Positions 1 through 64,000 of a stretch of 64,000 nucleotides of DNA are shown piece by piece (positions within the stretch are counted from its first letter, which is position 1; the number at the start of each line of letters is the position of its first letter). A program made the position numbers and the translations under genes. The stretch is taken from positions 434,001 through 498,000 of the forward strand of contig PLWS01000002.1 in assembly GCA_003151115.1 (NCBI GenBank), written 5' to 3'. The notes below the pieces were generated by a model. It had not been told where the DNA came from, did no database searches, and saw only the letters and a program-made list of their open reading frames with translations. This stretch comes from Vulcanimicrobiota bacterium. GTDB lineage: Bacteria > Vulcanimicrobiota > Vulcanimicrobiia > Vulcanimicrobiales > Vulcanimicrobiaceae.

Positions 1-278
1 CGAGCTGGGTCGAAGCGGAACCCGGGTGGGAGATCCTCGCGCCTCATCCATTCTCGGTTGTTTGTTTTCGCTATTCGCCTTCCGGATTCGACGAGGATGC
101 CGCGGAAAAGCTCAATGCACGCATTCTCGACGACGTCAACGCGACCGGCAAGGTGTTCTTGTCACACACGAAGATTCGCGGCCGCTACGCGTTGCGACTA
201 GCGATTGGAAACATTGCAACGACGCACGACGACGTAGCGCTAGCGTGGAGGTTGTTACGAGAGCGCGCGGCTGATTAG
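1..278 (+). CDS. PLP-dependent aromatic amino acid decarboxylase family, C-terminal fragment
   Basis: The gene enters from the left edge and only its last 91 codons are present, read from base 3 to the TAG at 276-278. The visible sequence carries the C-terminal signature of group II decarboxylases (DOPA/tryptophan/tyrosine decarboxylase family): LNARILDDVNATG, then FLSHTKIRGRYALRLAIGN, then a final helix ALAWRLLRERAAD. These enzymes use pyridoxal phosphate to decarboxylate aromatic L-amino acids to amines in the cytoplasm. The active-site lysine lies outside the window, so substrate cannot be assigned. It converges on the glutamine synthetase gene across a repeat-filled gap. Confidence 0.85.
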   Translation, partial: SWVEAEPGWEILAPHPFSVVCFRYSPSGFDEDAAEKLNARILDDVNATGKVFLSHTKIRGRYALRLAIGNIATTHDDVALAWRLLRERAAD

Positions 279-320
279 GAGTGGAGCGCGTACATTGCTT
301 GGAAATGTGCGCTTTCTAGT

Positions 321-507
321 TGTCATGGTGAGCGGCGCGCAAGCGCGCCAGTCGAACCACGCTCGAGCGCAGCGCGCGTAAGCGCGGTAAGACGAGAGCC
401 GCATTCACGCGGGCCTCGCCCTTCGACCCGGCTCAGGATGACATAGCTCGGCCGCCCTTCGACTCCGCATTTCGCTAAAGGCGAAATGCTTCGCTCAGGA
501 TGACACC
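321..507. repeat. Cluster of palindromic REP/BIME-like repeats between convergent genes
   Basis: Three related units lie here. At 321-361 a forward unit reads TGTCATGGTGAGC, a perfect hairpin (GGCGCGC at 334-340 with GCGCGCC at 343-349), then GTCGAACCACGC. Two reverse-oriented units at about 419-443 and 454-507 are complements of the form TGTCATCCTGAGC...GTCGAAGG; the second encloses a hairpin made of GCATTTCG and CGAAATGC. Related units occur at 26085, 39634 and 63513. The position between two gene 3' ends is typical of REP elements. No gene is seen in 279-523. Confidence 0.7.
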
Positions 508-523
508 TTTGAGCCAGCAAATA

Positions 524-1834
524 TTAATACAACCGCAAATACGCCCGGTGCTCCCACGGATGTACCGCTCGGCGGTAGCGTTCGTACTCGTCGAGCTTGG
601 CGTCGCGGAAAGCATGATAGATGTGATCGCCGAGCGCGGCGCGGATTACCGGATCGTTATCGAGTTCAGTGATCGCTTGGCGTAAAGATTTCGGAAGCGT
701 GCCGATGCCGCGTTCGTGCCGCTCGCGTTCGGCAAGTTCGTACGTCGAACCCGTGAGCGGGTCGCCGGGAAGGCGGTGCTGGTCGACCCCGTCCGCAAGT
801 GCGCCGAGTAATACCGCGAGCGACAGATACGGATTGCCGGCCGCATCGGGGCTGCGCATCTCAAGCTGCGGCGGATCTTGGCGCGGAACGCGCACGAGTG
901 CGTTCGCGCTGCGTTCGGACCACACGGTGTAGATCGGCGCATCCCATGCATTTACCAGACGCTTGTATGAATTCACGGTGGAATTGCAGACTGCGGTCAG
1001 CGCGCCGGCATGCGCGAGCAGGCCGCCGATCATGTAGAGAAGCTCCGGCTGCTGTTCGCTCGAGACGCGGAAGTTGACGTGCAAGCCGCTGCCCGCGCGA
1101 TCTTCGAGCGGCTTGGGCATGAACGTCGCTTCCAGTCCGCGAGCCGCGGCGACGTGTTTGGCGATCGAGCGCAGTGTGAGCAGCGCATCGGCGGCCGCCA
1201 GCGGATCGCTGTGGGGGAAATCGATCTCGTGCTGACCCGGACTGTGCTCGTGATGCGAGCTGGCCACGGCGACGCCCATCGCTTGCAGCGCCGCGACGAT
1301 CGCGCTGCGCGCGTCTTCGCCGCGATCGTTGGCGGAGAAATCGAAATATGAACCGACGTCGGCGGTCTTGGTCGAACCGTATTCGGAGTCGAGCGCTTCG
1401 AAAAGATAGAACTCGACTTCAAGTGCAACGGCGATCCCTGCCAACGGGCCTTTTGCCTCTTCGATCGCGCGCTTGAGCGTCGTGCGCGGGCAGCCTTCGA
1501 ACGGCGAACCGTCGGGCATCGCGATATCGCAGAGCAGTCGCGCTTCGGGCATCTCCGGCGTCGACCAAGGATAGAGCGCGAACGTTGAAGGGTCGGGGCG
1601 CAAGACCATATCGAGCTCTTCGCCGCGGACGAATCCATCGATCGAGCCGCCGTCAAAGGTCACTTTGCCTTCGAGCGCCGCTTCGAGTTCGGTCGCCGGA
1701 ATAGAAACGTTTTTGGCAACGCCGAGCACGTCGACGAACGACAGACGCACGAACTTGACGTTGCGTTCCTTGGCGAGACGCAAGACTTCGCGTTTGCCGG
1801 CGGCGCGCTTCGAGTCGCTAGGCGGTGAGTGCAT
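524..1834 (-). CDS. glnA: Glutamine synthetase family protein (type I, short form)
   Basis: The 436-residue protein matches the length of the GSI-alpha class, which makes glutamine from glutamate, ammonia and ATP. Visible motifs include the beta-grasp N-domain (about 25-95, with TFDGGSIDGF), metal-ligand EFYLFE (141-146), GQHEID (200-205), NSTVNSYKRL, the arginine-bearing RSANALVRVPR and LEMRSPDAAGNPYLS. The GSI-beta adenylylation tyrosine region is absent, as expected for this class. One oddity is GSGLHVN (248-254), where the usual second histidine is Asn, so a gamma-glutamyl-amine ligase activity cannot be excluded. The ATG start overlaps the 3' end of the PucR-type gene by 17 bases, which suggests translational coupling within the M-box-led operon. 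Confidence 0.85.
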   Translation of the reverse strand: MHSPPSDSKRAAGKREVLRLAKERNVKFVRLSFVDVLGVAKNVSIPATELEAALEGKVTFDGGSIDGFVRGEELDMVLRPDPSTFALYPWSTPEMPEARLLCDIAMPDGSPFEGCPRTTLKRAIEEAKGPLAGIAVALEVEFYLFEALDSEYGSTKTADVGSYFDFSANDRGEDARSAIVAALQAMGVAVASSHHEHSPGQHEIDFPHSDPLAAADALLTLRSIAKHVAAARGLEATFMPKPLEDRAGSGLHVNFRVSSEQQPELLYMIGGLLAHAGALTAVCNSTVNSYKRLVNAWDAPIYTVWSERSANALVRVPRQDPPQLEMRSPDAAGNPYLSLAVLLGALADGVDQHRLPGDPLTGSTYELAERERHERGIGTLPKSLRQAITELDNDPVIRAALGDHIYHAFRDAKLDEYERYRRAVHPWEHRAYLRLY

Positions 1835-2966
1835 CGATTGCGATCGCCATTCTCAGCGTGAGCTGGTCGTGTGGGTCGTCCAATTTGCAGCCGCAGATCT
1901 CGCCGATTTGGCGCAGGCGGTAGAAGACCGTGTGGCGGTGGACGTTTAATTCGGCAGCAGCGGTTTTGACATTTTCGCCGACCGAAAAATAGAGCCGCAG
2001 CGTTCGCTCGAGCTCCGTCGCGTGTTTTTCGTCGTAAGATCGCAGCGGTGCGAGAATGCGGCCCGCAAATTCGCGCATCGCGTCGGCGCCGCCGCCGGAA
2101 AGCAGCAGCGGGTAAGCGCCGAGCTCTTCGTAGACGCCGACGCGGCCGGGGCCGTAAAGGCGCCGCGCGATCGCAAACGCCGCTTCGGCCTGCGCGAGCG
2201 AACGGTGCAGATCCAAAACCGCCGTGCGCGTTCCCACTCCGCCGCTGATGCGAACGTCGAATTCTTTCTTTTGAAGGTTTCTTTGCAGCATCGTGGCCGC
2301 GGTGCGCGTGTTCGATGCGTCAACTTCACGTGAAGCCGGAACGAAAATGACCAGCGAACCGCTGCGTTCGAGCACGCCCGCATCTCCCTCCCCGCCGCGA
2401 AACGCATCGAGGGCCGCTGCGCGGAAAGCGCCGGGCTCGCCGGTCTCCGTTTCGAGTATGACCGCAACATAATGCGTCGCGACCGCGATGCCGCGCGATG
2501 CGGCATCGTCGCGCACCGCGACCGCATCGTGATAGGCCTGCGCGACGAGTTGCTCCCAAAATGTGCGGCGGCGTCCGGGCTGGGCGCCGGCCTCGCGTGC
2601 GAGTTCGACGGCAATCGCGCTTGCGGTCAGCCGGGCGGGATGTTCGAACGCATCGAGATCTCCGCCGCCGAAAATTGAAAGGCGACCCAAAGTCGTGCCG
2701 CCGCTGACGATGGCGATCGTGCGTCCCGCATGTCCGTTGCGCAGTTTCTGGAACTGCGCGGTCGCATTGTGTTCGAGCAGCGGCTGTACGCTGCTGGGCA
2801 TGCCGCTGCCGCCCGCGGCCGCGAGGTGCCGCCACTGAGCGTCTTCCACGAGCACGCCAAGGTTCGCGCGTTTAGCAAGGTGGCCGGCCAGCGCCTTGGC
2901 GCCGCCGCCGCCCGCTGCGATGCGCGCGAGATCTTCGGCAAATGCGACCAACTCGTCGGCCGTCAT
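1818..2966 (-). CDS. PucR/CdaR-type transcriptional regulator
   Basis: The 382-residue protein ends with the PucR C-terminal helix-turn-helix: TLRLYFSVGENVKTAAAELN, then VHRHTVFYRLRQI, then the closing DPHDQLTLRMAIAI. The middle third looks like a GGDEF-derived/GAF-like regulatory region, and the first 130 residues resemble the sensing domain common in CdaR-type activators. Such proteins activate catabolic or nitrogen genes in response to small molecules. It lies 21 bases after the Nramp-like gene and overlaps glnA, so control of glutamine or amine metabolism is the simplest inference. Ligand and operator are not visible. Confidence 0.8.
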   Translation of the reverse strand: MTADELVAFAEDLARIAAGGGGAKALAGHLAKRANLGVLVEDAQWRHLAAAGGSGMPSSVQPLLEHNATAQFQKLRNGHAGRTIAIVSGGTTLGRLSIFGGGDLDAFEHPARLTASAIAVELAREAGAQPGRRRTFWEQLVAQAYHDAVAVRDDAASRGIAVATHYVAVILETETGEPGAFRAAALDAFRGGEGDAGVLERSGSLVIFVPASREVDASNTRTAATMLQRNLQKKEFDVRISGGVGTRTAVLDLHRSLAQAEAAFAIARRLYGPGRVGVYEELGAYPLLLSGGGADAMREFAGRILAPLRSYDEKHATELERTLRLYFSVGENVKTAAAELNVHRHTVFYRLRQIGEICGCKLDDPHDQLTLRMAIAIDALTA

Positions 2967-2987
2967 GGCCGGAGGGTTCGCCGCTTG

Positions 2988-4262
2988 CTAGGCCGTTCCG
3001 CCGAAGACTTGCGTTACCGCGTAATAAATGGAGAGTGCGCCGACCAGCGCGACCGTCGCCCAAGCGACCGCGTTGCCGAACCATCCGTTGGTGTGCCGGC
3101 CCATCACTCCGCGCTTGTTCACGATAATCAGCATTAGCACCAGCTCGGGCGGCAGCAAGATTCCCTGGGCGACCTGTGCATAAAAAATCAGATTGAGCAG
3201 CGGCAGATGCGGGATCAGGACAAGTGCTCCGCCGGCGATCAAGCCGACCGCAAACAGCGTGAAGAAGACGGGAGCTTCGGAAAACTTGCGGTCGAGCGCG
3301 GCTTCGAATCCGAATGCTTCGCAGATCACGTAACTCGTCGAGAGCGGCAAGACGGTTGCGGTGAAAAGTCCGGCGTTGAAGATGCCGAGTGCGAAGATGA
3401 TCGACGCGGCCGCGCCCGCAAGCGGGCGCAGCGCCACCGCATAATCGGCCGCTTGCAGCGGTGCGAAGTGAGCGCCATGGCGGTTGGCGGCAAAAATCGT
3501 CGCCGCGTTGGCGATGATCATGAAGCCGGCAATGGCGATCGCCAGAATCGATCCGCTGATCACGTCGGCGCGCGCGAGCGTGAGTTCTCGTTCGTCGGAG
3601 CCTTTCTCGACGACAGCAGACTGCAAGAAAAACTGCATATAGGGCGATATCGTCGTACCGATCAGCCCGACGACCATCACGAGATACGCGCGGTTGTTGA
3701 AATCAAAAGTCGGCACGAGCGTGCCGTGCGCAACGGAACCCCAGTTCGGATGCGCCAAAATCGCCGAGGCGATATAGCAGAAATAGATGAGCGAAAAACA
3801 GACGAACGCGCGGTCGATGCTCTTGCTGTTAAATCCAAAAACCAAGATCAGCACGATCAGCATTGCGACGGGTACGGCGATGAAGCGCGAGATGTGGAAA
3901 ATCTCCGACGCGGCGGCGATGCCCGCAAACTCGGTCGCCGTAATGACCAAGTTGATGGCAAAAAACGCGGCCATCGCAAAAAACGAGACGCGGACGCCGA
4001 AATTCTCGCGAATCAGCGCCGCCAGGCCTTTGCCGGTAACCGCCGCCATGCGCGTCGCCATTTCTTGCACGACGATAAGAGCCAGTGTGAGCGGTAAGAG
4101 CACCCACAGAATGCGGTAACCGAAGTGCGCGCCCGCTTGCGAATACGTTGTAATGCCGCCGACGTCGTTGCCCGCCGACGCGGTGATGAATCCGGGTCCC
4201 AGGACGGCGAAGAGCAGGAGGAGCGTACGCCAGCGGCTGCGCTTGCGAGCGTCGCGCGCCAC
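2988..4262 (-). CDS. Nramp-family divalent metal transporter with altered metal-site motifs, probably Mg2+
   Basis: The 424-residue protein has about 11 membrane segments and the Nramp fold signature GPGFITASAGNDVGG (22-36). The canonical DPGN of helix 1 reads DVGG here, keeping Asp33 but losing Pro and Asn. In helix 6 the canonical MPH reads SPY (206-208), removing the methionine that favours transition metals. Loss of these soft ligands, with the upstream M-box and the MgtE_N/CBS partner, suggests a member of the NRAMP-related magnesium transporters rather than MntH. The GTG start lies 3 bases after the partner's stop. Mg2+ selectivity is inference. Confidence 0.85.
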   Translation of the reverse strand: MARDARKRSRWRTLLLLFAVLGPGFITASAGNDVGGITTYSQAGAHFGYRILWVLLPLTLALIVVQEMATRMAAVTGKGLAALIRENFGVRVSFFAMAAFFAINLVITATEFAGIAAASEIFHISRFIAVPVAMLIVLILVFGFNSKSIDRAFVCFSLIYFCYIASAILAHPNWGSVAHGTLVPTFDFNNRAYLVMVVGLIGTTISPYMQFFLQSAVVEKGSDERELTLARADVISGSILAIAIAGFMIIANAATIFAANRHGAHFAPLQAADYAVALRPLAGAAASIIFALGIFNAGLFTATVLPLSTSYVICEAFGFEAALDRKFSEAPVFFTLFAVGLIAGGALVLIPHLPLLNLIFYAQVAQGILLPPELVLMLIIVNKRGVMGRHTNGWFGNAVAWATVALVGALSIYYAVTQVFGGTA

Positions 4263-4265
4263 AGC

Positions 4266-5561
4266 TTAGCCCTTTACCGTACGGCTCGTGCGCCGCGGCG
4301 GAGTGATGCGCGGAAGTTCTTTGGCGAGATCTTCGGGCATGATCGCGTCGATTGCGTCGTCGACCGTTACGATGCCGAGCATGTTTCCGTTGGGATCGAC
4401 GACGGGCACGGCAAGCAAGTCGTAACGCGCGATCGTCGCGGCAACGTCGCGAGCCTGCATCTCCGGCGGAACGGTCACGACGCCGGCCTCCATGATGCCC
4501 TCGATGACGGCGTCTTGCGGCGCCAGCAGCAATGCGCGAAGGGTCAGCACGCCCAGCAGCCGCTCATCTTTGTCGACGACGTACAGGTAGTAAATGAATT
4601 CCGACTCGGGCGCAATCTCGCGGATCTTGTGAATGGTCTGCTCGGCCGTCCGGTGCGGAAAAATCCAAACGTAGTCGGTCGTCATCAATCCGCCGGCCGT
4701 GTCGTCCTCGTACTTGACGAGTTCGCGCAGCTCACCCGCAGTGGACTGATTCATTTCCGCGAGCAACTCGCTCTGTTGATCTTCCGGGAGATCTCCCAAC
4801 AGATCGGCGGCGTCGTCGGAATCCATCTCTTCGATGATGTCGGCGGCGCGTTCGCGTCCGATGTCTTCGATAATCGCGCGCTGCTTTTCGGGCTCGAGAT
4901 GTTCGAGAGCGTCGGCTGCGGTTTCGTCGTCGAGCGAATGGATGACCGCCGCGGCTTCACGCGCGGAGAGATCGCTGATGACTTCGGCCAGTTCGCTCGG
5001 ATGCAGGCGCGTGAGTTTGCTCTCTTTGACCGCGAGCTGAATCTGCGACGGGTTCTTCTCGCGGATCGGCGCGACTGAATCCCACGCGATCATCGCGCGC
5101 GGCACGCGGCGGGAGACCCACGGAGTAAAGCGCTTGCCGAAACCGCGCAGGCCCAGGCGGCGCAGCAATCCGCCGACGCCGACGTCGGCCGCAACGACGC
5201 GCAGCTTACCGCCGGTATTGGCAATCTCGATATCGTTGATGCGCACGACTTTGCGGCCGTCGACGTCGACGATCTGTTTGTCGAGCAGATCGAGGACGAG
5301 ATACAGCGCCTCTTCGTCGGGCGGCGCGGCGATTTTCGGCGCGGCGTTGAGCGCGACGAACCCATCGGCATCGACATCCGAGACCGTGTCCATCGGGGCG
5401 AAGCGGGGACCTTGGCTGGTCTTGATGATCAGGCCGTCGACTTCGGGAAACGTCTGGTCGGGGTTGTTGACCAAAAAATCGGTGACTCTGCCGATCGGCA
5501 GCTCGTTCACGGTCGCTCGCCGTCCGACCAGCTCAGAGATAAATCCATCCTGGAAAGCCAT
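4266..5561 (-). CDS. PRC-barrel / MgtE N-domain / CBS-pair protein without a channel domain
   Basis: The 431-residue soluble protein has an N-terminal PRC-barrel-like half (about 1-180, GRRATVNELPIGRVTDF and DGLIIKTSQGPRF), then an MgtE_N superhelical domain (about 185-290, with LHPSELAEVISDLSAREAAA and repeated DDAADLLGDLPEDQ), then two CBS repeats (about 300-425). MgtE's own transmembrane pore is missing. In MgtE, the N and CBS domains sense intracellular Mg2+ and gate the pore. Here they are encoded just before the Nramp-like transporter and probably regulate it in trans. It is the first gene behind the M-box and its SD GGGAGG lies just before the ATG. Confidence 0.85.
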   Translation of the reverse strand: MAFQDGFISELVGRRATVNELPIGRVTDFLVNNPDQTFPEVDGLIIKTSQGPRFAPMDTVSDVDADGFVALNAAPKIAAPPDEEALYLVLDLLDKQIVDVDGRKVVRINDIEIANTGGKLRVVAADVGVGGLLRRLGLRGFGKRFTPWVSRRVPRAMIAWDSVAPIREKNPSQIQLAVKESKLTRLHPSELAEVISDLSAREAAAVIHSLDDETAADALEHLEPEKQRAIIEDIGRERAADIIEEMDSDDAADLLGDLPEDQQSELLAEMNQSTAGELRELVKYEDDTAGGLMTTDYVWIFPHRTAEQTIHKIREIAPESEFIYYLYVVDKDERLLGVLTLRALLLAPQDAVIEGIMEAGVVTVPPEMQARDVAATIARYDLLAVPVVDPNGNMLGIVTVDDAIDAIMPEDLAKELPRITPPRRTSRTVKG

Positions 5562-5679
5562 GTTGCACCTCCCTTCCGCGCATAATAAAACCGGTTCGCT
5601 GGGCGGCGACCGGTCGTGGCGTGGAACGGTTAGCGCGTTCTATACCCCAATCGCGTCTGCTTTGGCACCACGCGCCGTA

Positions 5680-5695
5680 AAGCCCGAAGGGGCTT
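5680..5695 (-). terminator. Hairpin directly after the M-box, possible expression platform
   Basis: On the minus strand AAGCCC and GGGCTT pair across a CTTC loop, followed by TTTACGG. The stem is 6 bp with only a three-base U run, so termination is uncertain. Its position immediately 3' of the aptamer is where an M-box expression platform would be expected. The remaining 5562-5679 leader to the gene start contains no other recognisable element. Confidence 0.4.
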
Positions 5696-5812
5696 AGCCG
5701 CATTAGACGACGCCTTAGGTCGGCGAAGTCTGGTCTACCCGCTTGGCGTCTCTCGACGTTTCCGGGCAGCGGCCTGTGTTTCGCGTGGACGCCTCACCTA
5801 GCGAGGTATCCT
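5696..5812 (-). ncRNA. M-box (ykoK-type) magnesium riboswitch
   Basis: Reading the minus strand, the conserved M-box blocks appear in order: CTAGGTGAGGC (complement of 5791-5801), CCGCTGCCCGGAAACGTCGA then GAGACGCCAA (about 5743-5772), CGGGTAGACCAGA, and CTAATGCGGC near 5697. GCCGC and GCGGC close the inner domain. M-boxes fold on binding Mg2+ and shut off Mg2+ transporter expression. The aptamer begins at the predicted transcription start and precedes the MgtE_N/CBS and Nramp-like genes, which agrees with a Mg2+ transport operon. The switching mechanism is not resolved. Confidence 0.88.
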
Positions 5813-5819
5813 TCTCTAT

Positions 5820-5848
5820 AGTATAGGTGCGCGGTCAACCCGGGGCAA
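5820..5848 (-). promoter_or_regulatory. Sigma70-type promoter of the M-box operon
   Basis: On the minus strand TTGCCC (complement of 5843-5848) and TATACT (complement of 5820-5825) are separated by exactly 17 bases. The predicted start, about 5812-5813, coincides with the 5' edge of the M-box aptamer. Confidence 0.65.
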
Positions 5849-5869
5849 ATCGCTTACGCTTTCCTAGCG

Positions 5870-6538
5870 CTAAGGCGTGTGGGAATTTCCGTTCAGCTGG
5901 CCCATCGCCACGCGATAGCACTCGCATGATGCGGATTCGAGTCCTTCACGATCGACGACCGTCAGCTGCCCGCGGCGGTATCGTATGAATCCGGCTTCCT
6001 GGAGAGCGCCGGCTGCGATGCTGACCGCGGGGCGGTGAACCCCGAGCATTATCGCGAGAAACTCTTGGGTGAGCGAGAACTGATCGGCTCGCACGCGATC
6101 GTGCGTGAGCAGCAGCCAGCGTGCGCATCGTTCGGTCAGCGTGTGCAGTCTGTTGCACGCGATCGATTGCCCCATCAGGGTAACCGAAGCGCGCGCGTAC
6201 TGCTGAGTCAGCGAATGCAGGAGAGAGCCGTTGCGGGTTGCCTCTTGAAAAACGTCGAGGGAAAGGCACTTGGCAGAACCGGGAACCTGGCAGATCGTTT
6301 GACTCGGTGCCTTGAGTGTACCGAGCATGATTCCGATGCTTCCGGTGAGGCCTTCGCAACCGGTCGTTCCGATCTCGACTCCCGAACCGTCGCGCATGAG
6401 CAGAATGATCGAGAGAACGCAGCTCGTTGGAAAATAGATATGCGAACGTACTTCGCCCGGATTGTGCAGCACTTCGCCGCTCTTGAGCGATATGTCGCGT
6501 AGATGCGGCATGAGCGCAGCCAATTCGGATGTCGGCAA
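5870..6538 (-). CDS. Crp/Fnr-family transcriptional regulator
   Basis: The 222 residues comprise a cyclic-nucleotide-binding-like beta-roll (about 8-120, with SGEVLHNPGEVRSHIYFPTS and VEIGTTGCEGL) and a C-terminal winged helix (about 145-210, FSLTQEFLAIMLGVHRPAVS). It lacks the cysteine cluster of Fnr and the Arg/Ser cAMP-contact motif of Crp, so the effector is unknown. Translation from the TTG at 6538 gives MPTSELAALMPHL. Homologs usually start a few residues earlier with NRVLDALP, which is open upstream here but has no ATG or GTG, so the start is uncertain. A -10-like TATACT (complement of 6653-6658) lies upstream. Confidence 0.8.
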   Translation of the reverse strand: MPTSELAALMPHLRDISLKSGEVLHNPGEVRSHIYFPTSCVLSIILLMRDGSGVEIGTTGCEGLTGSIGIMLGTLKAPSQTICQVPGSAKCLSLDVFQEATRNGSLLHSLTQQYARASVTLMGQSIACNRLHTLTERCARWLLLTHDRVRADQFSLTQEFLAIMLGVHRPAVSIAAGALQEAGFIRYRRGQLTVVDREGLESASCECYRVAMGQLNGNSHTP

Positions 6539-6685
6539 CGCATCAAGGACACGGTTGCCCGTCGGACTAGAATTCGGGATCAGGGGAACACCTGCTCTTT
6601 CAACGTTCGAGCAAGTGGGCGCTCGCTAGCGCGCGGGCCTGCCTGATTGGTCAGTATAACACTATACAGAAGGGAAGGGAAATTA

Positions 6686-7009
6686 TTAGCGGGGGGATAG
6701 CGCTCTGGCGCTTTGTGCCTGGTCCAACGAGGCATAAAGCTCGAACGTTTTATCCAGACCGCAAATTTCAAAGATCCGTTTAAGCGATTCCGATGCGCCG
6801 GCGATTCGCAGAATTCCGGCGGTACCGTTTTGGCGCATGCGTTTCTTTTGAAGCGCCAGAGAGCTCAGACAGCTTGAATCAATGTACGATGCGTTCGAGA
6901 GATCGACAATAGCGATATCCGAGTTATCGGCCTGCGCCAGCAGCTCATCGATCTGTGACTTCCGCGAGAAGTCCAGATCGCCGTCCAGTTTCACGACCTT
7001 CAATGTCAT
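6686..7009 (-). CDS. STAS-domain anti-sigma factor antagonist
   Basis: The ATG at 7009 follows a GGGAG ribosome site at normal spacing and gives a protein of about 107 residues; a GTG at 7021 is possible. The whole protein is one STAS domain: MTLKVVKLDGDLDFSRK at the start and IVDLSNASYIDSSCLSSL in the middle. The serine next to the aspartate (IDSSCL) matches the phosphorylation site of SpoIIAA/RsbV-type antagonists. Such proteins bind anti-sigma kinases and release a sigma factor. The gene lies just upstream of the Crp-type regulator on the same strand. No cognate kinase is in the window. Confidence 0.8.
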   Translation of the reverse strand: MTLKVVKLDGDLDFSRKSQIDELLAQADNSDIAIVDLSNASYIDSSCLSSLALQKKRMRQNGTAGILRIAGASESLKRIFEICGLDKTFELYASLDQAQSARALSPR

Positions 7010-7159
7010 GGCAACTCCCACACGCGAGAAGTATAATAAGTAAAAAAGCCCGTGGCTGAGACGAACTACACTCTATCATAGGCGTATGTACGGCAAAGAT
7101 CAGTATGGAAATGTACCCTTCCGGCATGTCGCCGGACGGTACCGGAGAACCCAACCCCG

Positions 7160-7933
7160 ATGCCGCCCGACCCGTTGAAGACTGCCCTGGACGCTGCGCG
7201 TTTGGCCGGAGAAGTGCTGATGAAGCACATCGACGAGCCGCTTGAGATTCGGGAGAAGGGCCGCCGCGCCGATCTGGTGACGTTGGCGGACGGGGCGAGC
7301 GAGCGCGCCGTCGTCCAGCGTTTGCGCGCGGATTTTCCGCAGGCTGCTTTTCTCGGCGAAGAAGGCGGGCTTCAGACGGGAACGTCGCGCGAACGCTGGA
7401 TCATCGATCCACTGGACGGTACCACGAACTTCGCGCACGGTTATCCGGTTTTTTGCGTTTCGATCGCGTTCGAACGTGCGGGCGAAGTCGTGGCGGCCGT
7501 GATCTATGCGCCCGCGATGCACGAAACTTTTCTGGCCGAGCGGGGCGCAGGCGCGACGCTCAACGAGCGTCCCATCTCGGTTTCGGACATCCAGACCTTA
7601 TCTGCGTCGCTCGTCTGCACGGGATTCCAGCCCGCGCGTTACGAGCGGAACATGCGCTATTTCGATGCCGCTTCGCAGATGACGCAGGGCGTTCGGCGCG
7701 ACGGTTCGGCCGCGCTGAATCTCGCGTACGTCGCGGCTGGGCGCTTCGACGCGTTTTGGGAATTCGATTTGCATCAGTGGGATACGGCGGCCGGCGCGCT
7801 GCTCGTTCGCGAAGCCGGCGGACGCGTCACCACGATCGATGGCGACGATTGGACGCTCGAGAGCGAGTCGGTTCTGGCGAGCAACGCCCGCGTGCACGAG
7901 GAATCGGTCGAGATCTTCGCGCGCTTGCGCTAG
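7160..7933 (+). CDS. suhB: Inositol monophosphatase family phosphatase
   Basis: The 257-residue protein shows all metal-site motifs of the Li+-sensitive inositol monophosphatase family: LGEEGG, then DPLDGTTNFAHG, then the C-terminal WDTAAGALLVREAGG. The reaction is Mg2+-dependent hydrolysis of inositol or related sugar phosphates; bacterial SuhB can also act on rRNA transcription complexes. The ATG at 7160 is the first in frame. The gene stands alone on the plus strand and its stop overlaps the stop of the convergent MATE gene by three bases. Exact substrate is not deducible. Confidence 0.85.
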   Translation: MPPDPLKTALDAARLAGEVLMKHIDEPLEIREKGRRADLVTLADGASERAVVQRLRADFPQAAFLGEEGGLQTGTSRERWIIDPLDGTTNFAHGYPVFCVSIAFERAGEVVAAVIYAPAMHETFLAERGAGATLNERPISVSDIQTLSASLVCTGFQPARYERNMRYFDAASQMTQGVRRDGSAALNLAYVAAGRFDAFWEFDLHQWDTAAGALLVREAGGRVTTIDGDDWTLESESVLASNARVHEESVEIFARLR

Positions 7934-9282
7934 CCTGCGGCGATTAATTGCCGTCGCGTCCATCCCTCGCCGCGCAACTTCATCGCGGTCGCGACCGTGC
8001 GCGCACTCCAGGCGACGATCCATGCGACCGGCACGCCGTACAGGCCGATGTGCAAGACCTTGATGCAGAGATAGCAGACCGGTACCACCAGAACGCCGGT
8101 GAGAATTCCGACCGTGAGCGAAAAGCGCGTGTCCCCGGAAGCACGAATCGGCGACATCGACACCATCGCGTAGCCCTTGAGCGGCAGCGTGAACATATGC
8201 AGCGCGAGCGGCCACGCGGCCGCCGACGCGACCACGGCATTGAGCGTAAAGAGAAATGCGAGCGGCCAGGCCAGCGCCGCGCAAACAGCGCCGGTCAGCG
8301 TCGTCAGCCAGAACGAAACGATGCGCGCGCGTTTGAAAAACGAACGGGCGCCTTCGACGTCGTGCGCTCCCAGGCGCTGCCCGATTACCGTTTGCGCCGC
8401 GGACTGCAGCGGGCTCGGAACGACGAACGTGATGTCGGAAACGACGTTGAGCGCGCGGAATGCCGAGATGGCAACGGCGCCCAGCGGCGCCAGCATCGCT
8501 ACGATGAACGAGTCGGGCGCGATGACGGCAAAGAGAAAGACGACTTCCGGTAATCCGAGGCGCGCGCATTCCAGCGCCAGCCGCACGTTGAAATCGAACG
8601 ACGCGAAGACTTGGTAGATCGGCCGGCGCAGCGTGTAGATGACCGCGCAGACGCAAGCGATGCTCTCGGAGAGCAGTGACGATATCCCGGCGCCGGCGAT
8701 GCCGAGCGGATGATGCGTTCCCCACCCGAGCGCGAGGATGAGCAGCAGCGGAATGTGCACGACGTTGACGATGGCCAGCACCAGGACGCCCAATACGCGG
8801 TTGCCGGCGGCGCCCAAGCCGACGATCAGCGTTCCGGAGATCGCGATCGGCAGGAGCGAAAAGCAGCGCAGCGTCAGGTAGACCGAACTTTGGGGCGCGC
8901 TCGCGAGATGCCCGACCATCGCGTGGATGACCACGGGCGCCAACGGAATGCTAGCGAGCGCGGCCACGATCGCGCTCGCAAACGGCACGATGAACCCGGC
9001 GCGCACGGTTTGGCCGTAACGTTCAAGGTCGCGGGCCCCGACGCGCTGCGCGGCGATGATCGACATGCCGCTGAAAAAACCGAAGATCGAAAAAGCCACT
9101 GCCGTAAAAACGGTCGCTGCACCCGTCACGCCCGCGAGCGCGACGGTGCCGAGGCTGCCGATCGCGATCGTATCGACCACGCCCAACAGTTGATCGCCGA
9201 GCATCGTAAAAGCAATGGGAAGCGAAAGGCGCCGGATTGCGGCGCCCATGTTCCGGTGATCGACCAGCATCCCGCTCTCCAT
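7930..9282 (-). CDS. MATE-family multidrug/metabolite efflux transporter
   Basis: The 450-residue, roughly 12-helix protein has the MATE duplication: an N-terminal half starting IRRLSLPIAFTMLGDQLLGVVDTIAIGSLG and a second half starting around ARLGLPEVVFLFAVIAPDSFIVAMLAPLG. MATE proteins export cations or small organics against Na+ or H+ gradients. The ATG at 9282 overlaps the kynureninase stop in TGATG, so the two genes are translationally coupled. Export of a kynurenine-pathway product is a reasonable inference from context only. Reading further upstream would run antisense-frame sequence through kynU, so that longer form is rejected. Confidence 0.85.
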   Translation of the reverse strand: MESGMLVDHRNMGAAIRRLSLPIAFTMLGDQLLGVVDTIAIGSLGTVALAGVTGAATVFTAVAFSIFGFFSGMSIIAAQRVGARDLERYGQTVRAGFIVPFASAIVAALASIPLAPVVIHAMVGHLASAPQSSVYLTLRCFSLLPIAISGTLIVGLGAAGNRVLGVLVLAIVNVVHIPLLLILALGWGTHHPLGIAGAGISSLLSESIACVCAVIYTLRRPIYQVFASFDFNVRLALECARLGLPEVVFLFAVIAPDSFIVAMLAPLGAVAISAFRALNVVSDITFVVPSPLQSAAQTVIGQRLGAHDVEGARSFFKRARIVSFWLTTLTGAVCAALAWPLAFLFTLNAVVASAAAWPLALHMFTLPLKGYAMVSMSPIRASGDTRFSLTVGILTGVLVVPVCYLCIKVLHIGLYGVPVAWIVAWSARTVATAMKLRGEGWTRRQLIAAG

Positions 9283-10433
9283 CACATCTTGGTAATCGCG
9301 TCCAGCGCTTCGAAGAGCGCACCGATCTCGTCGTCGGTGGTGTAAAAGTGCGGGCCGACGCGGATGCCGCATCCCGGGCGATAATCCACGAAGATCCGCC
9401 GCGCGATCAACTCGCGGTACACTTCTTGCGATCCAGGAAAGTCGATCGCGATCCAGCCCGTGCGTTTTTCCGATTCGAGCGGTGTGTTCACTTGCAAATC
9501 GCGTTCGAGCGCGCGCTCGGCGATCAGGTTGGTCAGCCGCACGTTGTGCGCGCGAATCTGCGGGACGCCCACTTTGCGGATCAGGTCGTGTCCGGGTTTC
9601 GCGGCCATATATCCGGGAATCGTCGGCGTTCCGGTTCCCCAGCGGTACATCGAAGGCGCCCATACCATCGGCGCCGGTTCGAATGCGAACGGGCGCGCGT
9701 GCGCCATCCAGCCGGTGACCGCCGGTTCGAGACGTTCGCGCAGCTCCGGCTTGACGTAAATCCAGCCGCAGCCGGCCGAACCGCATAGCCACTTATGGCT
9801 TCCGCCGGTCACGATGTCGAGGTCCCACTCCGTGACGTCGTACGGATAGACACCGGTGGTTTGATACGCGTCGACGCACAGCAGCGTTCCGGTCGTGCGG
9901 CAGTGCGCTTGAATCGCGCGCACGTCGCAGAGCGCACCCGAAATGTAATACGCGTGCGAGAGCACCGCGATCGCGGTGCGTTCGGTGATCGCTCCGATGA
10001 TGCGCTCGGTCGGAACGGTGCGGCCGTCGTCGGATGGAACGATCCGCGGCTGCGCGCCGAAGCGCTGCCATTCGCTCCAGACATAGGTCAGCGAAGGAAA
10101 CTGCAGGGCTTCGTACACGACTTCATTGCGTGGCGCCTCGAAACGCAGCGCGGTCGCCAGTGCCGCTTGCAGCACGGAAACATTCGGCGCCAAGAAGACG
10201 CTGCCGGCCGGGGCGCCGACGATCGCGCCGATGCCGTCCGCTATTTCGGCGATGCGCGGCAGCCAAAGTTCCCACGCCTCGGGTCCATCGGTCTCCCACT
10301 CTTGCGCGTATTGCGCGAGCGCGTTCTTTACGTCGCGCGGCGCGGCGCCCATCGAGTGGCTGACCAAATAGGCCGACGTATCGAGAATCGGAAAACGGTC
10401 TCTTAATACCGGCGCCGTGGCGGTGTTTTGCAT
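9282..10433 (-). CDS. kynU: Kynureninase-type PLP hydrolase
   Basis: The 383-residue fold-type-I PLP enzyme has the cofactor aspartate in CVDAYQTTG (D188) and the Schiff-base lysine in TGGSHKWLCG (K214). Kynureninase cleaves L-kynurenine to anthranilate and alanine. The family includes isopenicillin-epimerase-like relatives, but the adjacent tryptophan 2,3-dioxygenase makes kynureninase the likely role. The ATG at 10433 overlaps the dioxygenase stop (TGATG). A kynurenine formamidase gene, needed between the two steps, is not in the window. Confidence 0.82.
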   Translation of the reverse strand: MQNTATAPVLRDRFPILDTSAYLVSHSMGAAPRDVKNALAQYAQEWETDGPEAWELWLPRIAEIADGIGAIVGAPAGSVFLAPNVSVLQAALATALRFEAPRNEVVYEALQFPSLTYVWSEWQRFGAQPRIVPSDDGRTVPTERIIGAITERTAIAVLSHAYYISGALCDVRAIQAHCRTTGTLLCVDAYQTTGVYPYDVTEWDLDIVTGGSHKWLCGSAGCGWIYVKPELRERLEPAVTGWMAHARPFAFEPAPMVWAPSMYRWGTGTPTIPGYMAAKPGHDLIRKVGVPQIRAHNVRLTNLIAERALERDLQVNTPLESEKRTGWIAIDFPGSQEVYRELIARRIFVDYRPGCGIRVGPHFYTTDDEIGALFEALDAITKM

Positions 10434-11215
10434 CAATACCCCTTTCCGAGAAAGGTTCGCACTTCCCACAGCTCCGGAAAGAAGCGATTCTCAAGCGTCG
10501 TCGCAAGATAGGCGACGCCGAGCGAACCGCCCGTGCCCCGTTTTGCACCGATCATGCGTTCGACCATGCGGATGTGCCGTCCGCGCCACAGCAAGAAGCG
10601 CTCGTCGAATTCGATCAGCTGTTCGAGGAGCATATAGAGATCGTAGTGCTCTTTGCTACCCGAATAGATCGTGCGAAATGTCGCGAGGAGCTCATCATGC
10701 GTACCAACGGCAAATCCGCGCCCATGCAAGTACTCCTTGACGCGATCGTAGAGCGATGGCTCGGCCAAGCGGCGCTCCAAGCGTGCCCGCTGCTCCGCGT
10801 TCATCTGAATATGTTTGAGCGTCTCCGTGTTGCGCAGGCCCGCTACGAACTCAATCTCGCGAAACTGCAGCGATTGAAAGCCGCTGGCCGGGTTGAGGTG
10901 GTCGCGAAAGGCGTTGAATTCGTGCGGTGTCATCGTTTCGAGGATGTCCACCTGCGTTTCGATGAGACGCTGGATAGGATCCATGCGCCTGAAATGCTTG
11001 GCTACGCGCAGCAGATCGCCGGCCGCCAGGTCGCGCATGACCGCTTCTATTTCGTGCAGCAGCTGCTTGAACCATAATTCGTACACCTGATGGATGACGA
11101 TGAAGAGCATCTCGTCGTGATGCGGCGGCGACGAGAGCGGCTGCTGCAGCGAGAGCAATTTGTCAACCTGCAAATACGAGCCGTACGAGAGCTGTTCTTT
11201 GGCGCCGGGCTTCAT
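10433..11215 (-). CDS. kynA: Tryptophan 2,3-dioxygenase
   Basis: The 260-residue heme enzyme opens the indole ring of L-tryptophan to N-formylkynurenine. Visible hallmarks are FIVIHQVYELWFKQ (about 38-51, with the substrate-binding His42), SGFQSLQFREIEF, and RGRHIRMVERMIGAKRG then TGGSLGVAYL, where His214 is the expected proximal heme ligand. Length is close to the bacterial norm (about 270-280). It is first of three coupled minus-strand genes: kynA, kynU, MATE exporter. Confidence 0.93.
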   Translation of the reverse strand: MKPGAKEQLSYGSYLQVDKLLSLQQPLSSPPHHDEMLFIVIHQVYELWFKQLLHEIEAVMRDLAAGDLLRVAKHFRRMDPIQRLIETQVDILETMTPHEFNAFRDHLNPASGFQSLQFREIEFVAGLRNTETLKHIQMNAEQRARLERRLAEPSLYDRVKEYLHGRGFAVGTHDELLATFRTIYSGSKEHYDLYMLLEQLIEFDERFLLWRGRHIRMVERMIGAKRGTGGSLGVAYLATTLENRFFPELWEVRTFLGKGY

Positions 11216-11279
11216 GCGCGTACGGTTTGCCGTGCGCCTCTACGGGGCCCGCCGCAAGGCTGCGCGAAAAGCGGAGTAG

Positions 11280-11912
11280 ATGCACAAAGTTCTTCGCTTC
11301 GCTCTTCCGGCGGTATTTCTGTTGGCCGCGTGCAGCGGAAGCCAAGCGCCGGCTCCGAGCCCCACTCCCTCGCCTGCCCTGCGCAATCCGCTGGGCGTCG
11401 CCCTTTATCCGCGAGCGGAAGTTATCGCCGTCCGATCGTTTCGGCAAGTAGTAACGAACGAGCAAACGCGCGGAACAGTTTTTTCTGACGGCGCGGGGAC
11501 GTACGACGGGCAAGAGGTCGTCGCGGCCAGCGATGCATCGTTTGCAAGACTCGCGGCGTGGGTCCGTCGCTTCGGCGCGCACGGACCCGGCGACACGCAG
11601 CAGTACGGTTTCGATTACGCAGCTTTCGAGCGCGGAGCGGGGAAGGGAACGCACGGCACGCTCGTGATCGTGATGGATCCCCAGGTCGTCGGCCGGCAGT
11701 TGGGTTCGATGCTGGGCCTGATCGAGAGATACCGTTCGCTGCCCGAGTTCATGCGCGGCCCGATCGATCAGCAAGTGAAGCAGCGCATAGGAATGACGCT
11801 CTCGGATGCGATGCATCCGGCGAGTCCGATTGGCGCGACGCTCGCAGCGTTGAGCGAATTCGAGCAGCGCAACTCCCGCGGCATCGTTATCGTCGACGCG
11901 GTGCGCCGCTAG
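11280..11912 (+). CDS. Lipoprotein of unknown function
   Basis: The 210-residue protein begins with a lipoprotein signal (MHKVLRFALPAVFLLAACSG; lipobox LAAC with Cys18), followed by a Pro/Ser/Ala linker (PAPSPTPSPA). The mature part is an alpha/beta domain with LGVALYPRAEVIAVRSF near the start and HGTLVIVMDPQVVG in the middle. No family could be recognised. It should be anchored to a membrane, facing the periplasm. It diverges from kynA, with 64 bases between starts. Confidence 0.7.
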   Translation: MHKVLRFALPAVFLLAACSGSQAPAPSPTPSPALRNPLGVALYPRAEVIAVRSFRQVVTNEQTRGTVFSDGAGTYDGQEVVAASDASFARLAAWVRRFGAHGPGDTQQYGFDYAAFERGAGKGTHGTLVIVMDPQVVGRQLGSMLGLIERYRSLPEFMRGPIDQQVKQRIGMTLSDAMHPASPIGATLAALSEFEQRNSRGIVIVDAVRR

Positions 11913-11928
11913 CAGCTCCGAATCCACG

Positions 11929-11951
11929 GTTGTGCACGGCTTATGCACAAC
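11929..11951. promoter_or_regulatory. 8-bp perfect inverted repeat containing a DnaA-box-like 9-mer
   Basis: GTTGTGCA (11929-11936) and TGCACAAC (11944-11951) are perfect complements separated by seven bases. The right half includes TTATGCACA (11941-11949), which matches the DnaA-box consensus TTATNCACA. It lies between the lipoprotein stop and the small gene at 12035, so it could be an operator, a DnaA-responsive site or an RNA hairpin. Confidence 0.4.
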
Positions 11952-12034
11952 TTCTTGCCGCTTATCCCCGCTCTCAACAGGGACTCACAAGCTCGCGGCG
12001 CTTAAACGAGGCCCGTCTTTATTGGGAGTGCTGC

Positions 12035-12355
12035 ATGAGCGGGCTTGTCGTTTTTACGTCGCTGCGGGAAGCGCTGAACGCCGGATACCACATCTACGGA
12101 AGAACCGAGCGGGGCTATTTGGCGCGCTTGCGTACGGATGGGGGTTGGGCGCTCGCGCTCGTCGAGTGTGTTCCGGGGGCGACTATGGGTACGAACGGCC
12201 ATATGGAACGCGATAAAACACAGACTGGCCTGCCCGAGAAATCCGAGACCGAGAAAGAAGCCGAAGAAGCGCGCAAAGGCGACCGGAAGCTCGAAGAGTA
12301 TGACAAAACGGTCGCCGATTCGTTTCCGGCGAGCGATCCGCCCGCGCAGCCCTAG
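12035..12355 (+). CDS. Small charged protein of unknown function with C-terminal FPASDPP motif
   Basis: The ATG at 12035 has a GGGAG ribosome site and gives 106 residues. The first half (MSGLVVFTSLREALNAGYHIYGRTERGYLARLRTDGGWALALVECV) looks like a small folded alpha/beta unit. The second half is a highly charged Glu/Lys helix (about 65-95) ending in DKTVADSFPASDPPAQP. The DSFPASDPP tail recurs in many short bacterial proteins of unknown role. No enzymatic motif is visible. It converges on the gene at 12368-12946. Confidence 0.6.
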   Translation: MSGLVVFTSLREALNAGYHIYGRTERGYLARLRTDGGWALALVECVPGATMGTNGHMERDKTQTGLPEKSETEKEAEEARKGDRKLEEYDKTVADSFPASDPPAQP

Positions 12356-12367
12356 CCCTGCCTTGAG

Positions 12368-12946
12368 TTAGCGGCTCCCCGTCTCGAATGCGTCGAGCGT
12401 AAAGATTTCGCCCGTGCTCGGACGGTTGCGCGGATCCTCCGCGATGAGGCGCCGCACGAACGTTTCGCAGTCGGCTGCCATCCATTCGGTATCTTTCCAG
12501 AGGTAGGGATTGTCCTGAAGCTTGCGCTGCAAGTCGATGAACGGTCGGAGCCGCCGGGTCGTGCCGATGATCATGTTGCCCCAGTGATAGTAGAACGGCT
12601 CGCCTTCGAGTAATCCCATTTTCACAAAAACGCCCATCCGCTCGAGCGTGCCTAGCGCTGCCATCCAAGGATACTCCGTGGCGGGTGTCGCGCGCAGATA
12701 GTCTTCGAAATCCGGTTGAGCCATTCGTGCCGCCAACTCGGTATTGATATACTGTCGTGCTCGGATAAAGCGTTCGTCGTCAAATTTCTCGAAAATGCGC
12801 ATCATCCCGTCGAGCTGCGTGGCACGGTGGGTTTCGTTGATCTGCTGCAATGCGACGCGAGCTTGCTGCATGCCGACGATCACCGTGAACATGATCACCA
12901 GTCCGGTGAACGCCGTCGCAATCGCGCTAAGGGCTTCCCAGTTCAT
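12368..12946 (-). CDS. Single-pass membrane-anchored protein, DUF4760-like
   Basis: The 192-residue protein has one N-terminal membrane helix (about 5-27, LSAIATAFTGLVIMFTVIVGM) and then a cytoplasmic helical region: THRATQLDGMMRIFEKFDDE, followed by a long aromatic-rich stretch with LERMGVFVKMGLLEGEPFYY and WGNMIIGTTRRLRPFIDLQR. This architecture resembles DUF4760-type proteins of unknown function. It sits between a small convergent gene and the tRNA-Ser gene. No operon partner is visible. Confidence 0.6.
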   Translation of the reverse strand: MNWEALSAIATAFTGLVIMFTVIVGMQQARVALQQINETHRATQLDGMMRIFEKFDDERFIRARQYINTELAARMAQPDFEDYLRATPATEYPWMAALGTLERMGVFVKMGLLEGEPFYYHWGNMIIGTTRRLRPFIDLQRKLQDNPYLWKDTEWMAADCETFVRRLIAEDPRNRPSTGEIFTLDAFETGSR

Positions 12947-13005
12947 GCGCCGAGTTTTAACCCCGGCGAAAGGGTCGCCCTCCGCGTGAGCCCAAGACCC
13001 GCTGT

Positions 13006-13093
13006 GGAGAGGTGGCAGAGCGGTTGAATGCAGCGGTCTTGAAAACCGCCGAAGGTGATGAGCCTTCCGGGAGTTCGAATCTCCCCCTCTCCG
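13006..13093 (+). tRNA. tRNA-Ser (anticodon UGA)
   Basis: An 88-nt class II tRNA. The acceptor stem is GGAGAGG with CCTCTCC and discriminator G. The anticodon stem GCGGT/ACCGC encloses the loop CTTGAAA, giving anticodon TGA. A long serine-type variable arm follows (GAAGGTGATGAGCCTTC), and the T-arm is GGGAG-TTCGAAT-CTCCC. CCA is not encoded. An HNH nuclease gene ends seven bases downstream on the opposite strand. Confidence 0.96.
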
Positions 13094-13099
13094 AGTTAC

Positions 13100-13753
13100 C
13101 TAGTCGTTCATAGTGCAATCAAAGAGCAACTGGGGCATCTCACGGCGGCGAGAACGCCGCCGCCGTTGTGATCGGCACTGCCGGCACTCATATTGCAGGC
13201 CATTCCAGGTGGCGCGATTTCGGCTGAAACCCGCGAGTGGAAGAAAATCGCGGTGCGTACTGCACCATGCCATTCCCGGCGGGCCTTCCTTGCGGATGGA
13301 ATTCGCCCCAAGAGTCTTGCCGAACGTGGTGCGGCGATGGATGATATTGCATCGCGTGTGTGAGAATGCAATGTTCCCCAGATCCCAAAAGCGCTCGACC
13401 GAGATATCCAGCCATGGCTCCTTATGGTCGATTCCTAGATCATCGGCGTCTTGTATCACGCTACTGCATCTATAACAAATGTCTCTAGCTAGTTCCTGAA
13501 CAAGCGAAAATAGAATAAGCTTCCTGAGGCGATGCGATGCGGTTCCTATAGGTACGCCGAGTTGTTTACGTTTCTTGTCTATCATTGTAAGCGTTATCGT
13601 GCCGAACAATTGTGCCATACGCTTGGCACTCAGCTGCTCACAAATACAATTTTCGTAAGAATGCTTAGCACAGAGATGGTTCGGTGAACCATTCAAATGC
13701 GTGTCGTATAAGTGCGGCCCGCCGTTGTTTCGGCGGACCGTGGGATTTAACAA
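13100..13753 (-). CDS. HNH endonuclease-like protein
   Basis: The 217-residue protein contains a zinc-finger/HNH core: CYRCS, LGIDHKEPWLD, LGNIAFSHTRCNIIH (about 92-140), followed by WCSTHRDFLPLAGFSRN and a second Cys pair CRQC with a basic tail (RSQRRRRSRRRE). HNH folds cut DNA with one metal ion. The first 45 residues also hold a possible zinc motif (CAKHSYENCICEQ). It starts at a TTG directly after an in-frame stop. Base composition is clearly AT-richer than its neighbours and it ends next to a tRNA gene, so recent acquisition is likely. Target is unknown. Confidence 0.7.
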   Translation of the reverse strand: MLNPTVRRNNGGPHLYDTHLNGSPNHLCAKHSYENCICEQLSAKRMAQLFGTITLTMIDKKRKQLGVPIGTASHRLRKLILFSLVQELARDICYRCSSVIQDADDLGIDHKEPWLDISVERFWDLGNIAFSHTRCNIIHRRTTFGKTLGANSIRKEGPPGMAWCSTHRDFLPLAGFSRNRATWNGLQYECRQCRSQRRRRSRRREMPQLLFDCTMND

Positions 13754-13768
13754 CTAGGCTGAACGCGT

Positions 13769-14473
13769 TTAAATAATCGGAAACGGTTTCCAACCGTGCT
13801 CCTGTGCCTGCTGAACGGCAGCAACGCCGGCCGGTACGACGATAAATCCCGGCAGCACGTTCTTTTCAAAATCGGCGAGCACGCCGGCCGACGTCGTTCC
13901 CAGCATCTTCGACGACAGCACCGCTGCGACGCCCGTCATCGCATTGTGGCAAACGAAGAATTTGCCGCCGCGCTTCATGACGGCTTGCGCGCTCCAGTCC
14001 TGGTAGATGCCGTTCGGATTGTCTGCCGAGGAGCTTAGGTCGAGATTGGAGCTCGCGGCGTAGTACGCGTTGGTGGGCGCCAGCTTAAAAGCTTTACCGA
14101 AGCCGTATTTCTTCCAAACGCTGTCGTTGAGCGCCAGCACGATCGACGGCCCCAAGATTACGCCGAGCGTCGAGAGTTTGCCGGCGCCGAGCGAAAACTG
14201 ATAGGCGTTCATCGAGTTTTGCATGTGCATGTAGAGACTGGCGATGCCGGGCGCGATGAGCAGCGGATCGACCGATTGAAAAACTTGTTTGTTCGCTCCG
14301 CCGCCGTTGAGCACGCTCATCATGGCTGCGCGGTTGTACTGCGATGGCGTCAAGATATGAAAATGCACCGGGGCGCGCGCCTGCGCGTCGGCGGCAAGCG
14401 GCTCTAATCCGACTGCTGCGGCGGAGACGCCGAGCGCGGCGGCTGAAACGAACTGCTTTCTGGAGAGAGGCAT
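13769..14473 (-). CDS. Exported DsrE-like protein
   Basis: The 234-residue protein has an N-terminal export signal with a Tat-like SRKQF and alanine-rich hydrophobic stretch, cleaving near ADAQA (about residue 32). The mature part has alternating strands and helices with FHILTPSQYNRAAMMSVLNG, FFVCHNAMTGVA and the end VLPGFIVVPAGVAAVQQAQE, reminiscent of DsrE/sulfur-relay-like folds exported to the periplasm. The single cysteine in VCHN could be functional. Substrate is unknown. A strong AGGAAGGAG lies upstream of the ATG. It diverges from the 7TM/GAF gene. Confidence 0.6.
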   Translation of the reverse strand: MPLSRKQFVSAAALGVSAAAVGLEPLAADAQARAPVHFHILTPSQYNRAAMMSVLNGGGANKQVFQSVDPLLIAPGIASLYMHMQNSMNAYQFSLGAGKLSTLGVILGPSIVLALNDSVWKKYGFGKAFKLAPTNAYYAASSNLDLSSSADNPNGIYQDWSAQAVMKRGGKFFVCHNAMTGVAAVLSSKMLGTTSAGVLADFEKNVLPGFIVVPAGVAAVQQAQEHGWKPFPII

Positions 14474-14565
14474 AGCGAAAAGGCTCCTTCCTCACAACGG
14501 GGAGATGGGCAGAGAATTTCACCGCCTTTTAGGAAGCCCCTAGCTCCGGGGCGAATCCACCGCGC

Positions 14566-16302
14566 GTGAACGCTCGCGGTATCGCCGTCACTGTTGCGAC
14601 TATAGCCGCCGTGATACTCGTTGCGGTCGAGATACAGTCATGGCCGCGGAGCGCCGGATTTAACTCGACCATTATAAGCGCCGGCCGATGCGTTGAACGA
14701 GTGGTCGCGGTCAGCCCCTTGGATCGCGGTACCGGGCTGCATGAGGGCGACGAGATCCTCTTGCCGGAGATGACGATGCCCGCGCGCGCGGCAATTACCT
14801 GGAACAACACGCCGACCCAAACCGGACGCGCCGGGGAATCGATCGCGCTTGCGATCCGGCGTGACGCGTCGGCGCTTACGATTGCCTATCCGCTCCGGCA
14901 CACCGACACCGTAACGCGCTTTATTGCGCAGCTTGGATTCAAGTTTTTTCTGCTGGCCGTGGGCGTCTTCGTATTGTGGCGCGGACGCGAGAGAGCCGCG
15001 ACCGTACTCGGCATTTGGTGCCTCGGCGTTGGCGTCGGCTTGCCTGACGCCTGGTGGGGCGGCTTGCCGGTGGGTGGCAGAGTATTCGGCGGCGCGTTAA
15101 CGGCAGCGTTGTGGACGTACTCTCCGCTCATGCTGTACTTGGTCGTAGAGTCGATCGCCACGGGCGTTTCGCGGCGTACGGTCACGATTGCGCGGACCGC
15201 AATGCTCGTTACGGTTGCGCCTGCGCTCATCCTCAATACCGTGAACGCGACGGCTCAGGCGCAAACCGGATGTGCGGCAGTCTATCTGACGCCTTGGCTG
15301 GTCAACGGATTGTTCTCGGCGGCGCAACTCGTCATCATCGCATTCTTCGCAGTCAGTTATACGCGCACGACGGGCATCGCGCGGCAGCGTATCCGCTGGG
15401 TTTTCTGGGCGTTCTTGATCAGCCGCTTCGGCGTCTTGCTGAATTTGTTCAATCGCTTACTCGTCCATCCGATCCATCTCTCCGGCGCCGAATGGTTGAC
15501 GGTCATGATTTTTCCGCTCGGCTGTGCGTACGCGATCCTGCGTCACCGTATCATAGACGTCAATTTCGTCCTAAACCGCACCCTGATCTACACGATCCTG
15601 ACGTCGGTCGCGGTCGGCATTTTCGTCCTGCTCGAGCACTTCTTGAATGCGATCGCCGTCAGCCGCGAAGGCAGTCTCGCTGTTGAACTCGCCGTTGCAT
15701 TGGCGTTAGGGCTCTCGTTCAACGCCGTGCTCAAACGCACGGAGCAGTTTCTCGATCGTACCCTGTTTCGCCGTAAATACGAAGCGGCGGTCGCGCTCCA
15801 GCAGCTCTCCGAAGACGCGGCTTACATGGAGAATCCCGATACGCTGATCGAATGCGCGACGCACGAGATCCCGCGCGCGATGGCCGCGCGCGGCGCGGCG
15901 ATTTACGAGCGGGTCGACGGAAAATACGCGCTGGCGGCAGCTAGCGGGTTGAGCGGGCTTCCGGCGGAAGTGGAAGTGGACGATCTTGCCTTCGTGCAGC
16001 TGCGCAAACGTCTCTCGCAGATCGATCTCTCCGAAGTCAACAGTGCGCTGGGGAACGATGCGATCGCCTTCGCGCTCTCCGTGCGCGGACAACTGACCGG
16101 CGCGTTCCTCTGCGGACCGCGCATAAACGGCGAGACGTTTGCTCCCGACGAGATCGCGCTGATCAGAAACGTCGTCCACGAAATCGGCGCGGAACTGCAC
16201 GCCATCCGGTCGCGCGAGAAGGCCGAGATCCTGAATGCCCTTACCTCGGGGCTGATCGATCTTCCGGCGGCGCGCCTGCGGCTGGCCCGAAAAGAGGAGT
16301 AA
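14566..16302 (+). CDS. Multi-pass membrane protein with GAF domain (sensor-like, no kinase)
   Basis: From a GTG start the protein has 578 residues. An N-terminal anchor is followed by a small PDZ-like periplasmic segment (about 45-85, VVAVSPLDRGTGLHEGDEIL), seven or so membrane helices (about 115-375, including YAILRHRIIDVNFVLNRTLI), a coiled linker RTEQFLDRTLFRRKYEAA, and a GAF-like domain (about 410-545). This is the front end of a known class of membrane histidine kinases, but no HisKA/HATPase or output domain follows. It may signal through protein contacts. Confidence 0.7.
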   Translation: MNARGIAVTVATIAAVILVAVEIQSWPRSAGFNSTIISAGRCVERVVAVSPLDRGTGLHEGDEILLPEMTMPARAAITWNNTPTQTGRAGESIALAIRRDASALTIAYPLRHTDTVTRFIAQLGFKFFLLAVGVFVLWRGRERAATVLGIWCLGVGVGLPDAWWGGLPVGGRVFGGALTAALWTYSPLMLYLVVESIATGVSRRTVTIARTAMLVTVAPALILNTVNATAQAQTGCAAVYLTPWLVNGLFSAAQLVIIAFFAVSYTRTTGIARQRIRWVFWAFLISRFGVLLNLFNRLLVHPIHLSGAEWLTVMIFPLGCAYAILRHRIIDVNFVLNRTLIYTILTSVAVGIFVLLEHFLNAIAVSREGSLAVELAVALALGLSFNAVLKRTEQFLDRTLFRRKYEAAVALQQLSEDAAYMENPDTLIECATHEIPRAMAARGAAIYERVDGKYALAAASGLSGLPAEVEVDDLAFVQLRKRLSQIDLSEVNSALGNDAIAFALSVRGQLTGAFLCGPRINGETFAPDEIALIRNVVHEIGAELHAIRSREKAEILNALTSGLIDLPAARLRLARKEE

Positions 16303-16325
16303 CCCCGCCTGCCGAACGCCCGCTC

Positions 16326-17552
16326 ATGATAAACATCGGCAACACCGGATTCATGCTTATCTGCGCGAGCCTCGTCATGCTGATGACGCCGGGACTCGCC
16401 TTTTTTTATGGCGGCCTCGTCGGCCGAAAAAACGTGCTCACGATCATGATCCAAAGCTTCATGTCGCTGGGCTGGACGACCGTGCTTTGGGTCGTCTTCG
16501 GCTACTCGATGTGCTTCGGACCCGACTGGCACGGCCTGATCGGAAATCCGGCCACGTACTTCATGCTGCGGGGCGTGACGCTGCATACGATGTTCCTGGG
16601 CAACGACGCAGGCATTCCGCTGGTCGTGCACATCGCCTATCAGATGATGTTCGCGATCATCACGCCCGCGCTCATCACCGGCGCGTTTGCCAACCGCATT
16701 ACGTTCAAAGCCTATTTCTTGTTTTTGACCGGCTGGCTGATCTTCGTCTACTTCCCGTTCGTGCACATGCTGTGGAGTCCGAACGGCATGCTTGCAAAGT
16801 GGGGCGCGGAAGACTTTGCCGGCGGCCTCGTCGTCCACGCTTCGGCCGGATTCGCGGCACTGGCATCCGTGCTGTTCATCGGACGGCGCTACGTGATCGA
16901 GAACAAACCGCACAACGTTCCGCTGATCGCGCTCGGCACCGGGTTGCTGTGGTTCGGATGGTACGGCTTTAACGCCGGATCCGAATTGCGAGTCGACGCG
17001 GTCACGGCGTCGGCGTTTCTCAACACCGACATCGCGGCGTCGTTTGCAGCCATCACGTGGCTGCTGGTCGAGTGGGCCCGCGGGCGGCAGCCGAAGTTCG
17101 TCGGTTTGTTGACCGGCGCCGTTGCCGGCTTGGCTACGATCACTCCGGCGGCCGGCTACGTCTCACCGGTAACGGCGATCGTGATCGGCATTCTGTCCGG
17201 TTACATCTGCTACTATGCGGTTGCGCTGAAGAACCGTTTGCAGTGGGACGACGCACTGGATGTGTGGGGCGTCCACGGCGTCGGCGGTTTCTTGGGCATC
17301 ACGCTGCTCGGCATCTTTGGTTCGCATCTGTGGAACCCGGCGGGCGCCGACGGCTTAGCCTACGGCGGCACCAGGTTCTTTTTCGTGCAAGTCGCGGCGG
17401 CGGTCATCTGCAGCGCGTGGGCGTTCGTCTTCACCTATGGCTTTCTCTGGCTGATCAGTAAGGTCACAGTAACGAAAGTCGATCGCGACGCCGAAGAGAC
17501 CGGACTCGACATCACCTTACACGGTGAGGAAGCCTACCCGGTCGGTCTTTAA
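16326..17552 (+). CDS. amt: Ammonium transporter (Amt/Rh family)
   Basis: The 408-residue, 11-helix protein carries the Amt signatures: GLVGRKNVLTIMIQSF early, DFAGGLVVHASAGFAALA around the first pore histidine, and DVWGVHGVGGFLGITLLG around the second. Amt channels conduct ammonium into the cytoplasm. The usual PII partner (glnK) is not adjacent, and no leader peptide is obvious. The gene is 23 bases downstream of the 7TM/GAF gene, so the two may be co-transcribed. Confidence 0.95.
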   Translation: MINIGNTGFMLICASLVMLMTPGLAFFYGGLVGRKNVLTIMIQSFMSLGWTTVLWVVFGYSMCFGPDWHGLIGNPATYFMLRGVTLHTMFLGNDAGIPLVVHIAYQMMFAIITPALITGAFANRITFKAYFLFLTGWLIFVYFPFVHMLWSPNGMLAKWGAEDFAGGLVVHASAGFAALASVLFIGRRYVIENKPHNVPLIALGTGLLWFGWYGFNAGSELRVDAVTASAFLNTDIAASFAAITWLLVEWARGRQPKFVGLLTGAVAGLATITPAAGYVSPVTAIVIGILSGYICYYAVALKNRLQWDDALDVWGVHGVGGFLGITLLGIFGSHLWNPAGADGLAYGGTRFFFVQVAAAVICSAWAFVFTYGFLWLISKVTVTKVDRDAEETGLDITLHGEEAYPVGL

Positions 17553-17564
17553 GCGCAGACGCGT

Positions 17565-18716
17565 TTAGAACTGCGCGCCAACCTCCAGCCCGAAACGGGT
17601 TTGGTTGGTGCGCAGTCCGCCCGGACCGAAACCCAAACCCGACAACACGTTGTTCGCCGCGACGTACGACCATTCGCCGCGCACGACGAGATGCTGCGCC
17701 TTGTATGCCGGCGTCAGCGTGAACGTCGTCGCACTGCTGCCCGGACCGTAGCCCACAAGGTCGGAGTTGAAACTGAAATCGCTGGTCGAGCTGGAATTGC
17801 CGGCGGCTTCGACCCGTCCGCCGAGCGAGAACGCCCCGTTGAACGCGTAGTTCGCGATCATTACGGCGCCGAACGCACTCTGGCTGCGCACGTAGCCGAG
17901 CGCAGTTGACGCCGGCGACTGCACCCACAGCGCGTAGGGTAGCAGCTGAAGCTTTCCGATCTGCTGCGTGTACATCAGGTCGTATTCGCGCTTGTTCGCA
18001 ATCAGGACGGTCGTGTTCGACGGCGTGTTGGGATCGGGTAGGATGAAGATGAATTGCAAACTGCTCGAAGACGTCGGGTTCCAACCGAGCAGACCTTCAA
18101 CCGCGCGGCGGCTGCCCGAGTAGAATCCGTCGTTGTACTCAAGCGCGGCGCTGAAGTTCGCGTTGGCATAGGCGACGCGAATGCCGTTGCTGACGACCGG
18201 TTCCATATTCCACACGAGCCCGCGCTGAATGTTCACGTTTTGAAACGTGAATGCGTTCTCTTGACCCAGCAGCGTCGGCAGTTTTCCCGCGCTGATCGTC
18301 CAGTTCGCGTTCGGAACGTACTGTACGTACGCATTGGGCAAGTAGCTATAGAGATTCGTATTGGCGAACTGTTGGAACGTCGGGTTGATTGCTAGGCCGA
18401 CGACGGGAAAGTTGTACGCACCAGCGGTCAAGCTGAACCGCAGCGGTCCGGTCGTGTGCGCGAGGGTTACAAGCGCATTTGAGAGCTGCGTGCGCGACGA
18501 GAGGTCGGCGCCAGCACTCGTGTCCAGCGCGCCGGTTGCATTCGGGTTGTTCGTCGTAAACGTAAAGCCGCTAATCACTCCCGCGACGGTCACCGGCGGG
18601 GAAGGCGCCGGCGAAGGCGTCGGCGGCGGCACGGGGTCGGCCAGTGCCGGTGAGATCGCGCATGCAAAGAGCGCCGCAAGCATGGCAAAAACCGGGCGTG
18701 TCAAAAAGCGAAGCAT
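17565..18716 (-). CDS. Outer-membrane beta-barrel porin (BBP2/OmpL-like)
   Basis: The ATG at 18716 gives 383 residues with a clear Sec signal (MLRFLTRPVFAMLAALFACA, cleaved after ALA) and a proline-rich linker (PPPTPSPAPSPP). The mature part has alternating amphipathic strands with NAYVQYVPNANWTISAGKLP and RGLVWNMEPVVSNGIRVAYA, typical of the BBP2 porin family, and ends in the outer-membrane sorting residue Phe (EVGAQF). It is evidence that the organism is diderm. Its 5' end overlaps the likely start of the divergent peptide-binding gene by about 35 bases. Confidence 0.78.
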   Translation of the reverse strand: MLRFLTRPVFAMLAALFACAISPALADPVPPPTPSPAPSPPVTVAGVISGFTFTTNNPNATGALDTSAGADLSSRTQLSNALVTLAHTTGPLRFSLTAGAYNFPVVGLAINPTFQQFANTNLYSYLPNAYVQYVPNANWTISAGKLPTLLGQENAFTFQNVNIQRGLVWNMEPVVSNGIRVAYANANFSAALEYNDGFYSGSRRAVEGLLGWNPTSSSSLQFIFILPDPNTPSNTTVLIANKREYDLMYTQQIGKLQLLPYALWVQSPASTALGYVRSQSAFGAVMIANYAFNGAFSLGGRVEAAGNSSSTSDFSFNSDLVGYGPGSSATTFTLTPAYKAQHLVVRGEWSYVAANNVLSGLGFGPGGLRTNQTRFGLEVGAQF

Positions 18717-20271
18717 CGATCTGCTGTTACCGCGCTGGAAGGGTCTGGCCCTCGTGTTCTGCCTGGCGTCGTGCGTACCGGTCGCGACGCACGGCGGGAG
18801 CGCGCACGTGCTGCGCATCGCCGATCTGAGCGATCCGTCCTCACTCGACCCGCTGCTTGCGCACGATCAAGACACGATCGGTTACGATTTGCTGGTTTGC
18901 CAGACGCTGGTCGGCATGGACGGACAGAACCGGCTCACTCCCGTTTTGATCGAACGCGTTCCATCGCGCGCCAACCGCGACATCTCCCGCGACGGCAAAA
19001 CGATCGCCTATCATCTGCGCAAGGGCGTGCGCTTTGCCGATGGCGTGGAGCTCACGTCCGTCGACGTGGCCTTCACGTACCGCGCCATCATGGACTCGCG
19101 CAATCCCGTCCTTTCGCAGGACGCCTACCGGCGCATCGCCTCGCTTGCGACGCCGAATCGCTACACGGTCGTCATTCGGCTCAAACGTCCGTGGAACGCG
19201 GCCGTGAGCGATCTCTTCGCGCAATCCGATTTCGCGTTCGGCATTCTGCCCGCGCACGCGTTCGCAAGCACGGCGCTCCAGCACGCCGCCTGGGAGCAGC
19301 ACCCGTTCGGCAGCGGGCCATTTCGCGTCACGCAATGGCTGCGCGGCGATCGCGTCGTGCTCCAGCCGAATCCTTACTTTTCGCCGAAACCGAAGCTGGC
19401 GCGCATAGAACTGCGGATGATTCCCGATCGCGGATCCGCGCTGGTCGCACTGCAGGCGCACGACGTAGACGTGGCGCCGATTCTGCCCCAATCGATCGCG
19501 CAAACCCAGAGCACGCCCGGCCTGCGCGTTTTACGCACGCCGGAAAATGCGACCGAGTGGCTGACGCTGCAAACGCTGCACGGTCCGGCAAGCGACGTGC
19601 GCGTTCGCCGCGCGATTGCGCTGGCGCTCGACCTCGCTGCGCTGGAAAAAGCTTACCAGTCCGCCTACCCGCGCGCGGCTGCATTCTTGCCGCCGGTCCT
19701 GCAGTGGCACGATCCGGGCATTCGAGCCTACGCTCACAACCTGCGCGCCGCCCGCGCGCTGCTGAACGGAAAAACGATCGACGCCCTGCTTGTCCTTGCG
19801 TCGGGCAACGCGGCCTGGCTGCGCATGGCGACGGTCATCCAGCAGCAGCTCGCGCCGGCCGGCATTCGCGTTACGATAAAAGCATTTACGACGACGTTGT
19901 TCAATGCGCCGGACGGTCCGATCCGCAACGCACGGTTTACGATTGCCATCGACGGGTGGTTCGGAGGCGCAGACCCGGAGCAGTCGATCGTTTTCACGTG
20001 TTCGCAGGCGACGGTCAACGGCGACAACATCTCGCGCTATTGCAACCCGCGCTTCGAAGCGCTGTTTGCCGATCAGCAATCGACGCGGAGCGCCGCGCGC
20101 CGCATGTCCGACTTTTTGGCGATGCAGCAGCTCGTTCACCAAGCGCTGCCGGTCATTCCGATCTATTACGAAGTGTATTTCGATGGCCTGAGCGCCCGCG
20201 TGCGCAGCTTCGGCCGGAACATGCTGCGATTCCCCGTTGCGCCGGAGTCGTGGGATACGGCCGCGAGGTAG
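18682..20271 (+). CDS. Peptide/nickel ABC transporter substrate-binding lipoprotein (SBP family 5)
   Basis: About 529 residues with a lipoprotein signal (basic n-region, then GLALVFCLASC). The family 5 fold is visible: SDPSSLDPLLAHDQDTIGYD, AYHLRKGVRFADGVELTSVD, FGSGPFRVTQWLRGDRVVLQ and the late IAIDGWFGGADPEQS. Such proteins capture oligopeptides for an ABC importer, but no permease or ATPase genes are adjacent, so it may be an orphan receptor. The start is uncertain: the ATG at 18682 lies inside the 5' end of the divergent porin; a CTG at 18721 would avoid the overlap. Confidence 0.82.
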   Translation: MAKTGRVKKRSIDLLLPRWKGLALVFCLASCVPVATHGGSAHVLRIADLSDPSSLDPLLAHDQDTIGYDLLVCQTLVGMDGQNRLTPVLIERVPSRANRDISRDGKTIAYHLRKGVRFADGVELTSVDVAFTYRAIMDSRNPVLSQDAYRRIASLATPNRYTVVIRLKRPWNAAVSDLFAQSDFAFGILPAHAFASTALQHAAWEQHPFGSGPFRVTQWLRGDRVVLQPNPYFSPKPKLARIELRMIPDRGSALVALQAHDVDVAPILPQSIAQTQSTPGLRVLRTPENATEWLTLQTLHGPASDVRVRRAIALALDLAALEKAYQSAYPRAAAFLPPVLQWHDPGIRAYAHNLRAARALLNGKTIDALLVLASGNAAWLRMATVIQQQLAPAGIRVTIKAFTTTLFNAPDGPIRNARFTIAIDGWFGGADPEQSIVFTCSQATVNGDNISRYCNPRFEALFADQQSTRSAARRMSDFLAMQQLVHQALPVIPIYYEVYFDGLSARVRSFGRNMLRFPVAPESWDTAAR

Positions 20272-20285
20272 CGAAGGCACAGCTC

Positions 20286-20954
20286 GTGGACTTCACGTTC
20301 TCCCCGCTGCTCGGCATTTTCGGAGCCGCGGTTCTGGGCGGCATTGTCGGGCTGCAGCGGCAAGCCGCGCAGAAAGCCGCGGGCTTCCGCACGCATTTGA
20401 TCGTCGCGACGGCGGCTGCCGCGTTTACGGCGATGGGCGCGCACTTGCACGACACGCGCATTCCGTCCTACATCGTTGTCGGCATCGGCTTTTTGGGCGC
20501 CGGCGCGATCATCCGGCAAGGCGCGACGGCGCACGGGTTGACGACGGCGGCCAGCATTTGGATGGCGGCCGCCATTGGATTGCTGCTCGGATACTCCAAT
20601 GGATTCGGGCTCGCAGCAGGTTTGGTCGCGACCGCGATCGCGCTCGGCGCGCTCTCGATCTCGGATGACGTTCTCATGCGCATGTTTCACATGCGCCGCA
20701 AGGTCGCTTTACTGGTTACGTGCACTCCGGGCGCGCAACTCATGGAAGCGATCGATGGACTGCTGCGATCGGAGAAGATCGCATTCGAGAGCGAGATGGT
20801 CTCTATTACCGCCGATACCGAGAGCGACTGCGTTGAACTGCGCTACAACGTCACGCTCGAAATGGGACGCCGGCTGAGCGCCGTTGCCGAGCGCATAAGT
20901 GCGCTTTCGGGCGTGCGACGCGTGGAGGCGAGCGAACAGTTTTTCGCAGGCTAA
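20286..20954 (+). CDS. mgtC: MgtC/SapB-family membrane protein
   Basis: The GTG at 20286 follows GAAGG at good spacing and gives 222 residues. Four or five membrane helices (about 5-125) include the family motif GGIVGLQRQAAQKAAGFRTH and GIGFLGAGAIIRQ then AHGLTTAASIWMAAAIGLL. A C-terminal ACT-like domain follows (about 140-222). MgtC proteins act in low-Mg2+ survival and inhibit F-type ATP synthase in some pathogens, but many are of unknown role. It follows the peptide-binding protein by 14 bases. No riboswitch precedes it. Confidence 0.85.
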   Translation: MDFTFSPLLGIFGAAVLGGIVGLQRQAAQKAAGFRTHLIVATAAAAFTAMGAHLHDTRIPSYIVVGIGFLGAGAIIRQGATAHGLTTAASIWMAAAIGLLLGYSNGFGLAAGLVATAIALGALSISDDVLMRMFHMRRKVALLVTCTPGAQLMEAIDGLLRSEKIAFESEMVSITADTESDCVELRYNVTLEMGRRLSAVAERISALSGVRRVEASEQFFAG

Positions 20955-21277
20955 CCGCTTGGCTTGGAATCGATGCGCCCAAGACCGCGGCGCTCCATCC
21001 CGCGCGATCCGTCGAACTCGATCTCACGCAAGACGTCGCGCAAGAGCGCTGTCGCCACTTCATCGAAGGCGTGCTGGGCGGCGTCATCCGTGAAGAGCGT
21101 CCCGGAACGATTGAAGCGACGTTCGGGCTGATTGGTTCGGACCGGCTAACGTGCACGATCGCCGCCATGGGCAGCGGACGATCGCGTGTGACGATCGAAA
21201 CGCGGCGCGGAGCGCAAGCCGGCAATCCGCCGCCTTCGCCTTACGTGAAAGCCTTAGCGGATTATCTAGCCGGCTGA
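20951..21277 (+). CDS. Small conserved-looking protein lacking a canonical start
   Basis: Coding character extends from the mgtC stop to 21277 (about 108 residues): TAWLGIDAPKTAALHPARSV, then ELDLTQDVAQERCRHFIEGV, then GTIEATFGLIGSDRLTCTIA and GSGRSRVTIETRRGA. No ATG, GTG or TTG exists before the GTG at 21071, which would remove over a third of the protein. The frame meets the upstream TAA as CTAACC, the same geometry as an NTGA overlap. Function is not recognised. It overlaps the 3' end of the convergent serS by 12 bases. Confidence 0.55.
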   Translation, partial: LTAWLGIDAPKTAALHPARSVELDLTQDVAQERCRHFIEGVLGGVIREERPGTIEATFGLIGSDRLTCTIAAMGSGRSRVTIETRRGAQAGNPPPSPYVKALADYLAG

Positions 21278-22555
21278 GATTCTCTCGGCGCGCATGTACG
21301 GCTGCAGCACCGCCGGGATCTTTACCGAACCGTCGGCCTGCTGAAAATTCTCCAGTATGGCAAGGAGCGTTCGGCCGATCGGGAGGCCCGAGCCGTTGAG
21401 CGTGTGTACGAGTTCCGGCTTGGCTTTCGCATCGCGCCTTAGCCGGATCGAAGCGCGGCGAGCTTGAAAATCCGTGCAGTTCGAACACGAACTGATCTCG
21501 CGGTACGACTGCGAACTCGGCACCCACAATTCCAGATCATAAGTCTTCGCCGCGTTGAAGCCAACGTCGCCCGCGCACAGCGCGACGGTGCGGTATGGAA
21601 TCTCGAGATCGCGCAGCAACTCTTCGGCGTCGCGGGTGAGGGTTTCGAGCGCGTCGGCCGAGCTTTCGGGCGCCGAGAGCCACACCAACTCGACCTTTTC
21701 AAACTGGTGCAGGCGAATGATGCCGCGCGTATCTTTGCCCGCCGCTCCGGCTTCCTTACGAAAGCACGGCGTGAACGCCGCGTACTTGCGCGGCAACGTG
21801 TCGGCGGAGAGAATCTCACCGCCGTGCATCGCGGTGAGCGGCACTTCCGCGGTCGGAATGAGGAACAGATCGGCGTCATCGTCGCGGAACATCGCGTCGG
21901 CAAATTTGCTCAGCTGGCCCGTCGACCACATCGTGTCGCGTGAAACGAGCACCGGAGGGTTCACTTCTATGTAACCCTTGCTCTGCGCACGATCGAGAAA
22001 GAATTGCGCCAGCGCGCGAGCCAACCGTGCGCCGGGCCCTAAGAGGATCGAAAAACGCGAGCCCGAGAGTTTCGCGGCGCGGGCGAAATCCAAGATGCCC
22101 AGGCGCTCGCCGAGTTCCCAATGCGGCAGTGGTTCGAACGAAAGCTTCGGCGGTTCGCCCCAGGAGCGCACCACCACGTTTTTCGATGCGTCGTTTCCTT
22201 CGGGAACGGAGTCGTCGAGAATGTTGTGAGCTTGCGCGAGCAGCTCGTGCAGCGGCGAACCACGTTCGGCGGGCGAGAGCTCGCGGACCCGCTGTTCGAG
22301 CTCTTCGATGCGCCCGCTCAGCTCGTCGAGTTTCGGACGCAGCTCGCGCGCGGCTGCGGCTTTGTCGGCAGCTTTGCCGATCTCAGCGGAGAGCCGGTTC
22401 TTTTCGGCCTGTGCGCTCTCTGCGGCCGTTAACGCGGAGCGGTACTCCTCGTCCAAGCGCAGAACCTCGTCCACGAACGCAGGATCGAGTCCGCGGCGTT
22501 TTGCAGAAAGCCGCACGCGTTCCGGATCGCGACGAATGAGTCCGACGTCCAACAT
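21266..22555 (-). CDS. serS: Serine-tRNA ligase
   Basis: The ATG at 22555 gives 429 residues, normal for the enzyme that charges tRNA-Ser. The N-terminal long coiled-coil arm (about 25-105) is followed by the class II core: motif 2 FRKEAGAAGKDTRGIIRLHQ then FEKVE, SSCSNCTDFQARR, and motif 3 SGLPIGRTLLAILENFQ. Starts further upstream add no conserved sequence. The start codon abuts that of the divergent moeA with no gap, so both promoters must lie within coding sequence or the genes are leaderless. Confidence 0.96.
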   Translation of the reverse strand: MLDVGLIRRDPERVRLSAKRRGLDPAFVDEVLRLDEEYRSALTAAESAQAEKNRLSAEIGKAADKAAAARELRPKLDELSGRIEELEQRVRELSPAERGSPLHELLAQAHNILDDSVPEGNDASKNVVVRSWGEPPKLSFEPLPHWELGERLGILDFARAAKLSGSRFSILLGPGARLARALAQFFLDRAQSKGYIEVNPPVLVSRDTMWSTGQLSKFADAMFRDDDADLFLIPTAEVPLTAMHGGEILSADTLPRKYAAFTPCFRKEAGAAGKDTRGIIRLHQFEKVELVWLSAPESSADALETLTRDAEELLRDLEIPYRTVALCAGDVGFNAAKTYDLELWVPSSQSYREISSCSNCTDFQARRASIRLRRDAKAKPELVHTLNGSGLPIGRTLLAILENFQQADGSVKIPAVLQPYMRAERISAG

Positions 22556-23815
22556 ATGAAGGAACGCCGCATTATGCGAGGTTTGCAAAGCAACCTGCAA
22601 ACGATAGGTTTTCGGAACGACGCGCTGCTCGCTCCCGAACAGGCGCTCGCGCTCTTTTTTTCGCGCGCGCAGCTGCGCGAACGAACCACCGAGACCGTCG
22701 CTTTTGAAGCCGCCGCCGGGCGCGTTCTCGCGCAGCCGGTGATCGCGGACGCCGCTTATCCGGCGGTATCGCGTTCCGCGATGGATGGTTTTGCGGTGCG
22801 CGCACGCGAGACCCCGGGCGCCTTACGCATCGGGGGCGAGATTCTCATGGGCCGCCAGTGGCCGGGCGAACTGGAGCCGAAGAGCGCGTTGCGCATTCCG
22901 ACGGGCGGAGCTTTGCCGGCCGGGGCAGATTGCGTCGTGCCGGTTGAAGACGTCGCGGCGGATGAAGGCGTGGTCAGGCTCGACGCCGCCGTTCCGTCCG
23001 GCGCGAACGTCGTGCCGGCCGGTTCGGACATGCGTGCCGGAGAGACGCTATTAGAAGAAGGCCGGCGCATCGGCGGAGCGGAGCTGGGCGTCATTGCCGC
23101 GCTAGGGATGGTCAGCATCCGCGTCTACGCGGTTCCGGTCTTCGGCATCGTCTCGAGCGGGGACGAAATCGTCGATGCCGGCGCAAAACCCGGGCCGGCG
23201 CAAGTTCGCGATTCGAACCGGTGGGCGTTGGCCGCAAAACTCGCGCGGCTCGGCGCCGCGGCCAGGCACTATCCGATCGCGCCCGACGACGAAACGGCGT
23301 ACGCGCGCATCCTTCAGGCGGCCGTCGCGGAATGCGACGGCGTGCTCTTGAGCGGCGGATCCTCCGTCGGCTTGCGCGACCTCACCCCGCGGCTGGTGGA
23401 CGCCTGCGGACCTCCGGGCGTGATCGTGCACGGCCTGCGGGTCAAGCCGGGAAAGCCGACGTTGCTGGCTTCCGCTGGAGGCAAGCCCGTGATCGGACTG
23501 CCGGGAAATCCCACCTCGGCGCTGATGATTCTCGAAGCGGTCGCCGGACCGATCGTCGCGCAGTGCGCCGGCTCCGTCCCGCAAAAGAGTGAAGTGGAGG
23601 CCGTGCTCGCAACTCAGGTGCGCAAGCGCGTCGGATGGACGCAGTTCGTTCCCGTGCGGCTGGAAGAAACCGGCGGAATCTGCACCGCGTTTCCTTTAGA
23701 CATGCACTCCGCTTCGGTGAGCCTGCTCGCGCGCGCAAGCGGATTTCTCACTTTAGGCGAAACGGTAGAGTCCGCAGCGGCCGGCGAGACGGTGACGGCG
23801 ATGCGCTTTTTATAA
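22556..23815 (+). CDS. moeA: Molybdopterin molybdenumtransferase
   Basis: The 419-residue protein shows the MoeA domain order: domain III/II N-terminal region with SAMDGFAVRARETPGA, RIPTGGALPAGADCVVPVED, the MoCF-binding domain with SSGDEIVDAG, QVRDSNRWALAA, DGVLLSGGSSVG and GLPGNPTSALMIL, then a C-terminal beta-barrel. MoeA inserts molybdate into adenylylated molybdopterin. The ATG at 22556 directly abuts the divergent serS start; an ATG at 22574 is an alternative. Other cofactor genes (moaC, mogA) are at 48807-49717. Confidence 0.95.
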   Translation: MKERRIMRGLQSNLQTIGFRNDALLAPEQALALFFSRAQLRERTTETVAFEAAAGRVLAQPVIADAAYPAVSRSAMDGFAVRARETPGALRIGGEILMGRQWPGELEPKSALRIPTGGALPAGADCVVPVEDVAADEGVVRLDAAVPSGANVVPAGSDMRAGETLLEEGRRIGGAELGVIAALGMVSIRVYAVPVFGIVSSGDEIVDAGAKPGPAQVRDSNRWALAAKLARLGAAARHYPIAPDDETAYARILQAAVAECDGVLLSGGSSVGLRDLTPRLVDACGPPGVIVHGLRVKPGKPTLLASAGGKPVIGLPGNPTSALMILEAVAGPIVAQCAGSVPQKSEVEAVLATQVRKRVGWTQFVPVRLEETGGICTAFPLDMHSASVSLLARASGFLTLGETVESAAAGETVTAMRFL

Positions 23816-23823
23816 GGGGGACG

Positions 23824-24933
23824 ATGACGCAGAACGTGGAGTTTTTGGCGGCGCCGCATGTCGAGGCGATTCCGCCGATGACGCCGTTCATCGGCCCCGA
23901 GCAGCTCATGCGCGAAGGCGGGCATGCGGAGCTGCTGCGGCTGGGAGCGAACGAGAGCGCCTTCGGACCTTCACCGCGAGCCGTTGAAGCGATGAGCGCG
24001 GAGCTGCCGCGCATTTCGTGGTACGGCGATCCGGAATCGTACGATCTGCGCGCGGCGCTGGCGCTGCGGCACGGATGCGGAATCGAGAACATCAGCGCCG
24101 GCTCCGGCATCGACGACCTGATGGGGCTCGCCGTACGCGCGTTTGTCGCGCCGGGCGCAGTTACGCTAACGACGCGCGGAACCTATCCGACCTTCAACTA
24201 TCACGTGATGGGGTTCGGCGCCAAACTCGCAACGGTCGACTATCGCGACGACGGTTTTGTGGACATCGACGCAATGATCGAGGCCGCGCAAAGACTTCGT
24301 CCCGCAATCGTATATATCGCCAATCCCGACAATCCGAGCGGTACGCTGTTGCCGGCGGACGAGATCGTGCGGCTGTTCGAGGCCCTGCCCGCGGAGACGC
24401 TGCTTCTTCTGGACGAAGCATACGCGGATTTCGTCGCCGATGATCTCCTTGTGCCCGAGTTCGTTCACGGGCGGCTGCTGCGCGTGCGCACGTTTTCGAA
24501 GGCATATGGAATGGCAGGCGCGCGCATCGGCTACGCGATCGCCACGCCGCGCAACGTCACCACGTTCCAAAAGATCCGGCTGCACTACGGAGTGAACCGG
24601 AACGCTCAGATCGGCGCGCTCGCTTCGCTGCAGGACCAGGAGTTCGCGCAGCACGTCGTAGCGGAAACGGCGCGCGGGCGTGAGGATTATTATAAACTTG
24701 CCGGTTCGCTTGGGCGTGCGTATCTCGAGTCGCGCACGAATTTCGTCTGCGTCGATTTCGGTAACGCCGAGGTGGCGACGCAGCTCATGAACGCACTGCT
24801 GACGCGCGGCGTTTTCGTACGCAAGCCGGGCGCGCCGCCGCTGGACCGCTTCGTGCGCGTGAGCGTGGGCACGCCGGCCGAGCGCGATGAATTCGCGGCG
24901 CGGCTGCGCGCGCTGTGGCGCGAGATCGCATGA
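23824..24933 (+). CDS. hisC: Histidinol-phosphate aminotransferase-type class I/II aminotransferase
   Basis: The 369-residue PLP enzyme has LRLGANESAFGPSPRAVEAM near the start, YIANPDNPSGTLLP, LLLDEAYADF, and the cofactor lysine in RTFSKAYGMAGARIGYA (K226). These are HisC subfamily features; HisC converts imidazole-acetol phosphate to histidinol phosphate in histidine synthesis. No other his gene is present, so another 2-oxoacid substrate is possible. A GGGGG ribosome site precedes the ATG, and its stop overlaps the next gene in ATGA. Confidence 0.8.
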   Translation: MTQNVEFLAAPHVEAIPPMTPFIGPEQLMREGGHAELLRLGANESAFGPSPRAVEAMSAELPRISWYGDPESYDLRAALALRHGCGIENISAGSGIDDLMGLAVRAFVAPGAVTLTTRGTYPTFNYHVMGFGAKLATVDYRDDGFVDIDAMIEAAQRLRPAIVYIANPDNPSGTLLPADEIVRLFEALPAETLLLLDEAYADFVADDLLVPEFVHGRLLRVRTFSKAYGMAGARIGYAIATPRNVTTFQKIRLHYGVNRNAQIGALASLQDQEFAQHVVAETARGREDYYKLAGSLGRAYLESRTNFVCVDFGNAEVATQLMNALLTRGVFVRKPGAPPLDRFVRVSVGTPAERDEFAARLRALWREIA

Positions 24934-25655
24934 GATACGCCGTCCTCTCCGACATTCATGGGAATCTCGAATCGCTGCAGGCGGCGTTCGCGCTGGTAAA
25001 GCCGGACGATGCGGTTCTCTGTTTAGGCGATACCGTCGGTTACGGCCCCAATCCCAATGAATGCGTGAGCCTGATTCGCGAGCGCGCTCAGGAGTGCATT
25101 CTGGGAAATCACGAAGTTGCGGCGGTTGATAATTTCGGCGTCGAGTATTTCAATCCGGCGGCGCGCACGGCGATCGAATGGACGCAAGGAAAGATCGATC
25201 GCGAAAACATCGAGTGGCTGAACGGGCTGGGATACGAAGTGCGGTTTCCGGAGTTTCTGCTGGTGCACGGCGCGCCGGTCAATTATTTCGAGTACATCCT
25301 GGACAAACGCCAAGCGAAGGCCGCGTTCGAACGCACGGATGCGCCGCTTATTTTCGTTGGACACACACACGTCGCCGAATACTACTCGCTCGAACCCGAC
25401 GGCAGCATTGGCCACGAACACCGCCAGCACGGCGGCGAACTCGAGCTCGATCCGGTCAAGCGCCACATCATCGACGTCGGCAGCGTGGGACAGCCGCGCG
25501 ATCTCAATCCGCAGCCGTCGTTCGTTTTTTACGAACCGGAAAAGAATCGCGTCGAGTGGGTGCGTTACGATTACCCCATCGCCGCCGTTCAGAAGAAGAT
25601 TCTCGCGGCCGGTTTGCCCGAAGTGCTCGCGCAGCGATTGGAGCAGGGCCGGTGA
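24930..25655 (+). CDS. Metallophosphoesterase (YfcE/MJ0936-like)
   Basis: The 241-residue protein has the calcineurin-like metal motifs in order: LSDIHGNLESL, LCLGDTVGYGPNP, LGNHEVA, LLVHGAP and FVGHTHVAEYYS. Proteins of this group are dimetal phosphodiesterases with unclear natural substrates. It starts at the ATG overlapping the hisC stop and ends in a GTGA overlap with the thioesterase, so the three genes are translationally coupled. Confidence 0.85.
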   Translation: MRYAVLSDIHGNLESLQAAFALVKPDDAVLCLGDTVGYGPNPNECVSLIRERAQECILGNHEVAAVDNFGVEYFNPAARTAIEWTQGKIDRENIEWLNGLGYEVRFPEFLLVHGAPVNYFEYILDKRQAKAAFERTDAPLIFVGHTHVAEYYSLEPDGSIGHEHRQHGGELELDPVKRHIIDVGSVGQPRDLNPQPSFVFYEPEKNRVEWVRYDYPIAAVQKKILAAGLPEVLAQRLEQGR

Positions 25656-26095
25656 GAACGGTCGACGACGGGCGCTGCTTCGCGTGCGGTCCGGAAAATC
25701 CGATCGGTATGCATCTGCATTTCGAAGGCAGTGCGGACGGCGTGCACGCGCGCGCGACGCTGGGCGAACAGTTTCAAGGCTGGCGGGGAATCGCGCACGG
25801 CGGAATCGCGCTCGCGCTGCTCGACGAGGCGATGGCGCACGCCGCCGGATATGCCGGCTATCGCGGCGTCACCGGCAGCATGAACGCGCGCTTTCGCAAA
25901 CCGGTGCCGCTGGGATCGCCGATCGACATCGAAGGCAAAATCAAATGGATGCGCCGCAATGTTTTGGAGATCGAAGCGAGCGTTCGCGACAGCGAGGGCA
26001 GCGTGCTCGTCGAGGCTGAAGGACGCTTTGTTGCAAAGGGACGCGTCGAAGACGAGAACGACCGCAGAAACCCCAACCAGCGCGTGTCATCCTGA
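25652..26095 (+). CDS. PaaI-type hotdog thioesterase
   Basis: The 147-residue single hotdog domain starts CFACGPENPIGMHLHFEGS and has WRGIAHGGIALALLDEAMAH, where the HGG and nearby acid are the family's acyl-CoA thioesterase signature. The substrate is unknown. The GTG start overlaps the previous stop. The last four residues (RVSS) and the TGA stop are encoded inside a copy of the palindromic repeat. Confidence 0.82.
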   Translation: MRTVDDGRCFACGPENPIGMHLHFEGSADGVHARATLGEQFQGWRGIAHGGIALALLDEAMAHAAGYAGYRGVTGSMNARFRKPVPLGSPIDIEGKIKWMRRNVLEIEASVRDSEGSVLVEAEGRFVAKGRVEDENDRRNPNQRVSS

Positions 26096-26108
26096 GTTTG
26101 TCGAAGGA
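26085..26108 (+). repeat. REP-type repeat unit spanning a gene junction
   Basis: TGTCATCCTGAGTTTGTCGA followed by AGGA is one unit of the CCT/AGG form of the repeat family. It contains the TGA stop of the thioesterase (26093-26095), and its last base is the A of the smpB ATG (26108). GAAGG at 26103-26107 touches the ATG directly, closer than a normal ribosome-site spacing. Confidence 0.75.
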
Positions 26109-26593
26109 TGGCAAAGTCGAAAACGACCCGGGCCGCGCAAAAAGTCGTCAAGAAGGCCGCGCCCGCGGTGGACAACAGGCGCGCGCGGCACGAGTTTCAT
26201 ATTTTGGAGTCGCTCGAGGCCGGCATCGCGCTGACCGGCACTGAAATCAAATCGATCAGGCAGGGCGGTATCACGCTCAATCAGGCGTATGCGCGTGTGC
26301 GCGACGGCGAACTCTGGTTGCTCGGCATGCACGTGCCGGCATACAAACAGGGAAGTTTTTCAAACGTCGAGCCCGATCGCCCGCGCAAGCTGCTGCTCCA
26401 CAAAGAACAGATCGCGCGCTTGGGCAGCCGCGCATCCGAAAAAGGCCTGACGCTTGTTCCGCTGCGTCTCTACTTTACGCGCGGTAAGGCGAAGATCGAA
26501 ATCGGTCTGGCGCGCGGAAAGAAGCTTTGGGACAAACGCGCCGACACCGCCAAGCGCGACGTCGAACGCGAGATCGCCCGGCACGCACGCTGA
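26108..26593 (+). CDS. smpB: SsrA-binding protein SmpB
   Basis: The 161-residue protein has the SmpB beta-barrel: NRRARHEFHILESLEAGIAL then TGTEIKSIR, LNQAYARVRDGELWLLGMHV and LLLHKEQIARL, with a basic C-terminal tail (GLARGKKLWDKRADTAKRDV). SmpB delivers tmRNA to stalled ribosomes for trans-translation. The ssrA RNA itself is not in the window. The start codon is formed at the edge of a repeat element, and the stop overlaps the tilS ATG in TGATG. Confidence 0.95.
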   Translation: MAKSKTTRAAQKVVKKAAPAVDNRRARHEFHILESLEAGIALTGTEIKSIRQGGITLNQAYARVRDGELWLLGMHVPAYKQGSFSNVEPDRPRKLLLHKEQIARLGSRASEKGLTLVPLRLYFTRGKAKIEIGLARGKKLWDKRADTAKRDVEREIARHAR

Positions 26594-27477
26594 TGCGCGG
26601 CGCCAAACCGTTACGATCGATCGAGCAGGCCGTCAAACGCGAGGGCGCAGTGCGCGCGGGCGAGCACGTGCTGATCGCTTGCAGCGGGGGTTCCGACAGC
26701 GTCGCGCTCGCCGCTATTCTGGCGACGCTCTCGAAATCGCTTCGGCTGCGGCTGACGATCGCGCACGTCAACCACGGCGTCCGCGCTTCGGCATGGCAGG
26801 ACGAAGCGGTCGTCATGCGCGTGGCCGCGGCGCTCGGCCTTCCATTTAAAGTGGCTGCGCTGCAGCTCTCGCGCGGCGGCGAAGCCGAGATGCGCGAAGC
26901 GCGTTACGACGCGCTCGTGCGGATCGCGCGCGAGGCGGGCTGCGGAGTGGTTGCGACGGGGCACAACGCGAGCGACCAGACCGAAACCGTGCTGCTCGCG
27001 CTCTTTCGCGGTGCCGGGGCGGACGGGCTGTCAGGCATGCCGCCGCGCAGGCCGCTCGCCGAGGACATCGATCTCGTGCGTCCGCTGCTGCGTCTCGAAC
27101 GAAGCGATCTGCGATCCTACGTCGCGCACGTCGGCTTGCCGTACGCAATCGACCCGACCAACGCTGACCGCACCCTGCGGCGGAACGCTGTGCGAGTGGC
27201 GCTGGCGGCCCTGCGGCCGTTGTTCCCGGGTTTGGACGCGGCAGTCGCCCGGGCGGCGGAGGTGGTCGGCGCCGAGTTCCGCACGACGCCGGCGGCGGCG
27301 GCGCGCAGGCAGGTTCGTGAGGCGCTGCGGGAGCACGAAGCCCTGGGTGGCGTGGATTTCGAACACATCGAGGCGGCGGTCCGGGCGCTCCAGCAGGGCG
27401 GCTCAGGGCGGTTCTTCATGGCGCCCGGGGTGGAAATCGAAGTGGCGGGCGGCGCCGTGACCGTGCAGCGTAAGTGA
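26593..27477 (+). CDS. tilS: tRNA(Ile)-lysidine synthase
   Basis: The 294-residue protein begins with the PP-loop ATPase SGGSDS (31-36), followed by IAHVNHGVRASAWQDEA, GCGVVATGHNASDQTETVLL and the family's RPLLRLERSDLRSY then PTNADRTLRRNAVR. TilS modifies C34 of tRNA-Ile(CAU) to lysidine so it reads AUA. The C-terminal domains are short compared with E. coli TilS, as in the compact type. The order tilS-hpt-ftsH is widely conserved. Confidence 0.93.
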   Translation: MRGAKPLRSIEQAVKREGAVRAGEHVLIACSGGSDSVALAAILATLSKSLRLRLTIAHVNHGVRASAWQDEAVVMRVAAALGLPFKVAALQLSRGGEAEMREARYDALVRIAREAGCGVVATGHNASDQTETVLLALFRGAGADGLSGMPPRRPLAEDIDLVRPLLRLERSDLRSYVAHVGLPYAIDPTNADRTLRRNAVRVALAALRPLFPGLDAAVARAAEVVGAEFRTTPAAAARRQVREALREHEALGGVDFEHIEAAVRALQQGGSGRFFMAPGVEIEVAGGAVTVQRK

Positions 27478-28031
27478 AAGAGACCATCGAGAAGGCGCTC
27501 TTTTCGCCTGAGGAGATTGCCGCCGCCATCGATCGGCTGGCCAAGCAGATCGCCCGCGACTACGCGGGGCAACCGCTGCTGGTGCTGGGCGTGTTAAAGG
27601 GGGCGCTCTACGTCACGGTCGATCTGGTGCGCGCCCTGTCGCGCTTGCCTGACGGACCAAGCAGAATCGAACTCGACTTCATCGTCGTTTCCAGTTACGG
27701 AAACTCGACCCGGTCGAGCGGAGAGGTGCGGTTGCTCAAAGACACCAGTGAAAAAATCGCGGGGCGCAACGTGCTCGTCGTCGAGGACATTGTCGACAAC
27801 GGCCTCACGTTGCAGTACCTTCGTTCGTTACTCTCCGGGCGCGAGCCGGCGAGCTTGAAATCATGCGTGCTCTTCGACAAACCCTATCACCGGATCGTCG
27901 ACGTGCCCGTAGATTACACGGGCTTGACCGCGCCCGACGTCTTCGTCGTAGGGTACGGTTTGGACTATCAAGAAAACTACCGGAACCTTCCTTACCTCGC
28001 GCAACTGCAATCTTGGGTATTCTCGGAATAA
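27474..28031 (+). CDS. hpt: Hypoxanthine phosphoribosyltransferase
   Basis: The 185-residue type I phosphoribosyltransferase has LLVLGVLKGALYVTVDLVRA, the PRPP-binding loop VLVVEDIVDNGLTLQYL, and the base-contact region CVLFDKPYHR with VDYTGLTAPDVFVVGYGLDY. It salvages hypoxanthine (and often guanine) to IMP/GMP. The GTG start overlaps the tilS stop in GTGA. ftsH starts 13 bases downstream. Confidence 0.94.
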   Translation: MKETIEKALFSPEEIAAAIDRLAKQIARDYAGQPLLVLGVLKGALYVTVDLVRALSRLPDGPSRIELDFIVVSSYGNSTRSSGEVRLLKDTSEKIAGRNVLVVEDIVDNGLTLQYLRSLLSGREPASLKSCVLFDKPYHRIVDVPVDYTGLTAPDVFVVGYGLDYQENYRNLPYLAQLQSWVFSE

Positions 28032-28044
28032 GGCACCACCACAC

Positions 28045-29958
28045 GTGAGCAAAAACCTTCGAAGCATCCTCGTTATTCTCGGCGCCGTGATCGTCGTATT
28101 TTTCATCGTGCAGCACATCGTTCTGCCCACGCCCGAGATCGTACCGCTCGACTACAACGCGTTCAATCAAAAGCTGCAGGCCAATCAGGTTCAGACCTTC
28201 GATGCCGTCGGCACCGACGTGACGGGAACGCTCACCAACGGAACGCACTATTCGACGTCGCTTCCTAACCGCGACTCTTCGTTCGTGAATCAGGTCACGC
28301 GCCACGTCAAAGGCAGCGTCAAGTTCGAGACAGCGAGTAACGGCAACATCATGAACTGGGCGCTGACCCTGCTGCCGATCTTCGTCGTCATATTCTTGGT
28401 TTTTCTGATCTTGCGCCAGGCGCAGAGCGGAGGAAATCAGGCGCTCTCGTTCGGCAGGTCGCGCGCGAAGACTCTTTCCGAGAACCGCCCGAAGGTGACG
28501 TTCAACGACGTCGCCGGCGTCGACGAAGCCAAAGAAGAACTCGGCGAGATCGTCGAGTTCCTGAAGTATCCCAAGAAATTCCAAGCGCTCGGTGCGCGCA
28601 TTCCCAAAGGCGTGCTGCTGCTCGGACCTCCCGGCTCCGGCAAGACGCTGCTCGCGCGAGCGATCGCAGGCGAAGCCGGCGTGCCGTTCTTTTCGATCTC
28701 CGGTTCGGATTTCGTGGAGATGTTCGTCGGCGTCGGCGCGTCGCGCGTGCGCGATCTGTTCGATCAAGCCAAGAAGTCCGCGCCCTGTATCGTCTTCATC
28801 GATGAAATCGATGCCGTCGGACGTCAGCGCGGCGCGGGGCTGGGCGGCGGACACGACGAGCGCGAGCAGACGCTCAACCAACTGCTCGTCGAGATGGACG
28901 GTTTCGATCAAAATACCGGAGTCATTCTGATCGCCGCGACCAACCGTCCCGACGTGCTCGATCCGGCGCTGCTGCGCCCGGGCCGTTTCGACCGGCAGAT
29001 CGTCGTTGACCGCGCCGACATGCGCGGCCGTCAAAAAATTCTGGAGATACACGCGCGCAACAAGCCGCTGGGCAAGGAAGTCAAACTCGAAACGCTTGCC
29101 AAACGCACGCCCGGTTTCTCCGGCGCGGATCTCGAGAACTTGCTGAACGAAGCCGCCCTGCTGGCCGCGCGGCGCAACAAGACGACGATCGAGATGAACG
29201 ACTGCGACGAAGCGATCGACCGCGTCATGGTCGGTCCGGAACGCCGTTCGATCGTTATGTCGCAAAAAGAAAAAGAGATTGCGGCGTATCACGAGTCGGG
29301 GCACGCGATCGTCGGAAGTTTGACCGAGAAGGGCGACCCGATTCACAAAGTGACGATCATCCCGCGCGGCGTCGCGCTCGGGCTCACGTGGTCGCTGCCC
29401 GAAGACGACCGCCACAGCCGCACCAAGGAAGAGCTGCTTGGCATCGTCATGTTTTCGCTGGGCGGACGCCTTGCCGAAGAGATTAAATTCAAAGACGTGA
29501 CGACCGGTGCGAGCAACGACTTCGAGAAAGCGACCGAGCTGGCGCGCCGCATGGTGACGCAGTACGGCATGTCGGATACGCTTGGACCGATCCAGTACGG
29601 ACGCGGAACGCACCAAGTCTTTCTCGGACGCGACTTCGGCGAAGAGCGCAACTATTCGGAGGAGATCGCTTCGAAGATCGACGCGGAAGTGCGCCGCATT
29701 ATCGAGAGCTGTTACGACCGCGGACGCACGCTGCTGCTCGAGAACTGGGACAAAGTAGAGCGCATGGTCGGTTCGCTGCTCGAATACGAAACGGTCGAGG
29801 CCGAAGAAGTCAAAGCGATTTTGGAAGGCCGCCCGTTCGATCGAGGTACCGCCGAGCCCGCATCCGAAGCCGCGCCGCCTCCAGCGACGGCCGATGCGCC
29901 CAAGCGGGCCGAAAAACCCAAGCGCCTGCCGCCGAAAATTTCGCCGGAACCGGCATGA
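28045..29958 (+). CDS. ftsH: ATP-dependent zinc metalloprotease FtsH
   Basis: The 637-residue membrane AAA+ protease has two helices (about 7-25 and 103-124), a Walker A GPPGSGKT (194-201), Walker B with FIDEIDAVG, the second region of homology around [19 protein letters not shown], and the zinc site HESGH (416-420). It degrades misfolded membrane proteins and regulatory substrates. The C-terminal 40 residues are a Pro/Ala/Lys-rich tail. It starts with GTG and its stop overlaps the next gene in ATGA. Confidence 0.97.
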
Positions 29959-31217
29959 TCGTTCGGGCCGCGCGTGCTGCGGCGGCCGCTTTGTGCCTCA
30001 CCGCTACAATTTTGGCGCCCGCGCACGCGCAAGTCGTCACCGTGCACGACGATCCCGCTGCGGCTACGGCCGCCGTCGAGTTGTGGTATCGGGTTCCGTC
30101 GGCCGGCTACGATCTGAAATCGCCGGGAATCGCACGTATGGCGTTGGCCGGCGCGGTTGCGTCAAAGCTCGCGGGCGGATCGTCGCTCAGCGAAATGGTC
30201 AACCGCCTGGGCGGATCGCTTGCGATTCAAGTTTTCCCCGATATCTCGATGGTCGGCGCCAGCGTGCCGGCGGCGTCCGCGCCAGCCGTGCTCCGCGCTA
30301 TGACCGAAGCCTTTTTCAATCCGTCGATCACCGCCGCGGGTTTGAAGATCGCTGCTCAAGATAGCGCGGTCGCAGCCGCGCAGCAGCCGTACGACTCCGC
30401 GCTGACCCTGCAAGACGCGCTCTTCGCGCAGCTCTTTTCGCAAGGGCCCGCGCACTATGCGCCGGTTCCCGACGCCGCAGAGTTCGCGAAACTTGCACCG
30501 GCCGACGTGCAGGCTTTCGCCGCGCGCGCGTTTCGCAAAGGCAACGCCATCTTTTCGCTGGCGGGCAACGTGAGCGACGCGCTCCGCTCGACCGTGCCGC
30601 CGGCGGTTCCCGCGCTCGATACACTGCCGCTCGATTCCACGCTCGCCGGTTCTCCGGGCGAAACGAGCGCCGCGGCGCGCGTTCCCGGCATGGGATTTGC
30701 TTGGACCGGTCCTAGCATTTCGGATCCGCGCGCGGCAACGGCCATGGATTTCATCGCCGATTATCTCTTCGACCCGCAAAGCGGTACGGTGACGCAGGCC
30801 GCGCGTTCGCAGCGCACCAGTTTCGTCGGCGGCCAGTTCGTAACGCTGCACGATCCCGGCGTACTCCTCGTAACGATATCGGGCGAAACGGCGGCCACAC
30901 TGCAGCAGCCGGTGCTCGATGCGGTCTCGGCGATGGCGCAGCCGCTCGATGCAGCAACGTTTTCCAAAGCGCGCAAAGCTTTTCTCTACCACATCATGAG
31001 TCAGATACAAACGCCCGTGGAGCGCGCGGATAATGCCGGTTGGTATACGGCCGAGGGCAACACGCAATACGCGCCGGGCGATCCGTCGGATACCTACGTC
31101 AACGCCGTGAACTCCCTCGACCCGCAGTTCGTCGCGCAAGTCGCGCGCACGTATCTCCAACATCCGGCCACCGTCCGGCTGCTGCAAAGTTCACCGGGCG
31201 GGAGCACGTCAACGTGA
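29955..31217 (+). CDS. Exported M16-peptidase-like protein, catalytic motif absent
   Basis: The 420-residue protein has a signal peptide (RAARAAAAALCLTATILAPA, cleaved near AHAQ) and the tandem M16/insulinase fold: VELWYRVPSAGYDLKSPGIA, a helical linker ending NRLGG, and later halves with PGMGFAWTGP and ETAATLQQPVLDAVSAMAQP. The HxxEH zinc motif of active M16 proteases is missing. Such proteins often pair with a second subunit; a homologous gene follows, overlapping in GTGA. It probably acts in the periplasm. Function is unknown. Confidence 0.72.
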   Translation: MIVRAARAAAAALCLTATILAPAHAQVVTVHDDPAAATAAVELWYRVPSAGYDLKSPGIARMALAGAVASKLAGGSSLSEMVNRLGGSLAIQVFPDISMVGASVPAASAPAVLRAMTEAFFNPSITAAGLKIAAQDSAVAAAQQPYDSALTLQDALFAQLFSQGPAHYAPVPDAAEFAKLAPADVQAFAARAFRKGNAIFSLAGNVSDALRSTVPPAVPALDTLPLDSTLAGSPGETSAAARVPGMGFAWTGPSISDPRAATAMDFIADYLFDPQSGTVTQAARSQRTSFVGGQFVTLHDPGVLLVTISGETAATLQQPVLDAVSAMAQPLDAATFSKARKAFLYHIMSQIQTPVERADNAGWYTAEGNTQYAPGDPSDTYVNAVNSLDPQFVAQVARTYLQHPATVRLLQSSPGGSTST

Positions 31218-32515
31218 TTCGCGCGATCGCCGCGCTCGGCGCCACACTCTTTCTCGCGTCGGCAGGCGTGCCGGCGGGCGCTGCCTCAAACGCGAGCGTT
31301 ACGCGCGTTTCGGGAGGACTGGTCGTGCGCCAAGACGATCCCGCGGCGGATCTGATCGGAACGCAGGTGCGCATCTCCGCCGGGCTCGACCGGCAGAGCG
31401 CGGCTCAGAACGGGCTTGCGGCGCTGGTCGCGCAGTCGATTCTGCAAACGCCGGTAGACGGCGTTCCACTTGCGGACTCGATCGTCGGCGACGGCGGCTC
31501 GATCGCCTACGACGTCGATCCGCACGACGTGCGTTTTTATCTCGAAGGACTCCCGAGTTCGTACGAGTCGATGCTCGCGCGTTTCCGGACGGCGCTCGCG
31601 CATCCGGACTTTAGCGCGCCGGCGCTCGCTCGCGCTCGCACGGCACTCGGCGCGCGCATCACGCGCTCGCAGCAATCTCCGCTCACCGTCGGCTTGCAGA
31701 TGCTCAACCGGACGTTTTACACCGACTCCAACGCTGGCATGCCTCCGCTGGGCTTGCCGCAGACGCTGGCGGGTTTTGTAACGTCCGACGCGCAAGGGTT
31801 CTTTACAGCACATTACTTGCGCGGAGGCGCAGTCGTGAGCTCTGCCGGCAAACTGGGCGGCGTCGCGCCCAATTCACTGGAGAATGTGCTCGGCACCCTC
31901 GGTGCGGGCTCGTCTTCGCCCGTAAAAATATCGCTCAAGCAGTTACCTTCGAATACGCGCCAGCTGATCGCCCGGCGGGATATTCCCGTACCGTGGCTGG
32001 TCGCGCAATATAAAGCTCCCGATCTGCAGAGCCGCGATTTCGGTCCGATGCTCGTGCTCACGTCGTTTTTGGAGCGCACGCTGGCCGACGTTGCGGGCGT
32101 TCCGACGCTTTCGACGGCGACGTCGGGGGGCGGAGTCGGCGCTACCTATAATTTCGATACGCAGCCGGCGAACGTCGTCGTGTACGTGGACGGCGGCGGA
32201 AACCCGACGCAAGTCTTCGCGACGGCGTTGACCATCGTGAACGTCCTCGGCCACGCAAAACTGGCGGGCGATCTCACCGATATGAAAACGTTTGCGATCG
32301 GACGCTTCCTCGATCAATCCGTAACGCTGCGCGACCGCGCGTGGCTGGCAGGCACGTTCGTCGGACAGCGCTTGGGACCTGATTACACGGCGCAAACGAT
32401 CGCTGCGATTCAAAAAACGACCGCAGCGGATCTGCAGCGCGCCGCCGTCCGTTATCTGGGTTTCCCGAATATCGCGCTCGTGCTGCCGCGCGACCAGCAA
32501 AGCCCATCGCCGTAA
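31214..32515 (+). CDS. Second exported M16-peptidase-like protein, catalytic motif absent
   Basis: The 433-residue protein has a signal peptide (IRAIAALGATLFLASAGVPA then GAA) and M16-like repeats: VRISAGLDRQSAAQNGLAAL in the first half and VVYVDGGGNPTQVFATALTI then LVLPRDQ near the end. HxxEH is again absent, so neither member of the pair can be a classical metalloprotease; they may form a pseudo-enzyme heterodimer next to FtsH. The GTG start overlaps the previous stop. Its TAA stop overlaps the GTA at the beginning of the next gene. Confidence 0.7.
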   Translation: MIRAIAALGATLFLASAGVPAGAASNASVTRVSGGLVVRQDDPAADLIGTQVRISAGLDRQSAAQNGLAALVAQSILQTPVDGVPLADSIVGDGGSIAYDVDPHDVRFYLEGLPSSYESMLARFRTALAHPDFSAPALARARTALGARITRSQQSPLTVGLQMLNRTFYTDSNAGMPPLGLPQTLAGFVTSDAQGFFTAHYLRGGAVVSSAGKLGGVAPNSLENVLGTLGAGSSSPVKISLKQLPSNTRQLIARRDIPVPWLVAQYKAPDLQSRDFGPMLVLTSFLERTLADVAGVPTLSTATSGGGVGATYNFDTQPANVVVYVDGGGNPTQVFATALTIVNVLGHAKLAGDLTDMKTFAIGRFLDQSVTLRDRAWLAGTFVGQRLGPDYTAQTIAAIQKTTAADLQRAAVRYLGFPNIALVLPRDQQSPSP

Positions 32516-33579
32516 CGGCGCGCATAGCGCTGGTCCACGATTATTTGAACCAGCGCGGCGGCGCCGAGCGTGTCTTTGCGCATATCGCGCGGGCCTATCC
32601 GGACGCTCCGATTTTTACTGCATTGTACGACGCGCGCGCGACCGGGGATCTCGTCGATGCGCGCCGCGTGCACGCATCCTACCTGAACCGGGTCCCAGGT
32701 TCGTCCCGCTTTTTCCGCTATCTCGCTCCCTTCTATCCGCGCGCGTTTGAAAGCTTCGATTTTTCCGGTTTCGACACGATCGTCAGCTCGACGACGGCTT
32801 GGGCCAAAGGCATTCGCGTTCCTCCGGGCGCGATTCACGTCTGCTATGTCAACACGGTCAGCCGCTTCGTCTTCGCGTATGACGACTACGTCGGTTCCGG
32901 ACTCGCGCGTCCGCTCGTGCGCAGGCTCGCCGATTGGGACCGGCGTGCGGCGATGCTGCCCACGCGGCTGATCGCCAACTCGCGCAACGTTGCCGACCGC
33001 ATCATGCGCTACTACGGACGCGAGAGCACGGTGCTGCACTGCCCCGTCGATCTCGACCGCTTCACTCCCGGAAAGGGAGAGGGAAACTATTTCATCGCTG
33101 CGTCGCGCCTGCTGCCCTACAAACGGATCGATCTCGCGATCCGCGCCGCGCAGATCGCGCAAGTGCCGTTGGTCGTCGCAGGGACGGGTCCGGACGAAAA
33201 ACGGCTGCGTTCGATTGCCGGCGATTCGCCGTGGATCCGAATGACGGGCTATATCGGCGATCAGGAACTGAACGAACTTTTGGGCAACGCGCTGGCCGCC
33301 GTCGTTCCGGGCGAAGAAGATTTCGGTTTGGTGCCGCTGGAGGCCGCGGCCGCGGGGCGCCCTGCGATCGCGTTTCGCGCGGGCGGCGCGCTCGAAACGA
33401 TCGTCGAGGGCGTCACGGGAACGTTTTTTGACGAGCCTTCGCCTGAAGCGCTTGCGCGAGTTATGCAGCGTTTCGATTCGCGATCGTTCGATCCGGCGGC
33501 ACTCCGCGCGCATGCGGAGAAATTTTCGCCGCAGCTATTCATCGCGCGGCTACGCGAGATCGTCGAAGAGACGCGCTAA
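32512..33579 (+). CDS. GT4-family glycosyltransferase with a non-canonical start
   Basis: The protein has the GT-B fold: N-terminal RIALVHDYLNQRGGAERVFA, middle GAIHVCYVNTVSRFVFAYDD, and donor-binding VVAGTGPDEKRLR with EEDFGLVPLEAAAAGRPAI. It likely transfers a sugar from a nucleotide donor to a cell-envelope glycan. The first strand (RIALVHDYL) is encoded upstream of the first TTG (32545), and no ATG, GTG or TTG precedes it. GTA at 32512-32514, overlapping the upstream TAA, would give (M)TARIALVHDYL, the expected family N-terminus. The 3' end overlaps the convergent glycosyltransferase by 30 bases. Confidence 0.82.
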   Translation, partial: VTARIALVHDYLNQRGGAERVFAHIARAYPDAPIFTALYDARATGDLVDARRVHASYLNRVPGSSRFFRYLAPFYPRAFESFDFSGFDTIVSSTTAWAKGIRVPPGAIHVCYVNTVSRFVFAYDDYVGSGLARPLVRRLADWDRRAAMLPTRLIANSRNVADRIMRYYGRESTVLHCPVDLDRFTPGKGEGNYFIAASRLLPYKRIDLAIRAAQIAQVPLVVAGTGPDEKRLRSIAGDSPWIRMTGYIGDQELNELLGNALAAVVPGEEDFGLVPLEAAAAGRPAIAFRAGGALETIVEGVTGTFFDEPSPEALARVMQRFDSRSFDPAALRAHAEKFSPQLFIARLREIVEETR

Positions 33580-34554
33580 TATGCGGGCCGGCGCGATCGG
33601 ATCGATCGCCGCCGCGCGCGCGAGGCCGGCTTCCCTTATCAGAGCGCGCGCTTCGGCGTCGACGTAGATTCGCCGCAGCGCGTCGCGCCACGCGATCGGG
33701 TCGTGCGGATCGGCGAGCCAGGCCGCGCCGGCGCATGCCTCCGGCAGCGCCGCGGTGTCGCTCGCGATCACGGGAGCTCCGCACGCCATCGCCTCGATAG
33801 CAGGCAGTCCGAAGCCTTCGGCCAGGGACGGCACGGCAACGGCAAGCGCGCCCGAATAAAGCGTGCGCAACTCGTTATCGTCGGGGCGCACGCGCGAAGT
33901 CTTCGCATGCAATCGCGCAAGCGCGGCTTCGTCGCTCCGGTTCAGTTCGCCGGCGACGACGAGCTCGACACCGTCATCTTCAAACGCTGACTCGAACGCC
34001 TCGAAAAGCACGCCCGCGTTTTTGCGCTCGTCGGGTCCCGCGACGAAGAGCACGTACGGAGACTCGCGCTTGGGCGCAACGGGATGCCAAAACGGTTCGA
34101 TGGCGGGCGGCGCGACCGCCATGCGGCCGGGATCGATGCCGAGCTCCGCCTGTAGTTCGGCCGCGCTCCATTGCGAAATCGTCGTGATGACCTTCGCTTC
34201 ACGTACCGCCCGAAGAATCGGTTGCTGCTCGCGCCTGCGCGCGATAAAGTTTTTGGCCGGAAAGGTGAAAGCGAACGGATCGTAGATCGTCGCGATCGCC
34301 GGCGCGTGCGCGTCGAAGCGCATGCCATTCCAGGGGTACCAGACGGCATCCGGCGGATTCGATCGCAGGTCTCGCGCCTCGATCAGCGGGTAGGAAAACT
34401 CGCGCGTGAGGCTTTCCCCCGCGCGTTTGTTGCGCACGACGAGCCGCACGTCGTTTTCGCGGAGTGTCTCCAATCCGCGCAAGACTTGCCGCACGTACCG
34501 CCCCATGCCGCGCCGGTCGGCGGCAAGATTGTACGCGTCGACCGCGAGGATCAC
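33550..34554 (-). CDS. GT4-family glycosyltransferase
   Basis: The GTG at 34554 overlaps the CPBP protease stop (GTGA) and gives 334 residues starting MILAVDAYNLAADRRGMGRY, the usual opening of this mannosyl/galactosyl-type group. The donor domain shows YVLFVAGPDERKNAGVLFEA, VAVPSLAEGFGLPAIEAMAC and GAPVIASDTAALPEACAGAA. Its acceptor is unknown; the neighbouring plus-strand glycosyltransferase suggests a shared glycan. Reading frame further upstream belongs to the protease gene and is rejected. Confidence 0.85.
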   Translation of the reverse strand: MILAVDAYNLAADRRGMGRYVRQVLRGLETLRENDVRLVVRNKRAGESLTREFSYPLIEARDLRSNPPDAVWYPWNGMRFDAHAPAIATIYDPFAFTFPAKNFIARRREQQPILRAVREAKVITTISQWSAAELQAELGIDPGRMAVAPPAIEPFWHPVAPKRESPYVLFVAGPDERKNAGVLFEAFESAFEDDGVELVVAGELNRSDEAALARLHAKTSRVRPDDNELRTLYSGALAVAVPSLAEGFGLPAIEAMACGAPVIASDTAALPEACAGAAWLADPHDPIAWRDALRRIYVDAEARALIREAGLARAAAIDPIAPARILARLFDDLA

Positions 34555-35321
34555 TTCCCGAGTTGTGGAGCGAAGAGCAGAGCCACAAAGGAAACGGCGT
34601 TGAACAAGCCGTGCGTGATCATCGGAGCATACGCGTTTTCGGTCTTGGCGTAAACCGCGCAGAGAATGACGCCGCCGACTGCTAGCGGCAGCGCGAGAAT
34701 AAGGTTTTGGAAGAGCGATGCTCCGGGCTGGTAATGCACCAAGCCGAAGAGGATGCTGCTCGCGGTCGCCGCGATCCAAAACCGGCTATACTTCCGGATG
34801 GCGTTGAAAATGAGGACGCGAAATGCCATCTCTTCGGCGACGGCGGCCACCACGATTCCGAGGAACGCAAACAAGGCTTTCCCCGCCGGAGTCTTCATGC
34901 TCAAGAACAAGGTGACCGCCTGTTCGCTCACCTTGACGTGCAGCGCCGTTTGAAGCAGCGACGCTAAACCGTTTGTCAGCACGACCATGGCGACCGCTCC
35001 GATGAGCGCGATCCCAATCGTGCGGGAAGCCGGCGCGCGAAATCCCAGGGCCGCGAGTGTCGTATGGGCAGCCCATGGCAACAGGAACACAAGGCAAACG
35101 ATGACGGCCAGATCGGAAAAGCCGAGCACCGAAAGCACGACGCCAGCGGGTGGATGCAGCAGCGCGTAACGGTCGGTCATATGCGCGAACACCCATTGAA
35201 TGCTGGGCGCGACGTTGCCAATCAGCCACGCAACGAGCATCGCCATCAAGACGCCGATCGTTCGCCAACCCGAGAATCCGCTAGCCGGCAGGAAGGGCGT
35301 CTGCGATCTTTGCGAAGTCAC
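34551..35321 (-). CDS. CPBP-family intramembrane glutamic endopeptidase
   Basis: The 256-residue multi-pass protein has the CPBP/Abi signature: AAVAEEMAFRVLIFNAI (catalytic EExxxR), then SSILFGLVHYQPGAS and ITHGLFNAVSF. Members cleave prenylated or membrane substrates, and several give bacteriocin self-immunity. The GTG at 35321 places the start inside the end of rsmA (41-base overlap), implying coupled translation. The substrate is unknown. Confidence 0.82.
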   Translation of the reverse strand: MTSQRSQTPFLPASGFSGWRTIGVLMAMLVAWLIGNVAPSIQWVFAHMTDRYALLHPPAGVVLSVLGFSDLAVIVCLVFLLPWAAHTTLAALGFRAPASRTIGIALIGAVAMVVLTNGLASLLQTALHVKVSEQAVTLFLSMKTPAGKALFAFLGIVVAAVAEEMAFRVLIFNAIRKYSRFWIAATASSILFGLVHYQPGASLFQNLILALPLAVGGVILCAVYAKTENAYAPMITHGLFNAVSFVALLFAPQLGK

Positions 35322-36102
35322 CGATGGCGAGCTGTTCTCCACGTATCTCCGTATCGTAATCGAGTTTGCGCAGCGCATCGGTAACGGCGGCGCGCTCTAT
35401 GTGCATCGCCAGCGATAAACTGTTGGCCAGCGTCTTGCGGCGGTACGCGAACGCTCCGCGTACGACCTGCCAAAAGCGCGCCTCGTCAACGACCGTAACA
35501 CCGGGCCGATCGCGCCGCTGCAACAGCACAACCGACGAATCCACTTTCGGCTGCGGATAAAAAGCGCGCGGCGAAAGCGTAAACGCGCGCTCGACGCTCA
35601 TCGCATACTGCACGGCCACCGAAAGACTCCCGTAAGCGCGCGTGCCCGGCTTGGCCCGCAAACGGTCGACGACGTCTTTCTGCATCATGACGACGAGCGT
35701 TTGCGGTCCGTCGTGCATTTCGATAAGCTGCAAGACGAGCGCCGTCGCGATATGGTAAGGAAGATTTCCGGCGACCGTCCAGGGCTCGCCGGCCGCGAAG
35801 CCGGCATAGTCGTAAGTCATCGCATCTGCTTGCACGAGCGTTGCGCCGGCCAGATCGTCGCGCGAGCGCAGGATGCGCATCATGTTCTCGTCGAGTTCGA
35901 GCGCCGTGACGCTCGCGTGCGCTTCCAGCAGCGCATGGGTCAGCGAGCCGGTGCCCGCTCCGATCTCGAGGACGCGCGCTTGGCCCGAATCCACGACGAG
36001 CTGCGCGATGCGCGCTGCCGCGTTGGAATCGGTGAGGAAATTTTGCCCGAGGCGTTTCTTCGGACGGTAGCCGAAGCGCTGCAGCAGCTCCCTTGCGTGC
36101 AT
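35281..36102 (-). CDS. rsmA: 16S rRNA dimethyladenosine transferase
   Basis: The 273-residue methyltransferase shows the KsgA signatures: KKRLGQNFLTDSN, the SAM site VLEIGAGTGSLTHALL, ALELDENMMRIL, NLPYHIATALVLQLI and PQPKVDSSVVLLQRR. It dimethylates A1518 and A1519 of 16S rRNA during 30S maturation. The 13-base gap to the upstream 3D-domain gene suggests one transcript, recalling the yabE-rnmV-rsmA order of Firmicutes but without the RNase M5 gene. Confidence 0.96.
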   Translation of the reverse strand: MHARELLQRFGYRPKKRLGQNFLTDSNAAARIAQLVVDSGQARVLEIGAGTGSLTHALLEAHASVTALELDENMMRILRSRDDLAGATLVQADAMTYDYAGFAAGEPWTVAGNLPYHIATALVLQLIEMHDGPQTLVVMMQKDVVDRLRAKPGTRAYGSLSVAVQYAMSVERAFTLSPRAFYPQPKVDSSVVLLQRRDRPGVTVVDEARFWQVVRGAFAYRRKTLANSLSLAMHIERAAVTDALRKLDYDTEIRGEQLAIGDFAKIADALPAG

Positions 36103-36115
36103 GGGAGCCGTTTCT

Positions 36116-37156
36116 TTATCGCAGCGTGTAAACTTTTATCGGGCGGCGGCCGAACTGGATCGCGTCGCTGTAGGAGTTGAATCCGAGGTCGATCCGGTTG
36201 CCGATAATCGCGCCGCCGGTATCTCCGGCGATCGCGAATCCGTAGCCCGGAATGAAGAGCTTCGTGCCCAGCGGTATGACCCGCGGATCCACGGCGACGA
36301 TTCCGCGCCCGGCGCGATAACCCGTCGCGGTGTAACCGCTGCACCCGGCGCACGACGCCGTATAAGCCGTTGCGATCATGTCCATCGCGTCGGCCGCGAT
36401 GTAGGCGGTTTTTTGCAGTCCGCGCTGCGCGAAGTCGGCGAACGCGGCGTAAGTTCCCACGCCCTCGGCGATGATCCGCACCCGCGGTTTCCGCAGAACG
36501 TGCGAAGCCAAGGTGCGTTTGGTCAATTTTCCGTCGGTGTTCGTGAAGCTGATGATCGCCAAACGCTCTCCGGTGCGTCCGGGCGAGACGACTCTGGTTT
36601 TTCCCGGAGGCAGCGAAAAATCGATGCCGTGCACGGTTTTCGGCGCGATGTGAATCGTTTGCGCCGAGATCCATTTCGAAATGTGCGTGACGCGGATCGT
36701 CTCACCGGCGACGATTGGGTCGGCCAGCGAAGGCGAAACCGTGTCGTATGTTCCCAGATGAATTCCGCGCTCTTCCAACAGCGCGCCGACGTCGGCGGCG
36801 TTGCTGGCGATCGGCGTGCGATCGTTGCCGTTTGCGAGCGTGACGGGAACCGACGCGGAGTATTCGATCTGCATGTCCGGCGCAATCGCCGTGTCGAGCG
36901 AAGGATGCACGTAATCGCCCGAACCCACAGTGATGCCGCGTTCTTTGAGGAAGTCGCCGACGGTGCGCGCTGACGTCAGCTGCACGGTTACAGTCTGCTG
37001 CGATTCAAAGACCACGGATTGCTGCGAGACGGCGGTGTCTGAGGCAGCGGCGGAGACCGAGAGGGGGTGCGTGAGATACCCCGCGGTCACGAGGCCTAAG
37101 GTGAGGGCGCCTGCGGCTATCAGCTCGCACGTGCGCCGGGGACTGCGTCCTATCAA
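36116..37156 (-). CDS. Exported DUF348/G5/3D-domain protein (YabE-like cell-wall enzyme)
   Basis: The 346-residue protein has an N-terminal signal/anchor (about 10-37), two DUF348 ubiquitin-like repeats (about 50-145, with TVTVQLTSARTVGDFLKERG and VGALLEERGIHLG), a G5-like segment (about 150-225, VVSPGRTGERL), and a C-terminal 3D domain (about 255-346) with DMIATAYTASCAGCSGYTAT, DPRVIPLGTKLFIPGYG, AIAGDTGG and GNRIDLGF, whose three aspartates are the signature of MltA-like lytic transglycosylases. It is expected to trim peptidoglycan during growth or resuscitation. It heads the rsmA-CPBP-glycosyltransferase run. Confidence 0.85.
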   Translation of the reverse strand: MIGRSPRRTCELIAAGALTLGLVTAGYLTHPLSVSAAASDTAVSQQSVVFESQQTVTVQLTSARTVGDFLKERGITVGSGDYVHPSLDTAIAPDMQIEYSASVPVTLANGNDRTPIASNAADVGALLEERGIHLGTYDTVSPSLADPIVAGETIRVTHISKWISAQTIHIAPKTVHGIDFSLPPGKTRVVSPGRTGERLAIISFTNTDGKLTKRTLASHVLRKPRVRIIAEGVGTYAAFADFAQRGLQKTAYIAADAMDMIATAYTASCAGCSGYTATGYRAGRGIVAVDPRVIPLGTKLFIPGYGFAIAGDTGGAIIGNRIDLGFNSYSDAIQFGRRPIKVYTLR

Positions 37157-37304
37157 CCCAATTCCTTTCTGCGAGAACCCACGGCGGGGCTAAAGGCGGC
37201 TTACAAGCTGCCCTTCAAGCGGCTGGGGCTCGAGGGTCGGTCTCGGCTGACGGATCCAGGATCGGACACGCCATAACTTCGAGAGTGCCGGAGCCTCGGA
37301 AGGC

Positions 37305-37331
37305 GCCCGGCAGTTCCCGGGCACTATACCA
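37305..37331 (-). promoter_or_regulatory. Extended -10 promoter and 5'-terminal hairpin of the 3D-domain/rsmA transcript
   Basis: On the minus strand TGG-TATAGT (complement of 37323-37331) is an extended -10; no good -35 is seen. The next bases form a perfect 6-bp hairpin, GCCCGG and CCGGGC around GAACTG (37305-37322), at the predicted RNA 5' end. A leader of about 160 nt with further GC-rich stems precedes the ATG at 37156. The rest of 37157-37424 shows no gene. Confidence 0.5.
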
Positions 37332-37424
37332 TGTCTTTACGCAAGGCGGCCTACGCCAAAAGTCACAATGGAAGCAGGGGCGCCCTCTTTTTTCTGAAGG
37401 CGCCGCCGGGCGTTCCATGAATAG

Positions 37425-38576
37425 ATGACGCTCCCAATGAGAATCGGCTTTTTCACCGAGGTCTACCGGCCGGTCATCAACGGCGTTGTGGCCTCCGTAG
37501 ACGGCCTGGCCGAGGGGCTGCGTGCCCTTGGCCACGACGTGCAGTGCTTCGCGCCGCATATCCCCGGTTCCGACGACCGCGACGGCTCGTTGCGCATGCC
37601 GTCGCTGCCTCTGCCGACCTCCACGCCGTACCGCTTGACCGTGCCGCTCGTGAGCCGTCGCAATAGGCGCGGAATCATCAACAACTTGGACGTCCTGCAC
37701 GCGCACTCGCCGTTCGTGACCGGCTGGATGAGCGTGCGCTACGCGCGCCGTCTCCGCATTCCGCTCGTGTACACCTATCACACGCGGCTGGAAGAGTACG
37801 TGCACTATCTGCCGTTCGATCCCAAAGCGACGCGGTACGCCGCGTCGACGCTGACTCGCAGCTTTGCAAATCTCGCCGATGCCGTTATCGTTCCGACCCC
37901 GGCGATGCGCCGCCGGCTGGCTGAAATCGGCGTTACCGCGCACATCGAGGTCGTGCCGAGCGGCATCGATTTGGGGCATTTCGGCGCGGGAAAAATGCGC
38001 CCCGAACTGCGCCGCCGGCTCGGAGCGAACGAAGGTGAGAAGCTGCTTCTCTTCGTCGGCCGTCTGGGGCGGGAAAAAAATGTCGAATTGCTGCTAGAAG
38101 CGCTCACGTTGGCAAGAGTGCCCGCGCGGCTGGCAATTGCCGGCGACGGTCCCGAGCGCGAAGCGCTCGAGGCGCGCGCCGCCGAACTAGGCGTGCGCGA
38201 ACGCGTGCGGTTTCTGGGTGCGCTGGAACGATCGGAACTGCCCGATTATTACGCGAGCGCCGATGCGTTTGTCTTTCCGAGCGTCAGTGAAACGCAAGGT
38301 CTCGTATTGGTAGAAGCGATGGGCGCGGGTTGCGCCGTGATCGCGGCCGACGCACCCGTCGTCCGCGAAGTGCTCGGCGGCGAAGGCCGGCTCGTGGCGC
38401 TTTCGGCGCAGGCTTTTGCTGCCGCGATCGATGCGCTTCCGGCGACTCCGGATCCGGACGAATCGGCGCGCAGCCGGACGGCCGCGGCGAGGTTTGGTAT
38501 CGATTCCCAAGCCCGGCGGGTGGTCGGCCTTTACGAGGCCCTGAGGGCCCGCGAGGTGCAAGCCGCCGTCCCTTGA
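37425..38576 (+). CDS. GT4-family glycosyltransferase (diacylglycerol/phosphatidyl-glycosyltransferase-like)
   Basis: The 383-residue protein begins RIGFFTEVYRPVINGVVASV, the typical opening of lipid-glycosylating GT4 enzymes such as diacylglycerol glucosyltransferases. The acceptor half has HAHSPFVTGWMSVRYARRL, and the donor half LLLFVGRLGREKNVELLLEA, VFPSVSETQGLVLVEAMGAG and an acidic pair typical of EX7E. It probably makes a membrane glycolipid. ATG codons at 37425 and 37437 are both possible. Confidence 0.85.
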   Translation: MTLPMRIGFFTEVYRPVINGVVASVDGLAEGLRALGHDVQCFAPHIPGSDDRDGSLRMPSLPLPTSTPYRLTVPLVSRRNRRGIINNLDVLHAHSPFVTGWMSVRYARRLRIPLVYTYHTRLEEYVHYLPFDPKATRYAASTLTRSFANLADAVIVPTPAMRRRLAEIGVTAHIEVVPSGIDLGHFGAGKMRPELRRRLGANEGEKLLLFVGRLGREKNVELLLEALTLARVPARLAIAGDGPEREALEARAAELGVRERVRFLGALERSELPDYYASADAFVFPSVSETQGLVLVEAMGAGCAVIAADAPVVREVLGGEGRLVALSAQAFAAAIDALPATPDPDESARSRTAAARFGIDSQARRVVGLYEALRAREVQAAVP

Positions 38577-38607
38577 CTCGAACATATGTTCGGGGTACGA
38601 TAACGTC

Positions 38608-39021
38608 ATGAGAGCGGTAGATGCGTCCGTCGGGTATGCGGCGGATGACGCCGGGAACGGCGTTGCGTACGTGCGCATGAATCTACGTGAAGGCGGTCCG
38701 CGGGTGTTGCGGATTCCTTTCAGAGTGCAGCGTCAGCCGGCACTATCCGGCCGCGAGGTCGGATATGCCGCGCTGACCGCAGTCTGCGCCGCCGCGCGGC
38801 GGCGCGCCATCGAACGCGTGCGGTTTGCGGTCGACGATCCGAATTTGATCGCCGACTTACGCCGGCACGACGCCGTCCCGCCTCCGCTTGCGATGCCCTA
38901 CGTGCGCCTGGGCTGCGCGCTCAATCAATTCCGGAGATATGAAATCGCCGACTTGCCGCCGGGCGACGCCGACTTAAGCGCGCGCGCCCGTTCGGAAGTA
39001 GCGATGCACGTCGCGGCGTAA
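38608..39021 (+). CDS. Small protein of unknown function, possibly RNase H-like fold
   Basis: The 137-residue protein has VDASVGYAADDAGNGVAYVR followed by hydrophobic strand and helix segments (ALTAVCAAARRRAIERVRFA) and VDDPNLIADL. The spacing of VDAS, the mid helix and VDD recalls an RNase H-like core, but the usual glutamate is not obvious. No family could be assigned. It is 31 bases after the glycosyltransferase and three before the DNA glycosylase, probably in one transcript. Confidence 0.55.
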   Translation: MRAVDASVGYAADDAGNGVAYVRMNLREGGPRVLRIPFRVQRQPALSGREVGYAALTAVCAAARRRAIERVRFAVDDPNLIADLRRHDAVPPPLAMPYVRLGCALNQFRRYEIADLPPGDADLSARARSEVAMHVAA

Positions 39022-39024
39022 AAC

Positions 39025-39624
39025 GTGGCGCGCTTACGCCGTTTGCGCGCGAACGAACTGCCGGCTGGCACGATCAATTTGGCCAAAGCTTTGATCGGAT
39101 GCGTGCTCGTCCGCGAGGCTGCGGATGGCCGCAGCGCCGGGAGAATCGTCGAAACCGAAGCGTACGTGATCGGCGATCCGGCCTCGCACGCCTATCGCGG
39201 AAAAAGCCGCCGCAACGCCTCGATGTTCTTGGCGCCGCACCGCGCTTACGTTTATAAGATCTACGGCACGTCGTTTTGCGTCAACGTGACGAGCGAACGT
39301 GAAGACGAAGGCGCCGCCGTCTTGGTGCGTGCGCTCGAGCCGGTCGCCGGACTTGAATTGATGGAAGATCGCCGCGGCACCGCGCGCGTGACCGATCTCT
39401 GCCGTGGACCGGGACGCCTGTGCCAGGCATTGGCGATCGACGGCGAGCTCGACGGAGCCGATCTTTTGCGCAGCCGGAAGCTTTGGCTCGCCGCATCCTC
39501 GGGCGATCCGCGGCGGATCGGGATGAGCCGGCGGATCGGAATCAGCAAAGCCTCGCGGCGCAGGCTGCGCTTTTTCGAACGCGACAGCCCATTTGTGTCG
39601 GGACCCAAACACTTGTCGTCCTGA
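39025..39624 (+). CDS. 3-methyladenine (alkyladenine) DNA glycosylase, MPG/AAG type
   Basis: The 199-residue GTG-started protein shows the MPG family motifs: LAKALIGCVLV, GRIVETEAYVIGDPASHAYR with the catalytic glutamate, MFLAPHRAYVYKIYGTSFCV with the base-flipping tyrosine, and DLCRGPGRLCQALAID. It excises alkylated purines to start base-excision repair. A repeat unit follows its stop, before the rho promoter. Confidence 0.92.
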   Translation: MARLRRLRANELPAGTINLAKALIGCVLVREAADGRSAGRIVETEAYVIGDPASHAYRGKSRRNASMFLAPHRAYVYKIYGTSFCVNVTSEREDEGAAVLVRALEPVAGLELMEDRRGTARVTDLCRGPGRLCQALAIDGELDGADLLRSRKLWLAASSGDPRRIGMSRRIGISKASRRRLRFFERDSPFVSGPKHLSS

Positions 39625-39633
39625 CCCACTTAG

Positions 39634-39694
39634 TGTCATCCTGAGCTTGTCGAAGGACCCCGAGCAGCAACCGTAGGTTGCGTTGCCGAGGGGC
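39634..39694 (+). repeat. REP-type repeat unit with adjoining imperfect inverted repeat
   Basis: TGTCATCCTGAGCTTGTCGA plus AGGA (39634-39657) is a CCT/AGG-form unit. It is followed by CCCCGAGCAGCAACC and GGTTGCGTTGCCGAGGGG, which pair imperfectly around GTA and could act as a transcription barrier between the glycosylase gene and the rho promoter. Confidence 0.6.
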
Positions 39695-39698
39695 GAGC

Positions 39699-39766
39699 TT
39701 GAAGCAGAAGGATGCCTGTGTTATAGTTTGGGCGTCGCGACGTGCGGTTAAACCCTCCGCGACGCC
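39699..39766 (+). promoter_or_regulatory. rho promoter and leader hairpin
   Basis: TTGAAG (39699-39704) and TATAGT (39722-39727) are separated by exactly 17 bases. Just after the predicted start lies a perfect 9-bp hairpin, GGCGTCGCG (39731-39739) and CGCGACGCC (39758-39766), with an 18-base loop. The remaining leader to the rho ATG (39767-39824) is C-rich, which would suit Rho binding for autoregulation; that is inference. Confidence 0.7.
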
Positions 39767-39824
39767 ATACGTTTCCCCCGCTCGCGCCCTACGAGTCCGG
39801 CAGCCTCGCCCGATCGTTTCGCTT

Positions 39825-41306
39825 ATGCGGCGTGCGCGACTCTACGAGAGAGAAAATCCACTGCAATTCGAACATCGTCCCAACAATGACGGCCGCCCTG
39901 GTGGCGGAAACCGCCGGCGCCGCTCACGGCGCCACAGGCAATTTGGCAACAACCCCGCTCCGCACTTTGCCGAACATTTCCCCGCAGTCGCCGAGCAAGC
40001 GCTTCCGCAGATGCTCACGGTCGAAGAACTTTCGGAGAAATCCAAAGCCGACCTAAACACGCTCGCCAAAGAATTCGAGATCGAGTCGCCGCTCAAGCTC
40101 AAAAAAGAAGAGCTAATCCCGAAGATCATGGAGATCCAAGCCCAGCGCACGGGTCTCGAAGCCGCCAACGGCGTGCTCGACATCTTGCCGGAAGGCTACG
40201 GATTCTTGCGCCGCGACGGTTACGTGATCGGCCCCGAAGACGTCTACGTCAGTCAGACGCAGATCCGTCGCTTCGAACTTCGCCGCGGTGACTTGGTAGA
40301 TGGGCAAGTGCGCCGTCCCAAGGAGGGCGAAAAATATTTCGGCCTGATCCGCGTGGACCGCATCAACGGTCTGCTCCCCGACGAAATTCGCGGCCGCCGC
40401 CTCTACGAAAAAGGCACGCCCATCTATCCGAACGAGCGCTTCCGGCTGGAAGTACGCTCCACGCAACTTTCCACGCGCGTCATCGATCTGTTTTGCCCCA
40501 TCGGCAAGGGCCAGCGCGCGCTGATCGTCTCGCCCCCGAAAGCCGGTAAGACGACGCTGCTCAAGAACATCGCCAACTCCATTTCGATCAACCATCCTGA
40601 AGCGCACATCATCGCGCTGCTGGTGGACGAACGTCCTGAAGAAGTCACGGACATGCAGCGCACGATCGATGGCGAAGTCGTCGCGTCGACATTTGACGAA
40701 CATCCCGAAAACCACACCGCCGTCGCCGAACTCACGATGGAGCGCGCCAAGCGCCTCGTCGAGATCGGTAAAGACGTCGTGATCTTGCTCGACTCGATCA
40801 CGCGGCTTGCGCGCGCCTGGAACCAGGTTATTCCGACGTCGGGCCGCACGCTTTCGGGTGGTCTCGATACCGCGTCGCTCCACAAACCAAAACGCTTCTT
40901 CGGCGCCGCGCGCAAGATCGAAGAAGGCGGCTCGCTCACGATCATCGCTACGGCGCTGGTCGAGACGGGCTCCAAAATGGACGACGTCATCTTCGAAGAG
41001 TTCAAAGGTACCGGCAACATGGAACTCAACCTGACGCGCAAACTCGCCGAGTCGCGAATCTTCCCGGCCATCGACATCAAACGCTCGGGTACGCGTCACG
41101 AAGAGTTGCTGCTCAGCGAAGACGAGATGCGCAAGATCTGGATGTTGCGCCGCGCCACGAGCGTGCTCAACAGCGGCGACATCACCGAGATCATCCTCGA
41201 CAAAATGGCGCAGACCCGCACGAACGACGAGTTCTTGCAGTCCGTCACCAAGGAAGCGCTCTCGCTGTCGCGTGGATATAACGAAGAGGGCAACGGCAAG
41301 TATTAG
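39825..41306 (+). CDS. rho: Transcription termination factor Rho
   Basis: The ATG at 39825 gives 493 residues; the excess over the 419 of E. coli is an N-terminal Arg/Asn/Gly-rich extension (NNDGRPGGGNRRRRSRRHRQ). Then come the Rho N-domain (about 60-105, KADLNTLAKEFEIESPLKLK), the cold-shock RNA-binding domain (about 110-190, GVLDILPEGYGFLR) and the hexameric ATPase with Walker A PPKAGKTTL (about 235-244), VDERPEEVTDM (Q-loop region) and LDSITRLARAWNQV. It terminates RNA synthesis in an ATP-dependent way. No strong ribosome site is visible. Confidence 0.96.
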   Translation: MRRARLYERENPLQFEHRPNNDGRPGGGNRRRRSRRHRQFGNNPAPHFAEHFPAVAEQALPQMLTVEELSEKSKADLNTLAKEFEIESPLKLKKEELIPKIMEIQAQRTGLEAANGVLDILPEGYGFLRRDGYVIGPEDVYVSQTQIRRFELRRGDLVDGQVRRPKEGEKYFGLIRVDRINGLLPDEIRGRRLYEKGTPIYPNERFRLEVRSTQLSTRVIDLFCPIGKGQRALIVSPPKAGKTTLLKNIANSISINHPEAHIIALLVDERPEEVTDMQRTIDGEVVASTFDEHPENHTAVAELTMERAKRLVEIGKDVVILLDSITRLARAWNQVIPTSGRTLSGGLDTASLHKPKRFFGAARKIEEGGSLTIIATALVETGSKMDDVIFEEFKGTGNMELNLTRKLAESRIFPAIDIKRSGTRHEELLLSEDEMRKIWMLRRATSVLNSGDITEIILDKMAQTRTNDEFLQSVTKEALSLSRGYNEEGNGKY

Positions 41307-41316
41307 GCTTTTCGGG

Positions 41317-41475
41317 GGCACAACGCTTTCCGGCAAAGTCTCTGACATTTTTTGACCTGCCCGGAGGGCAGCTTCAAACTCTTCGACATCGCTCAGAGTC
41401 TTCAAAAAATGTAGCGAAGCAAAAAACCGCCATGGACGGCGGTTTTTTGACGTCTTTGCCGGGGAGTGTTGTGCC
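41317..41475 (+). ncRNA. Structured repeat element, copy A (novel RNA or hairpin element; contains terminator-like hairpin)
   Basis: As RNA, 41317-41338 pairs with 41454-41475 in 22 contiguous pairs, three of them G-U on the plus strand only. Inside, CATTTTTTGA (41346-41355) pairs with TCAAAAAATG (41402-41411) and encloses a CTGCCC/GGGCAG hairpin and a small ACTCT/AGAGT hairpin. A 12-bp apical helix (41420-41431 with 41438-41449) carries the loop ATGGAC and, with its A and T runs, looks like an intrinsic terminator. Core motifs TCTCTGA, AGCTTCAAA and AGCGAAG are shared with copy B at 47564. It lies 11 bases after the rho stop. Confidence 0.75.
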
Positions 41476-41510
41476 GCCGAAGGCCGGGTCTCCGATGCTT
41501 CGCGAAGAAG

Positions 41511-42230
41511 ATGCGCGAGATGCGGCTGCAAAAATACCTGGCGCATGCCGGTGTCGCGTCGCGGCGCGCGGCTGAGGAGCTGATCGTTGCCGGCAAGGTT
41601 CGCGTCAACGGAAAGATCGTGCGCGAGCTTGGAACGAGCGTCGACGAGAACGCGAACGTAAAAGTTGACGGCAAGAGCGTCGCGCTTCCGAAAACGCATA
41701 CGTACATCGTGTTGAACAAACCGTTTGGCGTCGTGACCACGATGCGCGATCCGGAAGGGCGCCGCACCGTGAGCGACTTGCTTCCGAAGGGCTTGCCGCG
41801 GGTCGTGCCCGTTGGGCGATTGGATTACGATACCGCCGGCGTTTTGTTGCTGACGAATGACGGCGAGCTCGCACACGTGCTGACGCATCCGCGTTTCGGA
41901 GTGGAGAAAACGTACCGCGCCGTCGTGAAGGGGCAGCTGACGAAAGACGAGATCGAGCGGCTGCAGCGCGGAATGCGGCTGGAAGATTTCCGCGCGTCGG
42001 GCGCGCGCGTGAAGGTGGTCGCGTCGCCCGCCGACCGCACCGTGCTCGATATTACGATTCACGAAGGGCGCAACCGCCAAGTCCGCAGGATGCTCGAGGC
42101 GGTTGGCCACCCGGTGCGCGAGCTGCGCCGCTTGCAGTTCGGGCCGATCGCGCTTGGGACGCTTCCGGCCGGGGGCAGCCGGTCCGCGACCGCGCGGGAA
42201 CTCGCGCGTTTGCGCGAACTGCTCCGATAG
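41511..42230 (+). CDS. rluB: 23S rRNA pseudouridine synthase, RluB/RsuA family
   Basis: About 239 residues: an S4 RNA-binding domain ([32 protein letters not shown]) followed by the pseudouridine synthase core with [20 protein letters not shown] (catalytic Asp), [12 protein letters not shown] and [18 protein letters not shown]. The RluB/RsuA group modifies one uridine in 23S or 16S rRNA. ATG codons at 41511 and 41520 are both plausible. The gene lies 36 bases after the structured element. Confidence 0.9.
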
Positions 42231-42232
42231 CC

Positions 42233-43096
42233 ATGGACAGGCTTGCAGCTCTTCCGAATACCTACAAGCTCGTGCGCCGCGACGCGCGCGGTTCGCGCAC
42301 GATCGTGCAGCTGCCGAACGGCGCGAGCTTCGGCGGCGAGGTGTTGGCGATTTGCGCCGGACCGTGCAGCGTCGAGTCGCGCGAACAGATCGAGGCGACC
42401 GCCCAAGCCGTGGCCGGGCACGGCGCAAACGTGCTGCGCGGCGGAGCGTTCAAGCCGCGCACGTCGCCTTACGCATTTCAAGGTTTAGGCGCCGAGGGTC
42501 TGAAGCTGCTGCGCGACGCGGCCGATCGCTTCGGGATGTCGGTCGTGACCGAGGTGCTCGATCCGCGCGATGTGGAGCTGGTGGCGCAGCATGCGGACAT
42601 GCTGCAGATCGGCACGCGCAACATGCAGAACTTCACGCTGTTGCGCGAGGTCGGGGACGCGCGCAAGCCGGTGCTGCTCAAGCGCGGACTCTCCGCGACC
42701 ATCGAAGAGTGGCTGTTGGCCGCCGAATATTTGCTGGTCGCGGGGAACGCCGACGTCGTTTTGTGTGAACGGGGGGTGCGCTCGTTTGACTCGGCGACGC
42801 GCAACTTGCTCGACCTAGCCGCCGTCCCGCTGGTCCACTCGCTCTCACATTTGCCGGTCATCGTCGATCCGTCGCACGGCACGGGCTTGGCGAAGTTGGT
42901 CGCGCCGATGGCGGCCGCGGGCGTAGCGGCGGGAGCCGACGGCCTGTTGGTCGAGGTCCATCCCGATCCGCCGGCGGCGGCGTCGGATGGCCCGCAGTCT
43001 CTCACGTTTGAACAGTTCGAAGCGTTGATGGGAAGGCTGCATGCCGTCGCCGCCGCGGCGGGGCGGCAGCTGCCGTCCGCCACGTTAGCTGCTTGA
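42233..43096 (+). CDS. aroF: 3-deoxy-7-phosphoheptulonate synthase (type Ibeta), no regulatory domain
   Basis: The 287-residue TIM barrel has [80 protein letters not shown] and [10 protein letters not shown], the class Ibeta DAHP synthase set shared with KDO8P synthase. It condenses PEP with erythrose 4-phosphate to begin aromatic synthesis. The N-terminal ferredoxin-like or chorismate-mutase regulatory domain found in many homologs is absent, so feedback inhibition through it is not expected. It starts two bases after the upstream stop. Confidence 0.9.
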
Positions 43097-43234
43097 CCGC
43101 CTAGGAGGGGAGCGTCGGCGTCCTGCCGCATGGCAAGCGACGGACTCCGTTTGAGTTACGTTTATCCGCGGTATCAAGCCTACGCTCCGCGGCCTTCATT
43201 TATAAAACACGAGCAACGAGGTTTTAATAGAAGC

Positions 43235-44596
43235 ATGATCCGGATCACCCGCATGGCAGCGGCCGCCGCGGCCGTTTTTGCTGCTGTCACACTTGCCGCG
43301 CCGGCAAACGCCCAATCGTACAGCAATCAGTTTTCACAAGCGAAATTACTTCACCGCGCTAATTCGTCCGTGCCGATTGCCGGGTCGGGCACCGTCGTTA
43401 TACAGGTTCAAGTCAATGCCGACGGCACCCACAAGGTCACGCGCATCATCCGCTCGACCAATCCGGGCGACAATGCCGCCGCAATTGACATTGCAACGAA
43501 CTCTACATACAGTCCGCAGCATCGCGGTAAAACGCCCGTTACGGGTTTTTACGATTTTACGCTCGTCTTTCACGGGAAGAGCCTCGCCTCTAACGGCGTC
43601 GTCGCATCCGGAACGACGGGGCAAGTGGACAGGCTCATTCACGCGGGCAAATACGATGCCGCCAAGGCCATGGTTCAGCAGGCGCTCGCGTCCAAGCCGA
43701 GCGATCCGACGCTGAACCAGCAGTTGGCAACCGTCGACTATTTTTTGAAAGACTATTCGGGGGCGGCGGCTGCATTTGAAAAAGTCTCGAGCATCTCCAA
43801 GCCCTTCATACCGGTCGCCGCGCAATCGTACGCGATGGCGGCGGTGAAGCTCGCGCCCACCGATCCCGCGGCTGCCGTTGCGTTCGCGCAAAAAGCCGTG
43901 ACGCTGGCGCCGTCGGATGGGTCGTACTACATACTGGGCTCTGCCCAAGTGCAAGCCGGCAACGCTGCATCGGCGCTCCCGAATCTGCAAAAGGCGCGTA
44001 CTCTTGCGATGAAGGACTCGAAGATGGACACGATCGCCAAGGTAAACATCGATGCGTCGCTGCTTCAGGCGTATATCAAAACCGGCGATATGGCATCCGC
44101 CAAGACGATCGAAGACGAAATCACGCGACTGGACCCGTCCAACACGACGGTGAAACGCACGGTCGGAAACCAATATTTGGCGGCGGGCAACGATGCCTCC
44201 AAGGCCGGCAAACATGAGGACGCGATCGCGAGCTTCTTGACCGCCGCTAAAGAAGGCGACAAGGACGTTGCGGTCACGGCCTATGCCTCTGCGGCGTTGG
44301 AAGAGAACACGATCCTCAACGCTCAAAAGACTCCGCCCGTCCCCAACGATTATCTGACGAAAATGAAGCCTTATGCAGACCAAGCCCTGGCGCTCAATCC
44401 CAACGACGCGCTCGCAAACTACGCGCTCGGCGTTGCTATGGCCGGCGCGTGGATAGTGGGCGGAAAGCAGAAGGCCGATTACAAAAGCGAAGCGCTGGAT
44501 GCGCTCAACAAGGCGCGCACCGAGGCGCAGGCGCAAGGCAATATGAGCCTTGCTTTTAACATCGACAGCTTCATCAAGGCGAACATCCAAAAATGA
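43235..44596 (+). CDS. Exported TPR protein with N-terminal TonB-C-like domain
   Basis: The ATG at 43235 gives 453 residues with a signal peptide (RMAAAAAAVFAAVTLAAPAN then AQS). Residues about 45-115 resemble a TonB C-terminal domain (TVVIQVQVNADGTHKVTRII then STYSPQ), the same module seen in the two TonB-like proteins downstream. The rest is TPR-like helical repeats (about 125-450, LIHAGKYDAAKAMVQQALAS). It probably sits in the periplasm and works with the ExbB/ExbD/TonB system. The 138-base upstream gap is AT-rich near the start (TATAAAA at 43201) and holds no other recognised element. Confidence 0.75.
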   Translation: MIRITRMAAAAAAVFAAVTLAAPANAQSYSNQFSQAKLLHRANSSVPIAGSGTVVIQVQVNADGTHKVTRIIRSTNPGDNAAAIDIATNSTYSPQHRGKTPVTGFYDFTLVFHGKSLASNGVVASGTTGQVDRLIHAGKYDAAKAMVQQALASKPSDPTLNQQLATVDYFLKDYSGAAAAFEKVSSISKPFIPVAAQSYAMAAVKLAPTDPAAAVAFAQKAVTLAPSDGSYYILGSAQVQAGNAASALPNLQKARTLAMKDSKMDTIAKVNIDASLLQAYIKTGDMASAKTIEDEITRLDPSNTTVKRTVGNQYLAAGNDASKAGKHEDAIASFLTAAKEGDKDVAVTAYASAALEENTILNAQKTPPVPNDYLTKMKPYADQALALNPNDALANYALGVAMAGAWIVGGKQKADYKSEALDALNKARTEAQAQGNMSLAFNIDSFIKANIQK

Positions 44597-44678
44597 CGAG
44601 GACTTTCCGTAGAGGTAGGCCAATGAGGCGCCTTTCTAAAGCGCACATGCTTCCCCGCGGAACGGGAGGACGAAAATA

Positions 44679-45350
44679 GTGTTTGGCGGTTTCATAACAT
44701 TCATGCAAAAGGGTGGCTGGGATATGTGGCTGCTCTTGCTCATATCGATAGTCGGTTTGGCCATCGTCATCGAGCGCCTGTGGTTTTTCGCCCAGCAGCA
44801 CGGTGATACTAAAGGCCTATTGCGAGCGATCGGACAGAAGATTTCGCAAGACGATATCGACGGGGCTATCAAGGTCTGCCGCGGCCAGCGCGGCATGCTC
44901 CCCAAGATTTTGGAATTCGGTCTCTTGCGGGGCGAGAAGAATCGCGCCGACATCACCGACGCGCTCTCCATCGCGCTCATGGAGCACCTGAACTCGCTGG
45001 AACGCAATCTTGCCATTATCGGTACGATCGCGGTCATTTCGCCCTTCGTCGGCCTCTTCGGAACCGTGTTGGGCATTATCCGCGCCTTCGACGACATCGC
45101 CCTCAAAGGCAATTCGACGCCGTCGGTCGTTGCGGCCGGCGTCTCCGAAGCGTTGATCACGACCGCCAGCGGTTTGATCATCGCGGTCGTCGCAGTCGTG
45201 TTCTTCAACTACTTCAAGAGCCGCATCAAGACGTACAACCAAGAGATGATCGTCGCCGCCAATCAAATGGCGGAGATGCTGCACTTCCACAACACGGGCG
45301 CGCCAATCCCGACGGATTTGTATCAGCCGGCCGGCGCCGCCACCAAGTAG
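44679..45350 (+). CDS. exbB: ExbB/TolQ/MotA-family proton channel
   Basis: The 223-residue GTG-started protein follows a strong GGGAGGA. Three membrane helices (about 14-34, 110-135, 155-180) surround the family signature LAIIGTIAVISPFVGLFGTV then LGIIRAFDDIA and SEALITTASGLIIAVVAVV. It forms the pentameric stator that uses proton flow to power TonB-like proteins. Two ExbD-like subunits and two TonB-like proteins follow. Confidence 0.9.
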   Translation: MFGGFITFMQKGGWDMWLLLLISIVGLAIVIERLWFFAQQHGDTKGLLRAIGQKISQDDIDGAIKVCRGQRGMLPKILEFGLLRGEKNRADITDALSIALMEHLNSLERNLAIIGTIAVISPFVGLFGTVLGIIRAFDDIALKGNSTPSVVAAGVSEALITTASGLIIAVVAVVFFNYFKSRIKTYNQEMIVAANQMAEMLHFHNTGAPIPTDLYQPAGAATK

Positions 45351-45366
45351 AAGGCCCTAGCGCTCG

Positions 45367-45777
45367 ATGAGCCTGCTGTCCGCGAAACAGGACGAGGACG
45401 TGATGGCAGAGATCAACATCACGCCCTTCACGGACGTGCTGCTGGTGCTGCTGATCATTTTCATGATTCTGGCAGCGCTGCTCATACCACCCGGTTTCGA
45501 AAAAGAACTGCCCAACAATAACAACACCAGCAATCCGACGCCTCCCAAGAAGAACGAGATCGAAGTGCTGGTCAACAACAAGGGCGTGATCTTTGTCGAC
45601 GGCGTGAAGACCGATGAGAACGGCATCTATGCGGTCATCGCTCAAGACCGGCTAAAGCGCGGTCCGAAACACGTCTCGATTACTGCTGACGCCAAAGCTC
45701 CGTACGGCGTCATCATCCGGATTCTCGACGCTGCGAAGGATGCGGGCCTCGAAGACGTCGGATTCGTAACTTCATAA
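45367..45777 (+). CDS. exbD: ExbD/TolR-family protein (first copy)
   Basis: The 136-residue protein has the ExbD layout: short cytoplasmic tail, one helix with the proton-carrying aspartate in NITPFTDVLLVLLIIFMILA, and a periplasmic domain with VNNKGVIFVDGVKTDENGIY and VSITADAKAPYGVIIRILDA. It pairs with ExbB to harness the proton gradient. A second, related copy follows after 20 bases, so the complex may contain a heteromeric ExbD pair. Confidence 0.9.
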   Translation: MSLLSAKQDEDVMAEINITPFTDVLLVLLIIFMILAALLIPPGFEKELPNNNNTSNPTPPKKNEIEVLVNNKGVIFVDGVKTDENGIYAVIAQDRLKRGPKHVSITADAKAPYGVIIRILDAAKDAGLEDVGFVTS

Positions 45778-45797
45778 CTGCAGAGGTGAGATAACCC

Positions 45798-46211
45798 GTG
45801 GCTGTTTCCACCGGTCAAGGCGACGAAGAGGTCATGTCGACCATCAACATCACGCCCTTCACGGACGTGCTGCTGGTGCTCCTGATCATCTTCATCATCT
45901 TGGCGGCCGTCACCAAAGAGCCGCCGCTTCCGCTCGCGCACAACCGCGACAAGGTATATCCATCGCAGATTCTTGTCATCATTGACGACAAGAACAACAT
46001 AACGATCGGTTCGAACGTTGTGACCATTCAAGGCGCCAAAGACGCGTTCGCATCCCTGCAAAACGATACCGGTCACCAGTTCAAGACCGTCATCATCAAA
46101 GCCGACCCAAAGGCGAGTTACGGAACGGTTTTGCAAGTGATGGACGCGGCGAAGTCTCAAGACCTCACCCAGTTCGGTTTGGCGAATAAGCCCGAGGGAA
46201 GCAAGACCTAG
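45798..46211 (+). CDS. ExbD/TolR-family protein (second copy)
   Basis: The 137-residue GTG-started protein repeats the ExbD layout with MSTINITPFTDVLLVLLIIF and the same membrane aspartate, and a periplasmic part with ILVIIDDKNNITIGSNVVTI and TVIIKADPKASYGTVLQVMD. It is similar to but clearly diverged from the first copy, mainly in the periplasmic linker. Its stop overlaps the GTG of the next gene in TAGTG. Confidence 0.9.
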   Translation: MAVSTGQGDEEVMSTINITPFTDVLLVLLIIFIILAAVTKEPPLPLAHNRDKVYPSQILVIIDDKNNITIGSNVVTIQGAKDAFASLQNDTGHQFKTVIIKADPKASYGTVLQVMDAAKSQDLTQFGLANKPEGSKT

Positions 46212-46930
46212 TGCCCGGCGAAATGATCACTTCCGGCGGACGCACCCGAAGCTTTCTGCTTTGGGCCTTTGTGATCTCGGTTCTCATCCATTTTATCTTG
46301 GCGCCCATTTTTCCGCGCCTGAAGAACAACAACGAAACGCAGCAAGTCGAGAAAGTTTCGGTCGTCAAGAAGATAAAGATCAGAGTACCGACGCCGCCGC
46401 CGCCCACGCCAACGCCGCCGCCGACTCCCACTCCACCGCCCAACGCAACTGCTCCGCCTCAGCAAAAGCCGCAGCCCAAACTGCAGCTCAATGTGCCGAA
46501 AACGACGAGCAATAACGCAACGAACAGCAACGTTAACAAATATACGCGGCCGGTCTCGGGTTCGGAGAATGGCGTGCCCGCCGGCCAGGGCACCGCGCCG
46601 CCGCACGCCGCAACCGTACCGCCCGGAACGCCGAAGCCGGCCTGCCGCAATCCTTACCAAGACGCAACGGTCGTTCAACAAGTCTCGCCCGACTATCCCG
46701 AGTCCGCGCGCGAACTCGGTCTGGGGCAAGTGACGGTGCAAGTCAAGGTCTCGGTCAGCCCGAGCGGCAGCCTCGTCGGCGCGTCAATTTTCCAGAGCGG
46801 CAATAACATGTCGCTCGATCAAGCGGCTCTGTCGGCGGCTCGCCAGTCGACGTATTCACCGAAAATCGTGAACTGCGAACCGGTAACCGGCGACTATCTG
46901 TTTAAGGTCACCTTCGACCCGAACCAGTAA
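46211..46930 (+). CDS. tonB: TonB-family energy transducer
   Basis: The 239-residue protein has a short cytoplasmic start, one membrane helix (about 16-34, FLLWAFVISVLIHFILAPIF), a long Pro/Thr linker (TPPPPTPTPPPTPTPPP) and a C-terminal TonB domain (about 150-239, DYPESARELGLGQVTVQVKV, STYSPKIVNCEPVTGDYLFK). It should transmit ExbB/ExbD energy to outer-membrane receptors. Starts at GTG 46211 or ATG 46223 are possible. Its TAA stop overlaps the GTA at the beginning of the following gene. Confidence 0.88.
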   Translation: MPGEMITSGGRTRSFLLWAFVISVLIHFILAPIFPRLKNNNETQQVEKVSVVKKIKIRVPTPPPPTPTPPPTPTPPPNATAPPQQKPQPKLQLNVPKTTSNNATNSNVNKYTRPVSGSENGVPAGQGTAPPHAATVPPGTPKPACRNPYQDATVVQQVSPDYPESARELGLGQVTVQVKVSVSPSGSLVGASIFQSGNNMSLDQAALSAARQSTYSPKIVNCEPVTGDYLFKVTFDPNQ

Positions 46931-47550
46931 TCAAAAACCGCAGAATTCTCCTCGCCGCGCTCGCGATCTCGCTCCTGCTCCACCTGATCCTGGCCGTCTA
47001 TTGGTATTGGCCGTTCACACATACGCAGAGCGAAGAACAGCTTTCTAACGTGCGCATCGTCCAGATCTCGCGCCGAACGCCGCCGCCGCGGCCGACGCAA
47101 CCGCCTCAGCCAATTCACACGGCGGCGCCCGTTTCGAAATCGCGTGCCAAAGTTTCGACGCCGCATCTTATCGCGCGCGGCGGAAAGAATGCCGCCGGCG
47201 CTGTTGCCGCAGTCGTTCCGCCGACGCCACGACCCGTTGCGACTGCGACGTTGCCGTCGACGGGCTGTTCGCGCCCGAACGCGCCCGCGGGAGTCAGCAG
47301 CACGCCGGATCCGGCGGAGATCACGGCGCAAGCGCGCGCAAGCCGCGTAACCGGCACGGCCGCAATCGACGTTTCGCTCGACCCTTCCGGCAACGTCACC
47401 GATGCAAAGGTCGCGCGCTCGTCGGGCAACGACGGGTTGGATGCAAGCGCTTTAGATATGGCGCGTAAGACCACGTACACGCCGCAGTACTCCGCGTGCA
47501 AAGGCGTGGCGAGCACGTACACGTTTAGAGTCAAGTTCGTCGCTTGGTGA
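46927..47550 (+). CDS. Second TonB-family protein with a non-canonical start
   Basis: The open frame from 46927 encodes about 207 residues: an N-terminal membrane anchor (IKNRRILLAALAISLLLHLI then LAVYWYWPF), a Pro-rich linker (RRTPPPRPTQPPQP) and a TonB-like C-terminal domain (DVSLDPSGNVTDAKVARSSG, KTTYTPQYSACKG). The anchor lies upstream of the first GTG (47050), and no ATG, GTG or TTG precedes it after the in-frame stop. GTA at 46927-46929, overlapping the TAA of the first tonB, would start it as (M)IKNRR. It ends 13 bases before structured element copy B. Confidence 0.78.
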   Translation, partial: VIKNRRILLAALAISLLLHLILAVYWYWPFTHTQSEEQLSNVRIVQISRRTPPPRPTQPPQPIHTAAPVSKSRAKVSTPHLIARGGKNAAGAVAAVVPPTPRPVATATLPSTGCSRPNAPAGVSSTPDPAEITAQARASRVTGTAAIDVSLDPSGNVTDAKVARSSGNDGLDASALDMARKTTYTPQYSACKGVASTYTFRVKFVAW

Positions 47551-47563
47551 CTCTAGGGGGAAG

Positions 47564-47712
47564 CACCAGGATGCTCAGCCCTGAAATCTCTGACATTTTT
47601 TGACCCGCCATGGATGGCAGCTTCAAAACTTTGTTTTTCAAAAAATGCAGCGAAGCCGCAAAATTACATGGACGTAATTTTGCGAGCGGTTTCAGGGCTG
47701 AGTATCCTGGTG
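47564..47712 (+). ncRNA. Structured repeat element, copy B (novel RNA or hairpin element)
   Basis: 47564-47586 pairs with 47690-47712 in 23 contiguous pairs (one G-U on the plus strand); the sequence is unrelated to the equivalent helix of copy A. Inside, CATTTTTTGA (47594-47603) and TCAAAAAATG (47638-47647) are identical to copy A and enclose a GCCA/TGGC hairpin and an AAAAC/GTTTT hairpin. An 11-bp apical helix (47657-47667 with 47674-47684) has a different sequence from copy A but the same ATGGAC loop. It lies after the second tonB and before uppP. No gene is seen in 47551-47766. Confidence 0.75.
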
Positions 47713-47766
47713 ATGCGCCCTATAAGCGCAACAGGAGCGCATGAGCGCGGACGGTAACCTCGACGC

Positions 47767-48624
47767 GTGACGTTCGCACAAGCGATGGCTCTGGCGCTGC
47801 TGCAAGGCGTCAGCGAGCTTTTTCCGATCAGCAGCCTGGGCCAAACGATTTTGATTCCGGCGCTGCTGCATTGGCACATCAACCGATCCGCTCCGTCCTT
47901 CCTGGCGTTCGTCACGGTCCTGCATTTAGGAACCGCGCTCGCGCTGGTTGTCTACTATCGCACGACGTGGGTGCGCATCGTTCGCGCGTTCGTCGCGAGC
48001 ATTTGGCGCGGGAAGATCGGAAGCGATCCCGATGAGAAGCTGGCGTGGCTGCTCGTCGTCGGTACGGTTCCGGTCGGCATTCTGGGCGTACTGCTGAAGG
48101 ATTCGGTGCAGAAGTTTTTCGGAAGCGCGGAGATTGCCGCGGTATTTCTGATGATCAACGCGGGCGTGATGTTCTTGGGAGAGTGGCTGCGTAACCGGCA
48201 GAAGACTCAGGCGGGCCGCGCCGACAAACCGCTGCCGGCGCTGACGTGGGGGCAAAGCGCGGGCATCGGCGTCGGCCAGGCGCTGGCGCTGTTTCCCGGC
48301 ATTTCGCGCTCGGGCGCATCGATGGTCGCGGGCTTGATCTGCGATCTCAATCATGAAGACGCCGCGAACTACTCGTTCCTGCTGGCGACTCCCGTGATTC
48401 TGGCGGCCGGACTTTTCGAAATCGGCGACCTGAGCGCACCGGGAAGTCATGGGATACTCGTCCAAGCGGTTCTCGGCGGAGTACTCGCCGGCATCGCGGC
48501 GTATGCCGCCGTTTCGTTCTTGGTTCGCTATTTTCGCCGTAACGATCTGCGCCCGTTCGGCTGGTACTGCTTGATCTTCGGCGCAGCCTGTTTCACACTC
48601 GCACGCTTAGGAGTGATCCATTGA
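47767..48624 (+). CDS. uppP: Undecaprenyl-diphosphatase (BacA/UppP family)
   Basis: The 285-residue, roughly eight-helix protein has the family motifs ALLQGVSELFPISSLGQTIL (13-31) and ALFPGISRSGASMVAGLICD. UppP regenerates undecaprenyl phosphate, the lipid carrier for peptidoglycan. The expected histidine of the SSxGH motif is Gln26 here, while Glu17, the serines and the PGxSRSG arginine are kept; activity may be altered. It begins with GTG, 54 bases after the structured element, and overlaps the next gene in TTGA. Confidence 0.88.
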   Translation: MTFAQAMALALLQGVSELFPISSLGQTILIPALLHWHINRSAPSFLAFVTVLHLGTALALVVYYRTTWVRIVRAFVASIWRGKIGSDPDEKLAWLLVVGTVPVGILGVLLKDSVQKFFGSAEIAAVFLMINAGVMFLGEWLRNRQKTQAGRADKPLPALTWGQSAGIGVGQALALFPGISRSGASMVAGLICDLNHEDAANYSFLLATPVILAAGLFEIGDLSAPGSHGILVQAVLGGVLAGIAAYAAVSFLVRYFRRNDLRPFGWYCLIFGAACFTLARLGVIH

Positions 48625-48806
48625 AAATTCTTGCGACCGTTCTTTTTATCGTGTTCCTCATCGCCGCCGTGCTTGCGTTCACCGGCATCGCTCATTTCTC
48701 GCACGTGCTCGGCTTTGACGGGCAGCGCCACATCAAACACGGGATCGTTTACGCGGTTCTCGCGGTGCTGAGCTTGCTGTGGATGCGGATGGCGCCCGCG
48801 AGCTAG
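48621..48806 (+). CDS. Small two-helix membrane protein
   Basis: A 61-residue protein (TTG start overlapping the uppP stop) made of two hydrophobic segments: ATVLFIVFLIAAVLAFTGIA and HIKHGIVYAVLAVLSLLWMR. Such small proteins follow uppP in some genomes, but the role is unknown. It ends right before the moaC ATG. Confidence 0.6.
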   Translation: MKILATVLFIVFLIAAVLAFTGIAHFSHVLGFDGQRHIKHGIVYAVLAVLSLLWMRMAPAS

Positions 48807-49241
48807 ATGCGGCACTTCGGGCCCGGCGGCGACCTGCAGATGGTCGACGTCTCCCATAAGGAAAGCACCGTGCGGACCGCGCGCGCGCAAGCTCGCGTCC
48901 GCCTCGGAGCAGAAGCTGCGAAGGCTCTCCGCGACGCCACGCTGGCGAAGGGCGACGCCCTTGTTGCAGCCCAGCTCGCCGGCATCATGGCCGCGAAGCA
49001 AACGCCGGCGCTGATCCCGCTCGCGCACGCCATTCCGCTGGGCGCCGTCAACGTCGAGTTTTCTTGGGACGGCGACGTGCTCGGCATCGAAGCGGTCGCG
49101 CGCACCACGTCGCAAACGGGCGTGGAAATGGAAGCGATGGTTGCGGCGGCGGTTGCGGCGCTCACGATCTACGACATGACCAAGGGGATCGAGAAAGGCA
49201 TTACCATCGAGTCGGTGCGCCTGCTCGAAAAGACCAAATGA
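48807..49241 (+). CDS. moaC: Cyclic pyranopterin monophosphate synthase
   Basis: The 144-residue protein has MVDVSHKESTVRTARAQARV, KQTPALIPLAHAIPLGAVNV and GVEMEAMVAAAVAALTIYDM then TKGIEKG, the MoaC active-site set (His, Glu, Asp, Lys). With MoaA it makes the first molybdopterin intermediate from GTP. Its last codons overlap the mogA start (ATGA). moeA is far upstream, so the pathway is split. Confidence 0.94.
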   Translation: MRHFGPGGDLQMVDVSHKESTVRTARAQARVRLGAEAAKALRDATLAKGDALVAAQLAGIMAAKQTPALIPLAHAIPLGAVNVEFSWDGDVLGIEAVARTTSQTGVEMEAMVAAAVAALTIYDMTKGIEKGITIESVRLLEKTK

Positions 49242-49717
49242 AGACCGCGCTGATCGTGCTCTCCGATCGCGCCGCGTCCGGAGGGCGCGCCGACACATGC
49301 ATACCGGTTATGCGCGAGCTGTTGGGAACGCAGTACGAGATCGTCAGAGAAGTCGTACTGCCCGACGATGCCGGGGCACTGCAAGCCGAACTCATCGACC
49401 TGTGCGACTCGGCCGCCGCTTCGCTGGTGCTGACCAGCGGCGGAACCGGCATTTCTCCCCGCGATCGGACGCCGCAGGCTACGGCTGCGATAGTGGATTA
49501 TGAAGTTCCCGGTATCGCCGATGCAATTCGCGCCGCGTCGATCGCGATCGTTCCAACCGCGATGCTTTCGCGAGCGATCGCCGGCGTGCGAAATCGCACG
49601 CTCATCGTTAACCTGCCCGGCAGCCCAAAGGCCGTCGCCGAGACGATCGGCGTTTTGCTGCCGGTGCTGCCGCATGCGCTGAAGCAGTTGAACGGCGAAA
49701 CCGATCACGGTTCGTAA
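49238..49717 (+). CDS. mogA: Molybdopterin adenylyltransferase (MogA/MoaB type)
   Basis: The 159-residue MoCF-fold protein has TALIVLSDRAASGGRADTCI, LVLTSGGTGISPRDRTPQAT and VNLPGSPKAVAETIGVLLPV. It adenylylates molybdopterin before metal insertion by MoeA. The ATG overlaps the moaC stop; folC starts three bases after the mogA stop. Confidence 0.92.
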   Translation: MKTALIVLSDRAASGGRADTCIPVMRELLGTQYEIVREVVLPDDAGALQAELIDLCDSAAASLVLTSGGTGISPRDRTPQATAAIVDYEVPGIADAIRAASIAIVPTAMLSRAIAGVRNRTLIVNLPGSPKAVAETIGVLLPVLPHALKQLNGETDHGS

Positions 49718-49720
49718 GCG

Positions 49721-51043
49721 ATGACGTTCGCGCAGGCGCAAGCTTACGTTTTAGAGCTGGTTAGTGAAACCGGATCGCGCCGCGAACCATCCCGGCTCGA
49801 TCGGATGCGCCGGTTCTTGGACGAAATCGGCAATCCGCAGGACACCTATCCGACGATTCATGTCGGTGGAACCAGCGGCAAGGGGTCGACCTCGGTCATG
49901 ATTGCCGCAAGTTTAACCGCCGCCGGCAAACGCACGGGGCTGCATACCAAGCCGCATCTCCGCTCGATAACCGAACGGGCGAAAATCGACGGCGTTCCCG
50001 TTTCCGAGGAACGGTTCGCGGCTCTGATGGATGTGTTGATCCCCGCGATGGATCGCGTTGCGGTCGAGTTCACGCGGCCGTCGTACTATGAAACGCTGCT
50101 CGCACTGACCTTTTTATATTTTGCGCAAGAGCGCGTCGATGCGGCCGTGATAGAAGTCGGCATCGGCGGCAAACTCGACGGCACCAACGTTTTGCGCCCG
50201 CTAGTGAGCCTCATCACCAATGTCGGGCTCGATCACACAGAGATTCTGGGCGATACCGTCGAGCTGATCGCCGCGGACAAAGCCGGAATCGCAAAGGCCG
50301 GCATACCGCTGGTTAGCGCCGTGGACAGGCCGGAAGCGCGAGCCGTGATCGAAGCGCAGTGCGCCGCAGTGGGCGCGCCGTTCCTGTTCGTTCCGGACCA
50401 CGTCAAGGTTCAATCTGCCGACACGGGTCCGTACAGTCAGCGCTTTACGCTAACGACGCAGCGCGCCGTTTACGATGTCGACTTGCCGCTGCTGGGCGAG
50501 TTCCAGCAGCGCAATGCCGCCTGCGCCGTGCTCGCGCTCGAACAGCTTCCCGAAGCGTTGCGTCCATCGCGCGAAGCGGTCGAACTCGGACTGAGCCGCG
50601 TCGATCTCCCCGGGCGCATGGAGTACTTTCCGGCGCATCCCGGCGTGATCTTCGACGTCGCGCACAATCCCGATAAGGCCGAGAACCTCGTGCGCAGCCT
50701 GCGCGCACTATTTCCCGACCGGCACTTCACCTTCGTCATCGCCATCGGCGAAAGCAAGGACGCCGGCGAGATCTTGCGCGTCTTGGCGCAGGTGCCGGCG
50801 ACGCTCATCTTCACCTCGTTCGACACGCGCGGAAGAATCGCGGCCAAACCGCAGCGCTTGGCGCGCATTGCCGAATCGGCAGGCCTGTGGGGGCGCGCCG
50901 TTTCCGATCCGGTCGAAGCGTTTACGATCGCGCGGCGCAGCTCGGAGAGCGATGAAATCGTCGTGGTCACCGGATCGACGTTCGTGGTCGCCGAGCTGCG
51001 CGAATGGTGGATGGAGAACGTTGTTGCTTCGCACGCGCGATAG
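49721..51043 (+). CDS. folC: Bifunctional folylpolyglutamate/dihydrofolate synthase
   Basis: The 440-residue Mur-ligase-type protein has the P-loop HVGGTSGKGSTSVMIAASL (about 47-65), IEVGIGGKLDGTNVLRPLVS, LGDTVELIAADKAGIAKAGI and the C-terminal VIFDVAHNPDKAENLVRSLR. It adds glutamate to dihydropteroate and folates. It heads a compact folC-folP-folB-folK cluster in which each gene overlaps the next. Confidence 0.93.
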   Translation: MTFAQAQAYVLELVSETGSRREPSRLDRMRRFLDEIGNPQDTYPTIHVGGTSGKGSTSVMIAASLTAAGKRTGLHTKPHLRSITERAKIDGVPVSEERFAALMDVLIPAMDRVAVEFTRPSYYETLLALTFLYFAQERVDAAVIEVGIGGKLDGTNVLRPLVSLITNVGLDHTEILGDTVELIAADKAGIAKAGIPLVSAVDRPEARAVIEAQCAAVGAPFLFVPDHVKVQSADTGPYSQRFTLTTQRAVYDVDLPLLGEFQQRNAACAVLALEQLPEALRPSREAVELGLSRVDLPGRMEYFPAHPGVIFDVAHNPDKAENLVRSLRALFPDRHFTFVIAIGESKDAGEILRVLAQVPATLIFTSFDTRGRIAAKPQRLARIAESAGLWGRAVSDPVEAFTIARRSSESDEIVVVTGSTFVVAELREWWMENVVASHAR

Positions 51044-51854
51044 GGGCACGCTTGAATGGGGCGCGCGCACGTATGTTATGGGCATCGTCAACGTTACGCC
51101 CGATTCTTTTTCCGGCGACGGGATCGAAGAGCCCGATCTCGCCGTCGCGTTCGCGCTTACCCAACTGGAACGCGGGAGCGACATATTGGACGTCGGCGCC
51201 GAATCGACGCGCCCCGGCCACCGGCCGGTGCCGGCGGAAACAGAGATCGCGCGAATCGTTCCCGTGCTCGAGGCTATCCGAAACCGCGCGCCCTCGGCGA
51301 TTCTCTCCGTAGACACACACAAGAACGACGTCTTACGCGCTGCAGCCGAAGCCGGCGCAGACATGCTGAACTGCATTTGGGGACTCCCGCCCGATCTTTT
51401 GGAAACCGCGCTCGAACGGCAGATGCCCGTCGTCGTGATGCACAACAAAACGCAAGCGGAGTATGAGGGCGACGTGATGGATGAAGTGCTCTCATTTTTA
51501 GAGGAAGCTGCGGCTCGCGCGGTGCGCGCGGGTATGCCGCCCGAGCACGTCATCTTGGATCCGGGAATCGGTTTTGGCAAGACCGCGGATCACAATCTGC
51601 GCGTCCTGCAGCAACTGCCGCGCTTGGTCGCGCTCGGATTTCCTACGCTGGTCGGCACGTCGCGCAAGTCGACGATCGGAAAGCTCACCGGGCGCGATCC
51701 CGACGATCGCATCTACGGCACCGCCGCGACGACGGCGCTTGCGATCGGCGCCGGCATCGACGTCGTGCGCGTGCACGACGTGTCGCAAACCAAAGACGTC
51801 GCGCGCGTTGCCGACGCGATCGTCCGCAATTGGAGGCCGCCCGGATGGATGTGA
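51021..51854 (+). CDS. folP: Dihydropteroate synthase
   Basis: From the TTG at 51021 the protein has 277 residues, with VMGIVNVTPDSFSGDGIEEP, ILDVGAESTRPGH, ILSVDTHKNDVLRAAAEAG, VILDPGIGFGKTADHNL and LVGTSRKSTIGKLTG. It joins p-aminobenzoate to the pterin diphosphate and is the sulfonamide target. The start lies inside the folC 3' end (23-base overlap); the next ATG would cut into the first barrel strand. Confidence 0.94.
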   Translation: MLLRTRDRGTLEWGARTYVMGIVNVTPDSFSGDGIEEPDLAVAFALTQLERGSDILDVGAESTRPGHRPVPAETEIARIVPVLEAIRNRAPSAILSVDTHKNDVLRAAAEAGADMLNCIWGLPPDLLETALERQMPVVVMHNKTQAEYEGDVMDEVLSFLEEAAARAVRAGMPPEHVILDPGIGFGKTADHNLRVLQQLPRLVALGFPTLVGTSRKSTIGKLTGRDPDDRIYGTAATTALAIGAGIDVVRVHDVSQTKDVARVADAIVRNWRPPGWM

Positions 51855-52222
51855 TTCGTATCGACCGAATTCGCGCGTTCGGACGTCACGGCGCCGATCC
51901 CGGCGAGCGCGACGCCGCGCAGCCCTTCGACGTCACCGTCGTTCTCGAAGCCGATCTGAGTCGGGCAGCCGAAAACGACGACTTAAGACAGGCGATCGAT
52001 TATTCCGTCGTGCATCAAACCGTCACGCGCATCATCGAATCAACGTCGTTTCGCCTGATCGAACGTTTGGCCGCCGAGATTTCGCGCGCGATTCTGGAAG
52101 ATTCGCGCATCGCGCACGCGGAGATCACGGTCGCCAAGCCCGGCGTGCTGCAAGGCGCGACGCCGAGCGTCACGCTGCGCCGTCCCAATCCGAAGTTTCA
52201 CGCGTGGCCCGAGCCGGGATAG
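51845..52222 (+). CDS. folB: Dihydroneopterin aldolase
   Basis: The 125-residue protein has IRIDRIRAFGRHGADPGERD, FDVTVVLEADLSRAAENDDL then RQAIDYSVVHQTV, and ITVAKPGVLQGATPSVTL, the FolB tunnelling-fold set. It produces 6-hydroxymethyl-dihydropterin. The ATG lies in the last codons of folP, and the 3' end overlaps folK by 19 bases. Confidence 0.92.
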   Translation: MDVIRIDRIRAFGRHGADPGERDAAQPFDVTVVLEADLSRAAENDDLRQAIDYSVVHQTVTRIIESTSFRLIERLAAEISRAILEDSRIAHAEITVAKPGVLQGATPSVTLRRPNPKFHAWPEPG

Positions 52223-52662
52223 GGCTGGGTTCCAACTTGGGCGATCCGGCCGCCAACGTGCGCGCCGCGCTCGATGCGTTGAGCGATGTCGGAATTGTTG
52301 CGGCTCGCTCACGGCTCTATCGCACCAAACCGTGGGGACGCACCGACCAGCCCGATTTTTGCAATGCCGCCGCGATTGTCGAAACGCAACTTTCGCCGCG
52401 CGAATTGTTGCTGCGGCTGCAAGCACTGGAACGCAGGTTGGGAAGGACGCCGTCGGTACGGTGGGGACCGCGCGCGATCGATTTCGACATCTTGTTTTAC
52501 GACGACATCACGCTGAACGAGCCCGGATTGCACATACCGCATCCGCGTCTGATGGAACGCGCGTTCGTGTTGGTGCCGCTGGCTGAAATCGACCAACGCT
52601 TCGCGGCCGGCGCCGAGGCCCTGCCGCCAGCGGAACGGGCCTCTGTGGAAGCGAACCCGTAG
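52204..52662 (+). CDS. folK: 6-hydroxymethyl-7,8-dihydropterin pyrophosphokinase
   Basis: The 152-residue protein (GTG start) has IGLGSNLGDPAANVRAALDA, YRTKPWGRTDQPDFCNAA, LERRLGRTPSVRWGPRAIDF then DILFYDD and LHIPHPRLMERAFVLVPLAE. It phosphorylates the pterin for FolP. It completes the folate branch encoded here. Confidence 0.93.
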   Translation: MARAGIGLGSNLGDPAANVRAALDALSDVGIVAARSRLYRTKPWGRTDQPDFCNAAAIVETQLSPRELLLRLQALERRLGRTPSVRWGPRAIDFDILFYDDITLNEPGLHIPHPRLMERAFVLVPLAEIDQRFAAGAEALPPAERASVEANP

Positions 52663-52668
52663 CCCTCC

Positions 52669-53076
52669 ATGCCCGGCAATAACGTCGTCGAACGCGTGCG
52701 CTCGCTCGTGCTGGCGTTCCTGGACACCGACCTCGTGCGGCTGCGCATCGAACGCGACGGCGGCCACGTCGAGCTGCGCCGCCGGGCGAGCTCTCGCCCC
52801 GTTGCAGCGGAATCGCCGGAGCCGCAAGCGCAAGCGGCCGCGCCGCAAAACGTCGACGCAATCCGGTCCGATCTCGTCGGCATCTTTCGCTTCAGCCGTC
52901 CGTTGCCGGTGACCGGCGACTTGATTGATTCGGATCGCGAGCTGGCATACGTGGAAGCCCTCGGCATCCGCAATCCGGTGCGCTCGCTAGGGCCCGGGCG
53001 CTTGGTATCGGTCTGCTGCGACGACGGTAAGCCCGTCGAATACGGGCAAACACTCTTTGAGATCCAGCGTGTTTAA
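52669..53076 (+). CDS. BCCP-like (AccB-type) protein lacking the biotinylated lysine
   Basis: The 135-residue protein sits directly before accC and matches the layout of biotin carboxyl carrier protein: N-terminal helix VVERVRSLVLAFLDTDLVRL, Pro/Ala linker, and a C-terminal lipoyl-type barrel ending DDGKPVEYGQTLFEIQRV, which closely matches AccB (NGQPVEYGQPLF). However, the conserved EAMK turn reads VEALGIRNPV, with Gly in place of the biotin-accepting Lys. It therefore cannot be biotinylated at the normal site. It may be a degenerate or regulatory paralogue. Confidence 0.8.
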   Translation: MPGNNVVERVRSLVLAFLDTDLVRLRIERDGGHVELRRRASSRPVAAESPEPQAQAAAPQNVDAIRSDLVGIFRFSRPLPVTGDLIDSDRELAYVEALGIRNPVRSLGPGRLVSVCCDDGKPVEYGQTLFEIQRV

Positions 53077-54421
53077 GAAAGTCTTGATCGCCAACCGCGG
53101 CGAGATCGCGCTGCGCATCAACCGCGCTTGCCGCGAGCTGGGCGTGAAAACCGTCGCCATCTTTTCCGAGCCCGACCGCGAGTCGCTGCACGTGCGCCAC
53201 GCCAACGAAGCGTTTTGCGTCGGTCCAGGACCGGTCGCGCGATCGTACCTAAGCATTCCCAACATCATCTCGACGGCGCTGATCACGCAGTGCGACGCGG
53301 TCCATCCTGGGTACGGCTTTTTGGCCGAAAACGCGCGGTTCGCGCAAATTTGCGCCGACCACGGCTTGACGTTCATCGGGCCCTCACCTGAAGTGATCGC
53401 CACGATGGGCGACAAGGCGACGGCGAAACGCGTGATGCGCGAAGCGAAAGTCGACACGACGCCGGGAACCGACATTCTGGAGTCGGTCGACAAAGCGCGC
53501 CGCGCGGCGCGCGACCTCGGCTATCCGGTGCTGCTCAAAGCGACTGCGGGCGGCGGTGGCAAGGGCATGCGCGTCGTCACGGGCCCCGACGAACTCGAGC
53601 GCGCCTTTAACAACGCGCAAAACGAAGCCGAGGCAAGTTTCAAAGACGGCCGGCTCTACATGGAAAAACTGATCGTGAGCCCGCGTCATATAGAAGTCCA
53701 AGTCTTGGGCGACAATTTTGGAAACATCGTGATTCTGGGCGAGCGCGATTGCTCGGTGCAGAAGCCTTCGCATCAAAAATTGATCGAAGAGGCGCCGGCC
53801 GCAAATCTGCCGGAAAAGGCTCGCAAGTCGCTGCACGCTATGGCGCTGCGGGCCGCGGAGGCGGTTCATTACACCAATGCCGGAACGCTCGAATTCTTGG
53901 TCAGCGGCGATCGCGTGTACTTCATGGAAATGAACACGCGCATCCAAGTCGAGCATCCCGTGACCGAGATGGTCTACAACATCGATCTCGTCAAGGAGCA
54001 GATCCGGATCGCCGCCGGCGAAGCGCTCGGATATACGCAGGGCGACCTGCGCCCGCGCGGGCACGCGATCGAATGCCGCATCAATGCGGAGGATTCGAAC
54101 AACAACTTTGCGCCGGCGGCGGGCACGCTCACCAACGTCGTCTTTCCGGGCGGCCCCGGCATTCGCGTGGACACCCACATTTATTCGGGCGCTACGGTGC
54201 CGCCGTTCTACGATTCGATGCTCGCAAAAATCGTCGCGTTCGGAGAAACGCGCGAAGCGGCGATCGCGCGCATGGAGCGCGCGCTGCGCGAAACGGTCAT
54301 CGAAGGCGTCAATACGACGATCCAGATGTGCCTCGAGGTGCTCGCCACCGACGCGTTCGTTAGCGGGCACTACGCAATCGACTTCCTGCCCGGCCTGCTG
54401 CGCCAGGCCGACGCTGCTTAG
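53069..54421 (+). CDS. accC: Biotin carboxylase (acetyl-CoA carboxylase subunit)
   Basis: From the GTG at 53069 the protein has 450 residues: VLIANRGEIALRINRACREL, AVHPGYGFLAENARFAQIC, the ATP-grasp KATAGGGGKGMRVV, IVILGERDCSVQKPSHQKLI, FLVSGDRVYFMEMNTRIQVE with the HPVTEMV bicarbonate site, and IECRINAEDSNNNFAPAAG. It carboxylates biotin on BCCP for fatty-acid synthesis. The start overlaps the BCCP-like gene by eight bases, so the two are coupled. Confidence 0.95.
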   Translation: MFKKVLIANRGEIALRINRACRELGVKTVAIFSEPDRESLHVRHANEAFCVGPGPVARSYLSIPNIISTALITQCDAVHPGYGFLAENARFAQICADHGLTFIGPSPEVIATMGDKATAKRVMREAKVDTTPGTDILESVDKARRAARDLGYPVLLKATAGGGGKGMRVVTGPDELERAFNNAQNEAEASFKDGRLYMEKLIVSPRHIEVQVLGDNFGNIVILGERDCSVQKPSHQKLIEEAPAANLPEKARKSLHAMALRAAEAVHYTNAGTLEFLVSGDRVYFMEMNTRIQVEHPVTEMVYNIDLVKEQIRIAAGEALGYTQGDLRPRGHAIECRINAEDSNNNFAPAAGTLTNVVFPGGPGIRVDTHIYSGATVPPFYDSMLAKIVAFGETREAAIARMERALRETVIEGVNTTIQMCLEVLATDAFVSGHYAIDFLPGLLRQADAA

Positions 54422-54431
54422 GGACATTGGA

Positions 54432-54839
54432 ATGCCGACGCGCCGCCTGGGCCGCGAGATTGCGCTGCAAGCGCTCTTTTCGGTCGAAGTCGGGCACCGC
54501 GATCCGGCGGAGGTGCTCGACGAATACCTCGTCACGTCGGGGGACAGCGCCCACCGCCTTTTCGTAAAAGATCTCGTCATGGGTACGTTGGAACACGCCG
54601 GTGAAAGCGACGAAATAGTAGCGCCCTTGCTGCAGCAGTGGAGCCTAGAACGATTACCGACCATCGACCGTTTGCTCTTACGCATGGCGGCTTTTGAGTT
54701 GCGGCACCGGCCCGAAACGCCCGAGCCCGTGGTCATTAATGAAGCGGTCGAACTCGCGAAACGTTTTTCGACCGAAGATTCGGGCCGTTTCATCAACGGC
54801 GTCCTTTCCTCGGTGATGCGAGGCAACGGCAATGCGTAG
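54432..54839 (+). CDS. nusB: Transcription antitermination factor NusB
   Basis: The 135-residue all-helical protein has RRLGREIALQALFSVEVGH, FVKDLVMGTLEHAGESDEIV, LERLPTIDRLLLRMAAFELR and VVINEAVELAKRFSTEDSGR then FINGVL, the NusB family pattern. It binds boxA RNA with NusE in antitermination of rRNA operons. It overlaps the PBP1A start by eight bases. Confidence 0.92.
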   Translation: MPTRRLGREIALQALFSVEVGHRDPAEVLDEYLVTSGDSAHRLFVKDLVMGTLEHAGESDEIVAPLLQQWSLERLPTIDRLLLRMAAFELRHRPETPEPVVINEAVELAKRFSTEDSGRFINGVLSSVMRGNGNA

Positions 54840-56895
54840 AGCTCTGCGGTACGTCGCCGTCGGACTTTTGTTGGCGGTACTGTTTCTTGCGGGCTCAATC
54901 GCCGGCATAGTGGCCGCTTACTCGCGCAATCTGCCCGACATCAGCCGCATGGCGGACTATCAGCCGGCGCGTTCGACGCGGCTTTACGCGCGCGACGGGA
55001 CGCTGCTCGCAAACCTCTACAAAGAGAATCGCACCTGGCTGCCGATCGACAAAATTCCGGCCGTCGTGCGCAACGCGTTCATCGCCAATGAGGACCACAA
55101 TTTCTATTCCCATCACGGCGTCGATTTCTTCGGCATCGTGCGCGCGGGCGTCGCAGACTTGTCACACCACCGGGTCGAACAAGGCGCGTCGACGATTACG
55201 CAGCAGCTCGCTCGCGCGCTTTTCTATACCGATCAACAGACGATCGCGCGCAAGATTCAGGAAGCGCTGCTTGCGATGGAGATCGAGCGCTACTACACCA
55301 AGGACGAAATCCTCGAGCGCTATCTCAATCTTATCTATCTTGGATCCGGCGCGTATGGCGTGGACGCGGCTGCGCACACGTACTTCGGCCGCGGCGCCGA
55401 CTCGCTGAGGCTCGGACAGGCGGCCATGCTGGCCGGGCTGATCGCTGCGCCATCGCTCTACTCGCCGTACGTCAATCTCTCGCTCGCGCGCGAGCGCCAG
55501 CGCCATGTGCTCGATCGCATGGTCGAGAGCGGTTACGTTACGCAAGCGCAAGCCGATGCGGCGTACGCCGCGCCGTTGCAGCTGAGCGGCTTGCGGCCGG
55601 AAGGCTTGCAAGGCTATCGCGATCCGTGGTTTACGACCTACGTCGTCGACCAGCTCGAAAAAACGTTTGGTAAGGCCGCGACATACGAAGGCGGCCTGCA
55701 AGTCTATACGACGATCGATCCGCAGATGGAGGAGATCGCCCAGAGCGCCGTGGACTGGGGCGTGGCGGCCGCTCAATCCGAAGGCATCGGCGCGGACGAA
55801 GCGGCGCTGGTCGCGTTGCGCCCATCGACCGGCGAGATCGTCGCGATGATCGGCGGCACGCATTTCTCGCTGCAGAATCAATTCAACCGCGCCTGGCAGG
55901 CGCACCGCCAGCCCGGTTCGTCGTTTAAAGCTTACGTTTATACCGCCGCAATCGACACGGGCATGACGCCGACGACGGTCATCGCCGACTCGCCGGTGAG
56001 TTATCCGATGGGCGACGGCACGGAATGGGCGCCAAAGGACGACGACTTCCGGTACATGGGGCCGATCTCGCTGCGCGTCGCGCTCGCGCAAAGCCGCAAC
56101 ATCGTGGCGGTGAAATTGCTGCAACTCGTCGGCGTCGATCGCGTGATTCAATACGCGCACCGGATGGGCGTCGAATCGCTTCTGGAGCCGAATCTTTCGC
56201 TGGCGCTCGGCACGTCCGTTATCAGTCCGCTCGATCAGGCCAGCGGCTATTCGACGCTCGCGAACCAAGGCGTACACGTCACGCCGTCGCCGTTTCGGAT
56301 CGTGAAAGACTCGCTCGGCAACGTTGTGCTCGATAATCTGTACCCGCCGCAGACCGAAGTCGTCAGCGCGGGCACTGCCTACGTCATGACGACGATGCTC
56401 GAAGACGTCATCAATCACGGCACGGGCTACCCCAATGCGGTTATCGGACGGCCCGCTGCCGGCAAGACCGGCACGACGACCAACTTTAGAGACGCATGGT
56501 TCGCCGGCTACACGCCCGACTTGGTCGCCGTGGTGTGGCTGGGCAACGACAACTACCATCCGATGAGCGAGTCGTACGGCGGAAATATTCCGGCCCGCAT
56601 CTGGGCGCGCTTCATGCAAGGCGCGCTAAAAAGCGTCGCCAAGCATGATTTTATTTTCCCGGCCGGAGAAGTTTCGAAAATCGCGTCATGCGGAGGCGGT
56701 TACGGCAAGTACGAATACTACCTGGCCGGCACCGATCCGATCTCGCCGTGCGGACATCCGCGTCCGCTGCCATCGCAAGCCGCCGCTGCCGCAGCTGCTG
56801 TCGTGCCGGTGATCATTCCGAACAACATGCCGCCGGCGCCCACGTTCTCGCCGGAACCGACCGCACCGCCGCCGGATCCGACGCCGCAACCATAG
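54832..56895 (+). CDS. Bifunctional penicillin-binding protein 1A type
   Basis: The 687-residue protein has one N-terminal membrane helix (about 5-28), a GT51 glycosyltransferase domain with ANEDHNFYSHHGVDFFGIVR (Glu87 catalytic) and GASTITQQLAR, and a transpeptidase domain with SSFK (Ser363), SRN and KTGTTTNFRDAWFAGYT. It polymerises and cross-links peptidoglycan in the periplasm. The end is a Pro-rich tail (PEPTAPPPDPTPQP). Confidence 0.95.
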   Translation: MRRALRYVAVGLLLAVLFLAGSIAGIVAAYSRNLPDISRMADYQPARSTRLYARDGTLLANLYKENRTWLPIDKIPAVVRNAFIANEDHNFYSHHGVDFFGIVRAGVADLSHHRVEQGASTITQQLARALFYTDQQTIARKIQEALLAMEIERYYTKDEILERYLNLIYLGSGAYGVDAAAHTYFGRGADSLRLGQAAMLAGLIAAPSLYSPYVNLSLARERQRHVLDRMVESGYVTQAQADAAYAAPLQLSGLRPEGLQGYRDPWFTTYVVDQLEKTFGKAATYEGGLQVYTTIDPQMEEIAQSAVDWGVAAAQSEGIGADEAALVALRPSTGEIVAMIGGTHFSLQNQFNRAWQAHRQPGSSFKAYVYTAAIDTGMTPTTVIADSPVSYPMGDGTEWAPKDDDFRYMGPISLRVALAQSRNIVAVKLLQLVGVDRVIQYAHRMGVESLLEPNLSLALGTSVISPLDQASGYSTLANQGVHVTPSPFRIVKDSLGNVVLDNLYPPQTEVVSAGTAYVMTTMLEDVINHGTGYPNAVIGRPAAGKTGTTTNFRDAWFAGYTPDLVAVVWLGNDNYHPMSESYGGNIPARIWARFMQGALKSVAKHDFIFPAGEVSKIASCGGGYGKYEYYLAGTDPISPCGHPRPLPSQAAAAAAAVVPVIIPNNMPPAPTFSPEPTAPPPDPTPQP

Positions 56896-56896
56896 C

Positions 56897-58195
56897 GTGC
56901 AAGACTCACTTTTCAAACGGCCCGCCGCTCCGCTCGAGAGCGTGCAGACCGTTAGCAAAATCGTCGATTACATCCGGCGGATCGTTTCACAAAACAAGAT
57001 CTTGGCGGGCTTGCGCGTGCGGGGTGAAGTTTCCGGACTCTCGCGCCAGCCCAACGGCCGCGCCTATTTCGATCTCAAGGAAGGCAAGGACATCTTGAAA
57101 TGCGTCGCGTGGGAAGGCGACGCGGCAAACCTGCCGCCGTTTAAGGACGGCGATGAAATCATCGTCGGCGGCGATTACGGCACGTACCCGTCGCGCAGCC
57201 AGTATCAACTGGTCGTAAAGTCGATCGAACTCTCCGGCATCGGCGTGCTCTACGCGCAGATCGTTGCGCTCAAGAAGAAGTTCAAAGACGAAGGCCTGTT
57301 CGATCCGAGCCGCAAGCGCCCGCTTCCCGAGTTCCCGCGCCGCATTGCCGTCGTTTCTTCGATGTCGAGTCGCGGAATGGGCGACATTGTAGCGACCATC
57401 AAGGCGCGGGCGCCATTTCTGGAAGTGCAATTCATCGAAACACGCGTGCAGGGCGAAGGCTCGCAGATGGACATTGCTGAGGCTATCGATCGCGCTTCGA
57501 AGTTAGACGTCGACGTGATCGTGGTCGCGCGCGGCGGCGGCTCGTACGAAGACTTGTTCCCGTTCAGTTTGGAGCCGGTCGTGCGCGCAATTGCACGCGC
57601 GCGTCATCCCGTCATATCGGCGATTGGCCACGAAGACGATCATCCTCTGAGCGATGACGTTGCCGATCTCCGATGCGAAACGCCGTCAAACGCGGCAAAT
57701 TACTTCGTCCAGATCGGAGATCGCCTGGTCGCCCGCATCGAGAGCGCGCGGGCGCGCATGTCTCATGGAGCGCGCATTATCTTCGCTAACAGCGCGCAGC
57801 GAGTGGACTCGGCTGAATACGCACTGTTGCGCGCGATGCGCGACGGCGTGCGCGATCGCCAGCAAATGGTGGCGCGGTTGGAGAAACGCGTGGATGCCGC
57901 CAGCCCCGAGCGCGACGTCGCTAAACGGCGCGAGCGTCTGATGCAACTGAATTTCGCGTTCCGCCAAGCCGGCGCGGGAGCGCTTCGCAACGCGCGTCAG
58001 CGCTTCGACGTCTTGCGCGCGCGATTCGAGGGCGCAAATCCTGAAGCGCCTCTCTCGCGCGGCTACGCGATCGTCACGTTCGAAGGCCGTGCGGTCAGAG
58101 ACGCAGCCTCTGTTCCCGGCGGTGCGCTCATCGAAGCGGCAGTCCAGCGCGGAAGATTGCAGGCCCGGGTCGAGAAGAAGATCGCCGATGGCTGA
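56897..58195 (+). CDS. xseA: Exodeoxyribonuclease VII large subunit
   Basis: The 432-residue GTG-started protein has an OB-fold (VRGEVSGLSRQPNGRAYFDL, GDEIIVGGDYGTYPSRSQYQ) and the nuclease core with RIAVVSSMSSRGMGDIVATI, VIVVARGGGSYEDLFPFSLE and ISAIGHEDDHPLSDDVADLR then CETPSNAA, followed by a long coiled coil. It degrades single-stranded DNA with XseB. xseB begins inside its last codons. Confidence 0.95.
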   Translation: MQDSLFKRPAAPLESVQTVSKIVDYIRRIVSQNKILAGLRVRGEVSGLSRQPNGRAYFDLKEGKDILKCVAWEGDAANLPPFKDGDEIIVGGDYGTYPSRSQYQLVVKSIELSGIGVLYAQIVALKKKFKDEGLFDPSRKRPLPEFPRRIAVVSSMSSRGMGDIVATIKARAPFLEVQFIETRVQGEGSQMDIAEAIDRASKLDVDVIVVARGGGSYEDLFPFSLEPVVRAIARARHPVISAIGHEDDHPLSDDVADLRCETPSNAANYFVQIGDRLVARIESARARMSHGARIIFANSAQRVDSAEYALLRAMRDGVRDRQQMVARLEKRVDAASPERDVAKRRERLMQLNFAFRQAGAGALRNARQRFDVLRARFEGANPEAPLSRGYAIVTFEGRAVRDAASVPGGALIEAAVQRGRLQARVEKKIADG

Positions 58196-58427
58196 TCAGA
58201 AGCAGGGCCCCTTCGAAGAAAAGGTTGCGCGGCTCGAAGCTATTGCCAAAGAACTTGAGGGCGGCAACGTCGAGCTCGATCGCGCGGTCGCGCTCTTCAA
58301 AGAGGGAAAAGCGCTCGCGGCCGACTGCGAAAAGTTGCTCAAAGTTGCGCAGCAACAAATCGATCGCGCGATGGAATCTGCCGGTCAAACTGAGGAAGCG
58401 GGTTCGGGCGACGAGATCCCGTTTTAA
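58188..58427 (+). CDS. xseB: Exodeoxyribonuclease VII small subunit
   Basis: A 79-residue helical hairpin with FEEKVARLEAIAKELEGGNV and ELDRAVALFKEGKALAADCE then KLLKVAQQQI, the XseB signature. Several XseB copies wrap XseA. The ATG is eight bases before the xseA end. Confidence 0.94.
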   Translation: MADQKQGPFEEKVARLEAIAKELEGGNVELDRAVALFKEGKALAADCEKLLKVAQQQIDRAMESAGQTEEAGSGDEIPF

Positions 58428-58447
58428 TTGCGTCATAACCACTTCTT

Positions 58448-58966
58448 ATGGCTCGTAGAATTGTAATAGGCATCGTGCTGGCTGCGGTTCTTCTGCCCTT
58501 TATCGGCTGGGCCGCTCTTGATACAGCCAGTAGAATTGCTGCGACAAAAGCTGCTACACAGACTGAATGGATTCGAACTCACATTGTTCCAGGCGCTTCT
58601 CGCGCGGATGCATACGCGATGCTGAAATCGCAGGGGCTGGTTGCGTATAATTGGGCCTATGTAAAAGGGAAAGCCATACCAGCCGATAGTCCTGACCCGA
58701 AGAACCCGCTGGTCGGTGCTGGCTGTGAGACAATCGACTGGTCCAGTGGCGCATGGCCATACCAAAACGAACCTCTACCAAAGCAGGAAGGGGTATGCGT
58801 TGAAGGCCGTCCGGCGAGACCAATTAGGAACCCAGACGCGGACATCGAGTTGGGCGGCGGATTTAACATCTTTTGCGGTTGGTCGACCTCAATAAAAGTC
58901 ACCTTTGGTGACGATGACCGAGTTAGGCATGTCCACATAGGGCAACCGTACCCGACATGCATGTGA
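58448..58966 (+). CDS. Exported or anchored protein of unknown function, low GC
   Basis: The 172-residue protein has an N-terminal hydrophobic stretch (RRIVIGIVLAAVLLPFIGWA) and an exterior part with VPGASRADAYAMLKSQGLVA, YNWAYVKGKAIPADS, GCETIDWSSGAWPYQNEPLP and NIFCGWSTSIKVTFGDDDRV. Three cysteines could form disulfides outside the membrane. No family is recognised. Its base composition is noticeably AT-richer than the xseB and tlyA genes around it, and it splits an otherwise typical xseAB-tlyA-nadK-recN run, so it may be an insertion. Confidence 0.6.
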   Translation: MARRIVIGIVLAAVLLPFIGWAALDTASRIAATKAATQTEWIRTHIVPGASRADAYAMLKSQGLVAYNWAYVKGKAIPADSPDPKNPLVGAGCETIDWSSGAWPYQNEPLPKQEGVCVEGRPARPIRNPDADIELGGGFNIFCGWSTSIKVTFGDDDRVRHVHIGQPYPTCM

Positions 58967-59003
58967 GGCTTCGCAGGGCCGGGTTTGAGGAAAAGCCCAT
59001 CTA

Positions 59004-59774
59004 ATGACCTCGCGCCTTGATGAACTCGTAGCAGAACGCAGCGGCATTAGCCGTTCGCAAGCGCGTGCTCTCATCATCGAGGGGCGCGTGCGCGTCAACG
59101 GCGCGCCCGCCACCAAACCGGGCACCTCCATTCGGGACGGCTCCGCCATCGAAGTCGAACGGCCGCGTCCGTTTGTGAGCCGCGGCGGCGAGAAACTCGA
59201 TCGTGCACTTTCGGAATTCGGAATCGATGTCCGTGGAATGCGTGCGCTCGACATTGGCGCATCGACCGGAGGGTTTACCGATTGTCTCCTAAAACGCGGA
59301 GCCGCTCATGTCGTGGCGGTCGACGTCGGTTACGGGCAGTTGGATTGGGGATTGCGCAACGATCCGCGGGTCACGGTGATGGAGCGGACCAATTTCAGAA
59401 CGCTTGCCGCCGATGCTTTTGCGGGCCAACCATTTGACCTGATCGTCGCCGATGCGTCGTTCATTTCGCTGCGCACGATTTTGGCCCGCGCCGTCTCGTT
59501 TTTGGCGCCTGCGGGAGAGATTGTTGCGCTTGTGAAGCCGCAGTTCGAGGCGGGGCGAGCCCGCCTCGGGAAACGTGGGGTGGTGCGCGATCCCGAAGTA
59601 CACCGTGCGGTGCTGCGCGAAATTCGCGATGCCATGCCTGAATTAGGCCTCATTCCGTCCGCTTTGACGGCATCGCCGCTGGTCGGGCCGGCGGGGAACC
59701 GGGAGTTTCTCTTGCGCCTCGCGCGGCGGGGAGAAGCCGTTTCGGATGCGCGCATCGATGAGGTCGTCGGATGA
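59004..59774 (+). CDS. tlyA: TlyA-family 16S/23S rRNA methyltransferase
   Basis: The 256-residue protein has an S4 domain (RLDELVAERSGISRSQARAL, GRVRVNGAPATKPG) and an FtsJ-like methyltransferase core with ALDIGASTGGFTDCLLKRGA and VVAVDVGYGQLDWGLRNDPR. It adds 2'-O-methyl groups to rRNA cytidines; in mycobacteria it sets capreomycin sensitivity. The stop overlaps the nadK ATG. Confidence 0.9.
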   Translation: MTSRLDELVAERSGISRSQARALIIEGRVRVNGAPATKPGTSIRDGSAIEVERPRPFVSRGGEKLDRALSEFGIDVRGMRALDIGASTGGFTDCLLKRGAAHVVAVDVGYGQLDWGLRNDPRVTVMERTNFRTLAADAFAGQPFDLIVADASFISLRTILARAVSFLAPAGEIVALVKPQFEAGRARLGKRGVVRDPEVHRAVLREIRDAMPELGLIPSALTASPLVGPAGNREFLLRLARRGEAVSDARIDEVVG

Positions 59775-60643
59775 ACGTTGCTGCAAAAAAGGGCGTCGTG
59801 GCGCTCTACATCGACGCAAAACGTGAGAACTCGCGCGCACTCGGCGTGCGGGTTGCCGAGCGCTTTCAAGGTGCCGGTTACACCATCTGCCTGTGTCCGG
59901 GTTCCGATCCCGGCCTGCCCATTGCATCAAGTAACGCGAAGATCGCCGATGCCGCATTGCTGGTCACCGTCGGCGGCGACGGCACGCTTTTGCGCGCGGC
60001 ACGCATCGTCATCGAAGACGGCATTCCGATCATTGGGATCAATACCGGCAGGCTTGGGTTTCTCACTGAATTCGATGAAGATGATCCGCGCATCGAAAAA
60101 CTCCCCGAGTTGCTCGCCCGCGGTTTGGAGATCGAAGAGCGTATCGCACTGCAGGCGCATTACGAGGGTCGCAAATTTTTTGCGCTCAACGATGTCGTCG
60201 TGCGCAAAGGCGAAGTCTCGCGGATCGTGCCGTTTGGTCTACAACTCGGTGAAGAAGAGGCGGCGCACATTCCGGCCGATGGCATCTGCGTGGCCACGCC
60301 CACCGGCTCCACCGCGTACTTTCTATCGGCCGGCGGCTCGATTATCTCGCCGCACGTCGATGCTTTCGGTATCGTGCCGCTCTTGCCGCACACGCTGTTT
60401 TCCCGCCCGCTCATCGTGCCGACGAGTTCGCGCATTCACATCAGCTGCGACTCGGAGATCGTGCGCGCACAACTGGAATGTGACGGCGATGCCGTGAGCG
60501 AGATAGCGCCCGGCGGCACGGTCGTCATCGAGCGGCATCCGCGCATGGTGCGCTTCGCGCGCACATCCCCGTTGCATTTCTTCGAGCGTCTCGAAGATAA
60601 GATGCGGTGGGGCGTTTCGATCAAAGATCGCCGGCGAGCGTAA
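59771..60643 (+). CDS. nadK: NAD kinase
   Basis: The 290-residue protein has the GGDGTLLRAARI motif (68-79), IIGINTGRLGFLTEF and ATPTGSTAYFLSAGGSIISP, the NAD kinase set. It makes NADP from NAD and ATP. recN starts two bases after its stop. Confidence 0.94.
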   Translation: MNVAAKKGVVALYIDAKRENSRALGVRVAERFQGAGYTICLCPGSDPGLPIASSNAKIADAALLVTVGGDGTLLRAARIVIEDGIPIIGINTGRLGFLTEFDEDDPRIEKLPELLARGLEIEERIALQAHYEGRKFFALNDVVVRKGEVSRIVPFGLQLGEEEAAHIPADGICVATPTGSTAYFLSAGGSIISPHVDAFGIVPLLPHTLFSRPLIVPTSSRIHISCDSEIVRAQLECDGDAVSEIAPGGTVVIERHPRMVRFARTSPLHFFERLEDKMRWGVSIKDRRRA

Positions 60644-60644
60644 G

Positions 60645-62333
60645 GTGCTGCGGCGGCTGAGCATAGCCGACTACGAACTGATCGCGGGAGCGGAGATCGA
60701 CTTCGCGCCCGGCGCGACGATGTTCACCGGCGAGACTGGGTCCGGCAAAACCATGGTACTTGGCGCGATCGCATTTGTTCTGGGCGAACGCGCCGGGGCC
60801 GACGTCGTGCGCCGCGGTGCGGCCAAAGCGGCGGTGACGCTCGAATTTGAACCGGACAAGAACCTTCGCGAAAGACTTTGTGCCGATGGTTTTGAGTTCG
60901 ACCCAGACGAAGACGCGACAATTTCGCGTGAACTAAGCGAGAGCGGTAAATCCGTTCTCCGCTTAAACGGGCGGCCGACGACTGCGGGCTACGTCCGCGA
61001 GCTCGCAGCGGAACTCGTCGACATCGTCGGGCAGCACGAAGCGCAGCGCCTGCTGGCGCCGGCCTACCATTTGGAGCTGCTCGACCGGTTCGGCGGCGAT
61101 GCGCTCTTCAAGGTGCGCGAAAGCGTGGCATCGTTACACGCAGGTGCCGCCAAACTGGCCGGCGACCTGCGCAACTTAAACGAAGGCGAGCGGCGCGCGC
61201 AAGAACGACACGCCTTTGCAAAGTACGCGCTCGACGAGATCGAATCTGCCGCGCCCGGCGCGGGAGAAGACGATCGCCTGAGCGAGCGCCGGCGGTTTTT
61301 AGACAACGTCGAAAAGATTGCGCTTGCATTGCGCAGCGCGCACGATGCGCTCGCCGGAGAAAATGCGTCGGCATCGGGAGCGCTTGGAGCCGCGAGTGCC
61401 GCGCTACAGCAGCTGCGCGGGCTCGGCGAAGGGCTTTCCGAGATGGCCCAGAGCGCGAACGCGCTGCAAAGCGAGGCCAACGAACTTGCCGTTCGCATCG
61501 CGCGCGAACTGGATGCCACCGAATTCCAACCGGCGGAGCTGGAGACGATCAACGGCCGGCTCGAAGCGCTCGACACCCTCAAGCGAAAATATGGCGGCTC
61601 GATAGAGGCGGTGCTCGCTTCAGCCGAAGAGTTTCGCAACGACGTCGACCTTTTCAGCAACGCCGGCGAACGGAAAACGCAGCTCGAACGCGATTTCCAA
61701 TCGGCGCAAAGCGAGTTACGTAAAGCTGCAGGCGAGCTCTCGAAGTTGCGGAGCGGCGCCGCCGATCGTTTGCGAAAATCGGTCGAGAAAGAGTTGCAAG
61801 ACCTCGCGTTGCCCTCGGGCCGTTTTGGCGTTCGATTTGAACCGCTTGGTGAGATCGCGGCTACCGGAGCCGAACGAGCCGAATTTCTTTTTGCAGCCAA
61901 CAAAGGCGAGGAAGAACGGCCGCTCGCGCGAGTTGCTTCGGGCGGCGAACTCTCACGGGTGCTCTTGGCGCTGATCGTCGTATTGGCCGGCAAGCGCGGA
62001 AAAACAGCGCTCGTGTTCGATGAAATCGACCTTGGGATTGGCGGCGCTACGGCCACCGCCGTCGGCGTGCGCTTGGGACGCCTCGCGCGCGAAGCGCAGG
62101 TAATGTGCGTCACCCATCTCGCGCAGATCGCTGCCTGGGCCGACGAACACTACGTGCTGGAAAAAACCGAGTCGCGTGCTGCCACGACTATTTCGGTTCG
62201 CAGAGTTGACAAGGATGCCGAGCGCACGAGCGAACTGGCCCGCATGCTTTCCGGCGAAACGCATGACGCGGCGCTAAAACACGCGCGAACATTATTGCGA
62301 CAAACAACCGAACGGAGGTCGGCAATTGCGTAG
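60645..62333 (+). CDS. recN: DNA repair protein RecN
   Basis: The 562-residue SMC-like ATPase (GTG start) has Walker A GETGSGKT (29-36), long coiled coils around residues 155-380, then ASGGELSRVLLALIVVLAG (signature), VFDEIDLGIGGATATAVG (Walker B) and CVTHLAQIAAWADEH. RecN helps hold broken DNA ends in recombination repair. The small gene at 62326 starts within its last codons. Confidence 0.94.
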   Translation: MLRRLSIADYELIAGAEIDFAPGATMFTGETGSGKTMVLGAIAFVLGERAGADVVRRGAAKAAVTLEFEPDKNLRERLCADGFEFDPDEDATISRELSESGKSVLRLNGRPTTAGYVRELAAELVDIVGQHEAQRLLAPAYHLELLDRFGGDALFKVRESVASLHAGAAKLAGDLRNLNEGERRAQERHAFAKYALDEIESAAPGAGEDDRLSERRRFLDNVEKIALALRSAHDALAGENASASGALGAASAALQQLRGLGEGLSEMAQSANALQSEANELAVRIARELDATEFQPAELETINGRLEALDTLKRKYGGSIEAVLASAEEFRNDVDLFSNAGERKTQLERDFQSAQSELRKAAGELSKLRSGAADRLRKSVEKELQDLALPSGRFGVRFEPLGEIAATGAERAEFLFAANKGEEERPLARVASGGELSRVLLALIVVLAGKRGKTALVFDEIDLGIGGATATAVGVRLGRLAREAQVMCVTHLAQIAAWADEHYVLEKTESRAATTISVRRVDKDAERTSELARMLSGETHDAALKHARTLLRQTTERRSAIA

Positions 62334-62796
62334 CTCGCTAAACGTGTGCACTTTCGCCCTCATACTGTTCCTTGGCCTGACAGCGTCGGGACCTTCGGCA
62401 GAGCGCCCAGACGTAACAAAAGCGTACAAGCTCATCACGCTTCCTTATAGCCAAGTGCAAATGAAGATTCCCGCTGGAGCGAATTTGGAACGCGAAAGAA
62501 TCAATTGGGAGACCGATAGATTCGATCTCTTGTTACAGGGCGATGAATTAATCCAAATATTACTTGGTGGCGGCGCGCATGATCTGCATGGCCTACGAAA
62601 GATCTGCCTCAACGGGAAGCGCGCGTGGGACTCAGGTCAATTGAATGGTGCGAGGACTGTCGTGTTAGGAAATCCTGGAATGGATAGTATGGAACTGAGT
62701 TATACTGGACTTTCTCAAGTCGCGCGACGCGTGGCCGATGCCGTGATCGCTTCGGTCCGATATAATGAGGGTGGCTACTCGTGCAAAGCGAGCTAG
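62326..62796 (+). CDS. Exported protein of unknown function, low GC
   Basis: The 156-residue protein (TTG start overlapping the recN end) has a signal peptide (NVCTFALILFLGLTASGPSA) and a mature part with YKLITLPYSQVQMKIPAGAN, LLLQGDELIQILLGGGAHDL and LSQVARRVADAVIASVRYNE. No family is recognised. GC content is lower than recN's. Confidence 0.6.
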   Translation: MRSSLNVCTFALILFLGLTASGPSAERPDVTKAYKLITLPYSQVQMKIPAGANLERERINWETDRFDLLLQGDELIQILLGGGAHDLHGLRKICLNGKRAWDSGQLNGARTVVLGNPGMDSMELSYTGLSQVARRVADAVIASVRYNEGGYSCKAS

Positions 62797-62865
62797 CGAG
62801 CGGCGGTACGCTCTGGCGTAAGCTCTAAGTGAGCTCTCAGCAAATGCGGGTACACATCCAACGCA

Positions 62866-63480
62866 ATGGTGGAGATACGCCGAATCCCCGTCCTCGTGCT
62901 CGCATTTGTCGGATTCTGCGCGGCGGTCCCAAGCGGATCCGTGGGCCAGATCTTGCAGCGGCTCGCTTCCAACCCGTCGGCGCCGAGCCAATATACCGCG
63001 AATGTTCAAGTCCGCATGCATATGCGCGGTTTCCCCTGGATTACCAAGACCGTGAGCGGCAGCGAAGTCTACAAGCATCCCGGCTTTTACCAGTTCGCTT
63101 TTAAAGACGCGCCCAAATCGCTCGACCAGCTGAGCGGTTTGGAAGAAGACCTCGCCGATCCGAAAGCATGGCCCCAACGCTATAACGTCTCGTTACTTGT
63201 TCCGGGGTCGCCCACAGTCGAGCCGGTTGTTCGGCTTGTGCCAAAAACCGTGAAGCTAGTCAAAACGCTGGACATCACAGTGGATATGGCTAGGGCGCAT
63301 ATTGACAAAGCCGTTTGGTCGCGCACCGACGGCGGCACGATTACAATGACGCAGAAATATAACACCGTTGCGTCGCGTGAGGTCGTTTCCGAACAAGATG
63401 CGGCCGTGCGCATTCCTAGCATGTCCGCGGACGTCACCGCTACGTATAGTGGCTTCAACGTCGATAGCGGTACGCACTAG
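62866..63480 (+). CDS. Exported LolA-like protein
   Basis: The 204-residue protein has a signal peptide (IRRIPVLVLAFVGFCAAVPS) and a mature beta-rich part: SQYTANVQVRMHMRGFPWIT, SGSEVYKHPGFYQFAFKDAP and later TDGGTITMTQKYNTV. The half-barrel pattern of alternating strands recalls the LolA/outer-membrane lipoprotein-sorting family, though the match is weak. It would act in the periplasm. The ATG at 62866 or GTG at 62869 are both possible. Confidence 0.6.
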   Translation: MVEIRRIPVLVLAFVGFCAAVPSGSVGQILQRLASNPSAPSQYTANVQVRMHMRGFPWITKTVSGSEVYKHPGFYQFAFKDAPKSLDQLSGLEEDLADPKAWPQRYNVSLLVPGSPTVEPVVRLVPKTVKLVKTLDITVDMARAHIDKAVWSRTDGGTITMTQKYNTVASREVVSEQDAAVRIPSMSADVTATYSGFNVDSGTH

Positions 63481-63512
63481 CCTGCGGCTTTCGACTCGCT
63501 TCGCTCGCTCAA

Positions 63513-63560
63513 GCGTGGTTCGACTACGCGCATCGAAGATGCGCTGCTCACCATGACACC
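63513..63560 (-). repeat. REP-type repeat unit between convergent genes
   Basis: On the minus strand this unit reads TGTCATGGTGAGCAGC, a hairpin GCGCATC/GATGCGC, then GTAGTCGAACCACGC, the GGT/ACC form of the family seen at 321-361. It lies between the LolA-like gene and the pyruvate kinase 3' end. Partly related degenerate sequence continues to about 63480. Confidence 0.65.
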
Positions 63561-63588
63561 CTTTTGATGCCGCCCTTACAACACAGGG

Positions 63589-64000
63589 TTACGGTATCTG
63601 GTGGATTTTTAGCAGGTTCGTGCCGCCGGCGCCGACCGGCATGCCGGTCGTGAAGGCAACGCAGTCGCCGTTGCTGACGAGTCCTTCCGAAAGCATGCGT
63701 TGTTCCATGATGTGCAGCAGCACGTCGATCGACGAGTAGCGCTCGATCACGAGCGACTCGATGCCCCACAGCAGCGCCAGCCGACGCGCGACTTCAGGAA
63801 GCGGCGTGAGCGCGATGATCCGGGCCTTCGGCCGGAATGCCGAGATGTGGTGCGCGGCATTGCCCGTTGTCGTGCCGGTCACGATGTAGGGTAATTGCAG
63901 TTCGGCGCTCGCTCGCGTTGCGGCTTCGGCGATCGAGGTTGCGATGTCGGGCGTTACGCCCTCCAGCCGCCGCAGCTGCAACCGTTCGTGCGGATATTGC
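63589..64000 (-). CDS. pyk: Pyruvate kinase, C-terminal part (cut by window edge)
   Basis: Only the last 137 or so residues are present, read from the right edge to the stop at 63589. They include ELQLPYIVTGTTTGNAAHHI, SAFRPKARIIALTPLPEVAR and LLWGIESLVI, the C-terminal allosteric domain of pyruvate kinase, ending with TGMPVGAGGTNLLKIHQIP. The catalytic barrel lies outside the window. It converts PEP and ADP to pyruvate and ATP in glycolysis. Confidence 0.93.
   Translation of the reverse strand, partial: QYPHERLQLRRLEGVTPDIATSIAEAATRASAELQLPYIVTGTTTGNAAHHISAFRPKARIIALTPLPEVARRLALLWGIESLVIERYSSIDVLLHIMEQRMLSEGLVSNGDCVAFTTGMPVGAGGTNLLKIHQIP

Follow-up and report, generated by a model that had tools for sequence, protein, structure and literature searches.

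An M-box-led operon encoding a predicted stand-alone MgtE-like sensor and a predicted Nramp-related Mg2+ transporter in Eremiobacterota

The nrmT operon and its riboswitch leader

The window, the whole 64,000-nucleotide stretch of DNA analyzed here, comes from a soil bacterium of the Candidatus Eremiobacterota with a 2.56-Mb genome. On its minus strand lie, in this order, an M-box riboswitch, the gene for a PRC/MgtE_N/CBS protein (5561-4266), and the gene for an Nramp-fold transporter (4262-2988), which starts 3 bases past the stop codon of the preceding gene (Table 1). The preliminary description, covering 4266-5848, had already named an MgtE_N/CBS protein and an Nramp-like transporter, and the Pfam matches bear out both, the latter lying outside that span. 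The named record nearest to the transporter is that of the Candidatus Eremiobacterota bacterium isolate bin6B (L127, 95% identity). Downstream, a PucR/CdaR-like regulator gene and a glutamine-synthetase-like gene, which overlap each other (524-2966, minus strand), begin 21 bases past nrmT. The former is a possible read-through gene of the operon. Its neighborhood is shared throughout the genus and by some of the family, in part of which both genes stay close to the sensor gene even though nrmT lies elsewhere (L067, L091). We considered these two genes as members of the Mg2+ system and rejected them, as the case was one of synteny only and no functional link was found.

Table 1. Positions of the features of the nrmT locus within the window
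Feature	Position	Strand	Basis
Sigma-70-like promoter TTGCCC-17-TATACT (function inferred)	5820..5848	-	Consensus scan, 9/12 matches
M-box (ykoK) Mg2+ riboswitch aptamer	5639..5812	-	RF00380, 131 bits, E 3.7e-29, full-length
Candidate antiterminator 5' arm GCGATTGG	5647..5654	-	Overlaps helix P1 3' strand (GGGGTAT, 5648-5642)
Candidate intrinsic terminator CGACCGGTCGC...GCGAACCGG then TTTTATT	5584..5616	-	Stem and U-tract kept in relatives
Ribosome-binding site GGGAGG	5568..5573	-	Sequence
Stand-alone predicted Mg2+-sensor protein, 431 aa	4266..5561	-	Pfam MgtE_N/CBS/PRC; AlphaFold model; ligand alignment
NRMT (NrmT) Nramp-related Mg2+ transporter, 424 aa, GTG start	2988..4262	-	PF01566, 7qia match, tree
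PucR/CdaR-like regulator	1818..2966	-	HTH_30, GGDEF_2; 21 bases after nrmT

An operon that joins an M-box, an MgtE fragment and NrmT was already published in 2014, and its finding here is a re-discovery. M-boxes led to the discovery of NrmT, which was added to the Mg2+ transporters as a fourth class; most members of the group adjoin a gene for a homologue of the MgtE cytosolic domain, a fragment that was speculated to give feedback regulation or to be a chaperone (Shin et al. 2014, PMC4072509). In the Clostridium acetobutylicum Ca_c0685 operon and its relatives, too, an M-box leads the genes for an MgtE N-domain homologue and an Nramp-related Mg2+ transporter (PMC4072509). The window operon differs from these in its phylum, in its one 431-residue sensor with PRC-like domains, and in a TxxS motif in α6, and the Eremiobacterota differ in that the partnership holds even with the genes unlinked. 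Acidobacterium capsulatum ACP2976/ACP2977 likewise encodes an MgtE fragment followed by an NRMT-clade transporter, but this pair has no M-box, and its transporter is a Mn2+ transporter in Bacillus subtilis (PMC4072509). A literature search for later papers linking NRMT and MgtE turned up just Ramanadane et al. 2022 (PMC8806188), in which the binding site and structure of EleNRMT were solved.

The proposal of a minus-strand M-box leader held up well. We assigned the leader to RF00380 on the basis of an Infernal score above the gathering cut-off (44 bits) over the full model (1-169), and no other M-box occurs in the genome. The predicted TTGCCC-17-TATACT promoter was also found at the aptamer edge, where it would start the RNA near 5813, one base ahead of the aptamer; the match to the consensus is modest, and the scan returned 3 promoter-like sites against the 1.6 expected in shuffles. 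The preliminary description made no mention of a terminator or an antiterminator, for both of which the leader holds candidates. Between the aptamer and the start codon lies a G+C-rich hairpin with a U-tract, kept with altered sequence in close and several farther relatives; it is a likely intrinsic terminator, and was not among the matches of a fixed-pattern scan. In the window and six close relatives, the upstream GCGATTGG is complementary over 8 nt to CCGGTCGC of the terminator 5' arm, with U.G to C-G changes in two members of this set. Shuffled sequences give 8 pairs 2-7% of the time, so this complementarity, weak on its own, is suggestive of an antiterminator. The layout fits a transcriptional OFF switch of the Bacillus ykoK leader kind, to which a translational effect may contribute.

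Transporter and predicted sensor

The transporter matches the Nramp family PF01566 over positions 1-356 of 357 with 289.8 bits, which places it in the SLC11/Nramp fold. Its nearest solved structure is EleNRMT from Eggerthella lenta (7qia; 320 bits, E 1.9e-94), followed at a distance by DraNramp (85 bits). In a tree of 85 Nramp proteins the window protein falls with EleNRMT in the NRMT clade, which a long branch with 100% support parts from the DPGN/AxxM proteins of the EcMntH/DraNramp type, including those of its own phylum; the fork with EleNRMT has 92% support and the NRMT clade without EleNRMT 97%. The protein therefore belongs to the known NRMT (NrmT) clade, and the clustering with Mn2+/Fe2+ Nramps that would have spoken against the preliminary description was not seen.

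The binding-site motifs are DVGG in α1 and TTISPY in α6, so that the Asn of DPGN and the Met of MPH are replaced. These substitutions had been described as a rewriting of the metal motifs, and they are indeed present, but they are a published hallmark of NRMTs rather than peculiar to this gene. Of the published signature, DxxG-TxxA/T (PMC8806188), the Asp, Gly, and Thr match, as they do in EleNRMT; the last position is Ser (TxxS) where EleNRMT has TxxA, and Ser is the rule at this position in most NRMTs of the phylum. The loss of the soft Met ligand had been offered as evidence for Mg2+, an argument that fails when taken alone: a triple mutant of EcoDMT given NRMT-like residues gained no Mg2+ transport and still moved Mn2+ (PMC8806188), and the A. 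capsulatum NrmT complements Mn2+ uptake (PMC4072509). Because of these two results the motif by itself is not proof of Mg2+ as substrate, for which the clade and the M-box are better arguments. Together, the sequence data support a Mg2+-controlled operon with an Nramp-fold Mg2+ importer.

Most bacteria use CorA or MgtE for Mg2+. In the window's genome neither CorA nor an MgtE pore domain over the cut-off was found, and the claim that the MgtE sensor domains are encoded apart from any pore is thus upheld. Of 60 relatives, 14 have CorA and none has an MgtE pore that passes the cut-off; Eremiobacterota seem to rely on NRMT in place of either. As the window's genome encodes one MgtA-type P-ATPase (TIGR01524, 616.7 bits against a cut-off of 610.75), NRMT need not be its only importer, and the idea of NRMT as sole Mg2+ importer was discarded. 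The same genome has a second Nramp (L111:2445-3785, plus strand; G000:C1) with the motifs DPSG/TTITP, directly after a thiC-like gene that has a TPP riboswitch upstream.

The 431-residue protein has Pfam matches to MgtE_N (93 bits) and CBS (70 bits), a weak match to the PRC barrel, and neither the MgtE pore domain (PF01769) nor any membrane domain. It is not an MgtE channel, because PF01769 is absent from both the protein and the genome. An AlphaFold model (48 homologues, pLDDT 81) consists of two PRC-like beta barrels, an MgtE_N superhelix, and a CBS pair, and the protein ends in a short basic tail. The best structural matches of the model are MgtE cytosolic domains (Z 21.9-23.9). In comparison with the MgtE cytosolic domain of Thermus thermophilus (TtMgtE; 2yvy, 2zy9, 5x9h), the sensor shares the MgtE_N and CBS fold and lacks the pore, the full plug helix, and an intact ATP site, and it has two extra PRC-like domains at the N-terminus.

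MgtE closes its pore through the plug-helix residues E258/D259, for which the alignment gave no clear counterpart in the sensor. By contrast, the six TtMgtE residues E59, D91, D95, D226, D247, and D250, whose roles as Mg2+ ligands have been described (PMC5882242), align with D217, D249, D253, D381, D402, and D405, all of them acidic, and Mg2+ sensing by the protein is plausible. Among the ATP-binding residues of MgtE (Y170, R187, D188, N203, and F227; PMC5529423), Y170 and R187 are kept, whereas D188 is changed to Ala, N203 to Glu, and F227 to Leu. With these three residues changed the sensor cannot work exactly as MgtE does, and a modulation by ATP of the MgtE kind is doubtful.

The MgtE-like fragments of Acidobacteriota within the L113-L192 set, most of them without an M-box, present a different picture. 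The Mg5 ligand pair is lost (Asn at 226; Ser, Ala, or Asn at 250), as it mostly is in the fragments of Acidobacteriota related to A. capsulatum, and Y170/R187 are lost as well. This loss may go with a role in Mn2+ rather than Mg2+ handling, in what is one clade. A general tie between the M-box and the Mg5 pair was rejected: the raw counts are strong but not significant on the tree, which offers 1-2 informative independent pairs and mainly splits Acidobacteriota from the rest.

Co-occurrence and other M-box-led genes

Among 107 Eremiobacterota genomes at least 85% complete, 87 have both the sensor and a classical NRMT, 19 have neither, one has only the sensor (G079, an assembly of about 290 contigs), and none has only the NRMT. 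A classical NRMT was counted at 37% identity or above, with the addition of one contig-end fragment (G027), and MgtE channels, in which the match covers only residues about 175-410 of a 450-480-residue frame, were left out. In 37 of the 87 genomes the two genes are not neighbors and lie at unlinked loci. The counts are inflated by kinship of the genomes, and the Fisher p of 4e-20 for co-occurrence ignores relatedness and is not to be taken literally. Four genomes with neither gene (G028, G049, G090, and G094) have near relatives, in the same genus or family, that hold both; as the genes are adjacent in these relatives at some loci, one deletion could explain the joint loss. Two of the four, G028 and G049, keep only other Nramps. 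G016 and G026 carry the sensor gene and nrmT at separate loci, each gene behind its own M-box.

A sensor match was present in 59 of the 60 relatives, two of these matches being weak and CBS-only. In a contig scan with one genome per species, 80 loci were recovered, mainly from Eremiobacterota and Acidobacteriota, with some from Firmicutes, Deltaproteobacteria, and Nitrospirae. The sensor gene adjoins or lies near nrmT in over half of them, no NRMT-MgtE_N fusion protein was found among them, and the M-box precedes the operon in Eremiobacterota, Firmicutes, and Deltaproteobacteria, but at just one locus in Acidobacteriota.

Three observations are new: the sensor and NRMT are kept or lost together phylum-wide, even when the genes are far apart; the sensor retains the six cytosolic Mg2+ ligands that MgtE has outside its plug helix, whereas the ATP site is kept in part; and two genomes carry a separate M-box on each gene. 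These observations support, rather than prove, an action of the sensor in trans on NRMT.

A census of 55 M-boxes (54 in relatives plus that of the window) showed that 22 lead a sensor-NRMT pair, one a sensor-NRMT pair plus a protein of no recognized kind, and 15 NRMT alone. Three lead the sensor alone, one of these being truncated where its contig stops, three the unrecognized protein alone, and five nothing recognized or a contig end. A second type of Nramp follows four further M-boxes by itself and two together with the unrecognized protein. This second type (L048:3003-4796, minus; L050:788-2440, plus; L066:1178-2830, plus; L068:372-2087, minus) is 550-600 residues in length, has long extensions at both termini and the motifs DAGA/TTVAP, and forms its own clade in the tree. 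Proteins of its size or type are kept in G028 and G049, from which the classical NRMT and the sensor are both absent.

The unrecognized protein, which in relatives lies directly behind M-boxes or as the second or third gene behind M-box NRMTs, belongs to an undescribed secreted family of about 630-710 residues with a signal-peptide-like start and a conserved end such as EQRIRY (L039:784-2829, plus; L063:833-2716, plus; L089:2737-4737, minus; L066:2863-4941, plus; L046:1716-3848, plus; L072:3138-5060, plus). It is present in 25 of the 60 relatives and absent from the window's genome. Searches against Pfam, NCBIfam, and the PDB gave no match, a single-sequence AlphaFold model was useless (pLDDT 31), a hydrophobic-alternation test gave no sign of beta strands, and none of 18 further loci with members of the family had an M-box upstream at the gathering score. 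The family is possibly an outer-membrane channel, and if so would be a Mg2+-controlled one.

A model for the operon and its alternatives

We consider it probable that the M-box controls an operon in which NRMT imports Mg2+ and the sensor slows or shuts NRMT at restored Mg2+. At high cellular Mg2+ the aptamer would fold, helix P1 would hold the GGGG strand, and the terminator would form, such that transcription would stop before the coding region; at low Mg2+ the antiterminator would let transcription proceed. NRMT would act, like EleNRMT, as a LeuT-fold carrier, importing Mg2+ in a probably largely hydrated form through a site in which the α1 Asp and the α6 Thr/Ser stand where Mn2+/Fe2+ Nramps have Asn and Met. 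The PRC/MgtE_N/CBS protein, soluble and probably dimeric, would read cytosolic Mg2+ through the acidic sites that close MgtE, and would slow or shut NRMT by direct contact once Mg2+ is restored. The riboswitch, the family memberships, the kept ligands, and the genome-wide pairing are seen in the data, and from them the direction of the switch, the Mg2+ substrate, and the inhibitory contact are inferred. The preliminary description had envisaged a two-component Mg2+ importer with MgtE-type sensors gating an Nramp-fold carrier. The Mg2+-controlled operon and the importer agree with our data, but an obligate pairing for transport does not agree with the Clostridium NRMTs, which take up Mg2+ without the MgtE fragment (PMC4072509). 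Gating, already speculated upon in 2014, remains plausible and is strengthened by the co-occurrence counts and the kept ligands. Our more specific proposal, that in Eremiobacterota the sensor serves the classical NRMT as an obligate Mg2+ gate acting in trans, kept when unlinked and given its own M-box when separated, is offered tentatively, at slightly worse than even chances.

It is less likely, but deserves serious weight, that in the same operon, with the same Mg2+ importer, the sensor serves as a Mg2+ chaperone or buffer, as an assembly or stability factor of NRMT, or as a regulator of some other process that must track Mg2+ status. Transport by the Clostridium NRMTs needs no fragment, co-expression of the fragment gave no improvement for the A. 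capsulatum transporter, and a chaperone was named as an alternative by Shin et al. (PMC4072509); the missing plug helix and the N-terminal PRC barrels, unusual for an MgtE-type gate, point the same way. Such roles are harder to reconcile with a sensor that is kept or lost with the classical NRMT, with its absence from the two genomes that have only other Nramps, which points to NRMT as the partner, and with the retention of the very ligands that drive Mg2+-dependent closure of MgtE.

The leader, for its part, might act mainly on translation, by sequestering GGGAGG, and not by termination. In the lowest-energy fold predicted for the expression platform of the window, this ribosome-binding site is indeed paired as well, and a Mycobacterium M-box is reported to have a translational platform (PMC12810186). 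We judge this unlikely, given that the hairpin and U-tract persist with changed sequence in relatives and that the pairing of the ribosome-binding site is not predicted in the relative L058. Least probable of all is a Mn2+/Fe2+ importer that happens to sit under an M-box. The Mn2+ transport by the A. capsulatum protein and by the EcoDMT mutant would fit it, as would the merely generic Nramp name that NCBIfam gives the window transporter. Against it stand the clade shared with EleNRMT, the M-box that precedes NRMT in many relatives and is regarded as the mark of Mg2+-specific members (Shin et al. 2014, PMC4072509), and the separate DPGN/AxxM Nramps that several relatives carry for Mn2+/Fe2+.

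What the MgtE-like fragment does next to NRMT has been a standing question since 2014. With the phylum-wide pairing, the kept Mg2+ ligands, and the altered ATP site, the question can now be put to a direct test, namely whether a detached MgtE sensor regulates a LeuT-fold Mg2+ carrier. If the sensor is indeed an obligate gate, it would represent a sensor module split off from its channel and teamed with a carrier of unrelated fold.
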